Below the pieces are notes generated by a model. It worked only from the letters and a program-made list of their open reading frames with translations, ran no database searches and was not told the origin of the DNA. Below, piece by piece: positions 1 through 50,026 of a stretch of DNA of 50,026 nucleotides. Each line of letters starts with the position of its first letter. Position 1 is the first letter of the stretch. The stretch lies in the NCBI GenBank assembly GCA_003153435.1, contig PLYR01000040.1, forward strand, positions 1 through 50,026, in the 5' to 3' direction. The DNA is from Bacteroidota bacterium. Its GTDB lineage: Bacteria; Bacteroidota; Bacteroidia; Palsa-965. Position numbers and translations under genes: made by a program.

Positions 1-395
1 GACAAAAGCCTCATATCAACTATAACCTTATTCCCGGAGTTGTTTACACCTGGCCAGAAGTAGCGTCTGTAGGTTCTACAGAAGAGCAGCTGAAAGCAGC
101 AGGAAGGAAATATAAGACCGGTTCTTTTCCGTTTAAGGCCAGCGGAAGAGCCAGAGCCTCTATGGATACCGATGGATTTATAAAGGTTTTAACCGATGAA
201 TCCACAGACGAAATACTGGGAGTGCACATGATTGGCCCAAGGGCCGCGGATATGATAGCCGAAGCAGTAGTGGCTATGGAATTTCGTGCTTCAGCAGAAG
301 ATGTGGCCCGTATGAGCCATGCACATCCAACTTATACTGAAGCAATGAAGGAAGCCTGCCTGGACGCTACCGGCAAGAGGGCGTTGCATATCTAA
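1..395 (+). CDS. lpdA: Dihydrolipoyl dehydrogenase (E3), C-terminal part
   Basis: Partial gene: it is already open at the left edge (reading frame from base 3) and ends at TAA 393-395. The visible residues form the dimerisation domain of the flavoprotein disulfide reductase family, starting [20 protein letters not shown], which is typical of lipoamide dehydrogenases. Near the end HAHPTYTEA holds the conserved His-Glu pair that acts as the active-site base for the partner subunit. The enzyme reoxidises dihydrolipoamide of 2-oxoacid dehydrogenase complexes or the glycine cleavage system, using FAD and NAD+. The FAD-binding part and redox cysteines lie outside the window. hemH starts 6 bases downstream on the same strand, so co-transcription is likely. 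Confidence 0.93.
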
Positions 396-401
396 ACATT
401 T

Positions 402-1415
402 ATGAAAACAGGAATCTTATTAATTAATCTCGGAACCCCCGATAGCCCTTCTGTAAGCAGTGTACGCAAGTATCTTACGGAGTTCCTGAATGACCCGAGG
501 GTCATAGACATAAACCCTGCAGGGCGATTTCTTCTTGTGAATGGGATTATCGTGCCTTTCCGTTCCCCTAAATCGGCTAAACTATATCAGCAGATATGGA
601 CCCAGGAAGGATCTCCGTTACTTATAAACGGAATTAAAGTGAAAAACCTTTTGCAGGAAGCTCTTGGAGCGAACTATGTGGTAGAACTTGGAATGCGGTA
701 TCAGAACCCTCCACTGGAATCTGCCTTAGAGCGTCTAAGGAAGGAACAGGTGGAAAAGATCGTAATCGTTCCTATGTATCCTCAGTATGCATCTTCAAGC
801 ACAGGCTCCTCCGTTGAAAAAACGCTTGAGTTGATCAAAAACTGGGAGGTCACTCCATCACTTTCCATCATCAGCAAGTTTTATGATTATCCAGGCTTTA
901 TAGATGCTTGTGTTGCTGTTGCAAAAAAACACGATTTGACTAAGTATGATCATATCCTGTTCAGCTATCACGGTTTGCCCGAGCGGCATATCCTCAAAGG
1001 CTCTGCGCATTATGGAGGAGGGCATTGCCACATGGGTTCCTGCTGCGATGCAATTGGGAAAGATAACGTCTATTGTTACCGTGCATCTTGTTTTGCAACC
1101 ACCCGTGAACTGGTGAAGAGACTTGGAATTCCGGAAGGCAGGTATACAACCAGCTTTCAGTCGAGGTTGAATGATAAATGGATTAAACCCTATTCAGATA
1201 AAGTAGTGATTGAAAGGGCCCAAGCCGGGGTCAAAAACATGCTCGTTTTTTCACCGGCATTTGTTTCTGATTGTCTGGAGACGATCTATGAAATTGGAAC
1301 CGAGTACCAGGAACTTTTCACCAAGCATGGAGGAGAGAAGATTCAGCTAGTGGAAAGTCTTAATGATAACCCTGTATGGATAAATGCACTAAAGGATATG
1401 GTCACGGCTCAATAA
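402..1415 (+). CDS. hemH: Ferrochelatase
   Basis: 337 residues, the usual bacterial length. It inserts Fe2+ into protoporphyrin IX (or coproporphyrin III) in the last steps of heme synthesis. Family signatures are visible: LLINLGTPDSP at the N terminus, SYHGLPERH with the catalytic His190, FQSR at 252-255, and SPAFVSDCLET with the catalytic Glu293. Between His190 and FQSR is a cysteine cluster: Cys209, 214, 215, 225 and 230. Internal cysteines in this area ligate a [2Fe-2S] cluster in one known class of ferrochelatases, but whether these do so is inference. ATG 402 follows lpdA by 6 bases, and pabB begins 40 bases after the stop. Confidence 0.95.
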   Translation: MKTGILLINLGTPDSPSVSSVRKYLTEFLNDPRVIDINPAGRFLLVNGIIVPFRSPKSAKLYQQIWTQEGSPLLINGIKVKNLLQEALGANYVVELGMRYQNPPLESALERLRKEQVEKIVIVPMYPQYASSSTGSSVEKTLELIKNWEVTPSLSIISKFYDYPGFIDACVAVAKKHDLTKYDHILFSYHGLPERHILKGSAHYGGGHCHMGSCCDAIGKDNVYCYRASCFATTRELVKRLGIPEGRYTTSFQSRLNDKWIKPYSDKVVIERAQAGVKNMLVFSPAFVSDCLETIYEIGTEYQELFTKHGGEKIQLVESLNDNPVWINALKDMVTAQ

Positions 1416-1454
1416 TCCTTCTTTCCGATTTGTCAAATCTGATCTGATTCGCTG

Positions 1455-2681
1455 ATGTATAATGTATTGAAGCAGTTTTCGGAGTCAGATAATTTTGTCT
1501 TCCTGAATGGAAAAGACCAACATGAATTAGGAGCTTATGAGCAATTGTTTGCCTCCTGCGAAGCTTCATCCCCCCAACAAGCCTTATCAGGACAAAACAA
1601 GCCGATTCCAGACCTTGCATCAAGGGAATGGCACTTCGGATTTATAGCTTATGAATACAAGAATCAGCTCGAAGATTTAAAATCCGAAAAAAGAGATTGC
1701 TTTGGTGTTCCTGATTACTTCTTTTTTAAACCATCCTTCGTAATGACCGGAAATGGTTCAACTCAAAGGATGTTGCTTGGGGAAAATCCTTCATCTGATG
1801 TTCTGAGTTCCATAAATAGGGAGGCAGAAAAGACTTGGCCTGAAATCAGGCTGCATTCACGTCTCTCAAAGGCTGAATATATAACCAGCGTATTGAAGAT
1901 TAAAGAAAAAATCCAGGCTGGCGATATCTATGAAATGAATTTTTGTCAGGAATTTTATGCGGAAGAGATTGAGATTGATCCATTGACAGTGTATAAACGC
2001 CTTATTAAACTCTCACCAGCACCATTTTCAGCGTTCTGTAAATTCGGCGACTTGTATGTAATCTCCTCCAGTCCGGAACGCTTTCTCAAAAAATCAAAAA
2101 ACAAACTAATATCTCAGCCTATCAAGGGCACTCAGAGGAGGAGCTCTGATCCGGAAGAAGATCAGCTCCTAAAGCGGCAACTTCAGAATGATGAAAAGGA
2201 ACGATCAGAAAATATTATGATTGTTGACCTTGTCAGAAATGACCTGAGCAGGATAGCAGAAAAAGGAACGGTAAAAGTGGATGAACTCTGTGGAATTTAT
2301 TCCTTTGGTCAGGTTCACCAAATGATCTCAACCATTTCTGCTGAGCTAGGCGATGGAGTTTCTCTCGAAGAAATTTTAAAAGCTACATTCCCTATGGGTT
2401 CAATGACCGGAGCTCCGAAGATAAAGGCGATGAAGCTGATCGAGGAATTTGAAAATACCAGAAGAGGAATCTATTCAGGGGCTTTGGGATACCTTACACC
2501 GGAAGGGGATTTCGATTTCAGCGTAGTCATCAGGAGCATTCTTTATGATTCTGCGAATAAATATGTATCCATCGGCGTCGGGGGTGCAATTACAGCCAAG
2601 TCTGATCCGGAAAAAGAATATGAAGAATGTTTGCTCAAAGCCAGGGCTATGGTCCAGGCTTTAAATGGAAGGATTGATTAA
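1455..2681 (+). CDS. pabB: Aminodeoxychorismate synthase component I
   Basis: 408 residues of the chorismate-binding family (TrpE/PabB/MenF). With a glutamine amidotransferase partner (PabA, not in the window) it turns chorismate into 4-amino-4-deoxychorismate for p-aminobenzoate and folate synthesis. QPIKGTQRR at 221-229 has the lysine (Lys224) typical of PabB, where anthranilate synthase has Ala (PIAGT). DEKERSENIMIVDLVRNDL at 246-264 and GSMTGAPK at 315-322 are the other catalytic motifs. The N-terminal subdomain is shorter than in TrpE. It lies between hemH and tilS, with only 9 bases before tilS, so the three probably form one transcript. Confidence 0.92.
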   Translation: MYNVLKQFSESDNFVFLNGKDQHELGAYEQLFASCEASSPQQALSGQNKPIPDLASREWHFGFIAYEYKNQLEDLKSEKRDCFGVPDYFFFKPSFVMTGNGSTQRMLLGENPSSDVLSSINREAEKTWPEIRLHSRLSKAEYITSVLKIKEKIQAGDIYEMNFCQEFYAEEIEIDPLTVYKRLIKLSPAPFSAFCKFGDLYVISSSPERFLKKSKNKLISQPIKGTQRRSSDPEEDQLLKRQLQNDEKERSENIMIVDLVRNDLSRIAEKGTVKVDELCGIYSFGQVHQMISTISAELGDGVSLEEILKATFPMGSMTGAPKIKAMKLIEEFENTRRGIYSGALGYLTPEGDFDFSVVIRSILYDSANKYVSIGVGGAITAKSDPEKEYEECLLKARAMVQALNGRID

Positions 2682-2690
2682 TTTTGAACT

Positions 2691-4025
2691 ATGCTGAATT
2701 CATTTCTGGTATTCTGTAATCATCAAAATCTATTTAAGCCAAAGGAAAGGCTGCTGCTTACCGTAAGCGGAGGGATCGATTCCGTAGTGATGGCTTATGT
2801 ATTTAAAGAAGCCGGCCTACCATTTGGAATAGCTCATTGTAATTTTTCACTCCGTGGGAAGGAATCAGAGGCGGATGAACTATTTGTTAAAAAACTCTCC
2901 TCCTCTCTCGGTGTTGAATTTTATACAACCAGCTTTGATACAAAGAAGTATGCTAAGACCCATAAATTATCCATTCAGGAAGCAGCAAGGGAGTTAAGGT
3001 ATGACTGGTTTGAGAAAATCCGCCGGAAGCATAAGTTTAAATATATCTGTACAGCCCATCACGGAGATGATTCCATAGAGACGTTCTTCATCAACCTGTT
3101 AAGAGGAACAGGACTGGCCGGTTTGACTGGGATACCCCTTCGAAACAAGAGGGTCATCAGGCCCATGCTTTTTGCTTCTAAGAAGGATATACTCCGTTAC
3201 GCGGTTCAAAAGAAAATAAAACACCGGGAAGACAGCAGTAACGAAGGAGATGACTATCTGAGAAACCGTTTACGACATTCACTGGTTCCGCTGCTGGAAG
3301 AACTTAGCCCTTCTTTTCGCCAAACCATGCTTGGTGATATGCAGAGATTGGACGACACTCGTGTTGCGATGGATCATCTCTTTTCGAGATACAAATCGGA
3401 TATGCTCAGAAAGAGTGATTCTCTGTGGTATATTATGTTTGCCGACCTCAAAGGGAAAGAACCTTTACGGTTCTGGCTATTCCACCTGCTTCATGAATTT
3501 GGGTTCCACCAATCTGTTATAGATAATCTTTGCACGCTGTTGAGCTTGAAATTTAAATCAGGAAAATTATTCAGGAATGATAAATTTGAGCTGCATGTGG
3601 AGAGAGATCGTTTGAGTATCAGAAAGAATTCCAGGAATAAGAAGCAGATCCACGCTTTTAAGATCAAGAAAGATACCAGAGCCCTAAGCACTCCTTTCCC
3701 GTTAACGATTGAATTGCTTTCGTTCAGCAAATCAATTCCATTTCCAACGGATTCGCGGATGGCTTGTCTCGACGCCGCAAAACTGGAATTTCCGCTCCTG
3801 CTCAGGAAATGGAAGATAGGCGACCGCTTTCAACCGCTGGGTATGAAAGGCTCCAAGCTGCTCAGTGATTATTTTTCGGACCATAAATTTTCAGCGAAGG
3901 CAAAGGAGGACGCATGGGTCTTGGAGAGCAAAGGGAAAATTGCCTGGATTGTAGGCCATAGGATCGATGAAAGGTTCAAGTTAAGACCCGAAACTGAGAA
4001 GGCTTTCCTGTTTCGCTTAAGCTAA
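2691..4025 (+). CDS. tilS: tRNA(Ile)-lysidine synthetase
   Basis: 444 residues, family length. It attaches lysine to C34 of the CAU-anticodon tRNA-Ile, changing both its codon reading and its charging, and is essential in most bacteria. The N-terminal ATP-pyrophosphatase domain has the PP-loop SGGIDS (26-31), HCNFSLRGKESEAD from 49, TAHHGDDSIETFFINLLRG from 121, and DSSNEGDDYLRNRLR at 181-195. A basic middle region is followed by the C-terminal TilS domain from about 370 (RKWKIGDRFQPLGMKG). It starts 9 bases after pabB, so translational coupling is plausible. The 3' end lies 17 bases before the next start codon. Confidence 0.93.
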   Translation: MLNSFLVFCNHQNLFKPKERLLLTVSGGIDSVVMAYVFKEAGLPFGIAHCNFSLRGKESEADELFVKKLSSSLGVEFYTTSFDTKKYAKTHKLSIQEAARELRYDWFEKIRRKHKFKYICTAHHGDDSIETFFINLLRGTGLAGLTGIPLRNKRVIRPMLFASKKDILRYAVQKKIKHREDSSNEGDDYLRNRLRHSLVPLLEELSPSFRQTMLGDMQRLDDTRVAMDHLFSRYKSDMLRKSDSLWYIMFADLKGKEPLRFWLFHLLHEFGFHQSVIDNLCTLLSLKFKSGKLFRNDKFELHVERDRLSIRKNSRNKKQIHAFKIKKDTRALSTPFPLTIELLSFSKSIPFPTDSRMACLDAAKLEFPLLLRKWKIGDRFQPLGMKGSKLLSDYFSDHKFSAKAKEDAWVLESKGKIAWIVGHRIDERFKLRPETEKAFLFRLS

Positions 4026-4042
4026 TTGGCTATCTTTACAGT

Positions 4043-4624
4043 ATGTCTGATCGGGTCCTTTTTGATGAAAAACAATACCTTGGATACAATAAGTATTCTA
4101 TTGTAAGGAGGACCATCTTTGCCATATTCTGTTTCGTTCTCTATTACTGGTCTGAAAACCCGAAAGCGGTTAATGTGGGAGCGATCAGTATCGGCCCTTA
4201 TCCGGTTCAACATATTGAGCGTTCAGGCCAGCTGTTCTTCCTTTTTGGACTTGGAATCCTTTTCCTTTCTATTCTGCTTATTTTTGTATTGCATCTGCAT
4301 ACCAGGGTGAGCTCCTCGGGAGTGTCTCTGAGCGGGTTTTGGATGTCCCGAAGAGTATTTATTCCTGTGTCCGAACTCAAAGCGGCTAAAAAAGTCAGAT
4401 TTAAGGAAACGATTGTCAACCACCCGGCTTATCATCATTACTTCAAGGGCAAGATCCGTTTCTATTCCAGAGGAAATGAAGCCGTGGATATCACCAGAAA
4501 TGATGGCCTGATCTATCGCATTGGATCTCAACGGGCCGGAGAGCTCCTGGCCGCAATCCGGGAACTCATCCAAACGGATCCCGAACTGTTAAAAAACGCA
4601 AAGTTCTCTACATCTGAAAAATAG
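4043..4624 (+). CDS. Small membrane protein, unknown function
   Basis: 193 residues, family not recognised. Two hydrophobic segments (about 24-38 and 62-84) flank a short loop. The C-terminal half is soluble and looks beta-rich, with phrases such as GVSLSGFWMSRRVFIPVSEL and GLIYRIGSQRAGELLAAI. These resemble bacterial PH-like domains that follow paired transmembrane helices, but this is fold-level inference only. It follows tilS by 17 bases. A near-consensus -7 box, TATCTTTA at 4031-4038, sits only 4 bases before the ATG, so a transcript from it would be almost leaderless. Read-through from tilS is equally possible. Confidence 0.7.
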   Translation: MSDRVLFDEKQYLGYNKYSIVRRTIFAIFCFVLYYWSENPKAVNVGAISIGPYPVQHIERSGQLFFLFGLGILFLSILLIFVLHLHTRVSSSGVSLSGFWMSRRVFIPVSELKAAKKVRFKETIVNHPAYHHYFKGKIRFYSRGNEAVDITRNDGLIYRIGSQRAGELLAAIRELIQTDPELLKNAKFSTSEK

Positions 4625-4627
4625 TTC

Positions 4628-4656
4628 TTGACTTGTGTCCAAAAATGTCGTAATAT
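4628..4656 (+). promoter_or_regulatory. Candidate promoter for the 4777 gene
   Basis: TTGACT at 4628-4633 and TAATAT at 4651-4656 are separated by 17 bases, like a classical sigma-70 promoter. The Bacteroidota TAnnTTTG box is absent, so this is tentative. Transcription from here would start near 4663, just before the hairpin at 4676-4742. Confidence 0.3.
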
Positions 4657-4675
4657 AGCATATAGGATACCAGTT

Positions 4676-4742
4676 AATTGCCTGAATCATCTGCCGAGGA
4701 AAGAAGTGCGCACCCCCTCTCCAGATGATTTGTCGGCTAATT
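4676..4742 (+). promoter_or_regulatory. Long hairpin in the leader of the 4777 gene
   Basis: An extended dyad pairs AATT-GCC (4676-4682) with GGC-t-AATT (4735-4742), then AATCATCTGccGAGG (4685-4699) with CCTCtcCAGATGATT (4716-4730; 13 of 15 paired, the central 9 perfect). The apical loop contains the 8-base palindrome GTGCGCAC (4706-4713). It lies between the stop at 4624 and the ATG at 4777, within the untranslated leader if the upstream promoter is real. The last 34 bases before the start codon are unpaired by this fold. It does not match a riboswitch or small RNA that I recognise. Confidence 0.5.
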
Positions 4743-4776
4743 CAATTCCGTTTCACATTACCTAACACCTTGAGCC

Positions 4777-5070
4777 ATGAACGAGACCGCCGTAAAACCA
4801 GTCCTTATCGATAAGGAAGTTGTAGCTGAGCTTAAGTTTCCAGAGTCAGATGTACTCTTTAATCCTGCTGCCATAGCCAAACGCAAATCAGAAATTGACC
4901 GTGCAGTCTATCTTGGAAATACCGAACATACCAAAGTGAGGATTGTGTTTGAAGATGCTGCGGGCCTCAAACAAATTGAAACCACCATCTGGGGTTCAAC
5001 CGATAAACGAATCATTCTGAAAAGCGGAATGGTGATTCCTATCCATCGTATTCAAGAGGTCAAAATCTAA
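4777..5070 (+). CDS. Small conserved protein, unknown function
   Basis: 97 residues, soluble, without signal peptide or membrane segment. The C-terminal half (KVRIVFEDAAGLKQIETTIW, then KRIILKSGMVIPIHRIQEV) looks like a compact beta barrel. It resembles a family of short uncharacterised Bacteroidota proteins with a TT-x-W...ILK-G..IPI..I pattern, recalled rather than searched. The gene stands alone between the structured leader at 4676-4742 and the dsbD promoter, so it is likely controlled separately from both neighbours. No function is assigned. Confidence 0.75.
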   Translation: MNETAVKPVLIDKEVVAELKFPESDVLFNPAAIAKRKSEIDRAVYLGNTEHTKVRIVFEDAAGLKQIETTIWGSTDKRIILKSGMVIPIHRIQEVKI

Positions 5071-5117
5071 GGCACCTTTTATGATTTTTTAAGAATTCAT
5101 CAAGCATAAATATTTCG

Positions 5118-5125
5118 TAGCTTTG
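5118..5125 (+). promoter_or_regulatory. -7 promoter box of dsbD
   Basis: TAGCTTTG matches the Bacteroidota -7 consensus TAnnTTTG exactly. The expected start of transcription is near 5131, giving a leader of about 22 bases before the ATG at 5153. No clear TTTG is present at the -33 position. Confidence 0.55.
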
Positions 5126-5152
5126 GTAGTATATCCGCTAATTGCTTGATTT

Positions 5153-7270
5153 ATGCTGAAATACAGAATTGCAGGATTTCTCCTCTTTCTTTCTATCCTT
5201 GGATCTTTACCCATGCTTGCCCAGGCAAGTGCCCTTGTTAAATGGACTTACACCGTCAATAAAGTAAGCGATTGTGAGTTTGACCTTGTTTTTAAAGCGG
5301 ATATAAAGGACAAGGAGCATCTTTACTCTCAGATTCCTCCGAAAGATGAAGGGCCGATGCCCACCGAATTTGTATTCGACAAATCATCTGCTTTTAAACT
5401 TATCGGGAAAACAAAAGAACCTAGGCCTATTGAAAGAAACGAACCGGCTTTTAATAATGCGCTCATCCGGTTCTTTGAGCACAATGCTACCTTCACACAG
5501 CGGATTCAGGTATTAACAGACAAAACGTTTACGGTAAAAGGCATTATCAATGGAATGACTTGTAATGACAGTCAATGTACTCCTTTTTCACCCGCATTCG
5601 ATTTTGCATTTGAAATCAAGGATCCTAAGACTTGTGTAAAAAAAGATTCTGAATCAAAAGCGGTTAAGCCGGCTGATACTGTTTCACATAACAGCACATC
5701 CATCATTGTAGCTCCTCTGGATGTAATCAAAAATTCGGCCCCTGTCGATTCCTTAAACAAAAAGAAAACGGAGGAAGAAGATCTCGGGCCTGAGGAAGAA
5801 GAGGAAGCGGTGAAATCAGCACCGGTTCAGGATCACAGTTGGTACGGCATATTTCTCCTAGGTTTTTTGGGGGGCTTTGCAGCCCTTCTTACCCCTTGTG
5901 TGTTCCCCATGATCCCGATGACGGTGAGCTTTTTTACAAAACGTAGCAAGACCCGAGCGAAAGGGATTACCAATGCATTACTCTACTCCGGTTCGATCAT
6001 CGTGCTCTATGTCTCCCTTGGCCTGATTGTCACTGCGGTTTTTGGATCTGATGCGCTGAACAGTTTTTCAACCAACGTATGGTTCAACCTTTTCTTTTTT
6101 CTCCTTCTGTTTGTTTTTGCGGTTTCCTTCCTCGGGGCATTTGAAATTGTACTCCCGAGCGCCTTTGTCAATAAAATTGATAGTGCTTCCGATCGTGGTG
6201 GCGTATTAGGGATAGTCTTCATGGCATTTGCATTATCACTTGTTTCCTTTTCCTGTACAGGTCCTATCATCGGTTCTCTGTTGGTAGAAGCGGCTACGAT
6301 TGGCGGGTCTGGACCTTTCTGGGGTATGTTTGGTTTCTCTATTGCACTGGCATTGCCTTTTGGATTGTTTGCTGCTTTTCCTGGTTGGATGAATTCACTC
6401 CCAAAATCAGGAGGGTGGTTAAACTCCGTCAAGGTATTTCTTGGCTTTCTGGAGCTGGCCTTTGCATTTAAATTTTTGTCCAATGCGGATCTGGTTGTAC
6501 AAACCGGTTTCATCACCAGGGAGGTATTTCTGGTTATATGGATCGTATTATTTGGACTGCTTGGCATTTATCTCATGGGAGGATTCAAACTTGCTCATGA
6601 TTCTGAAGTCAAGAATCTCTCTGTACCCCGACTGCTGATGGCCACCCTTGTACTTTGCTTCACCGTATATCTTATTCCCGGACTCTGGGGCGCTCCTCTC
6701 AAGTTGCTTAGCGGAATTACTCCACCTGAGTTCTACAGTGAAGCTCCGGATGGGTTTGGGGTGCACCTTCAGACTGACGCAAAGAAGCTTCCAAAGCATG
6801 CACATGCCGGGCCCAACGGAATTACGGCCTTTACCGATCTGAAATACGCAACGGAATATGCTCAGAAAGTGAATAAACCCCTTATGCTGGATTTTACCGG
6901 CTGGGCTTGTGCCAACTGCCGGAAGATGGAAGAGAAAGTATGGTCCGATCCTGAAGTTAAAAAGAGTCTGAACGATGATTTCGTACTCGTTTCCATGTAT
7001 GTAGATGATAAACGGGAACTGCCTGCATCAGAGCAAAAAGAAGTGGAGTGGGGGGGCAAACAACGTGTTTTAAAAACCGTAGGGAACAAGTGGAGCTACC
7101 TCCAGTCAAGTGTATATAAGGCCCAGAGCCAACCTCAATACAGGGTCATTGCACCAGACGGGACCCGATTAAGTGATTCCTGCAGCTATGACCCGGATAT
7201 CAGGAAATACGTGCATTGGCTGCATAAAGGATTGAGGAAGTTTAAACAAAAATTTGGACCGGCTAAGTAA
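5153..7270 (+). CDS. dsbD: DsbD-type thiol:disulfide interchange protein
   Basis: 705 residues. It carries electrons from cytoplasmic thioredoxin across the inner membrane to periplasmic thiol proteins. A signal peptide (1-25) precedes an N-terminal DsbD-alpha-like domain with a cysteine pair in MTCNDSQCTPF (Cys137, Cys142). An acidic linker (about 205-220) leads to a membrane domain of roughly eight helices (230-510) with the redox cysteines in TPCVFPMIP (Cys249) and SFSCTGP (Cys368). The C-terminal thioredoxin-like domain has WACANC (Cys586, Cys589). All six expected redox cysteines are present. It is preceded by its own -7 box and converges with the small gene at 7306. Cytochrome c maturation is a possible client pathway. 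Confidence 0.93.
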   Translation: MLKYRIAGFLLFLSILGSLPMLAQASALVKWTYTVNKVSDCEFDLVFKADIKDKEHLYSQIPPKDEGPMPTEFVFDKSSAFKLIGKTKEPRPIERNEPAFNNALIRFFEHNATFTQRIQVLTDKTFTVKGIINGMTCNDSQCTPFSPAFDFAFEIKDPKTCVKKDSESKAVKPADTVSHNSTSIIVAPLDVIKNSAPVDSLNKKKTEEEDLGPEEEEEAVKSAPVQDHSWYGIFLLGFLGGFAALLTPCVFPMIPMTVSFFTKRSKTRAKGITNALLYSGSIIVLYVSLGLIVTAVFGSDALNSFSTNVWFNLFFFLLLFVFAVSFLGAFEIVLPSAFVNKIDSASDRGGVLGIVFMAFALSLVSFSCTGPIIGSLLVEAATIGGSGPFWGMFGFSIALALPFGLFAAFPGWMNSLPKSGGWLNSVKVFLGFLELAFAFKFLSNADLVVQTGFITREVFLVIWIVLFGLLGIYLMGGFKLAHDSEVKNLSVPRLLMATLVLCFTVYLIPGLWGAPLKLLSGITPPEFYSEAPDGFGVHLQTDAKKLPKHAHAGPNGITAFTDLKYATEYAQKVNKPLMLDFTGWACANCRKMEEKVWSDPEVKKSLNDDFVLVSMYVDDKRELPASEQKEVEWGGKQRVLKTVGNKWSYLQSSVYKAQSQPQYRVIAPDGTRLSDSCSYDPDIRKYVHWLHKGLRKFKQKFGPAK

Positions 7271-7305
7271 CATTGCCGATGGGCCAAGGGGTATTTTCTT
7301 AATGC

Positions 7306-7758
7306 TTAGTCATCTTTGGGTTCTGCAGCTTTTTGGAAGCCAGCCTTCTTAGCTCTGATCTTTTTCGGGAACATCACATTGATGAGTTCATCTTCGGTGG
7401 TAAGCATTGTTTGGGAAACCCCTCCGATGATGAGGAATGGTCCGCTGTATTTCATTTTTTTCTTGACCTCTTCATAAGATCCATCTTCTCGTTTGATATA
7501 AAAAGCGGTGATCTGATTTTCTTTGACATCAGCTTTTCCGTTAAAACACTGGGCAGAGCTTCCGGTACGAAAGGTGATGATCACATCGGTATAGGAGCCA
7601 TTGGCCACATCATCAGCACCGCGTTCTTCAAATTTCTTAATCCATTTGAGATAACAGTTCGGTTCTTCCACTGTGGTAGCAGGAGCAGGAGCCTGGGCGG
7701 AAACCCTGAGGGCGGTGAAGGTATAGAGACATACCACTAAAAGTAAGGCTTTCTTCAT
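7306..7758 (-). CDS. Secreted hypothetical protein
   Basis: 150 residues from ATG 7758. The frame is open for 11 more codons, but MKKALLLVVCLYTFTALRVS is a textbook signal peptide only when read from here, with likely cleavage after SAQ. The mature protein is small and basic towards its C terminus (PKKIRAKKAGFQKAAEPKDD) and has two cysteines. No family is recognised; a periplasmic or exported location follows from the signal peptide alone. It lies 47 bases downstream of the gene at 7806-8480 on the same strand and converges with dsbD. Confidence 0.72.
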   Translation of the reverse strand: MKKALLLVVCLYTFTALRVSAQAPAPATTVEEPNCYLKWIKKFEERGADDVANGSYTDVIITFRTGSSAQCFNGKADVKENQITAFYIKREDGSYEEVKKKMKYSGPFLIIGGVSQTMLTTEDELINVMFPKKIRAKKAGFQKAAEPKDD

Positions 7759-7805
7759 GGGGGCTGGTTTAATCGGTAATAAATGTAGCAAATTAGATGA
7801 ATACT

Positions 7806-8480
7806 TTAACGAATAAGGTTCTGGTTAAACAGAGCAACCACTAGTCGGGCATGGCGCACCTCATCTAAATGAAAGGTAATGGCAACTGCTGCACATGCAA
7901 GGGCGCCTAACATCATATATTCTCCATTCTGTCGGGCATTCAGATTGCTGGTATTGCTTGCTGGTGACCCCCTCCTGCCTCTTTTTGGAAGATTAGAGAT
8001 GTATTCAAAGAATCCTACATTCAATAATATTCCTCCTGCAACAAAACTGCAATTCTGAATCAGATTCTTTTCCCGCACTTTTGAGATCATCAAATCCATT
8101 CTCGGGTCTTTTCTTTGTTTGGCAAGGGCCAGAACGGTGGCCTCATCAATGCGTCTCTCTTTGTAGTAATATTTTTTTCCAAGCGTGATGATGCTCAGGT
8201 CTTCTGATTTTATTAATGGAGGGGGAGGTGGAGGAGGTGGAAGAATTGATTCGTAAGACTCTTTACGCCCTCCGTTGTAAATAATGCAGCGAATTTCCCA
8301 CAGTTGAAGATCATAAAGAGGACCATCAGGAGAATCAATACGTTTGAATTTGATAGAGGAAGAATTGACCTCTAGTACTTTGGCGGGAATTTGCTCACCG
8401 TTTCGCTTTACGATTGTATCCTGTGCCTTGATTTCACCAATGAAGGCAAGAAAAAGTAAGGATAAAAGGAAGCCTCGCAT
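7806..8480 (-). CDS. Secreted protein with poly-proline stretch, unknown function
   Basis: 224 residues from ATG 8480. The frame is open 12 codons further upstream, but MRGFLLSLLFLAFIGEIKAQ is the signal peptide. The first mature domain (IVKRNGEQIPAKVLEV, then GPLYDLQLWEIRCIIYNGG) has the pattern of a short domain common in secreted Bacteroidota proteins that begin with D-x-I..K-G..I.AKV. Eight consecutive prolines (ILPPPPPPPPLI) form a linker to a helical region, and a hydrophobic stretch (YMMLGALACAAVAITF) near the C terminus may be a membrane segment. Function is unknown. It starts 46 bases after rpoD and may be co-transcribed with it. Confidence 0.72.
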   Translation of the reverse strand: MRGFLLSLLFLAFIGEIKAQDTIVKRNGEQIPAKVLEVNSSSIKFKRIDSPDGPLYDLQLWEIRCIIYNGGRKESYESILPPPPPPPPLIKSEDLSIITLGKKYYYKERRIDEATVLALAKQRKDPRMDLMISKVREKNLIQNCSFVAGGILLNVGFFEYISNLPKRGRRGSPASNTSNLNARQNGEYMMLGALACAAVAITFHLDEVRHARLVVALFNQNLIR

Positions 8481-8526
8481 GGATGAGAATGTTAAGCCCG
8501 AAATTACGGTTTCCAAGAAAACTAAC

Positions 8527-9390
8527 TTATCCCAGATAGGTCTTCAGGGTCTTGCTCCTGGAGGTATTCCGTAATCTGCGGATCGCCTTTTCTTTTATCT
8601 GGCGAACGCGTTCACGGGTAAGATCGTATTTTTCACCAATCTCTTCAAGAGTAAAACTATGATTAAAACCAATCCCGTAAAACAGAGTTACAATATCACT
8701 TTCACGTTCAGTAAGGGAAGAAAGAGCACGTTTGATTTCAGTACTTAGAGAAGAAGCCATCAGCTCGTTATCCGGCTGTGGATCGTCGGGATTAAATAAG
8801 ACATCCATAAGTCCCATACCTTCGGTATTCTGGAAAGGAGCGTCGGAAGATACATGGCGATTCGCAATGCCCATCGTGCTTTTCACTTCCGCTTCAGTCA
8901 TATCCAGCTCTGCAGCAATTTCTCCTGCACTGGCTTCACGTTCCAGCTTTTGCTCAAGGCCTACCAGAGCTTTCTTAATTTTGTTGAGATCTCCGATTTT
9001 ATTTAATGGGAGACGGATGATCCGGCTTTGCTCAGCAATAGCTTGCATGATCGATTGACGGATCCACCATACGGCATAGGATATAAATTTGAATCCTCGT
9101 GTTTCATCAAAACGCCGGGCGGCTTTTATTAGACCCAGGTTACCTTCATTGATCAAATCAGCAAGGCTAAGCCCGTGATTCTGATATTGTTTTGCTACAG
9201 AAACAACGAAACGAAGGTTGGCAACCGTTAGCTTCTCCAGAGCTTCCTGGTCTCCTTCCCGTATTTTAACGGTAAGGATTACTTCCTCCTCTGCAGAAAT
9301 TAACCCGTGCTTTGCAATTTCACTAAGGTATTTATCAAGAGATGCGCTATCGCGGCTTGTAATCGACTGACTTATTTTGAGTTGTCTCAT
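8527..9390 (-). CDS. rpoD: Primary RNA polymerase sigma factor (RpoD/SigA)
   Basis: 287 residues from ATG 9390. The frame extends 11 codons further, but [20 protein letters not shown] is the conserved start in this phylum. It directs RNA polymerase to housekeeping promoters. Region 1.1 is absent, as in other Bacteroidota. Region 2.3-2.4 is seen as [19 protein letters not shown] (94-112), region 3 from about 120, and the region 4.2 helix-turn-helix as [20 protein letters not shown] (247-266). The group's primary sigma recognises TTTG-N19-TAnnTTTG, and several promoters in this window fit. Its own promoter carries a perfect -7 box at 9446-9453. Confidence 0.95.
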
Positions 9391-9445
9391 TTTGTAGTGT
9401 AAGAAGAAGTTAAAACACCACATGAAGGAAAGAGCAGCATTTTTG

Positions 9446-9453
9446 CAAAGATA
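9446..9453 (-). promoter_or_regulatory. -7 promoter box of rpoD
   Basis: Read on the - strand this is TATCTTTG, a perfect TAnnTTTG. The expected transcription start is near 9440, leaving about 50 bases before ATG 9390. The -33 region is not a clear TTTG. Confidence 0.55.
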
Positions 9454-9506
9454 AGCAAAAGAACCCTAGAAAACGGGAATATTTTATTTTATCGGAAAAT
9501 TAAGGT

Positions 9507-9542
9507 AAGCAACCGGATAAGGAAAAATTTATCCGGTTGCTT
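9507..9542 (-). terminator. Strong hairpin after the SprB-repeat gene
   Basis: A perfect 14-base stem, AAGCAACCGGATAA (9507-9520) against TTATCCGGTTGCTT (9529-9542), has an 8-base loop. It lies 6 bases beyond the stop of the giant gene and before the rpoD promoter, where it would separate the two transcripts. The run of T (9541-9546) is on the + strand side, so as a rho-independent terminator it is formally better for + transcription. The - strand continues CTTACCTTAATTTT. Confidence 0.65.
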
Positions 9543-9548
9543 TTTTGC

Positions 9549-12500
9549 CTAGTGAAGGATCAATTTTTGGGTCACACTGCCTTGGTTTAAAACCATTTGT
9601 ATAAGATACAATCCTTTAGGATAGGAGGATAGGTCGACCGTTTTGCTGAGGGTACCGTTAATCAGATCCATCTTTTCAGAATACACCGTTTCTCCAACCA
9701 GATTCACAATCCTGAACTCCATGGGCTGAGACTCAACAGATTGAATATTGAGATTCACCAGTCCACTGCTTGGATTCGGGAAGAAAGTGAGCTTGGTATT
9801 TCCCTGATCATACACCAGAATACCCATGGTGTGATTGATAGAGACGCTGTCGCAGGTCATACAACCGCTAACATCTGTGATGCAGACATAGTATATTCCT
9901 ACACTAAGTCCGGTAGCATTCTGAGTGGTCTGAGAAGGACTGGTAGACCAGCTGTATGTATAAGGAGCTGTTCCACCGGAGGCATATATTTTGGCCGTTC
10001 CATCGGAGCAAGAACCGCAGCTTACCGGAGTTTGGGTAAGGCTGTCCGTAACAAGCGCCACAGGAGTCAGAACGGTACCGGATGCAAAGGTGATACAACC
10101 CGATGAATCGGTAACCATGACCTTATAAAGCCCAGGGGTAAGACCAGTAGCCGTAGCAGCAGTCTGTACCGGGGTGGTATTCCAGGAGTAATTAAAAGTT
10201 GGTGTCCCTCCAGCCATCGTTACGGTAGCCATACCGTTGTTCATGCCTACGCAGCCGCTATTCGATGTCACTGTGGCTATTCCAGCATTGGAATTGCCAA
10301 CATCCACCGTATCAATAACACTGCATCCGTTGGCGTCGGTAGCGTAAACCATATAAACTCCTGCCGGAATATTGGAATTGGTGGCTGTAACCGCACCATT
10401 GGGTGTCCAGAGGAAGCTGAACAAACCAATTCCACCGCTGTTTATGGTAATGGTGGCGGAGCCATCTGAATTTCCACAGGTAGCTTGAGTAAGGGTGGTA
10501 GTGGTTAAGATCTGAGCAGGAGTTGTAATTATGGCGAGGCCATTGATCATACAGGCATTGCTGTCAGTCACAGTCACTGAATAAGTACCGGGTGCAAGAT
10601 TGCTTACGGTCTGGGTATTTTGTAAAGGGCTGGTATTCCAGCTGTACATAAAAGGAGCTGTTCCTCCGGAAGCAGTGCCGGTAGCGGTACCATCTGTGTT
10701 TCCGAAGCAGGTGGTGTTGGTATGGGTTACAGATACTGCAAGAACTGCCGGTTGAGTAACCGTAACAACTGCAGGGGTCGTGCAACCCAGAGAGTCAGTA
10801 ACGGTTACCGTATAAGCGCCTGCGGCCAGACCGGTTGCAGTGCCGGTTGTTTGTGCCGGTGTGGTCGACCAGGAATAGGTGTAGTGGGGAGAACCACCAG
10901 CAGCGGTGACCATGGCAGATCCATTCGCATTTCCGTTACACAGGGGCATCATCATAGAAGTCGTCGCGGTAAGTGCTGGAGGAGAAGTAACAATCACACT
11001 TGCCGGAGTCGTACAACCTGCAGCGTCGGTTACTACTACAGAATAAGTTCCAGGCATAAGGCCTGTGGCCGTGGAGGTCGACTGGGTAGGAATAGTTGCC
11101 CAGGAATATGTATATGGTGGTGTTCCTCCGGTCAAGGTAATCGTTGCGGTTCCGTTACTGGAAGTGAAGCAGGTTGCCCTTGATGAAGATACAGTTGCTA
11201 CCGCACTTGAATTGTTGTTTACGGTTGCTGTGGCTGCAGTACTGCAGCCATTGGCATCTGTAATGGTACAGATATATACGCCCGCAGCAATAGCTGTTGC
11301 TGTGGAGGTCGACTGGGAAGGTGTGGTGTTCCAGGAATAGGTATAAGCTCCGGTTCCCCCTGTCACCGTAGCTGTTGCCGAACCGGTCGCACTTCCGCAG
11401 GTAGAGTTGGTGGATGATGTGTTGGTCGCAAATGCGGCAGGTTGTGTGATCGTGGCAACCTGTGTGGTCATGCAATGGTTGGTATCCATCACACTTACCG
11501 TATAGGTTCCTGCGGCAAGGCCACTCGCAATAAAGGTAGTCTGAGCCGGAGTACTGTTCCAAGAGTAGGTATAAGGCGCCACACCTCCGCTGACTGATGC
11601 ATTCACAGAGCCATTTCCTCCGGAAGGGCAGCTTTCATTCTGCGGGGTACAGACTACCGCGAGGGCAGCCGGCTGAGTAATAATGGAGATTGCACTGGCA
11701 CTGCATCCTGCGGAGTCAGTAACCGTTGCGGTGTAACTACCTGCAGCCAGATTGCTGGCAGTAGCAGTATTTTGCACCGGTGTGGTGTTCCATGAATAGG
11801 TGAAAGGAAGCGTTCCGTTGGAAATATTTACGGTGGCGGTTCCAGTGGTTGCACCGTTACACATCAGGTTTGTATGAAAAGAAGTAGCGGTGATTGCATT
11901 CTTGATAATATTCACCGTGGAGGCTGCCGTACAATTTGCAGAATCGGTTACGGTAACTGTATAGGACCCCGGTGCAAGATTGCTGGCAGTAGCAGTGGTT
12001 TGAGAAGGAGTAGAAGACCAGGAATACGTGTAATGCGGCGTTCCACCGGCTACAGTCACCGTTGCTGTTCCGTTCGCCGCTGATGTGCAGTTTACATTGG
12101 TCGTGGTGGTTGTGGTGGTGAGAGCCATAGGTTGTGTAAGAGTCACATTCAAGTTGGAAGAACAGTTGTGAGTGTCTGTTACCTTAATGGTATACACTCC
12201 GGCAGGCTGGTTGGTTATAGCTGCAGTAGTCTGGGAAGGAGTGGTAGACCAAGAATACGTGTAAGGAACACTGCCTCCGGTTGCGGTTACTGTTGCACTT
12301 CCGGTGGAGGAACCAAAACAGGAAGGATTAACAGAGGTAGCCGTGAGCGTGGGGGCACCTGCATTATTTACGGTAACGGCAGAAGTCTTATTACACCCTA
12401 GGGAATCTGTAACTGTGATATTGTAGATTCCGGGACCTAGGTTAGTAGCAGTGGTAGCAGTCTGAACCGGTGTGGTTGCCCAGGAATAAGTAAGTGTGGC

Positions 12501-14963
12501 TGTTCCTCCGCTGGCATTTACGGTAGCACTTCCATCAGTATTCCCGCAATGTGCGGTAGTGGAAGAAGTTGTGAGTGTGATGGCGGTAGGTTGGGTAATG
12601 GTGACCACCTTGGTCTTAGAACATCCTTTGCTGTCAGTAATCAGAACAGAGTAGGTTCCTGCTCCTAAACCGGTAATGGTACGGATGGTCTGTGGAGGTG
12701 TTGTATTCCAGGAATACGTGTAAGGACCTGTTCCTCCAAAGCCTGTAACCGAGGCTACTCCGTTCATTCCCCCGTTGCAACTTACATTGCTTTGGGTTAC
12801 AACCCCAAAAACAATAGCAGGCTGGGAGATATTGACAACTTTGTTCAAAGTACATCCTGCCGCATCGGTGATGGTAACAGAATGAAAGCCTGCCGTCAGA
12901 TTGCTTGCTGTGGCAGTGGTTTGAGAAGGTGTTGTATTCCATGAAAAAGTGTAGCCAGGTGTTCCTCCTGCAGGGTGTGCAGTAGCCGTTGCGGTGGTGG
13001 CACCATTACAGGTTTCATTGACCTGGGTCATGGGCGAAGTAAGTGCAGTAGCAGGCTGGGTGATCCGGATGCTCGCAATCGAACTGCAGCCATTGGGTTC
13101 TGTTACCGAAACCGTATAGTTACCCGCGCTTAAGCCAGAAGCTGTGGCGGTGGTTTGTGATGGAGTTGTATTCCAGGAATAGGTATAAGGAGTGGTTCCT
13201 CCGGAGGCGGTCACAGTGGCTGTTCCCGTAGTTGTTCCGCGACAGGGGACATTGGTTGCCGTGATGGTTAGAGTAGCAGCACCTGTATTATTAATGGTGG
13301 CAGGAGCACTGCTCTTACATCCATTGGAGTCTGTTACGGTAACCTGATAAACCCCAGCTCCTAAAGTGGAAGTGGTCATTGCAGTAGTCTGGACTGGGGT
13401 GGTATTCCAGGAATAGGTATAAGGATGAACACCTCCGCTGCTAATCACTACGCTTGCTGATCCGTTGGAAGCTCCGCAGCCGGAGCTAATGGTAGAGGTG
13501 GTCAGCACGATCGCAACCGGTTGAGTAATTACTGCGCTATCTAGGAAGGTACACCCTTTGCTGTCGGTAATTAAAACGTGGTAAGTACCGGCACGGAGGC
13601 CTGTAGCTGTTTTAGTGGTTTGTGAAGGTGCGGTTGACCAGGAATACGTATAAGGAGCTGTTCCTCCTGTTGGGTTGGCTGTTGCTGTGGCTCCGGCGCC
13701 TCCGTGACATTTGTCGTTTGTATGTGTAACACTACCTCCTACAGCATTTGCAGGCTGGGTAATGGTAACGGTTTTAGTAAGACTGCATCCATGAGAATCG
13801 GTTATCATTACGGTATAAGTTCCGGCTACGAGGCCGCTCGCCATAGCTGTTGTCTGAGCGGGAACGGTGTTCCAGGAATAGGTAAAAGGTGCTGTTCCTC
13901 CAGATGGTGTGGCCGTTGCAGTTCCTGTTGCACTTCCTTTACAGGATACATTCACATGAGCCATAGCGGAGGTGAGCACTGCGGGTTGTGTGATGGTAAC
14001 GGTGAGGATAAAAGAACAACCACTTGCATCGGTCACAGAAACATAATAGTTCCCTGCAGGAAGTCCACTAACTGTTGCAGTGGTCTGAGCTGGGAAGGTA
14101 GACCAGGAATAAGTATAAGGAGCTGTTCCTCCGGTAGGCGTGATAGTAGCCGATCCGTTTGACCCTGCATTACAACTTACGTTGGTCTGTGCACTGATGG
14201 TAGCAGTCATGCCACTGGTATTGCCGATGGTGGCCACAGAAGATTTTTGACATCCGTTAGAATCGGTGACTGTGACGGTAAAAGAACCTGAAGGAAGGTT
14301 TGTTAGGCCGGGAGTGGTATTCACAGGGGTTGTACTCCAGGCATAGGTATGAGGCCCTGTTCCACCGGTGACCGTAACATTCGCGGTTCCCGTGGAAGCA
14401 CCACAGGTGGTATTGGTAGTGCTCATAGTAAGGTTAAGAGCAGTAGGTTGGGTAATGGTCACTACTGCTGAAATCAGACAACCTTTACGGTCGGTGACGA
14501 GTACGGTATAAGTTCCAGCCGTAAGGTTACGGGCGGTCTTGGTTGTTTGAGAAGGAACGGTGGACCAGCTATAGGAGTAACCAGGAGTTCCTCCGGTCAC
14601 TGTTGCAGTTGCCGTGGCTGTGGCACTGCCATTGCATTTTTCATCGACCTGGGTAGTGGTGATTGCCAGGGGTGCGGGTTGAGCCAGGGTAACCGTACCA
14701 GTAACCGAACATCCTGTTGCGTTGTTAACTTTAACGGTATAGGTGCCTGCACATAATCCGGTAGCGGTTTGTGTGGTCTGGGATGGGGTAGTACTCCAGG
14801 AATAAGTGAAAGGACCCACAGCTCCGGCCATGACTGCTTTTGCGTCTCCATCGCAGGTGCCGTGACAAGTAGGTGCGAACTGGTTGATGGTGACCGAGCA
14901 CTGACCGAAGAGGCCTGCTGAAAAGAGAATAGTCAGGATGGCGAGGTAGAGTTTTTTATTCAT
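9549..14963 (-). CDS. Giant SprB-repeat surface protein with T9SS sorting domain
   Basis: 1804 residues. A signal peptide (MNKKLYLAILTILFSAGLFG) is followed by about 22 repeats of 75-82 residues related to the SprB repeat of gliding-motility adhesins. Each reads roughly C-x-G...G-A.....GG..PYTYSW.T.P.QTT.....L.AGTYTV.VTDS.GC...V.I.QP, with two cysteines per repeat. The last 85 residues are a T9SS type A sorting domain (LTFFPNPSSGLVNLNIQS; KGLYLIQMVL; QKLILH). The protein should be exported by Sec, then moved across the outer membrane by T9SS and attached or released. Repeats 3, 7, 11, 16 and 20 share a distinct variant with a different linker, so the array has a higher-order period. Role as adhesin or matrix protein is inferred. 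Confidence 0.92.
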   Translation of the reverse strand: MNKKLYLAILTILFSAGLFGQCSVTINQFAPTCHGTCDGDAKAVMAGAVGPFTYSWSTTPSQTTQTATGLCAGTYTVKVNNATGCSVTGTVTLAQPAPLAITTTQVDEKCNGSATATATATVTGGTPGYSYSWSTVPSQTTKTARNLTAGTYTVLVTDRKGCLISAVVTITQPTALNLTMSTTNTTCGASTGTANVTVTGGTGPHTYAWSTTPVNTTPGLTNLPSGSFTVTVTDSNGCQKSSVATIGNTSGMTATISAQTNVSCNAGSNGSATITPTGGTAPYTYSWSTFPAQTTATVSGLPAGNYYVSVTDASGCSFILTVTITQPAVLTSAMAHVNVSCKGSATGTATATPSGGTAPFTYSWNTVPAQTTAMASGLVAGTYTVMITDSHGCSLTKTVTITQPANAVGGSVTHTNDKCHGGAGATATANPTGGTAPYTYSWSTAPSQTTKTATGLRAGTYHVLITDSKGCTFLDSAVITQPVAIVLTTSTISSGCGASNGSASVVISSGGVHPYTYSWNTTPVQTTAMTTSTLGAGVYQVTVTDSNGCKSSAPATINNTGAATLTITATNVPCRGTTTGTATVTASGGTTPYTYSWNTTPSQTTATASGLSAGNYTVSVTEPNGCSSIASIRITQPATALTSPMTQVNETCNGATTATATAHPAGGTPGYTFSWNTTPSQTTATASNLTAGFHSVTITDAAGCTLNKVVNISQPAIVFGVVTQSNVSCNGGMNGVASVTGFGGTGPYTYSWNTTPPQTIRTITGLGAGTYSVLITDSKGCSKTKVVTITQPTAITLTTSSTTAHCGNTDGSATVNASGGTATLTYSWATTPVQTATTATNLGPGIYNITVTDSLGCNKTSAVTVNNAGAPTLTATSVNPSCFGSSTGSATVTATGGSVPYTYSWSTTPSQTTAAITNQPAGVYTIKVTDTHNCSSNLNVTLTQPMALTTTTTTTNVNCTSAANGTATVTVAGGTPHYTYSWSSTPSQTTATASNLAPGSYTVTVTDSANCTAASTVNIIKNAITATSFHTNLMCNGATTGTATVNISNGTLPFTYSWNTTPVQNTATASNLAAGSYTATVTDSAGCSASAISIITQPAALAVVCTPQNESCPSGGNGSVNASVSGGVAPYTYSWNSTPAQTTFIASGLAAGTYTVSVMDTNHCMTTQVATITQPAAFATNTSSTNSTCGSATGSATATVTGGTGAYTYSWNTTPSQSTSTATAIAAGVYICTITDANGCSTAATATVNNNSSAVATVSSSRATCFTSSNGTATITLTGGTPPYTYSWATIPTQSTSTATGLMPGTYSVVVTDAAGCTTPASVIVTSPPALTATTSMMMPLCNGNANGSAMVTAAGGSPHYTYSWSTTPAQTTGTATGLAAGAYTVTVTDSLGCTTPAVVTVTQPAVLAVSVTHTNTTCFGNTDGTATGTASGGTAPFMYSWNTSPLQNTQTVSNLAPGTYSVTVTDSNACMINGLAIITTPAQILTTTTLTQATCGNSDGSATITINSGGIGLFSFLWTPNGAVTATNSNIPAGVYMVYATDANGCSVIDTVDVGNSNAGIATVTSNSGCVGMNNGMATVTMAGGTPTFNYSWNTTPVQTAATATGLTPGLYKVMVTDSSGCITFASGTVLTPVALVTDSLTQTPVSCGSCSDGTAKIYASGGTAPYTYSWSTSPSQTTQNATGLSVGIYYVCITDVSGCMTCDSVSINHTMGILVYDQGNTKLTFFPNPSSGLVNLNIQSVESQPMEFRIVNLVGETVYSEKMDLINGTLSKTVDLSSYPKGLYLIQMVLNQGSVTQKLILH

Positions 14964-15056
14964 GAGTATGGTTTTTAAAAGAAATATTTATGAATCCCTG
15001 TTTTTGGCAGGCGATTGATTCGACACCCGGAAAGGAGGATGGTTTAATTGCGGTGG

Positions 15057-15064
15057 TAAACATA
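15057..15064 (-). promoter_or_regulatory. Possible -7 box of the SprB-repeat gene
   Basis: Read on the - strand this is TATGTTTA, one base off TAnnTTTG. Transcription would begin near 15051, about 88 bases before the start codon at 14963. No good -33 box is present. The remaining bases between 14964 and 15170 show nothing further. Confidence 0.3.
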
Positions 15065-15169
15065 GTCTAAAAGGAGGTATTAAATGCTTTAAAAGGCCTG
15101 GTTTAAAGAAAAGATAATGAGGTTGAATTTTGCCTGGATTCGACCGTAAAGTGTTCATAATCAGAAATA

Positions 15170-15210
15170 AATAAGAGGTGGAACCAGCACGGAGCTGGCC
15201 CACCTCTATT
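15170..15210 (-). terminator. Hairpin downstream of the fibronectin III gene
   Basis: AGAGGTGG (15174-15181) pairs with CCACCTCT (15200-15207), and inside it CCAGC (15184-15188) pairs with GCTGG (15194-15198). Three outer A/T pairs extend the stem around a bulged A. On the - strand it is followed by TTATTTCTGATTATG, so it is a plausible terminator 45 bases after the stop at 15255. Confidence 0.55.
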
Positions 15211-15254
15211 CACGCTGTTTTGAAATCACGGATCCTCAGGTCCGCAATATCACA

Positions 15255-15887
15255 TTATGGAGCAACCACATTCAGAACGGGGCTCCAGTCGCCCTGAACG
15301 TTCTTGGTCACAATTGCTACACGGAAGAAGTACCGGGTGCCGGAGATTAATCCGGTTCTAAGATACTTAGCCGTATTGCTGATTGCGATGGTAGTCCAGC
15401 CTGTTACCAGAGTCGGATCGATAGTCACCTGATAATTGTAGGATGACCTTGGAACAGCCTTGGTATTGAGCAGCACCGAGCCTGGTGAGTTCTCTGCTTT
15501 GACAGAAAACGTCTTAGGCTTACGCGAAGCCGGTTTTTTAACATCCATCCCTGAACTTTGGATGATGGATGTTCCATTGGCCTGGTTTGCATTCGCAATA
15601 CTTTCCACATAACCAACAAGGGGTCTCATCTCCGCCTCCAAAGCCTGAATGGCTTCGTGCATCGGAGCTGCGGTTCCCTTGTTCTTGGTGGAAGCCGTTG
15701 CAATGGCTTGTTTCGCTGTGTTGATCACTGCAGTGATCGAAGCCAGAGCGGGTGCCGGAGTAGGGAAATTTGCATTCCCACTCATTTTGGTGACAATCAG
15801 CTCTGCTTTTTCTGTGATCTGCAGGGGTGTGAGATGAGTAAATCCCAGTACCGCTACAAACTTTTTGTTTTTCTTTAGTGCAGACAT
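15255..15887 (-). CDS. Fibronectin type III domain protein
   Basis: 210 residues from ATG 15887 (MSALKKNKKF); an ATG 7 codons upstream is possible. No signal peptide. The N-terminal half (about 20-115) is helical and alanine-rich (ANFPTPAPALASITAVINTA). This kind of region precedes one fibronectin III domain in many Bacteroidota proteins of unknown role. The C-terminal 90 residues are that domain: SVLLNTKAVPRSSYNYQVTI, then GWTTIAISNTAKYLRTGLIS and GTRYFFRVAIVTKNVQGDWS. Function is unknown. The promoter region carries several inverted repeats. Confidence 0.78.
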   Translation of the reverse strand: MSALKKNKKFVAVLGFTHLTPLQITEKAELIVTKMSGNANFPTPAPALASITAVINTAKQAIATASTKNKGTAAPMHEAIQALEAEMRPLVGYVESIANANQANGTSIIQSSGMDVKKPASRKPKTFSVKAENSPGSVLLNTKAVPRSSYNYQVTIDPTLVTGWTTIAISNTAKYLRTGLISGTRYFFRVAIVTKNVQGDWSPVLNVVAP

Positions 15888-15912
15888 ATAGTTTGTTTTG
15901 TGTCTCATCCAA

Positions 15913-15974
15913 TCCCGAGATCGGGAGGTTTGAGGATGAAACGGTTTAAAAATCGTTTATGACTTTCATAAACG
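15913..15974 (-). promoter_or_regulatory. Two dyads in the leader/promoter of the fibronectin III gene
   Basis: TCCCGA-GA-TCGGGA (15913-15926) lies in the presumed leader. CGTTTATG-ACTTT-CATAAACG (15954-15974) is a perfect 8-base inverted repeat with a 5-base spacer that covers the candidate -7 box. They could be operators or RNA hairpins. Confidence 0.45.
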
Positions 15975-16000
15975 TATACCCCAATCCTGTTTTTTGCAAA
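15969..16000 (-). promoter_or_regulatory. Candidate promoter of the fibronectin III gene
   Basis: On the - strand, TTTG (16000-15997), a 20-base spacer, then TACGTTTA (15976-15969), one base off TAnnTTTG. The start of transcription would be near 15964, with a leader of about 75 bases. The -33 box lies inside the 24-base palindrome at 15992-16015 and the -7 box overlaps the dyad at 15954-15974. Confidence 0.4.
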
Positions 16001-16015
16001 GGCGCCTTTGCAAAA
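15992..16015. promoter_or_regulatory. Perfect 24-base palindrome
   Basis: Half-site TTTTGCAAAGGC is followed at once by its reverse complement, with no spacer. It covers the candidate -33 box of the fibronectin III gene, which would suit a dimeric regulator. The rest of the noncoding stretch 16016-16384 holds AGGCGTGAT (16019-16027) with its inverted copy at 16144-16152, and a very AT-rich segment at about 16180-16260. I see no gene there. Confidence 0.55.
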
Positions 16016-16384
16016 TTTAGGCGTGATATACGGTTAAACAAGCGAGATGGCATTCCCGAGACAAAAAACCGGTCCTATTTTGTAAAAAAATTTAGGAATC
16101 AATATTGCAATTCAAAATCCCTTTTTGAAGCTACCAATTAGAAATCACGCCTTTAGGTTTCCCATGATTAAAATTATTTCCCTAATGTTAAATCTCATTT
16201 ATATGTATATATAATATTCTATATATAATACACATAATATATGAAAATCGATTTTTTTTCGGGAAGTTTTGTAGAAACGTTCGGGGAGAGAAGAAAATTT
16301 GCAGGGACGGGAGTTGTCTGGTGTGAAGATCAGGGTTCAGATTCAACACCAAACTAAAGTAAATAACATTTTGTTGTCTAAGTC

Positions 16385-17119
16385 TTATGCAGTAGTCTTC
16401 AATTCCCAGTTCTCCCAGACGAAAACGTATTCATAGGTGAGTTTATGAGTGAGGGAAAGGAGGGATTTAATTCGCTTCATACGTTCTTCAGCATCAGGCA
16501 CAAAATCATGAAATTGAATTTGAAGATTCTTGATGTTTTTGACAAGTCCTTTTTCTATTAAACATTCGAGCAGGTCATATTCACCGCCTTCAATATTTAT
16601 CTTCATAAGGTCTATGTTAGGGGTGTGAAGTTCCTGCATCATTTCGTTGATGGCCCTTAGCTTTATAACCTCTTTTTCAGAAGCCTTCTTCTGAAAGTTC
16701 CCCTGGTCCCTATAAACAGAGGAGCTTTCCTCGATAACTGAGATACTCATCTCTTCATTTCGCCCACCTAGTCCAACAGGAAGGATAGTTATACCAGGGT
16801 TTTTCCCAAAGCGCTTTTGGAGCAATTTCACAAATTTCGAAACCGGTTCGAATACATAGATTTTGGATGAATATCTGGAAGAAATCTCAGCAGCCCAGTC
16901 ACCCTCATACCCTCCAACGTCATAAACCACAGAGTCAGGGCCAAGATCATATTCTACCCGGAGATTGTGGTCACCATCCAACTCATACCATTTAATCTTA
17001 TTCTCTTCGGAAAGCGAGCGTACCGGAGGTGAAACACGAATAGAAAGTTTATCAAAGTACCGGAATGAGTGATAAGAAAGCGCCGAAGTTTTTCTGAAGA
17101 ATTTTCCAAGCAGGTTCAT
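16385..17119 (-). CDS. FkbM-family SAM-dependent methyltransferase
   Basis: 244 residues. The SAM-binding motif VVYDVGGYEGDW (64-75), the acidic end of strand 2 in IYVFEPVSKF (Glu91), and the family-specific IDLMKINIEGGEYDLLE match FkbM methyltransferases, which mostly O-methylate sugars or other small molecules. The acceptor cannot be told from sequence. The gene stands alone, with the best promoter in the window upstream. It is divergent from lytS. Confidence 0.85.
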   Translation of the reverse strand: MNLLGKFFRKTSALSYHSFRYFDKLSIRVSPPVRSLSEENKIKWYELDGDHNLRVEYDLGPDSVVYDVGGYEGDWAAEISSRYSSKIYVFEPVSKFVKLLQKRFGKNPGITILPVGLGGRNEEMSISVIEESSSVYRDQGNFQKKASEKEVIKLRAINEMMQELHTPNIDLMKINIEGGEYDLLECLIEKGLVKNIKNLQIQFHDFVPDAEERMKRIKSLLSLTHKLTYEYVFVWENWELKTTA

Positions 17120-17180
17120 AGAGGGAATAGAATAAGAAAAATACGGATCGTTTTCATGGAATAAGACATTAGAAGAACCT

Positions 17181-17211
17181 CAAAACTAGTTCAATAAATT
17201 AAGAAAACAAA
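17181..17211 (-). promoter_or_regulatory. Perfect Bacteroidota promoter of the FkbM gene
   Basis: On the - strand: TTTG (17211-17208), exactly 19 bases, then TAGTTTTG (17188-17181). Both boxes match the phylum consensus without error. Transcription should start near 17175, giving a leader of about 56 bases. Confidence 0.75.
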
Positions 17212-17291
17212 TTGATTCTATCCTAAGTCTGTTTGAAGGGTTGATTTGTCTGTTTGACTCTAAAATAGCAGGGACCTATCGGGGTAAAGGT

Positions 17292-17299
17292 TAATTTTG
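17292..17299 (+). promoter_or_regulatory. -7 box directly before the lytS start
   Basis: TAATTTTG matches TAnnTTTG exactly and ends 6 bases before ATG 17306. If used, the mRNA would start at or next to the start codon, that is, leaderless. No TTTG lies 19 bases upstream. This box overlaps the TTG at 17297, which argues against that codon as the start. Confidence 0.4.
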
Positions 17300-17305
17300 C
17301 TTCTG

Positions 17306-18385
17306 ATGGACCCTCTTATTCCGGTAAAGAAACTTTTTCGCCTTGGTTTGATGACTTCTCCGGTGATTGGAGTGCTTGCTCTGGGTACTGTCTCTATCGT
17401 CCCCTATTTTTTTCTGAGAGGCTTTAACCCAAAGTATTTATTCTTATTTCTGTTCGTAGTTTCTGGAGTTGTCTTTTCATTCTGGTCTATCAACATCGGG
17501 ATAACAGTCTGGTTAAACAGAAGGGGAATCAAACTTTCCCCTGTGAAACGGTATGTGCTCAGTTACTTGGTTATCCCAATGCCGATACTGATCATTCGCC
17601 TTATAGCTTTACAGTACTTTGAAGAACGAACCTTTCTCAATGAGATTGCACCTGATAAGACTATTTTCTTTTTTTACATTATGCGGTTCTGCATCATGTT
17701 TTCTATCATCACCATCATTCAGGTCTTGCAGGACCTGGTCCTTATCCGGGAAAACAAAGCAAGAATAGAGCTGGAGAATGCTGAGCTGAAAGTCAGGAAT
17801 ATAGAAGCCTTAAACCAGCAGCTGAAGCAACAAATTCATCCTCACTTTCTTTTTAATTCTTTAAATACCCTGAAGGCCCTTATCAACCGGAATCAGGAAG
17901 ATGCAGGAAATTATCTGGTCAAACTCTCTGATTTTCTGAGAACCAATATATCGCTCGGTCAGGCGAATATGGTAAGTCTTAAAGAGGAGGTGAACCTGAG
18001 TACCGATTATCTGGAGATGCAGAAGATGCGTTTTGGGGATGCTCTTCAGTTCCGGATCAATATACCGGAATCCAAACTCCATACTGGTTTTGTTCCCGTC
18101 CTTGCATTACAGATTCTGCTTGAAAATGCAGTTAAACACAATGCCTTTACATTGGAGTCTCCCCTTGAGCTGAAAGTCGCTTTTTTGGACGATTGGGTAA
18201 CGGTTTCAAACAATCTCCGTCCCAAACAAACTATGGAAGGTTCTCTGGGCTTTGGTCTTGCCAACCTGAACGAACGATACCATTTGCTTAGCGGAGAGGA
18301 GATCAGCATTCGTAACGCGGATGGAGTTTTTGCGGTTTCTATAAAAGTACTTTCTTCTGTAGTTTCACCAAAATTCGGGTCATGA
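17306..18385 (+). CDS. LytS-type sensor histidine kinase
   Basis: 359 residues from ATG 17306; an in-frame TTG at 17297 lies inside a promoter box. Four predicted membrane helices (about 18-40, 44-67, 84-102, 119-142) and a short coiled coil lead to the His_kinase domain with QQIHPHFLFNSLNTLKAL. The phospho-accepting histidine is the one before FLFN (His180). The ATPase region follows (LLENAVKHNA; GFGLANLNERY). There is no periplasmic sensor domain, so the signal is probably sensed in the membrane. Its stop overlaps the regulator gene by 4 bases (ATGA), and efflux genes follow. Specific ligand unknown. Confidence 0.88.
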   Translation: MDPLIPVKKLFRLGLMTSPVIGVLALGTVSIVPYFFLRGFNPKYLFLFLFVVSGVVFSFWSINIGITVWLNRRGIKLSPVKRYVLSYLVIPMPILIIRLIALQYFEERTFLNEIAPDKTIFFFYIMRFCIMFSIITIIQVLQDLVLIRENKARIELENAELKVRNIEALNQQLKQQIHPHFLFNSLNTLKALINRNQEDAGNYLVKLSDFLRTNISLGQANMVSLKEEVNLSTDYLEMQKMRFGDALQFRINIPESKLHTGFVPVLALQILLENAVKHNAFTLESPLELKVAFLDDWVTVSNNLRPKQTMEGSLGFGLANLNERYHLLSGEEISIRNADGVFAVSIKVLSSVVSPKFGS

Positions 18386-19143
18386 AGATTGTCCTCATTG
18401 AAGATGAAGCGCTTACTGCAGAAGACCTGGCCAGAACCATCCTGGAGGTGGATGCTTCGATAGAGATTGTATGCACCCTGACTTCTGTAAAAGGTGCGAA
18501 GGAATGGTTTGCCAGGAATGAGGTCCCTGACCTTGTTTTCAGTGATATCCAGCTGGGAGATGGAATCAGTTTCGAAATCTTCGAGCATACGCCTCCTGGA
18601 CTGCCGGTGGTTTTCTGCACCGCCTATGATGAATACACGTTCCAAGCTTTCAAAGCGAACGGAATAGATTATATCCTTAAACCTTTTACCAAGACTTCCA
18701 TAGGTGCTGCTATCCGTAAGTTCAAAGAGATGCGGGACAACTTCAGTTCCAGGAATCAGGCATATGCTGCATTGATTCCGCTTATGGAAACTAAGCAAGG
18801 GCAGAAACAAGGCTCCTTACTGGTCTACCAGAAAGATAAAATACTGCCTGTAAGGCTCACGGATATAGCCTTGTTTTATATTGAGAATGAGGTTACATAT
18901 CTCCTTACCTTTGAAAAAAAGATATTCTCCACTAACAAAACGCTCGAAGAGCTGGAGAAGAAAGCCGGACCAGATTATTACCGTGTAAACCGTCAATACC
19001 TGGTCAACAAAAAAGCAATCCGGGATGCCTCCCGGTATTTCTCCAGGAAATTGTCGTTGAATCTGATTCTCTCCTTTCCGGAAACAGTTACGGTTTCCAA
19101 AGAAAAGTCGGGCGATTTTTTGAAGTGGTTATCGGGTGGATGA
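18382..19143 (+). CDS. LytTR-family response regulator
   Basis: 253 residues. The receiver domain (1-115) has the acidic residues at the N terminus (IEDEA), phospho-acceptor Asp55 in VFSDIQL, and Lys100 in YILKPF. A linker leads to a LytTR DNA-binding domain (about 145-250: VRLTDIALFYIENEVTYLLT; RVNRQYLVNKKAI). It is the partner of the overlapping kinase gene and presumably controls the efflux genes that start 98 bases downstream. The target site is not known. Confidence 0.9.
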   Translation: MKIVLIEDEALTAEDLARTILEVDASIEIVCTLTSVKGAKEWFARNEVPDLVFSDIQLGDGISFEIFEHTPPGLPVVFCTAYDEYTFQAFKANGIDYILKPFTKTSIGAAIRKFKEMRDNFSSRNQAYAALIPLMETKQGQKQGSLLVYQKDKILPVRLTDIALFYIENEVTYLLTFEKKIFSTNKTLEELEKKAGPDYYRVNRQYLVNKKAIRDASRYFSRKLSLNLILSFPETVTVSKEKSGDFLKWLSGG

Positions 19144-19241
19144 AGGCTCAGGGGCGATTTTGTCCGTTTCAGCGAGATTGATTTATTTAGTGCGATATTA
19201 TTATAGAATTTTACAACGTGATCCTATTTGAGAAATTGTCT

Positions 19242-20558
19242 ATGAACCGTTTGCTTATTCTTCTGGGTATATGCATCTCCTTCTCTTCTTTCGGTCAGAA
19301 AGAACTTAACTGGACCAGCCTCGACTCTGTTTTTGCCTATGCCGACCAGAACAGCTCAGTGAGTAAAGGAAACGCCCAGCAGATCCTCCTTGCCCGGTAT
19401 GAAAAGCTGGCTTCGGTTGCTAATATCATCAACCTCCGTAGTCCGGTAGCATTTAACCTGACCAACAATACCAAGCTTCCGGTAAGTTATATTCCGTCTA
19501 ACCTTCTTGGGGGGCCTCCTGGCACATTCCGGGAGATTACATTGGGGCAGGAGTACGTCAGCAATCTGAATATTACTCCGCAGATTGATATCATCAATCT
19601 AGGTGCCTGGTCACGTGTACGAAGTGCTGACCTAAACCAGGAGCTTACCCTTGAAAATAATCAGTTGAGCCGTAAAACGCTTTTTGAATCGATCGCCGCT
19701 ACCTGGTACAACATTCTCTCTCTGCAGGAGCAGATCGAGATTACCCGCAAAAATGCACTCGCCACCGATACGCTCCTGAATATCGTAAATGATAAATATG
19801 CCCAAGGGCTGGTACGTAAGCAGGATGTAAATGATGCGACGGTCAATAAGATCAATCTCGAAGATAAAATCAATCAGCTCAGCCTGAGCCTTGATCAACA
19901 ATATACCAGCCTGAAGATTTTATGTGATGTGCCTCCGGCTACCAAGGTGTCGCTCACCGGTAAAATGAATTATGCGGATCTTATCCCATCAGCTCCTCCG
20001 GTAAGTTCCCAGCTTCAGTTTAAGGCTTCCGTGCTCCAGTCGGAAATGGCAAAGACCGATTTGAGGACCAACCGTCTTTTGAACATGCCGGTGCTTTCCC
20101 TGCTATACTCCAATAGCAATTACCAGAACAGCAACGTAAAATTTTTCGATGACAACAAAAACAATCCCTGGCTCACTTCTGTTTTTTTCGGGGCTAAGAT
20201 TACCATGAACCTTCCCGATATCAACCAGATTGTGAATGCCCGCAATTCCAAGATAAACTACAGGCTGGCGCAGATTAATATGGAACACATCAAAATCCAG
20301 AATGACGGAAACAATACGGAGCTGCTGATGGATTATGAAAAAGGAATCTCACAACTGGCAGCCTCCAAAGAGGTGTGGAAGCTCAAAGAGGAGAATTATC
20401 GCATGGCCCGTAATCAGTATGACCAGAGTGTGATTCCGTTTGACAAAGTCCTGCTGGCATTTACTGATATGGAAGGAGCCCGGCTGAGTTATAGCGCAGC
20501 CATGGCGAATATCGAGTTCCTGAAATCAAAAATTGATATTAACAATAAGCTTAATTAG
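19242..20558 (+). CDS. TolC-like outer membrane efflux protein
   Basis: 438 residues from ATG 19242. An upstream GTG at 19218 is open, but the signal peptide MNRLLILLGICISFSSFGQ fits the ATG. Long amphipathic helices in two halves (for example QEQIEITRKNALATDTLLNI and DKYAQGLVRKQDVNDATVNK) match the outer membrane efflux protein family. It would form the outer-membrane channel of the pump encoded by the next three genes. The adaptor gene follows 18 bases later, so co-transcription is very likely. Confidence 0.86.
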   Translation: MNRLLILLGICISFSSFGQKELNWTSLDSVFAYADQNSSVSKGNAQQILLARYEKLASVANIINLRSPVAFNLTNNTKLPVSYIPSNLLGGPPGTFREITLGQEYVSNLNITPQIDIINLGAWSRVRSADLNQELTLENNQLSRKTLFESIAATWYNILSLQEQIEITRKNALATDTLLNIVNDKYAQGLVRKQDVNDATVNKINLEDKINQLSLSLDQQYTSLKILCDVPPATKVSLTGKMNYADLIPSAPPVSSQLQFKASVLQSEMAKTDLRTNRLLNMPVLSLLYSNSNYQNSNVKFFDDNKNNPWLTSVFFGAKITMNLPDINQIVNARNSKINYRLAQINMEHIKIQNDGNNTELLMDYEKGISQLAASKEVWKLKEENYRMARNQYDQSVIPFDKVLLAFTDMEGARLSYSAAMANIEFLKSKIDINNKLN

Positions 20559-20576
20559 TCTATTAAAACAGCACTC

Positions 20577-21680
20577 ATGTACCAACGCACGTTTACCCTG
20601 ATCTGTCTTGTTTTGGCTGGAACCTGGATGCTTGATTCCTGCTCTTCCAAAGCAACGGAGACAAAGCCGGTACGGAAAGCCGTGACGGAAACAGTTTTCG
20701 CTTCCGGCATTCTTGTTCCGGAAGATAAGTACAACCTCACGGCACAGACGGAGGGTTACCTGGTTACTCTTAACCTCGAAGAAGGAGACACTATCCAGGC
20801 CGGAAAACTCCTCGCAGTGGTTGAAAATAAGCCCAATGACGTAAACGCAAAAAGTGCGGATGAGCTGCTGAATATTGCAAGTGTGAATATATCACCCGAT
20901 GCCCCCTCTCTGAAACAGGCAGAAGCCAATAGAGATTTTGCCCAGAAAAAATTAAAAGAGGACGAGACCCAGCTGGACCGTTATAAAAAACTCATGGCTT
21001 CCAACAGCGTTTCTAAACTGGAGCTGGAAAATGTGCAGCTTAACTATGATAATTCCAAAGCCGCTTTCAGTGTGGCTCAGGAAAACTACAATCAGCTTAA
21101 ACAAAATGCCGAGCAACAACTTATTGCCCAGAAAGCGCAAAGGGATGTGAATAATGTGTTGAAGACGCAGAACGAAATCAGGGCTGTGGAGGGAGGAAGG
21201 ATTTATAAGAAGCTAAAGCAGTTGGGCGATTATGTAAGAAGGGGAGATATCATCGCGGAGATCGGAGATAAAAATAAAATTTATGCCAAGCTTAACGTAG
21301 ATGAAACCAACATCAGAAGGATCAAGCTGGGACAGGATGTACTTGTTCAGCTGAATACCAACAAAGAAAAGACTTATAAATGCAAGGTCTCAGAAATTTA
21401 TCCTGCCTTTGATGAAACGAGCCAGAGCTTCTATGTAAAAGCGGAGTTTGTCGATCCACTCGATTTTAAGATTTCAGGCACGCAGCTTCAGGCTAATGTA
21501 ATCACAGGGCAGAAACCCAATGCATTGGTTATTCCCCGTACTTACCTAAACTTCGGAAACAAAGTAAATGTAAAAGGAAAGGGAATGGTGGTAGTCGTTC
21601 CCGGATTTATATCGAATGATCTGGTGGAGATATCGGAAGGGCTCGATGAAAGCAGTATCATTACTCTGGAACAGCACTAA
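20577..21680 (+). CDS. HlyD/MacA-like periplasmic adaptor, lipoprotein
   Basis: 367 residues. The N terminus ends in LDSC (Cys22), a lipobox-like site, so the protein is probably lipid-anchored. A lipoyl-like half motif (NLTAQTEGYLVTLNLEEGDT) comes first. A long coiled-coil hairpin (about 105-195) follows, then the second half (VEGGRIYKKLKQLGDYVRRG) and a beta-barrel region. This is the usual order in membrane fusion proteins. It bridges the ABC permease and the TolC-like channel. Its stop codon touches the permease start codon directly. Confidence 0.87.
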   Translation: MYQRTFTLICLVLAGTWMLDSCSSKATETKPVRKAVTETVFASGILVPEDKYNLTAQTEGYLVTLNLEEGDTIQAGKLLAVVENKPNDVNAKSADELLNIASVNISPDAPSLKQAEANRDFAQKKLKEDETQLDRYKKLMASNSVSKLELENVQLNYDNSKAAFSVAQENYNQLKQNAEQQLIAQKAQRDVNNVLKTQNEIRAVEGGRIYKKLKQLGDYVRRGDIIAEIGDKNKIYAKLNVDETNIRRIKLGQDVLVQLNTNKEKTYKCKVSEIYPAFDETSQSFYVKAEFVDPLDFKISGTQLQANVITGQKPNALVIPRTYLNFGNKVNVKGKGMVVVVPGFISNDLVEISEGLDESSIITLEQH

Positions 21681-22916
21681 ATGAAGCTAAGCGTCAATAC
21701 CGAAATTGGTTTAACTCACCTCCTGTCCAGGAAGAGGCAGACCTTAGTGGCCTCACTGGGAGTAACCATTGGTATTGCCATGTATATATTTATGAACTCC
21801 CTGACCCTGGGAGTAAATCGCTATTCGGATAATGCTATCTTTAAAAATGCACCTCATCTCCGTGTTTATAAGGAAGATGAAATGAGCAAACCGATTCCCG
21901 GAGTATCTTCCTCCAGCGGACTTCCTGTTATCGTCAATCCCAAGATTTCGAATACAAGCCTGAACCTGGTTAATCCCCAGAAGTTGCTGAAAGATATTCA
22001 GAGCCAGAAAGGGGTTACTGCAGCAGCTGCTTATGTAACGGCTAACCTTTTTTATACCAACGGGAAATCTCAGGTCAATGGTGTTGCTTCCGGAGTGAAT
22101 ATATTGGAGGCCAATGCCATGTTTAATATTGAATCTACGATGATAGATGGCGACTTACGTTCCCTCGTCAACACCCCCAATGGTATTTTGCTGGGGGTAG
22201 GAATTGTAAATAAGCTGAATATTAAGTTGAACGATAATATCAATGTCATCTCCTCGGTGGGAGTGGTGAAACTGATGAAGGTGGTGGGTATATTCAAAAC
22301 CAGTTTTGCAATTACAGATAAGACAAAATCTTATGTGAGTCTTGCTACTGCACAGCAGTTGTTGGGGCAGGGGCCAAATTTTGTAACCGATATCTATGTC
22401 AACGTAGCAACTCCGGCGCTCGCCCCAAGTTATGTGCCCTTGCTGCAGAACCTGACTGGTTATAATGTGGAAGACTGGATGGTGGCCAACGAAACCGCGG
22501 TAGCAGGAAGCAAGATCCGGGGGATTATGCTGGGTGGGATCTCCTGGGCCATTCTCCTGGTTGCTGCCTTCGGGATCTACAATATTCTGAATATGACTAT
22601 CACTCAGAAACTGAATGATATCGCGATTCTGAAAGCAACTGGATTTTCAGGAAAGGACGTGATCCGGATTTTTGTGCTGGAAGCCCTGATCATGGGGTTT
22701 CTTGGAACCTGTTTTGGAGTCATCCTCTCCCTTGTTCCAACCACTGCTCTGGCCCATGTATACATAGGAGCCGATATCGGATATTTTCCGATTCGGTTTG
22801 AACCCAGCATTGCTTTAAAAGGAGCCATCATCGGAATGATTGTAACATTCTGTGCAGGCTATATTCCGGCACGGAGAGCAGCAAAAGTCGACCCACTGGC
22901 TATATTCAGAAGATAA
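21681..22916 (+). CDS. FtsX/MacB-type ABC transporter permease
   Basis: 411 residues. One N-terminal membrane helix (about 22-42), a large periplasmic MacB-like core domain (45-275), then three helices of the FtsX domain (about 283-305, 330-355, 375-397) and the terminal ARRAAKVDPLAIFRR found in this family. Such permeases move lipoproteins, lipids, peptides or antibiotics using mechanical coupling to the ATPase. It overlaps the ATPase gene by one base. The substrate cannot be inferred. Confidence 0.88.
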   Translation: MKLSVNTEIGLTHLLSRKRQTLVASLGVTIGIAMYIFMNSLTLGVNRYSDNAIFKNAPHLRVYKEDEMSKPIPGVSSSSGLPVIVNPKISNTSLNLVNPQKLLKDIQSQKGVTAAAAYVTANLFYTNGKSQVNGVASGVNILEANAMFNIESTMIDGDLRSLVNTPNGILLGVGIVNKLNIKLNDNINVISSVGVVKLMKVVGIFKTSFAITDKTKSYVSLATAQQLLGQGPNFVTDIYVNVATPALAPSYVPLLQNLTGYNVEDWMVANETAVAGSKIRGIMLGGISWAILLVAAFGIYNILNMTITQKLNDIAILKATGFSGKDVIRIFVLEALIMGFLGTCFGVILSLVPTTALAHVYIGADIGYFPIRFEPSIALKGAIIGMIVTFCAGYIPARRAAKVDPLAIFRR

Positions 22917-23608
22917 TGGAAAGAGAGATAGTACTGAATACCTCGAAGATTGGGAAGTTTTTTTATGATCCTATTGAGTTCAAAGCTCTGGACGATATTT
23001 CCTTTGAGGCCTATAAAGGAGAGTTTCTTACGTTGATTGGTAAATCGGGAAGCGGAAAATCTACCCTGCTGTATATCCTTTCCACCATGGATACCGAATA
23101 TGAAGGAGAGTTGTTTATTGATGGGAAGAAAATCACCGGACAAAAGCAGGATAATCTGGCGAAGATTAGGAATGAAAATATCGGTTTTGTATTTCAGTTC
23201 CATTACCTCCTTCCGGAATTCAGCTGTTTGAAGAACATCATGATCCCGGCATTGAAGCTGGGTAAATTTTCGAGAGAAGAAATTGAGGAACAAGCTTACA
23301 GCAGACTTAAGATGCTCGATATGACCGATCAGGCCCTCAAACCCGCCTCCAAACTATCGGGTGGTCAGCAGCAGCGTATTGCAATCGCGCGGGCTCTGAT
23401 CAACAACCCTAAGATTATTATGTGTGATGAGCCCACCGGAAACCTCGACACGAAGAACACTCAAATTGTATTTGATATCTTTCAACAGATCGCCCATGAG
23501 CTGGGTCAAACGATTATAGCCGTTACCCATGATACTGATTTTGCCAAAGCAAGCGACCGGACTATTGAACTGGCCGATGGTAAGATTATCAGTCACGGAA
23601 AGAAATAA
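22916..23608 (+). CDS. ABC transporter ATP-binding protein (MacB/LolD type)
   Basis: 230 residues with every expected motif: Walker A GKSGSGKST (42-50), Q-loop Gln94, signature LSGGQQQR (147-154), Walker B IIMCDEPTGNLD with catalytic Glu172, and switch His205 in AVTHD. Size and the PTGNLD segment fit the MacB/LolD/FtsE branch. It energises the permease whose gene it overlaps. It is the last gene of the cluster and converges with the hybrid kinase at 23636, only 27 bases away, with no visible terminator between them. Confidence 0.93.
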   Translation: MEREIVLNTSKIGKFFYDPIEFKALDDISFEAYKGEFLTLIGKSGSGKSTLLYILSTMDTEYEGELFIDGKKITGQKQDNLAKIRNENIGFVFQFHYLLPEFSCLKNIMIPALKLGKFSREEIEEQAYSRLKMLDMTDQALKPASKLSGGQQQRIAIARALINNPKIIMCDEPTGNLDTKNTQIVFDIFQQIAHELGQTIIAVTHDTDFAKASDRTIELADGKIISHGKK

Positions 23609-23635
23609 GACTCCGAGGGTGGAATAGTGATTCGA

Positions 23636-26074
23636 TTATTTAACCAGAGAGGAGATCTTATCATACAGCACTTTGGTGTCAAAGGGCTTGGAGATATAAT
23701 CATCCATACCGCTCTGATAACATTTGGTTTCCTCTGAAGGCATCACATTAGCAGTCATGGCAAGGATCGGTGTTTTGCTTTGTGGTTCTGGCAGGTGGTT
23801 CCGGATATAAAGAGTGGTTTCATAACCATCCATTTCGGGCATCTGAATATCCATCAAAACAAGATCAAAGCTGTTTGTTTGCATTTGCTCTATGGCTTTA
23901 GCGCCATTCTCAACGGTCACTACGTCCCATCCCCAGTCGCCCAGCACTTTTTTAGCTAACATTTGGTTCAGTGTGTTGTCTTCGACCAGCAAAATCTTGA
24001 GCACTCGGATGGGGTGAGGATGTTCTGCTCCGTTGGTATTGGTGTTTTGTTCGGAAGTACGATTTATTTTGTAGCCAATGCGGAAGTAGAAACAAGAACC
24101 TTTATGCTCTTCACTCGTTACGTGTACACTGCCTCCCTGGAGGTCGGCCAGTTGTTTTACTATAGCGAGGCCCAGTCCTGTTCCTCCGTAGGTTCTTGCC
24201 GTTGCGTTATTAGCCTGGGTAAAGGCTTCAAAGATAGAGGCAATTTTATCTTTGGCGATCCCAATACCGTTATCACGAACGGAAAATTCAAGGTTTATAT
24301 CGTCGTTGAAGATGTCTATTAATTTCACTTCTATCGTTACTGCGCCTTTTGAAGTAAATTTGATAGCATTGGAAATCAAATTCAGCAAGACCTGGTTAAG
24401 CCTGGTGGCATCTCCGATGAGGTGATCCGGAATGTGAGGGTCGCCGAGCACGGTAAGCTTCAATCCTTTTTCAGCGGCTTTCGGTTTCATCAGCTCTGTG
24501 CAAAAGCCTAGCTGCTTAGAAAGGGAAAATTTTCGATTTTCTATTGGCATTTTGCCCGATTTCATTCTGGATAAATCAAGTATATCGTTGATGATCACCA
24601 GCAGGTTGTCGCCCGAAAGCTTGATGGCTTCCATATACTTGAATTGCTCTTTAGTAAGTCCGGTTTTTAGAAGGACATCTGTAAACCCCAGAATGGCGTT
24701 CATCGGAGTCCGGATTTCATGGCTCATATTGGCAAGGAATTGCTCCCCGATTTTCCTGGCAGCCTCCGCGGTTTCAGAACGTTGAGTTTCTTTCTGAAGC
24801 AGCTCTACGGCTACTTTTTTATCTGTTACATCTCTTACTATTGAAAGCATTTGTACCCGCCCACCGAAAAGTATGTTCCGCACGCTGTACTCAATGCATA
24901 TTATTTTTCCATCCTTTCGCTTAATTTTTGTTTCGCCTGAGTTTTGAGCACTGCTTTCGGTCATCCTCTTTTGTAACCGGGCCAGGAGGGTTTGTTTCTC
25001 TTCTTCAGCCACAAAATCAAAGAAGGAATCAGCGCGCAGGATCTCTTCTTTGCTGTATCCATAAATTGAACAAACAGCATCATTGACGTACATTATTTTT
25101 TGGCCCTCCGAAATCAAAATTCCCTCACCCATATCGCTACTGGTGTTGATGAGGGTTTCATAGAGATCCTGCTGTTTGCGAAGCGCTTCCATCGCTTCCT
25201 GCTCTTCTTTTATCTTTTTAGCCAAATCATCCGTCATCTTGTTGAAGGAGCCGGCAAGGATTCCGATCTCGTCTTTAGAGAATACTTTGGCCCGGTCGCT
25301 GAAGTCAGCCTTGGCAATATTCCCTGCTATCCTTATAATTTCACCAATGCCTTTTGTAATGGATCTGCTCACCGAAAAAGTCAGGAATAAGCCGATAGAT
25401 TCCACGGTGATGGCAATGGAAAAAAGTAAGGTGAGGATAAGGCCTTCAATCCAACGGGATCCCTCTCCCAACGTAAATGAAAATTGATCTTCGAGCAAAG
25501 TAAGCTGTTCATTGATCTGGTAAATTTCCAGTTGAGTCTTTTTGATTTCTTCCGGACTCGCCTGGCCAGGAGTAACTTCTGCATGGAGCTTGGCCCCCAG
25601 GTCTTGCAGCTTGTTCAGCATGTTATCCCCATCTGTCCATATAATTATAGCATTGTGGATATAAGAAATGTTGTGGAAGCGGGTAAGGAGGTTGATACAA
25701 CCAGTGATATCATCCGGGTGTACTCTCCCTGCAATGAACCCTTCTCTTATTTTAGTGATCTCCGGATGTGGACTCAGGAGCTCAAGCCTTGCCCTCCGGT
25801 CGCCCATAGGGACTCCAAGGAAGTTTATGTATTTATGGTAGTCTGCCTCATCGCGGGTATATCCGTATTTAGTGAGATTGTAAACAGCATCTTTCTGTGC
25901 CTTGGACCATAAGCCTTCTGCGCCGACGAGGGCTCTTGCAGAAGATAAAGTATGAATCATAAAGGAAAGCATGACCAGCTCTACCATAATCAACAGTGCC
26001 ATCAGGCCCACAACGAAATATAATTTTTTCGTGAGCGAAATATCTTTTAACCACTTTGAAAAAGAGGGTTTCAT
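23636..26074 (-). CDS. Hybrid sensor histidine kinase (HAMP-PAS-HisKA-HATPase-REC)
   Basis: 812 residues. Helix 1 (about 19-42), a periplasmic region (43-210), helix 2 (211-235), HAMP (236-290), a PAS domain with C-terminal motif (about 300-420), HisKA with SHEIRTP (His452), HATPase with N, G1 and G2 boxes (NLISNAIKF, DNGIGI, GGTGLGLAIV), and a C-terminal receiver (693-810) with Asp742. Its kinase-receiver core closely resembles that of the 28241 gene, so the two are probably paralogues. No DNA-binding domain and no Hpt of its own; the Hpt of the 28241 protein could continue the relay. It is the last gene of the signalling island. Confidence 0.92.
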   Translation of the reverse strand: MKPSFSKWLKDISLTKKLYFVVGLMALLIMVELVMLSFMIHTLSSARALVGAEGLWSKAQKDAVYNLTKYGYTRDEADYHKYINFLGVPMGDRRARLELLSPHPEITKIREGFIAGRVHPDDITGCINLLTRFHNISYIHNAIIIWTDGDNMLNKLQDLGAKLHAEVTPGQASPEEIKKTQLEIYQINEQLTLLEDQFSFTLGEGSRWIEGLILTLLFSIAITVESIGLFLTFSVSRSITKGIGEIIRIAGNIAKADFSDRAKVFSKDEIGILAGSFNKMTDDLAKKIKEEQEAMEALRKQQDLYETLINTSSDMGEGILISEGQKIMYVNDAVCSIYGYSKEEILRADSFFDFVAEEEKQTLLARLQKRMTESSAQNSGETKIKRKDGKIICIEYSVRNILFGGRVQMLSIVRDVTDKKVAVELLQKETQRSETAEAARKIGEQFLANMSHEIRTPMNAILGFTDVLLKTGLTKEQFKYMEAIKLSGDNLLVIINDILDLSRMKSGKMPIENRKFSLSKQLGFCTELMKPKAAEKGLKLTVLGDPHIPDHLIGDATRLNQVLLNLISNAIKFTSKGAVTIEVKLIDIFNDDINLEFSVRDNGIGIAKDKIASIFEAFTQANNATARTYGGTGLGLAIVKQLADLQGGSVHVTSEEHKGSCFYFRIGYKINRTSEQNTNTNGAEHPHPIRVLKILLVEDNTLNQMLAKKVLGDWGWDVVTVENGAKAIEQMQTNSFDLVLMDIQMPEMDGYETTLYIRNHLPEPQSKTPILAMTANVMPSEETKCYQSGMDDYISKPFDTKVLYDKISSLVK

Positions 26075-26158
26075 AACGGTAAGAAAAGCTTAAATTTTTT
26101 AATGATGGAGAACCGGGGCAATTGTCTAATAGTGTATACTCATGGAACAGCTCAAAAG

Positions 26159-26599
26159 TTACAATTTAGGAGGCTGATTCAAGAGTAACCAATATAAGCC
26201 CAGTTCAGATACGGCTTTAAAAAAATTGTCGAAGCCAACCGGCTTGACGATATAACTGTTTACGCCTAATTTATAGCTTTCAATGATATCCCTCTCTTCT
26301 CTGGAGGACGTCATGACCACTACCGGGATGAATTGTGTTTTATGGTCGCTTCTGATTTCCTTTAGCACTTCCAATCCACCAACTTTAGGCATATTCAGGT
26401 CCAATAAAATGATTTTCGGTTTGTTTTCGATCTGCCGGTCAGCATAGGTCCCTCTTCCAAACAGGAAATCCAGGGCCTGAACACCATCGGTTAGATGAAC
26501 CAGGTTGTTGCAGAGATTTTTCTCTTTCAATGCCCTGATCGTTAGTTTTGCATCGGAGGAATTATCCTCGACCAGGAGAATTTCAATAGGGTCGTTCAT
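26159..26599 (-). CDS. Single-domain response regulator, Rcp1 type
   Basis: 146 residues, receiver only. Acidic pocket in LLVEDN, phospho-acceptor Asp67 in [13 protein letters not shown], and lysine in YIVKPVGF. The pattern with LDLNMPK and the extended first loop is typical of the Rcp1-like receivers that serve phytochrome and PAS kinases. There is no output domain, so it signals through protein contact or passes phosphate on. It lies 21 bases after the PAS kinase gene at 26621, its most likely partner. Confidence 0.9.
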
Positions 26600-26620
26600 G
26601 ACATTATTTTTAGTACTTAT

Positions 26621-28210
26621 TTATTTCCTGGGCTTGGGTAATGAAAAGTAGAAGGTAGCTCCCATACCCACTCTCCCTTCCGCCCAAACTTTTCCCGAAT
26701 GTTTAGTAATAATTTTTTGCACCAAAGCAAGCCCTACGCCGGTTCCTTCATATTCTGAAGCACTGTGAAGTCTCTGAAAAACGCCAAATAGTTTACCATA
26801 GTACGCCATGTCAAATCCGGCACCATTGTCTTTTACATAACAAATAATGTTGCCGCCATCCGCATAACTTCCGATTTCAATAAGGGTATGTTCCTTTTTA
26901 CTGGTATACTTCAATGCATTGTCGATAATGTTCACCAGAACCTGCTTCAGTAGATTTTGATCGCCGGTCACTTTTTCCATTTGTTGCAGTGTGATATCGA
27001 TTTTTCTTTCCGAGGGCACTCGGGTTAATTCCTGGATGACTGTTTCTACAAGTACTCTCATATCGACCGTTACTTTTTTTAATTCCGCTCTGCCCAGTCT
27101 GGAGAATTCGAGCAAGTCGTCAATCAGATGTCCCATTCTTTGAGTATTATTGATGATCTCATCCATTGCATCAAGTGCCTCTTCATTTCCATCAGCATAG
27201 GAATCTTTGAGAATGTGTGTGAAGCCATTAATGGCCCGCAAAGGGCTTCGCAAATCGTGAGAGATGGAATAGGAAAAGGATTCCAGTTCTTTGACTACAT
27301 CTCTCAGTTCTTTTGTCCTTTCCTCTACTTTTATTTCCAGGCTTCGGTTAAGCTCTTTCACTTCTTCCTCTGCCTCTTTTTGCAGGCTTAGATCCCTGCT
27401 TATGATAACGGCAGCGTTCACTTCGCCGTTCTCACTGTATATGGGGCTTATAGAGCTTGAATAATATAATTTATTTTCTCCGGCAAGGTGTGCTGTATCG
27501 AAAACAGATGATTCTTTTTGTTCAAAAACGGAATGGACTGCTTTTTTAACCGTCTCTACATTCTCAGCAGTCTGAAATCCGAGAATTGATTTTCCGATGA
27601 CGTCCGCTTTATTGTAATGTGAGGGTATCCGGTTGACTAAAATAATACGGGCATTGCGATCAATCAATGTCATATGGTCCATGGAATTATAGAAAATAGC
27701 TCTGAAGCGCTCTTCATTGGCCTGGATTAGACGATTTTTTTCGGCGAAGTAGGCTTCCGCAATACCATACATGGCAAAATCAATGAATTTGCTAAGACCT
27801 TCCAGATAGAGGATTGCCTTTTCTGCTGAATCAGCAAAGTCCTTTTTGATATAAGGAAGGAGGTAGTCTTTGTACATTTTAATCAGCTCATACCAATCGC
27901 TATAACTAATATTCATCTGTGCATACATGACTCCCTGTGCGAGCAGATCTTTTGAATATTCCTCCCATTTACCTTCATAGATTGCTGCATGTTGCATCGC
28001 TAAGGACCTTTCATTCTGCGCTTTTCTCTGCTCTGGTGTTTGTTGTTTCATGAGAGGCCCCCAAAGCGGATGGTCGGCTAAATCAGCCGTTAATGCTTCA
28101 CTGATGACCGGGTTGTATTTTTTGCTGAGCTCAAAATACATCTTCAGAATTTCAATATCCTTTTTGGTGAAATTCGGTGAAATGGAATGTTCAATGCTGA
28201 GAGTCTCCAT
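26621..28210 (-). CDS. Cytoplasmic PAS histidine kinase with globin-like N-terminal domain
   Basis: 529 residues, no membrane segment. The N-terminal 165 residues are all-helical, and YAQMNISYSDWYELIKMYKD with the following helix resembles the E-F-G part of globin-coupled sensors. No histidine is found where the heme-binding proximal His would be (Tyr96/Ala97 instead), which recalls the non-heme globin fold of RsbR. A PAS domain (165-280), a coiled coil, HisKA with SISHDLRSPL (His318) and HATPase (DNALKYT, DNGAGFD, GTGVGLALV) follow. The kinase subtype is that of phytochrome-like enzymes. The globin assignment is inference from pattern only. Confidence 0.85.
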   Translation of the reverse strand: METLSIEHSISPNFTKKDIEILKMYFELSKKYNPVISEALTADLADHPLWGPLMKQQTPEQRKAQNERSLAMQHAAIYEGKWEEYSKDLLAQGVMYAQMNISYSDWYELIKMYKDYLLPYIKKDFADSAEKAILYLEGLSKFIDFAMYGIAEAYFAEKNRLIQANEERFRAIFYNSMDHMTLIDRNARIILVNRIPSHYNKADVIGKSILGFQTAENVETVKKAVHSVFEQKESSVFDTAHLAGENKLYYSSSISPIYSENGEVNAAVIISRDLSLQKEAEEEVKELNRSLEIKVEERTKELRDVVKELESFSYSISHDLRSPLRAINGFTHILKDSYADGNEEALDAMDEIINNTQRMGHLIDDLLEFSRLGRAELKKVTVDMRVLVETVIQELTRVPSERKIDITLQQMEKVTGDQNLLKQVLVNIIDNALKYTSKKEHTLIEIGSYADGGNIICYVKDNGAGFDMAYYGKLFGVFQRLHSASEYEGTGVGLALVQKIITKHSGKVWAEGRVGMGATFYFSLPKPRK

Positions 28211-28240
28211 GGTTGGCTTATTGAAGTTTAAAATAATTCT

Positions 28241-31060
28241 TTAAACGAAGGCGCTTTTTTCGGCTTCAAGCTCCAGAATGGCTTTGTTGCAGACATCACG
28301 GATTGTAAGTATTTTTTCTTTCATCCCGTCGGGATTTGTGCCTTGCTTGGCTTCTTCTTCGAGGGCCGCAATAAGATCTTTCAGGTTTTTGATGCCCATG
28401 AAGGCCAGCGAAGGCTTCATTTTATGGGCCACTCTGCCGACCATGGCCCAGTCCTTATTTTTTGCTGCCTCTTCGAGGCTTGCCAGGGCTATAGGAGTTT
28501 GTTCCAGGAACAAAGAAATCATCTGAAGGATAAATTCTTTGCTTCCACGGGATAGTTCGGTCAGATAGCCCAGATCGGTGTTTTTTGTTGCTGTAGGTTG
28601 CATTTTGTAGGGTTGTTTTAGGATTGTTTTATTTTCTGTGCTTTGGCGCAAGACATTTACCACTTTGTGGTAAAGATCCTTTGGATCGAATGGCTTGGAG
28701 ACATAATCATTCATTCCGGCTCTCAAACATTTTTCCGCTTCGCCATTGATGGCATGAGCGGTCATTGCAATAATCGGGATATTTGTTTTGGGCTCTGCAG
28801 TATATTTCCGAATCTGCCGGGTTGCTTCATACCCATCCATTTCAGGAAGCTGGATATCCATAAGCACGAGATCAAAGTCGTTGTCACGAATTTTCTGTAC
28901 GGCAGATACACCGGTTTCCGCAATATCCACATTCCATTTCCAGTCGGTTAGCACTTTTTTTGCAAGAACCTGGTTCAATGTATTGTCTTCTACGAGTAAG
29001 ATCCTCAGTCCCTCATAAAGTGGGTTGGCAAGGTTATCTTCGTGGGCAGATTCAAGCTCAGGGTTGAGTTTTTTGTTGCATCTTTTGAATTCAAGCACAA
29101 AGATGAAAGAGGAACCTTTGCCAGGTGCGCTTTTAACGTGAACACGGCCTCCCTGAAGTTCTACCAATTGTTTCACAATGCTGAGGCCAAGGCCGGTTCC
29201 TCCGTACTTACGGGTTGTTTCATTCGTAGCCTGGGTAAAGCCTTCAAAAATGGAAGACAACTTGGAACTTTCAATGCCTATACCCGTATCAGTCACCGAA
29301 AAGAGCACCTCTACGGCATCTGCCTTCTCGCCAACGAGCTCTAATGCCACTTTTACTTCTCCATGGTCGGTAAATTTGATCGCATTTCCAATCAGATTCA
29401 GCAGAATTTGATTGAGCCTTACAGGGTCGCCCAACACCTGATCGGGAATTCGTTCATCAATAGAGGTGAGGAACCGGATGTTTTTTTCTGCCGCCTTCCC
29501 TTTCATGACTTCTACAATGGGTGGTAAGAGAGTTGAAAAATTTAATTCAATCTGCTCCAGGGTTACTTTGCCGGATTGGATTTTTGAAAAATCAAGGATA
29601 TCATTAATAATAACCAGGAGGTTTTCACCCGATGTTTTAATAGCATTTACATATTGATGCTGATCTCCATCAATAGGTGTTTTGAGTAAGAGATTAGTGA
29701 ATCCGATGATTGCATTCATAGGGGTCCTGATTTCATGACTCATATTCGCCAGAAACTGCTCTTTCACCTTCATCGATTCTTCCAGTTGTTTCTTGGCTAT
29801 CATTAACTCTGTGAGGGCTTTGTTCCCTTTCCGGAGCGAATGTTCTGCAATTTTGTTGGCTTGCATCAATTCCTCTTCCATCTGTCTACGGATGGTGATG
29901 TCAGAATCAATGGCAATGATGTGTTCTACTTCCTCATGCTTGTTAAGTACGGGAGTCAGCGTGGTGATCGTCCAGTAACCGATGCCTTGTTTATCATAAT
30001 TGAGTACCTCGTAGGAAACAGGAGTCTTTTCTTTTACTACTCTGGAGCAGTAAGACCCCTGAGTGATTATGGATTCCTTTTTACCTTTTTGCAATATTTC
30101 TCCGGAGGTGTTTTTGACTTCATCCAGTTCGTATCCACTCAATCTGGTGAATCCTTCGTTCACCCATTCAATTTTCCCTTCCGGGTTAAGGATGACTACG
30201 GAATTATAGGATTTAGTAGCTGCCAATGCCAGCTTGTCCAGTTCTTCCTCATGAAACCGCTCGGTTACATCCTGACTGGTTCCGGCGATTTTCATGGCAA
30301 TGCCAAAGTTATCGGCCTGGACTTCGCCTAAGAGATGTAAAGTACGGATGACTCCATCCGGACGAATAATCCGGTAAATCAAACTAAGTGGCAGAAGGTT
30401 TTTTATAGAATTACGTAAGGTATCACTTACCAGGTCTCTATCCGCATTGTGTATGTGTGAAAGAAAACTATCGAAAGAAGCAATCCTGCTATCGTCTGTT
30501 AATCCGTAGATATTGCGGAATTCGTCAGAAAGCATAAATTGTTCCGTCTTGATTTCCAATTCCCAGCTGCCTATATGAGCAAGCTTTTGAGCTTCAGAAA
30601 GCTTATGTTTTTCTGCCAGCAGCTCCAGGGTCCGTTCTTCCAGTTTTCGGGTCTTGATCGACAGCTCTGTTAAAAGCTTATGGCGTTCGATACTATAATT
30701 GATGGAGCGTTTGAGGGTTTTGCTTTTTATCTTTCCTTTAATAAGAAAATCCTGAGCGCCGAATTTTACAGCATCCATCCCTACCGAGTCATCTTCCATT
30801 CCGGTAAGCACAATGATCGGAGTATCAGAAGAAGCTTGCTGAATGCTGGTAAAGGTTTCCAGGCCGAAGCTATCGGGAAGGGATAGATCCAGAATGATTA
30901 TAGTGAATCGCTGTTTTTGGAGAAGCTCAAGGCCTTCAGACAAGTCTTTCGCCATCTGAAGATCATACTCCGTGTTAAGGGCTTCCCGGAGAGAATAATC
31001 AAACAGCTTTACATCTGCCGGGTTATCCTCAATAAGTAAAATTTTTATTTTTTTCGACAT
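28241..31060 (-). CDS. Multidomain hybrid kinase (REC-PAS-PAS-HisKA-HATPase-REC-Hpt)
   Basis: 939 residues, cytoplasmic. An N-terminal receiver (Asp58), a coiled coil, two PAS domains (about 155-270 and 275-392), a second coiled coil, HisKA with SHEIRTP (His442), HATPase (NLIGNAIKF, DTGIGI, GGTGLGLSIV), a second receiver (685-805, Asp735), and a C-terminal Hpt with AHKMKPSLAFMG (His879). It can therefore take phosphate or signals at its N terminus and run an internal His-Asp-His relay, but it has no output domain. The Hpt could phosphorylate the separate receivers of this island. Its core is close in sequence to the 23636 kinase. Confidence 0.92.
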   Translation of the reverse strand: MSKKIKILLIEDNPADVKLFDYSLREALNTEYDLQMAKDLSEGLELLQKQRFTIIILDLSLPDSFGLETFTSIQQASSDTPIIVLTGMEDDSVGMDAVKFGAQDFLIKGKIKSKTLKRSINYSIERHKLLTELSIKTRKLEERTLELLAEKHKLSEAQKLAHIGSWELEIKTEQFMLSDEFRNIYGLTDDSRIASFDSFLSHIHNADRDLVSDTLRNSIKNLLPLSLIYRIIRPDGVIRTLHLLGEVQADNFGIAMKIAGTSQDVTERFHEEELDKLALAATKSYNSVVILNPEGKIEWVNEGFTRLSGYELDEVKNTSGEILQKGKKESIITQGSYCSRVVKEKTPVSYEVLNYDKQGIGYWTITTLTPVLNKHEEVEHIIAIDSDITIRRQMEEELMQANKIAEHSLRKGNKALTELMIAKKQLEESMKVKEQFLANMSHEIRTPMNAIIGFTNLLLKTPIDGDQHQYVNAIKTSGENLLVIINDILDFSKIQSGKVTLEQIELNFSTLLPPIVEVMKGKAAEKNIRFLTSIDERIPDQVLGDPVRLNQILLNLIGNAIKFTDHGEVKVALELVGEKADAVEVLFSVTDTGIGIESSKLSSIFEGFTQATNETTRKYGGTGLGLSIVKQLVELQGGRVHVKSAPGKGSSFIFVLEFKRCNKKLNPELESAHEDNLANPLYEGLRILLVEDNTLNQVLAKKVLTDWKWNVDIAETGVSAVQKIRDNDFDLVLMDIQLPEMDGYEATRQIRKYTAEPKTNIPIIAMTAHAINGEAEKCLRAGMNDYVSKPFDPKDLYHKVVNVLRQSTENKTILKQPYKMQPTATKNTDLGYLTELSRGSKEFILQMISLFLEQTPIALASLEEAAKNKDWAMVGRVAHKMKPSLAFMGIKNLKDLIAALEEEAKQGTNPDGMKEKILTIRDVCNKAILELEAEKSAFV

Positions 31061-31136
31061 GATTCAGAAAACCATAATTTTATTAAAGTGCTTTGGAATA
31101 AAGAGGACTGTATAATGGATTAATAATGATTAATAC

Positions 31137-31493
31137 TCAACCAATACAATTCTTCACCCTTGCACTTAATTTCCCGAAATCGATAGGTTTGCTGAAAAAA
31201 TCTTCGGCTCCCAGTCCCAGAGAAGCCAGAATCATATCAGCTTTGTCAAGCGATGACATCATAATAACAGGGACCTTGTCAAAATAAAATTGTTTGAGGA
31301 GGCAGAGCAGTCCGAGCCCCGACATATCAGGCATCAGGATGTCGCATATAATCAGATCCGGGCTGATGTCCTGAGCCACTTTGATTGCATCAAAACCATT
31401 TCCAGCGGTAACAACCTCCGTATCATCATTAGTCAGGCAATGGGATATTGCAGTAAGTGTGAGCGGATCATCATCAACCACGAGAATTTTCAT
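31137..31493 (-). CDS. Single-domain response regulator
   Basis: 118 residues, a complete CheY-like receiver: VVDDDP pocket, phospho-acceptor Asp51 in LIICDILMPDMSG, Ser in VIMMSS, Lys in FFSKPID. It has no output domain. It starts 13 bases after the tail-anchored receiver at 31507 and lies 76 bases before the large hybrid kinase. Its likely partner is the Hpt of that kinase, but this is inference from position. Confidence 0.88.
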   Translation of the reverse strand: MKILVVDDDPLTLTAISHCLTNDDTEVVTAGNGFDAIKVAQDISPDLIICDILMPDMSGLGLLCLLKQFYFDKVPVIMMSSLDKADMILASLGLGAEDFFSKPIDFGKLSARVKNCIG

Positions 31494-31506
31494 GATGTTG
31501 ATTTTT

Positions 31507-32013
31507 TTAATGGTTTAAAAGAATCAGAATGAGAAGAACAATCAAAAGTAATATTCCGATCAATCCTTTCGGGCTCCTTCTCACATTTATTTTAGCGTCT
31601 TCTATTTTAACAACGGAGTCCTGCATTTCTAGAAGCAATTCTTTAACCTTTGGGAAAGTACTCTCATTTTTAACAAGGTATTCATAAGCACCGTTTTTAA
31701 CAAATTCCATGGCTGTTTCAACACTTTCGCTGGCCGAGATAATGACCACCTGTGTTTCAGGACTTCGGGTGTGTATTCGTTGAAGGACCTGAAGCCCATC
31801 CCATGCGAATGGAAATTCGGAGTCCATGCGATAATCAAGCAGGATCATGTCCGGCATTTTATGAAATTCTTTCAGGCAGGATTCTCCATTCTGGAAAGAG
31901 CGAAAACGGATGTCCGGAAATTCAGCCTTGAGATAGTTGTCCAGAGCCGTTACAAACATCGGATCGTCGTCTACTATGTAGACAAGCAGTCCACTCTCGT
32001 TCATGACTTTCAT
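31507..32013 (-). CDS. Receiver domain with C-terminal membrane anchor (first of a pair)
   Basis: 168 residues; ATG at 32004 (fourth codon) is an alternative start. Receiver domain 8-128 with VYIVDDDP, phospho-acceptor Asp60 in MILLDYRMDS, Ser in VVIISAS and Lys in YLVKNES, so it looks competent. After a short basic linker (NVRRSPKG) the protein ends in about 17 hydrophobic residues (LIGILLLIVLLILILL) followed only by NH. This is the architecture of a tail-anchored protein with the receiver in the cytoplasm. I know no described family of this kind. The next gene upstream (32025) has the same layout, but the two receivers differ widely, including a 4-5 residue insertion after Asp60 here. Confidence 0.87.
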   Translation of the reverse strand: MKVMNESGLLVYIVDDDPMFVTALDNYLKAEFPDIRFRSFQNGESCLKEFHKMPDMILLDYRMDSEFPFAWDGLQVLQRIHTRSPETQVVIISASESVETAMEFVKNGAYEYLVKNESTFPKVKELLLEMQDSVVKIEDAKINVRRSPKGLIGILLLIVLLILILLNH

Positions 32014-32024
32014 AATCCTAGTTT

Positions 32025-32537
32025 TTAGTGTTCAATGATGACCGCGAGGAGGATCCCTGCAATCAGTACCACGAAACAAACAATAGCGAGTATTAACGGC
32101 GATACCTTCTTCCTCAGCGCTACTCCAACCATATTTTCGCCCCCCTCTTTCTTTTCCCGGATTACTTTTTCAATCAGAAATCTTACATTTTGAACGGAAC
32201 CTTCTTCTTTTAACATATACTGCAGAACACCTTCTTTATTAAATATACGAGCGGTTTCCCGGTCATAATGCCCGGTAAGAATAATAACCGGTATTTCAGG
32301 CTTGATTAGCTTTATCCTTCTGTAGGTTTCCAACCCGTTTATTCCCGGAAGCGCAAAATCCAGAATAATCATATCCGGATTCAGGTGGAGGCTTCGGATG
32401 CATTCTTCCCCATTTTCAAACCGAACGGTTCGAAGTGCGTAATCATCGCTGAGAATATAATCGAGCATGAACGAATACATTTCATTATCCTCTACAATAA
32501 AGACCAACCACTGCAGATGAGGAGGATGTTCTTTCAC
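32025..32537 (-). CDS. Receiver domain with C-terminal membrane anchor (second of a pair)
   Basis: 170 residues. Receiver domain 8-132 with VFIVEDNE, phospho-acceptor Asp60 in MIILDFALPGING, Thr in VIILTG and Lys in YMLKEEGS. Basic linker (VALRKKVSP), then a single C-terminal helix of about 21 residues (LILAIVCFVVLIAGILLAVII) and the end EH. Tail-anchored layout as in the gene 11 bases downstream. Either membrane recruitment of a partner on phosphorylation or sequestration of kinases is conceivable; the sequence does not decide. No DNA-binding or enzymatic domain. Confidence 0.87.
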   Translation of the reverse strand: MKEHPPHLQWLVFIVEDNEMYSFMLDYILSDDYALRTVRFENGEECIRSLHLNPDMIILDFALPGINGLETYRRIKLIKPEIPVIILTGHYDRETARIFNKEGVLQYMLKEEGSVQNVRFLIEKVIREKKEGGENMVGVALRKKVSPLILAIVCFVVLIAGILLAVIIEH

Positions 32538-32716
32538 TTTTTTCAGGTTATTAGTTATGAATCAGTAGAATAACTATAGCTAAGTATACGCAAAGCAGTT
32601 ACTTATCGGGAAGATTTTCGGTAAAGTGATCAGATTAATCGTTAAACAGGACCGAATCGGGCCCGGTTTAATAAAGCTGAAAGAAGCCTATTATCCGCGA
32701 AGTGGATGCTGCGAAC

Positions 32717-33412
32717 TTAAAAGAGAAGATTGAGTCGCTTCATAAAGCTTTCTTTATAAAGAGCGCCCACCGGAATGGATTTATTGTTTATGGAAATAAT
32801 ACTATCATCGATCGTGTTTATTTGACCGAGCTGGACTATAAACGACCGATGAACACGCGCGAATTGCTGGGAGGGGAGTTTCTTTTCCAGAGCCTTCAAG
32901 GTGATATGCAGGGTGTATTTTTTGTCGATGGTTTGAAGGGTGACATAATCACCCAGGGCTTCAATCCAATGAATGTCGCTGATGAGCACTTTGTTAAGAA
33001 CTGCATTCTTGCGAATAAAGATAAAATCGGAAGGAAACATATCCACATTCTCGTTCAAATGATCGTAGATCTCTTTTGCTTTCGCAACGGCACGTTGGAA
33101 TCGGGGGAGTTCCACGGGTTTCAGGAGATAATCGGCAATATTGTGTTCAAAAGCCTTAAAAGCGTATTTTTCGTGAGAAGTAGTCAGAATGGTGATCGGA
33201 GGCTCAGGCAGGCTTTTTATAAGGTCAAGGCCATTCAGATGTGGCATTTCTACATCCAGAAAGAGCAGATCAATTTCTTCATTTTTAAGAATTTCCACCG
33301 CTTCCAGAGGATCTGAGCTTACTTTGATGCGCTTAATAAAGCTCACCTTCTCCACTAAATGCTTTAAAGCATTCAGGCTCATTTCATCATCATCTACCAG
33401 AAAACAATTCAT
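32717..33412 (-). CDS. LytTR-family response regulator
   Basis: 231 residues. Receiver (1-115) with LVDDDE, Asp53 in LFLDVEMPHLNG, and Lys in YLLKPVELP. LytTR DNA-binding domain (125-230: FIFIRKNAVLNKVLISDIHW; ARVHRSFIVQLGQI). It is the only DNA-binding protein of the signalling island and its first gene in the direction of transcription. It is separated from the 32025 gene by 179 bases that hold nothing recognisable. No LytS partner is adjacent, so it may answer to the hybrid kinases or to an unlinked kinase. Confidence 0.9.
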   Translation of the reverse strand: MNCFLVDDDEMSLNALKHLVEKVSFIKRIKVSSDPLEAVEILKNEEIDLLFLDVEMPHLNGLDLIKSLPEPPITILTTSHEKYAFKAFEHNIADYLLKPVELPRFQRAVAKAKEIYDHLNENVDMFPSDFIFIRKNAVLNKVLISDIHWIEALGDYVTLQTIDKKYTLHITLKALEKKLPSQQFARVHRSFIVQLGQINTIDDSIISINNKSIPVGALYKESFMKRLNLLF

Positions 33413-33466
33413 AGAGTATTTTTTGATTAGAATACCTGTAATGGATGGCGGTATCTTTTATACTTG

Positions 33467-33474
33467 CAAAAGTA
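33467..33474 (-). promoter_or_regulatory. -7 box candidates upstream of the island's LytTR gene
   Basis: Read on the - strand, TACTTTTG (33474-33467) matches TAnnTTTG and lies inside the short inverted repeat ATACTT-GCAA-AAGTAT. A second match, TACCTTTG, is at 33508-33501. Either could start the island's transcript; neither has a clear -33 box. Confidence 0.4.
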
Positions 33475-33533
33475 TTTAAATGTTACAGAACTGAATCTCT
33501 CAAAGGTAGAATAGTTATATAATCTTTACGCAG

Positions 33534-35180
33534 TTATTTTAATATAGAAGGGTTCAGAATATTAAAAACATAATTCTTTTCGGCATGCTCCCGGAGCAGC
33601 TCTAACCGGCCATTGGGTTTAAGCTGTTTTAGCTCATATAAGTCCAATCTGCGGTCGAGCATGTTATGAACGCTTCCATGAAGACGCACCTTTTTAAGTA
33701 AATCAAGTTCTAAGTCAGCAATCAATACCGTTTCTGTATTCGGGGTTGCCTCCGCCTTAATTCCATTGGTGGGAAACGCAAAATCACAAGGAGTGAAAAC
33801 AGCGGATTGGGCGTACTGAATATCCATGTTATGGACCTTTGGTAAATTGCCCACGCCTCCTGCAATACAAACAAAGCATTCATTTTCTATGGCTCTGGCC
33901 TGTGCACAACATTTAACTCTGGTGAAAGCATTTTGGGTATCTGTTAAGAAGGGTACAAACAGTATATCCATCCCTTGCATGGCAAGTAACCGTGATAATT
34001 CGGGGAATTCCACATCATAGCAGACCAGGATCCCAATCCGTCCGGCGTCTGTTTCAAGCACTTGCAGCTTATTGCCTCCTACGATCCCCCAGGTATTCAC
34101 TTCATTTGGGGTCACATGAATCTTGGAATATCGCTCTATAGAGCCATCTCTGCGGCACAAATATCCAACATTGTATAACTGTCCTTTTCTGATAAAAGGC
34201 ATGCTGCCTGTAATGATATTGACGTTGTAGGTGATCGCGTAATCAATAAATTTATCCCGTAACAGTTCGGTATAACCGGCCAGGCTTCGAATGGCTTCGG
34301 CCTGAGTCAGATGATTGAATTCGGCCATTAAAGGAGCGTTAAATAGTTCCGGAAACAATACAAAATCAGCTTTGTATCCGGCAACTGAATCAATAAAAAA
34401 CTCAATCTGCTCACAAAGCATTTCAAATGTTTTAAAGGACCTCATCTGCCATTGGATCAGACCAACCCTTGCAGTTGTTTTCAAACGGGGTTCCTGCGTA
34501 TTCTTTTTCGCATACAATACATTGTTCCATTCCATCAGTGTTGCACACTCCTTTGAACCCTCATCTCCGGGCATATAATTTTGGAGTAATTTTTTGACAT
34601 GGAATTCATTGGCCAGCTGAAAGGAAAGCACCGGATCATGCAACTCTTTCATCTTCACCTTTTCTATGTATTCCTTGGGCGTCATTTTATCGGCCAGAGG
34701 AGAATATTCAGGGATGCGGCCTCCGATGATGATAGATTTGAGATTTAAACGTTCACACAATTCTTTTCTGGCATCATACAAACGGCGGGCAAGCCTTAAC
34801 CCCCGATACTTTGGATGAATGAATACTTCAATCCCATAGAGTACATCACCATGGTTCCTGTGCGTGTTAAAAGTATAATTTCCAATAATCTCCATATACG
34901 TATGATCATCCCCAAAATCTTCGTAGTTCACAATAATAGAGAGTGCCGTACCCACCACTTTCCCGTTTACCAGTACTACAAACTGCCCTCCCGGGAAAAG
35001 CTGGATCAGCCGTGTGATCTGTTCCTTGGTCCACGCAGAGCCACGCCAATCCTGATAAGCCAATTGCATGGAATCCAATAAACCGAAATAGTCAGCCACC
35101 TGAAGGGCCCTGATTTCAACTTTGCGGATGTGGCGAACACCAGCTTTGCCGGCAACCTCACCTTCTTTTTTTAAATGCAT
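33534..35180 (-). CDS. GNAT acetyltransferase / carbon-nitrogen hydrolase fusion
   Basis: 548 residues from ATG 35180. The frame is open 54 codons further, but that segment is not like the family. The N-terminal GNAT domain (about 20-185) has the acetyl-CoA-binding IEVFIHPKYRGLRLARRLYD. The C-terminal nitrilase-superfamily amidohydrolase (from about 237) has the Glu-Lys-Cys triad: FPELFN (Glu278), YSKIHVTP (Lys353) and VCYDVEFPE (Cys387). This fusion is known in several bacterial groups, but its reaction is not established. A role in acyl-amide or amino-acid metabolism is only a guess. It is divergent from the stress protein gene at 35457. Confidence 0.88.
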   Translation of the reverse strand: MHLKKEGEVAGKAGVRHIRKVEIRALQVADYFGLLDSMQLAYQDWRGSAWTKEQITRLIQLFPGGQFVVLVNGKVVGTALSIIVNYEDFGDDHTYMEIIGNYTFNTHRNHGDVLYGIEVFIHPKYRGLRLARRLYDARKELCERLNLKSIIIGGRIPEYSPLADKMTPKEYIEKVKMKELHDPVLSFQLANEFHVKKLLQNYMPGDEGSKECATLMEWNNVLYAKKNTQEPRLKTTARVGLIQWQMRSFKTFEMLCEQIEFFIDSVAGYKADFVLFPELFNAPLMAEFNHLTQAEAIRSLAGYTELLRDKFIDYAITYNVNIITGSMPFIRKGQLYNVGYLCRRDGSIERYSKIHVTPNEVNTWGIVGGNKLQVLETDAGRIGILVCYDVEFPELSRLLAMQGMDILFVPFLTDTQNAFTRVKCCAQARAIENECFVCIAGGVGNLPKVHNMDIQYAQSAVFTPCDFAFPTNGIKAEATPNTETVLIADLELDLLKKVRLHGSVHNMLDRRLDLYELKQLKPNGRLELLREHAEKNYVFNILNPSILK

Positions 35181-35368
35181 GGATGGAAGGGTTAAGTTTT
35201 GGTAAAATCCTGCTTTTCTTTTTTTACGCCAGGTCAAAGCGAAAAAGGGACTCTTTTCGCCAGCATGGTTCTTTATATAGGTAGAATGAGGAGAATGAAG
35301 GCTGAAATCAGGAAATGATGAAATTATCCTGTTTAACTGCACAGATCCCCCCTTCAGCTATTTAGAAG

Positions 35369-35410
35369 CATTCTTTACCGAAAGAATGGAAGAAAAAGCC
35401 CGCCCGGGCG
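35369..35410 (+). promoter_or_regulatory. Inverted repeats upstream of the universal stress protein gene
   Basis: CATTCTTT-ACCG-AAAGAATG (35369-35388) is a perfect 8-base dyad, and CGCCCGGGCG (35401-35410) is a 10-base palindrome. They end 46 bases before ATG 35457. No TAnnTTTG box is present here. Confidence 0.35.
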
Positions 35411-35456
35411 TAAAATCGTGTAAACAATCCAATGCAATCACCTAAAAGCAGAAGCC

Positions 35457-36356
35457 ATGAAAACGTTCAAAATAAAAAGAATAGTGGTTCCAACAGATTT
35501 TTCAGAAGCTGGAAATCAAGCACTGGAGCAAGGGGCCTGGCTATCGAGGTTATGCAATGCGGAGCTTCATCTGGTTCATGTTTTTGAACCTACGAGTATT
35601 TTTTTCCCGGCGATGGAGCCTGTTTTTGCGCTGTCCGTAGAGGGAGAGGTCAGAGAAAATACTTCACGAAAGTTGTCGGAAATTTCGGATCAGTACAGTA
35701 ATAAATTCGGAATCAAGGTGGTGAGCTCTTTAGCAGAAGGAAAGATTGCTGCAGAAATAGTAAAATATGCAGAAGAAAAAGAAGCCGACCTGATTCTGAT
35801 GGGTACTCATGGGGCCAGTGGATATGAGGAGTTATTTATTGGAAGCAATGCGGAGAAAGTGTTGAGCAAAGCCGAATGCCCTGTTCTTACCATTCAGGCA
35901 CATGCCGGCAAAAATAACATTCAGAACATTGTGGTGCCTATTGACAGCACCTTGCATTCCAGGCAGAAAGTGGACTATGCCATAGAAATGGCAAAAATTT
36001 ACGGATCCACGATTCACTTGCTGGGTCTGATTGAATCGGATGAAGATCTGGAAGATAAATTCAGGTTGAAAATGCGGAGTGTGGAAGAGGTCGTTCAAAA
36101 AGCAGGTGTTCCTTATGTTGAAAAAACAATTGTAGATGCGAACGTGGCACTAACGGCCATGGATTATGCCAGGGAGGTGGGAGCAGACTTAATCATGGTG
36201 ATGGCTGACCACGAATCTAGGATTCCCGGGTTATTCACCGGGAAGTTTGGAAAGCAGCTGGTGAACCACTCCACGATTCCAGTGATGAGTATCAAACCGC
36301 ATCTGGGTAGCCTGACCTCAGTCAATCCGGCCGGAAGCCCCAGTTATGCCAATTGA
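35457..36356 (+). CDS. Universal stress protein, two UspA domains
   Basis: 299 residues made of two tandem Usp domains (1-147 and 155-285). The first has a full ATP-binding motif: Gly116-x2-Gly119-x9-Gly129-Ser130 (GTHGASGYEELFIGS). The second has ADHESRIPGLFTGKFG and appears to lack it, so only one nucleotide site is expected. Proteins of this kind aid survival under stress, often by ATP-dependent switching; the exact role here is unknown. The XRE gene begins 43 bases later on the same strand. Confidence 0.9.
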   Translation: MKTFKIKRIVVPTDFSEAGNQALEQGAWLSRLCNAELHLVHVFEPTSIFFPAMEPVFALSVEGEVRENTSRKLSEISDQYSNKFGIKVVSSLAEGKIAAEIVKYAEEKEADLILMGTHGASGYEELFIGSNAEKVLSKAECPVLTIQAHAGKNNIQNIVVPIDSTLHSRQKVDYAIEMAKIYGSTIHLLGLIESDEDLEDKFRLKMRSVEEVVQKAGVPYVEKTIVDANVALTAMDYAREVGADLIMVMADHESRIPGLFTGKFGKQLVNHSTIPVMSIKPHLGSLTSVNPAGSPSYAN

Positions 36357-36399
36357 ACAGAAATATGATTTAATCATCTAATACATAAAAACTGGACTT

Positions 36400-36642
36400 A
36401 TGAACCGAATAAAAGAAGTATTGCTTGATCAGGGCAGAACGCAGCAATGGTTAGCTGCCCGAATAGGAAAGAGTTATGTGGTGACGACCAACTATTGCAA
36501 TAACAAAACTCAACCTTCGGCGGAGACCCTGGAGATGATTGCATTGATACTCGAAGTGAAAGTGAGTGATCTATTACCAGATACGGAGGAGATGGAGGGA
36601 TTGAGCAAACCGAAATGGAAAAGAAAACCGGATAGAAAATAA
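36400..36642 (+). CDS. XRE-family DNA-binding protein
   Basis: 80 residues with one helix-turn-helix of the Cro/CI type (KEVLLDQGRTQQWLAARIGK, then PSAETLEMIALILEVKVSDL) and a basic C-terminal tail (PKWKRKPDRK). Small regulators of this type usually bind DNA as dimers. The receiver gene at 36651 starts 8 bases after its stop, so the two are probably translated from one mRNA. Target unknown. Confidence 0.85.
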   Translation: MNRIKEVLLDQGRTQQWLAARIGKSYVVTTNYCNNKTQPSAETLEMIALILEVKVSDLLPDTEEMEGLSKPKWKRKPDRK

Positions 36643-36650
36643 AGCAAGCC

Positions 36651-37085
36651 ATGGAACCCGAGATTTCTTTTAAATCAGAAAAAATGCCTAATCCAACAGA
36701 CTCCTGGAAGAATATCCTCGTGGTGGATGATGACCCCTTGATGTGTTTTATGCTGAAAGAGTTTTTGAGAAAGGAAGGATTTTCAATTTCTATTGCCAAA
36801 GATGGGAATGAGGCCATTCGTACGGTTATAGCACAGCGGGTTGATCTGATCATTCTGGATGTAGTGATGCCCAATATTTCCGGCCCCGAGTTCCTGAAGA
36901 TGATCCGGAATCAGTACGCATCCTATGGAAGCCATATCCCGGTAATCATTATTTCTGCTTTCGAAACCAAAGAATTAAAAGAGCTAGGCTATGATATCAC
37001 AGGATATCAGTTTATGACCAAACCTCTGGATATGCACGAGCTGCTGAGATGGATTAAACATTTGATAGCTTTTGGAGAAAGTTGA
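36651..37085 (+). CDS. Single-domain response regulator
   Basis: 144 residues. A short N-terminal extension (1-20) precedes a receiver with VVDDDP, phospho-acceptor Asp70 in LIILDVVMPNISG, Ser in VIIISA and Lys in FMTKPLD. No output domain. It is directly downstream of an XRE regulator, with which it may act as a split regulator; this is inference from position. It converges with the cupin-GNAT gene, 15 bases away. Confidence 0.88.
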   Translation: MEPEISFKSEKMPNPTDSWKNILVVDDDPLMCFMLKEFLRKEGFSISIAKDGNEAIRTVIAQRVDLIILDVVMPNISGPEFLKMIRNQYASYGSHIPVIIISAFETKELKELGYDITGYQFMTKPLDMHELLRWIKHLIAFGES

Positions 37086-37100
37086 TGGATCTCTTTTCAG

Positions 37101-38045
37101 CTATAGTACAGGGTAGGGATTCAGCCGTCCGTAATAGATCACATCAATCAATCGTCCTTCATGAGTCTTGAAATCACGTTTGAGGATGCCTTCTTCCTGG
37201 AACTGGCATTTCTCAGCTACTTTACGGCTGGGGGCATTGCTTCCGGCAATGCGCATAAAAACCTTATTTAGTTTCAGATACTCGAAACAATACTTGACCA
37301 GGAAGAAGAGGGCTTTGGAAATGATTCCCTTGCCTTCGTAAGCAGCATCAATAAAAAATCCAAGCTCACATTTGGGTGTATTCCAATCTATGTCTTTTAG
37401 GGAAACAGATCCGATCATTTTTCCGGTAGCATTATCCAAAATAACGAAAAGCATTGCTTTGCGGTGATGAGCAGATTCCACCTTTTGATTAACAAATGCG
37501 ACGGATTCCGCAGCTGATTTATTCGAATTAGCGGTGCCAGGGAAAAAGGTAGAAATGCGCTTACGGTTTTCATCCACCAATGCAAAATACGCCAATGCAT
37601 CTGCAAGACCGATGGGCCGTAGGGTAAAAGAATCAAAAGTGGTTTGGAAATCGGGTAGGGGATTGGAGTCGGTTTTTTTTTCTGCTGCCAGAAAAGCGCC
37701 ATCTACAATAAAGAGTGTTGCTCCTTCATGGGTGCTGCTGCGATGTGAGCTCAGATTATCGGATACCTGGTAAGACATCCCTTTCTTCAGCACTACACTC
37801 TTTCCTCCTTCTTCTTCGGAAGTAAATTCTCCTTCCAGACAATAAACGATATGACCTTTCTGACACCAGTGGTCGGCTTTGTAGTTCTTGGAATATTCCA
37901 CCACTCTTATCCGCAGGTCACCATATTGAATTGTTTTCCACCAGGAAGTGCCGGTTTCACCGAGATGTTCTGTAGCATGTACCTCACTCCAGAGGGTGAC
38001 GTCGAAAGGGATGGGAAAAGAAGAAGGATGTGGTGAAGCAATCAT
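37101..38045 (-). CDS. DHCW-motif cupin fused to GNAT acetyltransferase
   Basis: 314 residues in one uninterrupted frame. The N-terminal 120 residues match the small DHCW-motif cupin family, with ADHWCQKGHIVYCLEGEF (Asp58, His59, Trp60, Cys61), normally a free-standing protein of about 110 residues. After a linker (121-138) comes a RimJ/RimL-type GNAT domain (139-310) with LRPI, CELGFFIDAAYEGKGI and NAPSRKVAEKCQF. Its substrate is unknown. I do not know this fusion. The start codon overlaps the stop of the thioredoxin gene by 4 bases (ATGA), so translation is probably coupled. Confidence 0.85.
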   Translation of the reverse strand: MIASPHPSSFPIPFDVTLWSEVHATEHLGETGTSWWKTIQYGDLRIRVVEYSKNYKADHWCQKGHIVYCLEGEFTSEEEGGKSVVLKKGMSYQVSDNLSSHRSSTHEGATLFIVDGAFLAAEKKTDSNPLPDFQTTFDSFTLRPIGLADALAYFALVDENRKRISTFFPGTANSNKSAAESVAFVNQKVESAHHRKAMLFVILDNATGKMIGSVSLKDIDWNTPKCELGFFIDAAYEGKGIISKALFFLVKYCFEYLKLNKVFMRIAGSNAPSRKVAEKCQFQEEGILKRDFKTHEGRLIDVIYYGRLNPYPVL

Positions 38046-39238
38046 TTCTTTTCACCTTTCCATTTCTTCAGCTTATCCATATATTCCTGAACCATCTGTT
38101 TGTTTCCGTCGGGATTGGTCTGTTCCATTCGCAAAGCTTTCTCTTCCGATTCGATGGCTTCCTTCTTCTTTCCATTGATATAAAGCAGACTGGCATAAGT
38201 ATCCAGGGAAGGAGATTCGGGTACAAGCTCGAATGATTTTTTAGCCCAGCCTTCGGCTTTGAGAAGAAGGTTTTTGTCTTTTACTTTTTCATAAAATCCC
38301 CAGGCAGAGTTATTGAGAACTGCCGCATCTTCGCTTTTGAATTTTTCAATATACTTTACCGTGGTAGATGCATAGGAGGCTGTATCTTTTTTTACTTCAT
38401 AATAAGCCTGGTCGGTGCTGAGCAGGAGCTCTTCCTTCCCTTTGAAATTCCCTTTCTCTACTGCCTTTTTCAGGGCTGGGTAACTCTCAATATCTGTGGC
38501 AGTGCGGCTGTAAAGCATTTTGGAAGCAGATTGGAGGACTACTTCGGAAATAACTTTGTCGACCGTGGCACCAGTATAGCGGGAGGCAAACTTATCGGAA
38601 TGTTCCATCAGGTATTGAAATACTTTGGAATTGAAATCTTTTTCATACGATACAATCAGATCCCAGTTTTCCTGTTCCGGAAGATCTTCGGGCTTGACCG
38701 ACTGAAAATATACCGCGAGCGGTTTTTCTGTTGGGACATAAGCTTTCTGGCATGCTTTCAGATAGGTGAGCAGGAAAGGTTTATCGGTCTGTCCTTTCTC
38801 AAACTTTTTTTCAAGAACCGATAATTGTTTCTCCGGGTTGTTGGCATCCTGTCCAAGGCTTACAAAATCTTGTACCTGCATAGATCCTACCCCTTTATGG
38901 ATCAGCTCACCTTCTCCATTGATGAAGAGGAGGCTTGGATATACATTGACTCCATAGAGCTTGGCAATATCTTTTCCTTCTCCTGCTTCCATGTCGATTT
39001 TGGCATTTACAAAATGCGCATTGAAATAGCGGGCAACGGTATCATTGGTAAAAACATTTTTTGCCATCCATTTACAGGGTCCGCACCAGGTGGTAAAGGC
39101 ATCCACAAAAATGAGTTTGTTTTCTTTCTTAGCTTTTGCTTTGATTTCAGCCCAGGAATCGTGATCAAAATCGATCTGACTATAAACAGGGATGCTGAGC
39201 ATCAAGAGGAGGATTGCAGGAAACAGACGTGTTTTCAT
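38042..39238 (-). CDS. Periplasmic thioredoxin-domain protein with helical C terminus
   Basis: 398 residues. A signal peptide (MKTRLFPAILLLMLSIPVYS) precedes a thioredoxin domain (25-135) with the redox site TTWCGPCK (Cys52, Cys55) and the cis-proline in VYPSLLF. The remaining 260 residues are helical, and the end resembles TPR units (AEGWAKKSFELVPESPSLDT; YASLLYINGKKKEAIESEEK). It probably reduces disulfides in the periplasm and could receive electrons from DsbD, whose gene is in this window. Such proteins are common in Bacteroidota, but specific clients are unknown. Confidence 0.87.
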   Translation of the reverse strand: MKTRLFPAILLLMLSIPVYSQIDFDHDSWAEIKAKAKKENKLIFVDAFTTWCGPCKWMAKNVFTNDTVARYFNAHFVNAKIDMEAGEGKDIAKLYGVNVYPSLLFINGEGELIHKGVGSMQVQDFVSLGQDANNPEKQLSVLEKKFEKGQTDKPFLLTYLKACQKAYVPTEKPLAVYFQSVKPEDLPEQENWDLIVSYEKDFNSKVFQYLMEHSDKFASRYTGATVDKVISEVVLQSASKMLYSRTATDIESYPALKKAVEKGNFKGKEELLLSTDQAYYEVKKDTASYASTTVKYIEKFKSEDAAVLNNSAWGFYEKVKDKNLLLKAEGWAKKSFELVPESPSLDTYASLLYINGKKKEAIESEEKALRMEQTNPDGNKQMVQEYMDKLKKWKGEKK

Positions 39239-39314
39239 AGATGGGTTTGATAAAACGGGTTGACGGTAAAAATAGGTTATATTCTTACCAGGTTCAGCAG
39301 AATATTAAAAAACT

Positions 39315-39506
39315 CAGCGTTCGGTGAATCAGAAGATACCAGATAGGATGGATTTCAGGTTCCCATATCTCCACCAGACGATGGCTACTGCAGCTGCCAG
39401 CACCAGAAAAGCGATCAAAAAGGGTACCAAGGGCCTCTTTTTAGCAGTAAATGGATCGTTCAGATTCACTTTGGCGCCTGCAGGAAGTGTAATAGATGGG
39501 GTGAGC
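39315..39506 (-). pseudogene. Detached 3' end of an EF-hand membrane-protein gene
   Basis: 192 bases duplicating the 3' end of the gene at 46321-48476 (copy 2: 46307-46499). The first 66 bases of the + strand (39315-39380 and 46307-46372) are identical; the rest is about 80% alike. The frame reads LPAGAKVNLNDPFTAKKRPL, then PFLIAFLVLAAAVAIVWWRY and ends at the stop at 39329. It encodes only the last 60 or so residues, including a membrane helix. No start or upstream gene body is present, so it is a remnant. The rest of the noncoding stretch 39239-39825 shows only a short repeat and the hairpin listed separately. Confidence 0.8.
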
Positions 39507-39775
39507 CCACATCCCCTCCTACAGTACATCCAATTGCATCAAGCGGTCCAAGTTGAGAATAGAAATTGGTTCGATCCCCACATGGACCATCCACATAAAT
39601 AGCCTACAATACCTTTAACCTGTAGAAACGACCCTTCATTCCCTTTTAAACGATTCTGAATCGATCACAGAACTCAGGAAATACCGTGAAACACTTTACC
39701 GAATTTGATACCGAATGAATTTGAGAGAGTCTGGCAGATAATTGGAAACTGATCTTTTGATTGGAATTATTTGAA

Positions 39776-39795
39776 AAGTGTAAAGTTTTGTAAAG
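39776..39795. repeat. 20-base repeat, copy 1
   Basis: AAGTGTAAAGTTTTGTAAAG, matched at 19 of 20 positions by 46263-46282 in the same orientation. Both copies lie 30-40 bases downstream of the stop codon of a - strand gene. On the - strand the unit is itself a near-duplication of CTTTACA at an 11-base step. Confidence 0.55.
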
Positions 39796-39801
39796 ATTCT
39801 G

Positions 39802-39820
39802 TGAGATCAAAATGATCTCA
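39802..39820 (-). terminator. Hairpin after the BNR-like T9SS gene
   Basis: TGAGATCA (39802-39809) and TGATCTCA (39813-39820) form a perfect 8-base stem with a 3-base loop, 5 bases beyond the stop codon of the 39826 gene. A short U-rich run does not follow directly on the - strand. Confidence 0.5.
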
Positions 39821-39825
39821 TGCCG

Positions 39826-41163
39826 TTATTCAATTACCAGCTTCTGAACCGCGCTTTCTCCTTTTGAATTGGTAACTCTTACAAAGTAAAGGCCTCTGGG
39901 CTGGGAGGTGAGGTCTAAATCCTCTTCTGCAGGATTGATTGTCCTCGAAGATTTGTATACAATCTTTCCGACTAAATCACAAACTAAAATTTGAATAGAA
40001 CCATTTTCTTCATTCGCTTGAGTAATATGGAAAATACCATTATTGGGATTCGGGTAAAGTTTCATACCGATAGTGTTCTCGTATTCAGGAACACCATTAT
40101 TCCCAGTCCATTTATATATACCTCCAGTAGGTGGATTTGAGGCTGTTGTAAAGGTCCCTGCCCATCCAGTTCCGGAATTCAAGAACGAGACGCAGGTGTG
40201 ACGCTGGGCTGATTCAATACTTATCCAGGTATTTCCGTCATCCACACTATAAGATGAGCCGACGGGCGTATTAAGCCCGACGCAAATATATCTTTGGTTA
40301 GTTCCCCCGGCGTAACAAAGATCAGATTTCAAGTACACCCCTGTTACTGGTACAATATTCCACGTAGAACCCCCATCAATAGTTCTCATTAAGGTATCAT
40401 TGTTGGTACTAACAGTACAAAGACCATTATTCAGGTCTTTGAACACTGGTTTATTTACCGACTTACTTGATATGACATTAGAAACAGTCCAATGCAGTCC
40501 CATGTCGGTGGACTTTAATAATCTCCCTAAACTAGTTCCTGCCCAAATGGTGTTTCCGATTACGGAAAAGCTGTATATATTTCCATACTCATTTGAAAGT
40601 GGGGGTGGGATGTTAGCGGATGGAACTGCTGCCCAGTTGGCCCCACCATCTGTAGTGGTGTATATTTCGAATCCAATTGGATTGGGGTCCCCAAGAACTA
40701 GACCATTATTTTTATCCCAGAAATAAATGAAGTCGGGAAATGAATTCGTATTGAATGTAGCGGTATTTTGTTTCGTCCAGTTAGCACCACCATCATTTGT
40801 TCGGTAAACACCTCCTGCGGAAGTATTAGCAGGGCTAAATGTAACTACCCAAGCCGTATCGGTATTAATCCCTACAATATTTGAAATTCCTTGATCCGGC
40901 GGAATGGAAGGGTTTGTTTTAATGCTATCTGCTTTCCATAGACTTCCGCCATCAATTGTTCGCGTGAAATATCGCACTTGCTTTGATGGTTGTGATCCAT
41001 TATAAGCCAAGGCCCAGACCACATTTGGGTCCACGATGCATATATCTTTAATTCCTGCTCCAAAGAACAGACTATCATTTTGAAGCGCCCATTGAGCTTC
41101 GGAAGACAAGAATGCCAAAATGAATGTGCATAGCAGTAATGCTTTTTTAGATAAAATGTTCAT
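39826..41163 (-). CDS. Secreted BNR/Ycf48-like repeat protein with T9SS sorting domain
   Basis: 445 residues. Signal peptide (MNILSKKALLLCTFILAFLS), then about six beta-propeller blades marked by T-x-DGG-x-W: TIDGGSLW, TNDGGANW, TTDGGANW, STDMGLHW, TIDGGSTW, VDDGNTW. This is the pattern of BNR/sialidase-like and Ycf48-like propellers; no catalytic residues are recognised. The last 80 residues are a T9SS type A sorting domain (GMKLYPNPNNGIFHITQ; PRGLYFVRVTNSKGES; VQKLVIE). It should be exported to the cell surface or medium. Last gene of a four-gene block of secreted proteins. Confidence 0.88.
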   Translation of the reverse strand: MNILSKKALLLCTFILAFLSSEAQWALQNDSLFFGAGIKDICIVDPNVVWALAYNGSQPSKQVRYFTRTIDGGSLWKADSIKTNPSIPPDQGISNIVGINTDTAWVVTFSPANTSAGGVYRTNDGGANWTKQNTATFNTNSFPDFIYFWDKNNGLVLGDPNPIGFEIYTTTDGGANWAAVPSANIPPPLSNEYGNIYSFSVIGNTIWAGTSLGRLLKSTDMGLHWTVSNVISSKSVNKPVFKDLNNGLCTVSTNNDTLMRTIDGGSTWNIVPVTGVYLKSDLCYAGGTNQRYICVGLNTPVGSSYSVDDGNTWISIESAQRHTCVSFLNSGTGWAGTFTTASNPPTGGIYKWTGNNGVPEYENTIGMKLYPNPNNGIFHITQANEENGSIQILVCDLVGKIVYKSSRTINPAEEDLDLTSQPRGLYFVRVTNSKGESAVQKLVIE

Positions 41164-41235
41164 TATTTATTTTTTTTCGAAATTGATCGCATTGAAGAAT
41201 TCTTTTCATTCCGTAAAAGGGAATATTCATGTGTG

Positions 41236-41964
41236 TTATTTCAAAAATAGACTATAAAGCACGCCGAAATTTAAAAACGTAGTATATAAGATACTGAAAT
41301 ATCCTTGTCCATACTTGTATTCTTTAAATCCAACCTCACCAAAAATCCTAAAGGCTTTGCTCTGTTGGTGACCTATTCCGATAAATGCCGAAGGCCTAAA
41401 ATACAAATCGTTTGGTGAAGATACTTGATCAAAAGTATTTACTTGACCATTAGTGGTCGTTTGATAATGCTCAACATATTTAAAAAAGAAAGAATTTTCT
41501 TCTCCAACACCAATGTAGTATTCATTTTTATTACAAATAATTTTTCCAATTAAATACAATGGCAGGTTTATTGAATAATAGTTTGAGCTTCCGTCAAGAA
41601 AATAATTGCTTCCACTCACTAAGTGGGTATGATAATTAATTTCACTAAAAGACAGGCCGCTTGCAAGGGAAAAGTATCGGCCGAGTCGAAAAATCATCCG
41701 TCCGCCGATCTCATACGCCCACTCCGGTTTACCAGTTAGTGTAAAAGAGGGATCAGTAAAATTAGCAGTTTGAGGTATCGTATAGTTTGGTCCTAAGTAT
41801 GGTCCACATTGAAATATTGCTTGCTTAGGCTTTACGCTGTCTTTTTGCGCATGAGCACCCAATGTCCAACAAATTAAAAGGACAAGAGTAACTTGTCCTT
41901 TTAATTTGCTTAAATTCTTGCTTAATGGTCGGCTGAAATACCTAATGATTTTTCCCGAGTTCAT
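41236..41964 (-). CDS. Outer membrane beta-barrel protein
   Basis: 242 residues. The N terminus is long and basic (MNSGKIIRYFSRPLSKNLSK) before a hydrophobic core (VTLVLLICWTLGAHAQ), an extended signal peptide. Alternating aromatic strands and the final FGVLYSLF (ending FLK) are typical of small outer-membrane barrels of the PorT/OMP_b-brl kind. A perfect 17-base inverted repeat (41870-41908) lies in the signal-peptide coding region. It sits 33 bases after the PKD-type gene and 72 bases before the propeller gene, so it may help to export or anchor them; this is inference. Confidence 0.78.
   Translation of the reverse strand: MNSGKIIRYFSRPLSKNLSKLKGQVTLVLLICWTLGAHAQKDSVKPKQAIFQCGPYLGPNYTIPQTANFTDPSFTLTGKPEWAYEIGGRMIFRLGRYFSLASGLSFSEINYHTHLVSGSNYFLDGSSNYYSINLPLYLIGKIICNKNEYYIGVGEENSFFFKYVEHYQTTTNGQVNTFDQVSSPNDLYFRPSAFIGIGHQQSKAFRIFGEVGFKEYKYGQGYFSILYTTFLNFGVLYSLFLK
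41870..41908. repeat. Perfect 17-base inverted repeat inside a coding region
   Basis: The left arm (41870-41886, beginning CAAATTAAAAGG) and right arm (41892-41908) are fully complementary around a 5-base loop. It lies 57-95 bases after the start codon of the beta-barrel gene, where it would form a strong mRNA hairpin. Confidence 0.85.
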
Positions 41965-41996
41965 AATTTAGGTATGTCATATTCCACTGAACAATA

Positions 41997-43517
41997 TCAA
42001 TCTACTACTAATCTCTTGGTTTTAAAGGAGCCAGAGATTGAATTGATTCTTAACAAATATACACCTTTTGCTTGTAAATCTATATCCAGTTTGTTTCCAG
42101 GTTTTATGCTATTATTAAGGATCATTCTGCCCATTGGATCAAAGACCTGATATGAAATATACTCATTGAAATCATTGTTTAAACTTACATCGAAATGGCC
42201 ATTTGAAGGGTTAGGAATAACTGAAATAGATCCATTTTCCTCTTGTCCATTACCCCAAGATTCTAAGCTTGTATTATGCGGTGTCATCTTCCTTCCACAA
42301 TCAGGCCGAATATAAATTTTTGACAATGTATCTGTTACATTCAATGAATCTGTGAGTGCGAGTTTTACAGTGTATGAACCTGGGGTTGCATAATATATGC
42401 TAACGGATTTGCTGGTTGAAGTTTGACCGTTTCCAAAATCCCACCAAAAGCTTTTGTATGATGTAGTATCGCCATCAATGCCAACTATATTTACAGTATC
42501 ATTGCAACCCAGTGTTTGGTGACTATCATCAATGACATGAAAGGAAGTGTCGGGTCCAAAAACAGGAGCCCTCCCTGGTGTCGAAGGATCACAGGGCTCC
42601 AACACCGTGTTAAAATTTGACCCAAATTCTGCGGTAAATCCAGGCTCTAAATAAATTGTATTATCTGCAATGAAGGTCTCATTAGCACCATTATGAACGG
42701 TGACATTTCCTAGACCTGTGTTAGGAGCTCCAATATTATATCCGGCTCGCAAATCAATACTTGACTTGTAGGGTAACTCATCAATATATGGGTAAAAATC
42801 TCGATTTTGAATAAGCACCGGATTTCCACAATCTTGGGACAGCTCCACGTAATCGACATAAAAAGCGCCTTGTTCATTGGTCAGAACAATATTGTGGACA
42901 AGTGGATAAAAATCGGAAACCTGGAAAGATCCTTCTGAAACGGGGAGTATGTACCATTGCTGGACCCATCCACCCGCGCTATATGACGGCGGATACATCG
43001 CCCACGTTATTTTGGTATTGCCCCACGTCTTATCCCAGTGCTCATTATATGTTGTAAGATAGACTCTCTCTCTTGCCACAGGACTTGTCACTCCAGGCTT
43101 CAGGAGCACTCCCACATACGTTGTTTTGAAAAGATACGGAGTTCCGGCACTCATCGATGTGATTAAGCCAGTTCTAATGGCATCCGAAGAGGGAGCGTCA
43201 AGAGGAATCGTCTGCAAGTATACAAACCTGCTATAGTAAGGCAAACCTGCCGTCACGCCAGAACAATTTTTGTCCATCCAATCTGGAAATGAATTTCGAT
43301 TCGGTCCACTATGAAACAGAGTAGCTGTTGTTCTTGCATTATACCAAGCTGCAATGTCCTGATCAATATCCTTAGATGAAGAGTGGTAATCACAACCAGG
43401 AACGGCTCCTGATTTCCCTTCTTCAAAGCCGGGATTGTAAATCATATTTCCCTGTGCTTTTGAGGACTCGCAATGAATCAATATCGCTAAAATTAATATA
43501 TGATATAATTTATTCAT
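41997..43517 (-). CDS. Secreted PKD-domain protein with T9SS sorting domain
   Basis: 506 residues from ATG 43517 (MNKLYHILILAILIHCESSK); the frame is open 9 codons further. The N-terminal region (NMIYNPGFEEG onward) looks like a carbohydrate-binding-type jelly roll. A short coathanger-like segment (NTIYLEPGFTAEFGSNFNTV) is followed by a PKD domain (FWWDFGNGQTSTSKSVSIYY; PGSYTVKLALTDS). The T9SS type A sorting domain ends the protein (VIPNPSNGHFDVSLN; KGVYLLRINS; KRLVVD). No catalytic site is recognised. Its frame opens exactly where the collagen-like gene stops, 27 bases before the chosen start, so the two are probably co-transcribed. Confidence 0.85.
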   Translation of the reverse strand: MNKLYHILILAILIHCESSKAQGNMIYNPGFEEGKSGAVPGCDYHSSSKDIDQDIAAWYNARTTATLFHSGPNRNSFPDWMDKNCSGVTAGLPYYSRFVYLQTIPLDAPSSDAIRTGLITSMSAGTPYLFKTTYVGVLLKPGVTSPVARERVYLTTYNEHWDKTWGNTKITWAMYPPSYSAGGWVQQWYILPVSEGSFQVSDFYPLVHNIVLTNEQGAFYVDYVELSQDCGNPVLIQNRDFYPYIDELPYKSSIDLRAGYNIGAPNTGLGNVTVHNGANETFIADNTIYLEPGFTAEFGSNFNTVLEPCDPSTPGRAPVFGPDTSFHVIDDSHQTLGCNDTVNIVGIDGDTTSYKSFWWDFGNGQTSTSKSVSIYYATPGSYTVKLALTDSLNVTDTLSKIYIRPDCGRKMTPHNTSLESWGNGQEENGSISVIPNPSNGHFDVSLNNDFNEYISYQVFDPMGRMILNNSIKPGNKLDIDLQAKGVYLLRINSISGSFKTKRLVVD

Positions 43518-43544
43518 CCTTGTTAGTTGTTTAGTGTTCCTCAA

Positions 43545-45860
43545 TTATTTAGACGAACCATTCTTTTTCTGAAGTTCAAGATTTTGTTTCTGAAGTTCTT
43601 TCAATTGCTTTTCCATTTCGATCATGTAAAGCGTCAGCTCTTCAATTTTTTGCATCATTTTTGGCATCACGGAAGAAACATTTAAGCCATTAGTTTCAAT
43701 CTCGCTTGCATTTGGAACATCCTTCAAATGGCCATGCTCCTTGATGTATTTTTCAACATTTGGCAATGTTTCTAATTTGTAGTTCTTTTCGAAGACAAAA
43801 TCGCTCCAGCCTGACTGAACAACAACTTCTTTTGCTCTGATACTCCCATTTACAGATAGTTTGTAATGAGAGTCAGGAGTAATTGTTCCCATTCCGATAT
43901 TTCCTGTTGAACCCTCAACAAAAAATGCTGGTAGATTGCCTGGGGTATTTGATGCCCAAATAGAAGTATTAATGTTACTACCATCTCCAATGTCAATTGT
44001 TGATGTAAGATTAAAAAGTTGATTCAAATGCAGGAATAAATGACCTCTTGCAACGAATTTATATTCTGCCTCTTCGATGTCAATATAATCATCGGTAAAA
44101 CTATTGCTTTGAATTCTTCTTCCTGCATCAATACCAAAATCGCCCCCAGAAAGAGTAAGTTTTGAATTGGCGTTAACAGTTCCAATGCCAATGTTCCCGT
44201 TTGGTTTTAGCCACATTGAAGAAGAACTATTTGCTTCCAAAATAAAATCGTTATTATCACATGTACCAATTACTGCATTTGCGATATTATTGTTGGGAGG
44301 AAGCCCCAAAAGATTTCCCCCAAGTGTCCAAGCAGGTTGCGTTGGATCGCAAGGAGTTACAACAGGATTGATACCTACACCAGAGCCGTAGGAGATGCGA
44401 TTAGTTTTAATGTTTCCAAGAGAGTCGACATATAAAGTTCCAATACCCGAACCTGCTAATGATGCTATTTTAGCGTTTCCAATAATTGAAGTATTTCCCT
44501 GAACTCTTAAGTCGCCAGCGGAATTCAAATTTCCACTACTATGAATATCCCCTAAAACGTCAAGCTTGTAGGCTGGATTGGACAATCCGATTCCAAGATT
44601 CCCGGCAACAGTTGCAGAGCCAGAAAATGAAGCTGCCCCGGCAACTGACAAACGATTATTCAAAATCAAATTGTCCCCATTTACGACAACAGTGCCACCT
44701 ATAGTGATGCCTCCTCCAACCTTCAAATCTCCCGCGAGATCGAAACCGTGCAATGGAGTAGAATTTCCAACTCCAATCAAGCCGGCACTCGTCACCCTCA
44801 ACCGCTCGACATTATTTGTTTTGATGACAAAATCCTGTCCATCCGTTGTTCCTATGAAATTTGTAGCTGGATTCGTTCCGGTAGATCCCATCAAACCCCA
44901 GGCATCAGCACTACCCGGTGCTCCCTGAGCTCCGGTTGCACCAGTAGGTCCTGTCAAACCAATAGGACCTTGTGCTCCGGTTGCACCAGTCGCTCCAGCA
45001 GCACCCGTTGCTCCTGTCGCACCGGTAGCTCCTGTCAAGCCAATAGGACCTTGAGCTCCCGTTGCGCCGGTTGCACCTGTGGCTCCAACAGCACCAGTTG
45101 CTCCAGTTGCACCAACAGCACCTGTCACACCAGTAGCTCCCACAGCACCCGTTGCACCGGTTGGACCAGCAGGTCCCGTTGCTCCTGTAGCACCCGTTGC
45201 TCCTGTTGGACCGGCAGGACCTGTCGCACCTGTTGGTCCTGCTGGACCTTGAGGACCGGCAGGGCCCGGAGGACCTGTTTTATTAGCTTGTATTTCTAAG
45301 TTGTCAATTCTCAAAGTTCCAGTACCACTGGCTCCGGAAGCAGCTAACCTGAAATAAACGGCAGCATTGTAATTTAAGGCACTTATTGAACTTAAATCGA
45401 AAACTTGTTCCACATAACTTCCGTTGCCTGGAGACAGGGTTGTACCGAAATTAGTATACGTTGATCCGTCAGTACTATACTGTAAGGTAACAGTTGTCGC
45501 TCCTGTATTGCTTCTTTGAGCCTGCACATACAATTTGAAGCTTTTATAACTGGATAGATCTGACCCTCCCATGGTGAGGGTCCAGTACTTTGTGTTGGTA
45601 CCACTGCTATTTGAAAAGGCAATGCCGTTTCCGGCAGTGCTATTAGAGGTGAAAGCAGAACCTCCACTTGCAATACCCTCATATTCCACGAAATTCTCCG
45701 TGCTTGTGAGTGAGGCCGTAATATTACTTGCAGCAACATCTGCCGGAAAAGGATAAGAAGATCCTGATCCATTAAAGTTGTGCTGACTGATGGTCGCCAC
45801 CTGTGCGTTCACTTGCAAAGCCAGAGAGGCCACAATGAATAAGAAGAGTAATTTTTTCAT
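43545..45860 (-). CDS. Secreted collagen-like fibre protein
   Basis: 771 residues. Signal peptide ([19 protein letters not shown]), an N-terminal beta-sandwich (about 25-194), then 41 uninterrupted Gly-X-Y triplets (196-317; mostly G-A-T), which should form a collagen-like triple helix. A beta-rich shaft of repeats like [19 protein letters not shown] follows. The C terminus reads [20 protein letters not shown] and ends in a coiled coil; this head is common in Bacteroidota tail-fibre-like proteins. Trimerisation is likely. No T9SS sorting domain is visible, so its export route beyond Sec is unclear. The triplet region contains an internal duplication ([10 protein letters not shown] twice). First gene of the four-gene block. 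Confidence 0.87.
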
Positions 45861-46250
45861 GCTGGTGATTTTGTTTATTGATTAAATGAAAGCTGAGTAG
45901 GCTGATAACAGAGGCTTTTAGCCATGATCATTGTAAGTGTTCTTTTATAAAAACTTATTCAGTGTGCTGAAAATTTATTTTGGAATAGGACAAATGTTTA
46001 CTAAAAATTCGACAGTACAATTAAATAAAGCACATTTCAATATTAAATCTACTACGATGTAAGATTTTCATCAAATCCGTCAACTATCTTTCCCGTAAAC
46101 GATCATTGAAATTTTGTTTTTCAACATCACATCTGAAAAGTCAAGAACAAACATCTGGTTTACCGGTTAGAAGTAGCAGATTGGGGTGATGTATCGGCTG
46201 GATTGTGATTCGTTTACAGTTTTGGACCTATAAAGCGACAGGCTGCAAAG

Positions 46251-46282
46251 TTTACACCTGGAAAGTGTAAAATTTTGTAAAG
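46251..46282. repeat. 20-base repeat, copy 2, with an overlapping dyad
   Basis: AAGTGTAAAATTTTGTAAAG (46263-46282) repeats 39776-39795 with one mismatch. TTTACAC (46251-46257) and GTGTAAA (46265-46271) form a dyad with a 7-base spacer that overlaps it. The remaining noncoding stretch 45861-46250 is AT-rich and shows no gene and no clear promoter for the collagen-like gene. Confidence 0.5.
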
Positions 46283-46306
46283 CGGTCCTTAAAATCACCG
46301 TTTTAA

Positions 46307-46499
46307 CAGCGTTCGGTGAATCAGAAGATACCAGATAGGATGGATTTCAGGTTCCCATATCTCCACCAGACGGCAGCCTACTGCAGCCACCAACACCAGA
46401 AAAGCAATCAAAAAGGGTAGCAGTGGCCGCTTTTTAGCTGTAAATGGATCGTTCAGGTTAACCCGGGCACCCGCAGGAAGTGCAACGAGATGGGTGAGC
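46307..46499. repeat. Direct-repeat copy 2 (3' end of the EF-hand gene)
   Basis: 193 bases matching 39315-39506 in the same orientation, with one extra base just outside the 66-base identical segment (near 46373-46385). The extra base shifts the reading frame of the C terminus relative to copy 1. Confidence 0.85.
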
Positions 46500-48476
46500 G
46501 TATTTCCGAAGACAATATTGACGGTGGCGCGGGCATTGATGGCCCATCCATTGGCATCCAGCAGCGGGGCCAGGTTTCGTTTCCGTAGTTTAAGCCATGC
46601 AATAATCATCGAAGGGCCGGAGATGGCAAGGAAGATTCCAAGAAGAGCAAAAGGCATTTTCCACCAGGTGAGTCCAAGGAACCCGCCTAAAAAAGAAGCA
46701 AGCACTCCACCGATTGCTCCCAAGAGCCAGTCCTATAGCAGCAAAGATCCCGACAAATTTTCCTACATCAAACGGGGGAGGAGCCTTGGCAACATCTTCA
46801 GGCTTGGCTCCAATCTTTTCCACATGTCCGGTTCCGGTGGCGTGAATCTGCTTTTCTTTGGCAGAAGCCATATTGTCTACCTGCTTCTCAATAAAACGGG
46901 CCACTTTACGGTAAGGCGACCAGAACGCCTGACGGATGCTGATCGGGTTCTCCACTATTTTCACAACGGTGGCATCCCAATCATTTCCTTTACGGTCATA
47001 GAACACCGCGTTCCTTCCAACAACAAGGTTATCGGTATCTCCATTGGTGAGGGCTGCAACAATGGTCATTTTTTCATTCCGCGATTTGGAGATACAGTCG
47101 CAGTAAAGAAGGTACATACCACTGAGTGATACCATGGCGTTATGCTTGGGCATATCACTTACTTTCAGGCAAAGATCCAGGCTGCGTTGTTCAAGATAGA
47201 GGGTGCCGTTTTGAAAAATGGCTTTGGTATCGGGTGAGTAGAAATCATGAAACGTGACGAAGTTCCGGAGCAGGGAAAAAATATCCCGGTAATACCTCAC
47301 CATTTTATCCACCAGGATCATATGTTCTGCTTCCGCTTCGAGGGCTTTGTCACGGTCGATCAGGGCTTCCACCGTTTCCTTCATTCCGGAGGAAAGAAGC
47401 TCCCGGATATAGGTCAGCCCTAACGGCTCCACAGAAGCTCCTTTTTTATCGGCTTGCCAACGGGCATAAGCTGTAAATTTTTCTGCAATCAGGTTCCATT
47501 CCTTCTCGGTAAGCGTGTGGTCTGCAGACTGCGCGGCTCCGGTGATCTGAATGAAGGAGCGCAGTTTATTTTCCCAGGCTGGGTTAATGCCTGTGTCGAG
47601 TACCAGGGTTCTGGTGGATTGGTTTTTGGCTAAAGGATAAGTCGCAATTTCATCGAGGCAGGTACTCAGGTCTTTAGGGCGGAGGGCCTCATACCCGGCT
47701 GTAAGACTATGGAGGATCATTCCCGACTCCGGATCAAACTCCGTCAGCCGGCAACGCAGAAAATAATCTTCAATCTTTGGTTTGAGTGTGTTAAATAATT
47801 CAAAAGCCTCGGCGGTTGAATCAGAGAATGGTAAAATGTTTGCTTTATCCTGTTCTGCAATCCGGATCCAGGCATCGTAGGAGCTGCATTCATCAAAGAA
47901 TTTGTCGGAGAGTTCCCGGGAGATTCCTTCCTTCCCGCAGCGGTCTGTAACAGATCCGGAGCAGAGAATGATGTTCCTGAAAAGCATTTTAATTTGTTCC
48001 GGCTCGGCCGCATCTTCGGTGACGATCCCATCTCCGTTGAATATTGTTTTCGCAAAAATCTTTACGAGATCAGAGGTCTCTGCAAGACTTATACTGGTGG
48101 CATCAGGCAGTTCCAGGTTTCTTAATATATGAAGAGCAGAGGAATATAAATTTTTTCCTTCTTCGCTATCTTTACGGATGTAGGATAAAGGCAGGGCATC
48201 AGATGGCTTCAGGAGCACGCTGGGATCTTCCATCAATGCGGTGATCCAGCGAACCGCTTCCAGCACTTCCGGCACACGGATCCGTCCGTCTTTGTCAGCA
48301 TCCATCAACTCCAGAGTCTTGGCATCAATTTCCAGTCCGTGAACAGGGCAGCTCAGGGCGGTCCACAGTTTTTGGTCCAGAGAAGAGAGGGCCAGCAAGT
48401 CGGCCCCCGAATCAATATTCACTCTTTTGACTCCGCCTACGCTCGAAAAATTCCAGATATGCTGTTCTTTGCTCAT
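46321..48476 (-). pseudogene. EF-hand membrane protein gene with two frameshifts
   Basis: Continuous from ATG 48476 to about 46720, then broken. It encodes a large protein with a textbook EF-hand loop at 59-70 (DADKDGRIRVPE: Asp59, Asp61, Asp63, Gly64, Glu70) and a second, partial one (FNGDGIVTED). One extra base in the CCC run at 46719-46721 moves the sequence from AAIGLALG out of the frame that continues AIGGVLASFLGGFLGLTWWK. A second single-base shift near 46373-46385 spoils the last 20 residues, which copy 1 (39329) shows intact. Corrected, it would have about 718 residues with C-terminal membrane helices and stop at 46321. Real inactivation and sequencing error cannot be told apart here. 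It lies 18 bases after the DUF3078 gene. Confidence 0.75.
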
Positions 48477-48494
48477 CGCAGATGTTATGTCAGA

Positions 48495-49448
48495 TTACTT
48501 ACCGAATTTATAGGAAAGCCCGACTCCGAGCAACTCTTTAAACTGAACCCGTGGCCCGTTGGATGCAACAGTGCCATCGGCTTTCAGGATCTTGGTATTG
48601 GTCTTGTCGTCATACATGAGCTGTGTAGCAATGCTTGCAGAAATGAATTTGTTGATTTTCATGGCCAGGAGCATTTCCCAGTTCACGACCACATTCTGGG
48701 GGTTCTTCAGATAATTACTGAAAAGTTCAACTTTGGTCTGGAGGTTCACATTCTTCATAATATCTTTCTTAAATGCGATCTTCACATAACCTCCGAATTC
48801 TTCCAGATGATGCTTTCCCGGTGTGATGATATAACCTCTGGCATCATAGGTTGCAGGTGTTACTCCATAGGCACCCGTGTTAGCGATGGTAGGCGCATTA
48901 ACTACCGTTTCTTTCCCGGTTATCGGTCCCAGGAAAACGGAGAGATAGTCTTTGAGTTTGTAATCCATACCCACAGAAAGCACAAAAAAGCCGGGAGCCA
49001 TAAAGCGGGAGATGACATTCGAATCATTCGGATAGTTGTATCCGTTGTCGAACTGACTCTTGAAGTTAAAAAGGACCGAATGAAACCAATGGGTGTTGGA
49101 AGTGGAGTGTCCGTATTTAGAACTGAAGTCGATTTTATCATCCGACTTACGGGGAGCATCATTCCCGAGTTCTGTTTTGCCATAAGCCAGGTCGAGTGTG
49201 TTATCCCAGGTTGAACTCCCCTTTTTATAATTGGCATAGAGGCTCAGAAAAGCAATGCCAGTATTGGAGTTTTGTCCCCCGGCTGCCCAATCCGTATAAC
49301 TTACCTGAGAGAAGTTGGCACCACCAACTCCTCCTGTTTTCCAGTAGGAGGTATCTTTATGCTCCGGTTTGGCGGAATCAATAATTTCTCCGGCATGCAC
49401 CGAGAAGGAGAGGATAAAGAGGAGTATGGAACTGCAGAGCGATTTCAT
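48495..49448 (-). CDS. DUF3078 outer membrane protein
   Basis: 317 residues. Signal peptide (MKSLCSSILLFILSFSVHAG), then YWKTGGVGGANFSQVSYTDW and AAGGQNSNTG, the hallmark of the DUF3078 family found in Bacteroidota. Regular alternating strands to the final LLGVGLSYKFGK, with a C-terminal aromatic/basic end, fit an outer-membrane beta barrel. The family's function is unknown. It is followed 18 bases later by the EF-hand gene, probably in one transcript. Confidence 0.87.
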   Translation of the reverse strand: MKSLCSSILLFILSFSVHAGEIIDSAKPEHKDTSYWKTGGVGGANFSQVSYTDWAAGGQNSNTGIAFLSLYANYKKGSSTWDNTLDLAYGKTELGNDAPRKSDDKIDFSSKYGHSTSNTHWFHSVLFNFKSQFDNGYNYPNDSNVISRFMAPGFFVLSVGMDYKLKDYLSVFLGPITGKETVVNAPTIANTGAYGVTPATYDARGYIITPGKHHLEEFGGYVKIAFKKDIMKNVNLQTKVELFSNYLKNPQNVVVNWEMLLAMKINKFISASIATQLMYDDKTNTKILKADGTVASNGPRVQFKELLGVGLSYKFGK

Positions 49449-49645
49449 ATTATTAACGTTCTTAGGTATTTAAAATACTGGCGAAATTAGCAAAAAAACA
49501 TGCATAATAACTTGTCTGTTTGTTCTGTTCGGGGAAAACCCCTACTTTCATTGTCTGATCCAGGCAGCTTTCGTGTTTTTTATTTCTCATAAGATACAAG
49601 GCCTTCCGTGACATGAGAAAATATATAATAAAATAAGAGCAACCC

Positions 49646-50026
49646 GTGAGCAGACAGAAGCATAGAGCAAGAACAAACCCTATCCGAAGAGCGATGCCGG
49701 TGGGGCTGGTGGGTTTAATGAGTTTTTGTCTCGCCTTTTGGACAGCGGACCACGGGTACCTGTTTGATTCCAGAATCTATTTAGTTCTGGAGATAGGAGC
49801 GGGACTGTTTCTGCTCTGGACCCTTTATAACGACTGGAATACTTCTGATAAAAGTTATATAAACAGGCCCTGGCTTCCTTCGCTCACCGGCTTTTTCTTC
49901 GGTATAGCTACGCTGACCACCCTTTTCATTCTCTCCGGAAGCGACAATACACGGTCTATTCATTACTTTACTACCGGGCAGGATTTAAATTACGTGTCTA
50001 TTGACTTCAATACCGATGGCACCTAT
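49646..50026 (+). CDS. Membrane protein, N-terminal part (cut by window end)
   Basis: 127 codons open to the right edge. GTG 49646 (VSRQKHRARTNPIRRAMPVG) is the probable start; an internal ATG at 49694 is the alternative. A basic N terminus is followed by three hydrophobic segments (about 17-32, 45-60 and 83-101) and then a soluble part beginning TTGQDLNYVSIDFNTDGTY. The end of the visible part could be the start of an extracytoplasmic domain. Family not recognised. Confidence 0.6.
   Translation, partial: MSRQKHRARTNPIRRAMPVGLVGLMSFCLAFWTADHGYLFDSRIYLVLEIGAGLFLLWTLYNDWNTSDKSYINRPWLPSLTGFFFGIATLTTLFILSGSDNTRSIHYFTTGQDLNYVSIDFNTDGTY

Follow-up and report, generated by a model that had tools for sequence, protein, structure and literature searches.

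The window analysed here, the whole 50,026-nucleotide stretch of contig PLYR01000040.1 from a Bacteroidota bacterium (assembly GCA_003153435.1), contains two consecutive genes, A and B, separated by 11 bases, each of which encodes a receiver domain followed by a basic linker and a hydrophobic C-terminal helix (Table 1). Both are intact ORFs, of 168 aa for A (ATG start at 32013) and 170 aa for B (GTG start at 32537). Each protein gave a single Pfam match, to Response_reg, which lay above the cut-off (1.7e-19 for A, 1.8e-18 for B) and spanned profile positions 1–101 of 111. No AAA+ sigma-54 activator domain or Fis-type HTH was detected in either protein by Pfam, and the receiver was the only domain named by NCBIfam and Pfam together. 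The acceptor-site residues are present in A (acidic cluster D15–D17, D60, S93 and K115) and in B (E16/D17, D60, the Thr of 'ILTG' and K110), and across alignments of 20 to 60 relatives the acceptor Asp and the Lys hardly varied or did not vary at all. This Lys is normally followed by a Pro (K-P motif), which is missing from A, from B and from the whole subfamily. The two proteins are 35 % identical over 118 receiver residues and their tails show no clear identity. Thus, the ORFs, residues and helices bear out the first-pass annotation, which had described complete receivers that are only distantly alike while sharing the same layout. Recent tandem duplication was considered as the origin of the pair and rejected, as the two proteins belong to different starred clades and have separate sets of orthologues. 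By profile and fold, the receivers closest to A and B are of the NtrC type, the tree being poorly resolved; the nearest solved structure is the receiver of NtrC1 of Aquifex (PDB 1zy2), with NtrX (4d6y) also near.

A and B lie within a same-strand run consisting of a LytTR regulator, B, A, a 118-aa receiver, kinases of 939 and 529 aa, a 146-aa receiver and an 812-aa kinase. The 939-aa kinase keeps its D/H/D/H phospho-acceptor motifs, and no TM helix was predicted in it. This kinase is the most likely phosphate source for A and B, with the 812-aa membrane kinase as a possible second source and the LytTR regulator as the likely transcriptional branch. Members of the subfamily of the 118-aa receiver are found next to tail-anchored receivers in other families too, and relatives of the 529-aa kinase adjoin orthologous hybrid kinases. 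The N-terminus of the 529-aa protein gave a Protoglobin match of 24.8 bits, just below the Pfam cut-off of 25.0, and may mark a kinase of this run that senses gases through haem. Scans for consensus promoters and terminators gave nothing above shuffled sequences. Directly upstream of the cluster is a gene (33534–35342) whose product joins a GNAT acetyltransferase to a carbon-nitrogen hydrolase. Elsewhere in the window are a surface protein of 1804 aa (9549–14963), which carries 19 SprB repeats and a sorting tail for type IX secretion, and a 771-aa protein with collagen-like triple-helix repeats (43545–45860).

Table 1. Genes of the two-component cluster in the window, with predicted domains
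Feature	Position	Strand	Domains and remarks	Basis
Protein A	31507..32013	minus	receiver ~4-118; alpha5/basic linker 119-148; TM helix 149-167	Pfam, hydropathy, AlphaFold2
Protein B	32025..32537	minus	receiver ~8-113; alpha5/basic linker 114-146; TM helix 147-169	Pfam, hydropathy, AlphaFold2
LytTR-type response regulator, 231 aa	32717..33412	minus	first of cluster	Pfam, neighbourhood comparison
Soluble single-domain receiver, 118 aa	31137..31493	minus	K-P type	Pfam
Soluble hybrid histidine kinase, 939 aa	28241..31060	minus	REC-PAS-PAS-HisKA-HATPase-REC-Hpt	Pfam
Second soluble histidine kinase, 529 aa	26621..28210	minus	PAS	Pfam
Soluble receiver, 146 aa	26159..26599	minus	homologues 42-47 % in orthologous clusters	Pfam
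Membrane hybrid kinase, 812 aa	23636..26074	minus	HAMP-PAS-HisKA-HATPase-REC; two TM; last of run	

TM helices were called by a hydropathy rule together with AlphaFold rather than by a dedicated topology program. Kyte-Doolittle values over 17 residues peaked at 3.54 in the tail of A and 3.48 in that of B, and the corresponding biological-scale insertion sums over 19 residues were −2.7 and −5.8. AlphaFold2 models built from alignments of locus proteins gave a mean pLDDT of 93.2 (pTM 0.81) for A, with helices at 119–145 (alpha5) and 149–167, and a mean pLDDT of 90.5 for B, with helices at 114–143 and 147–169. The layout in both models is that of a receiver with an extended alpha5 and then a separate terminal helix. 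A random 45-aa tail passes the TM threshold about 5 % of the time. TM tails were found in none of 48 canonical single-domain receivers of the same loci as compared with 75 of 177 subfamily members, the latter proportion being inflated because the searches began with tailed queries. Within the genus, the receivers of the A and B orthologue trios are 50–65 % identical and their linkers and tails 24–31 %, and every tail is strongly hydrophobic despite this sequence drift.

Receivers with one C-terminal helix were sought across the Bacteroidota, and 66 distinct examples were recovered from at least 22 family codes. Their median insertion sum was −2.7, as against about +17 in tail-less sister receivers. 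The 15 residues preceding the helix had an average of 4.06 Lys and Arg, against 0.80 following it, with a higher count before than after in 64 of the 66, and the linker from receiver to helix had length quartiles of 20–24 residues. Because positive charge clusters before the helix, the receiver is predicted to be inside, in the cytoplasm. A and B have the single predicted TM helix near the C-terminus that characterizes tail-anchored proteins. Hydrophobicity that is kept while the sequence drifts, in a layout spread over so many families, supports the earlier proposal that the tail is under selection for membrane attachment; insertion of A and B themselves in the membrane is predicted from their sequences.

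Besides A and B, the home genome encodes three more tail-anchored receivers, on contigs 14, 30 and 104, for a total of five, and two of the genomes with tailed receivers belong to another class of the phylum. A search of contigs from named organisms, with an 11-row alignment as the query, gave relatives in named MAGs among the matches listed, for example in a Sporocytophaga sp. and a Flavobacteriaceae bacterium. Only two distant matches were carried on plasmids, and these were annotated as a sigma-54 regulator and a response regulator. The phylum-wide search, which for nearly all genomes was limited to the best 12 candidates in each and gives no prevalence of the tail, mostly brought in NtrC-type regulators and a soluble sister group of 144 aa. 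This sister group is large and has the C-terminus '..EKELNWYMDRM', and some other close neighbours are also tail-less. The 144-aa orthogroup (L033-L042, L073-L140) is very widespread in Bacteroidota with a strikingly conserved C-terminus, and its members nearly always adjoin a hybrid kinase or Hpt. Three receivers of the subfamily have two predicted TM helices (L014:2029-2664, L029:1435-2121 and L174:7236-7841). The same receiver subtype is fused to a histidine kinase in one 520-aa protein (REC-HisKA-HATPase, L164:6063-7625), which lies two genes away from two tail-anchored receivers, and close receivers are fused to a SpoIIE phosphatase in a few loci (REC-SpoIIE in L173). The expectation that the tail would never be missing or continue into another domain therefore held for clear orthologues, which keep it, and failed for the tail-less sisters and for the histidine kinase and SpoIIE fusions. 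This indicates that the tail is a trait of many lineages within the subfamily and not of the whole subfamily. In a poorly resolved tree of 126 columns, the tail label changed 18 times, compared with 43 in shuffles, and was strongly clustered, though not into one clade, with at least three changes forced by starred branches. This tree does not decide whether the tail arose once, and it places some NtrC-type regulators among these receivers.

Associations with phosphorelay genes were assessed for 50 distinct tail-anchored receivers flanked by three or more genes on both sides, with 101 genes of the same loci as controls. Within three genes, a histidine kinase or Hpt was present for 37 of the 50 receivers and 3 of the 101 controls (P ~1e-20). 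The corresponding proportions were 34 of 50 and 2 of 101 for Hpt alone, and 14 of 50 and 0 of 101 for a LytTR regulator. Among 395 genomes of the class, 14 had orthologues of the 939-aa kinase, 15 in all (the window's own included), which are 48–60 % identical and come from five families (f1, f6, f19, f21 and f45). A tail-anchored receiver was located within about 10 kb of 12 of the 15 orthologues; the exceptions were G003, where the kinase lies on a contig fragment and the A+B pair on another contig, a contig end in G480, and G605. No TM helix was predicted in 42 of 63 kinases near tail-anchored receivers. Linkage to a hybrid kinase or Hpt is thus conserved, as would be expected of phosphorelay components, and the connection with neighbouring kinases raised by the first-pass annotation holds statistically. 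Three observations count against the reading favoured below: 13 of the 50 receivers have no histidine kinase or Hpt within three genes; no single membrane-protein partner is conserved beside the receivers, the neighbours outside two-component systems being variable; and soluble tail-less sister receivers adjoin hybrid kinases in 64 of 70 cases, which indicates that an anchor in the membrane is not needed for the receiver to work in these relays. A second recurring cluster (L001:2283-6020, L073:9478-15450 and L190:6469-10847) contains a tailed receiver that ends in '..REFGISKY..', an AraC-like regulator ('MKLYIKYMVS..'), a hybrid kinase and a soluble 144-aa receiver. SiaC-family regulatory phosphoproteins were seen next to or near the same receivers or kinases (L167:4779-5984, L066:14625-15023, L192:12728-13105 and L213:15028-15411; PF09345 confirmed in L167 and L066) and, with the REC-SpoIIE fusion, may point to a tie with Sia-type partner switching.

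The reading that we favour, and consider more probable than not, is that A and B form the membrane-tethered end of a hybrid-kinase phosphorelay, where they accept the phosphate and control a partner in the membrane. The receiver would lie in the cytoplasm and the alpha5/linker helix would lead into the C-terminal TM helix, beyond which one or two final residues would reach the periplasm. The 939-aa kinase would autophosphorylate and pass phosphate by His-Asp-His transfer to its C-terminal Hpt, from which it would reach several receivers: the soluble 118-aa receiver and LytTR regulator, and A and B at the membrane. Transfer from this Hpt to A and B is deduced from the domains and gene order, and a membrane partner as their output is likewise a presumed step. 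Phosphorylation would alter the alpha4-beta5-alpha5 face and the extended alpha5, and the altered face could recruit, release or dimerise a partner at the membrane, so that this branch would act without DNA binding. In NtrC1, dimerisation is controlled in part by the helix that follows the receiver. The likeness of alpha5 in A and B to that helix suggests that phosphorylation may change how they dimerise or affect a surface near the membrane. A broader and more tentative proposal, to which we give somewhat less than even weight, is that these proteins represent a widespread and hitherto undescribed Bacteroidota output class of reversed topology, in which a soluble hybrid kinase signals to membrane receivers that control membrane proteins, possibly via the receivers' TM helices, and not transcription.

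Membrane insertion is a prediction, and the tail could instead be a helix that is buried or drives oligomerisation in a soluble protein, or a C-terminal run-on of no significance. This is very improbable in view of the insertion sums as compared with those of the tail-less sisters, the strong charge asymmetry, the retention of the tail in more than 60 diverged proteins and a terminal helix that is separate and confidently modelled in both proteins. It is equally hard to credit that A and B are the degraded remnants of NtrC-family regulators, left without the AAA+ and DNA-binding parts, since the acceptor residues are all intact and the tails are being retained. Their proximity to the NtrC type in profile and fold, and the NtrC-type regulators placed among their relatives, are in keeping with such a descent; however, the tree leaves the origin undecided, and an NtrC-like origin would not mean that the proteins are non-functional.

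Other alternatives concern what A and B do. They might serve as a phosphate sink on the shared Hpt or as kinase-binding inhibitors, leaving the LytTR regulator as the sole output, with tails that would merely keep them away from or near certain kinases. Several receivers are common to one Hpt in each cluster, and single-domain receivers that inhibit kinases or act as sinks have been reported elsewhere (e.g. PMC9430884, PMC12471899). Such a role is nevertheless unlikely, as a sink needs neither a conserved linker length nor a membrane anchor and many tail-anchored receivers have no second receiver nearby. An obligate A–B heterodimer at the membrane, an idea raised in the first-pass annotation, is also on the unlikely side, if slightly less so. 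The A+B pair recurs in six genomes of two families, with B orthologues 38–57 % identical; in G430, G524 and G579, which are from a different family, an A-like and a B-like protein (the latter 47 % identical to B in G430 and 38–40 % in G524 and G579), both tailed, adjoin the kinase, indicating that the combination of pair and kinase is older than the genus. However, most tail-anchored receivers are single genes. Where receivers stand in tandem in other families, they belong to other subtypes, and frequently one of the two has a tail and the other lacks it. Pairing is thus conserved for A and B in these genomes and not for tailed receivers generally.

As regards novelty, a search confined to the open-access literature gave no response regulator of this layout with a membrane or tail anchor, and the one related statement it yielded is that on the archaeal MetOD3 domain; within that literature the earlier remark that no described system of this design was known stands. 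What appears new is a single-domain receiver turned membrane protein and kept in many families beside a phosphorelay, its function being deduced from this context. Recurrence in more than 20 Bacteroidota families suggests an overlooked route by which a two-component signal could act at the membrane. Single-domain receivers are very common signalling proteins whose targets are usually hard to find, and a membrane tail narrows where the target can be, while the conserved kinase, the A+B pair and the soluble sister receivers offer ready controls. If the favoured reading is true, a membrane-localised branch would be added to multi-output phosphorelays in a phylum with poorly explored signalling.

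CheY, Spo0F, DivK and EpsW resemble A and B in that the receiver is the sole folded domain, has a complete acceptor site and acts by protein contact, as is proposed for A and B; these four are soluble, whereas A and B end in a conserved TM helix. In a single-domain regulator nothing follows the receiver, and by this definition the C-terminal helix places A and B outside the class. Soluble EpsW of Myxococcus binds and activates the membrane glycosyl transferase EpsZ (PMC12802240), an output analogous to the control of a membrane partner proposed here. In NtrC1 and NtrX a helix runs on from alpha5, as it does in A and B, but NtrC-family proteins continue with AAA+ sigma-54 and Fis-type DNA-binding domains where A and B have a membrane helix. 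The MetOD3-REC-MetOD2 regulators of Methanoregula are response regulators reported to have a membrane-anchored domain (PMC5847659), but MetOD3 is a 180-aa N-terminal domain, known from four members and archaeal, and the layout is unrelated. Bacterial tail-anchored proteins share with A and B one C-terminal TM helix near the protein end; the examples validated in PMC10924467 are inserted by the Tat system, an exporter of folded proteins, whereas the charge bias of A and B predicts that the receiver stays inside. The relays of ArcB, TorS and BarA, with HisKA-HATPase-REC-Hpt, have the same architecture as the 939-aa kinase. However, the textbook relay runs the other way, from a membrane sensor kinase to soluble receivers, while here the kinase is predicted to be soluble and the receivers to be in the membrane.
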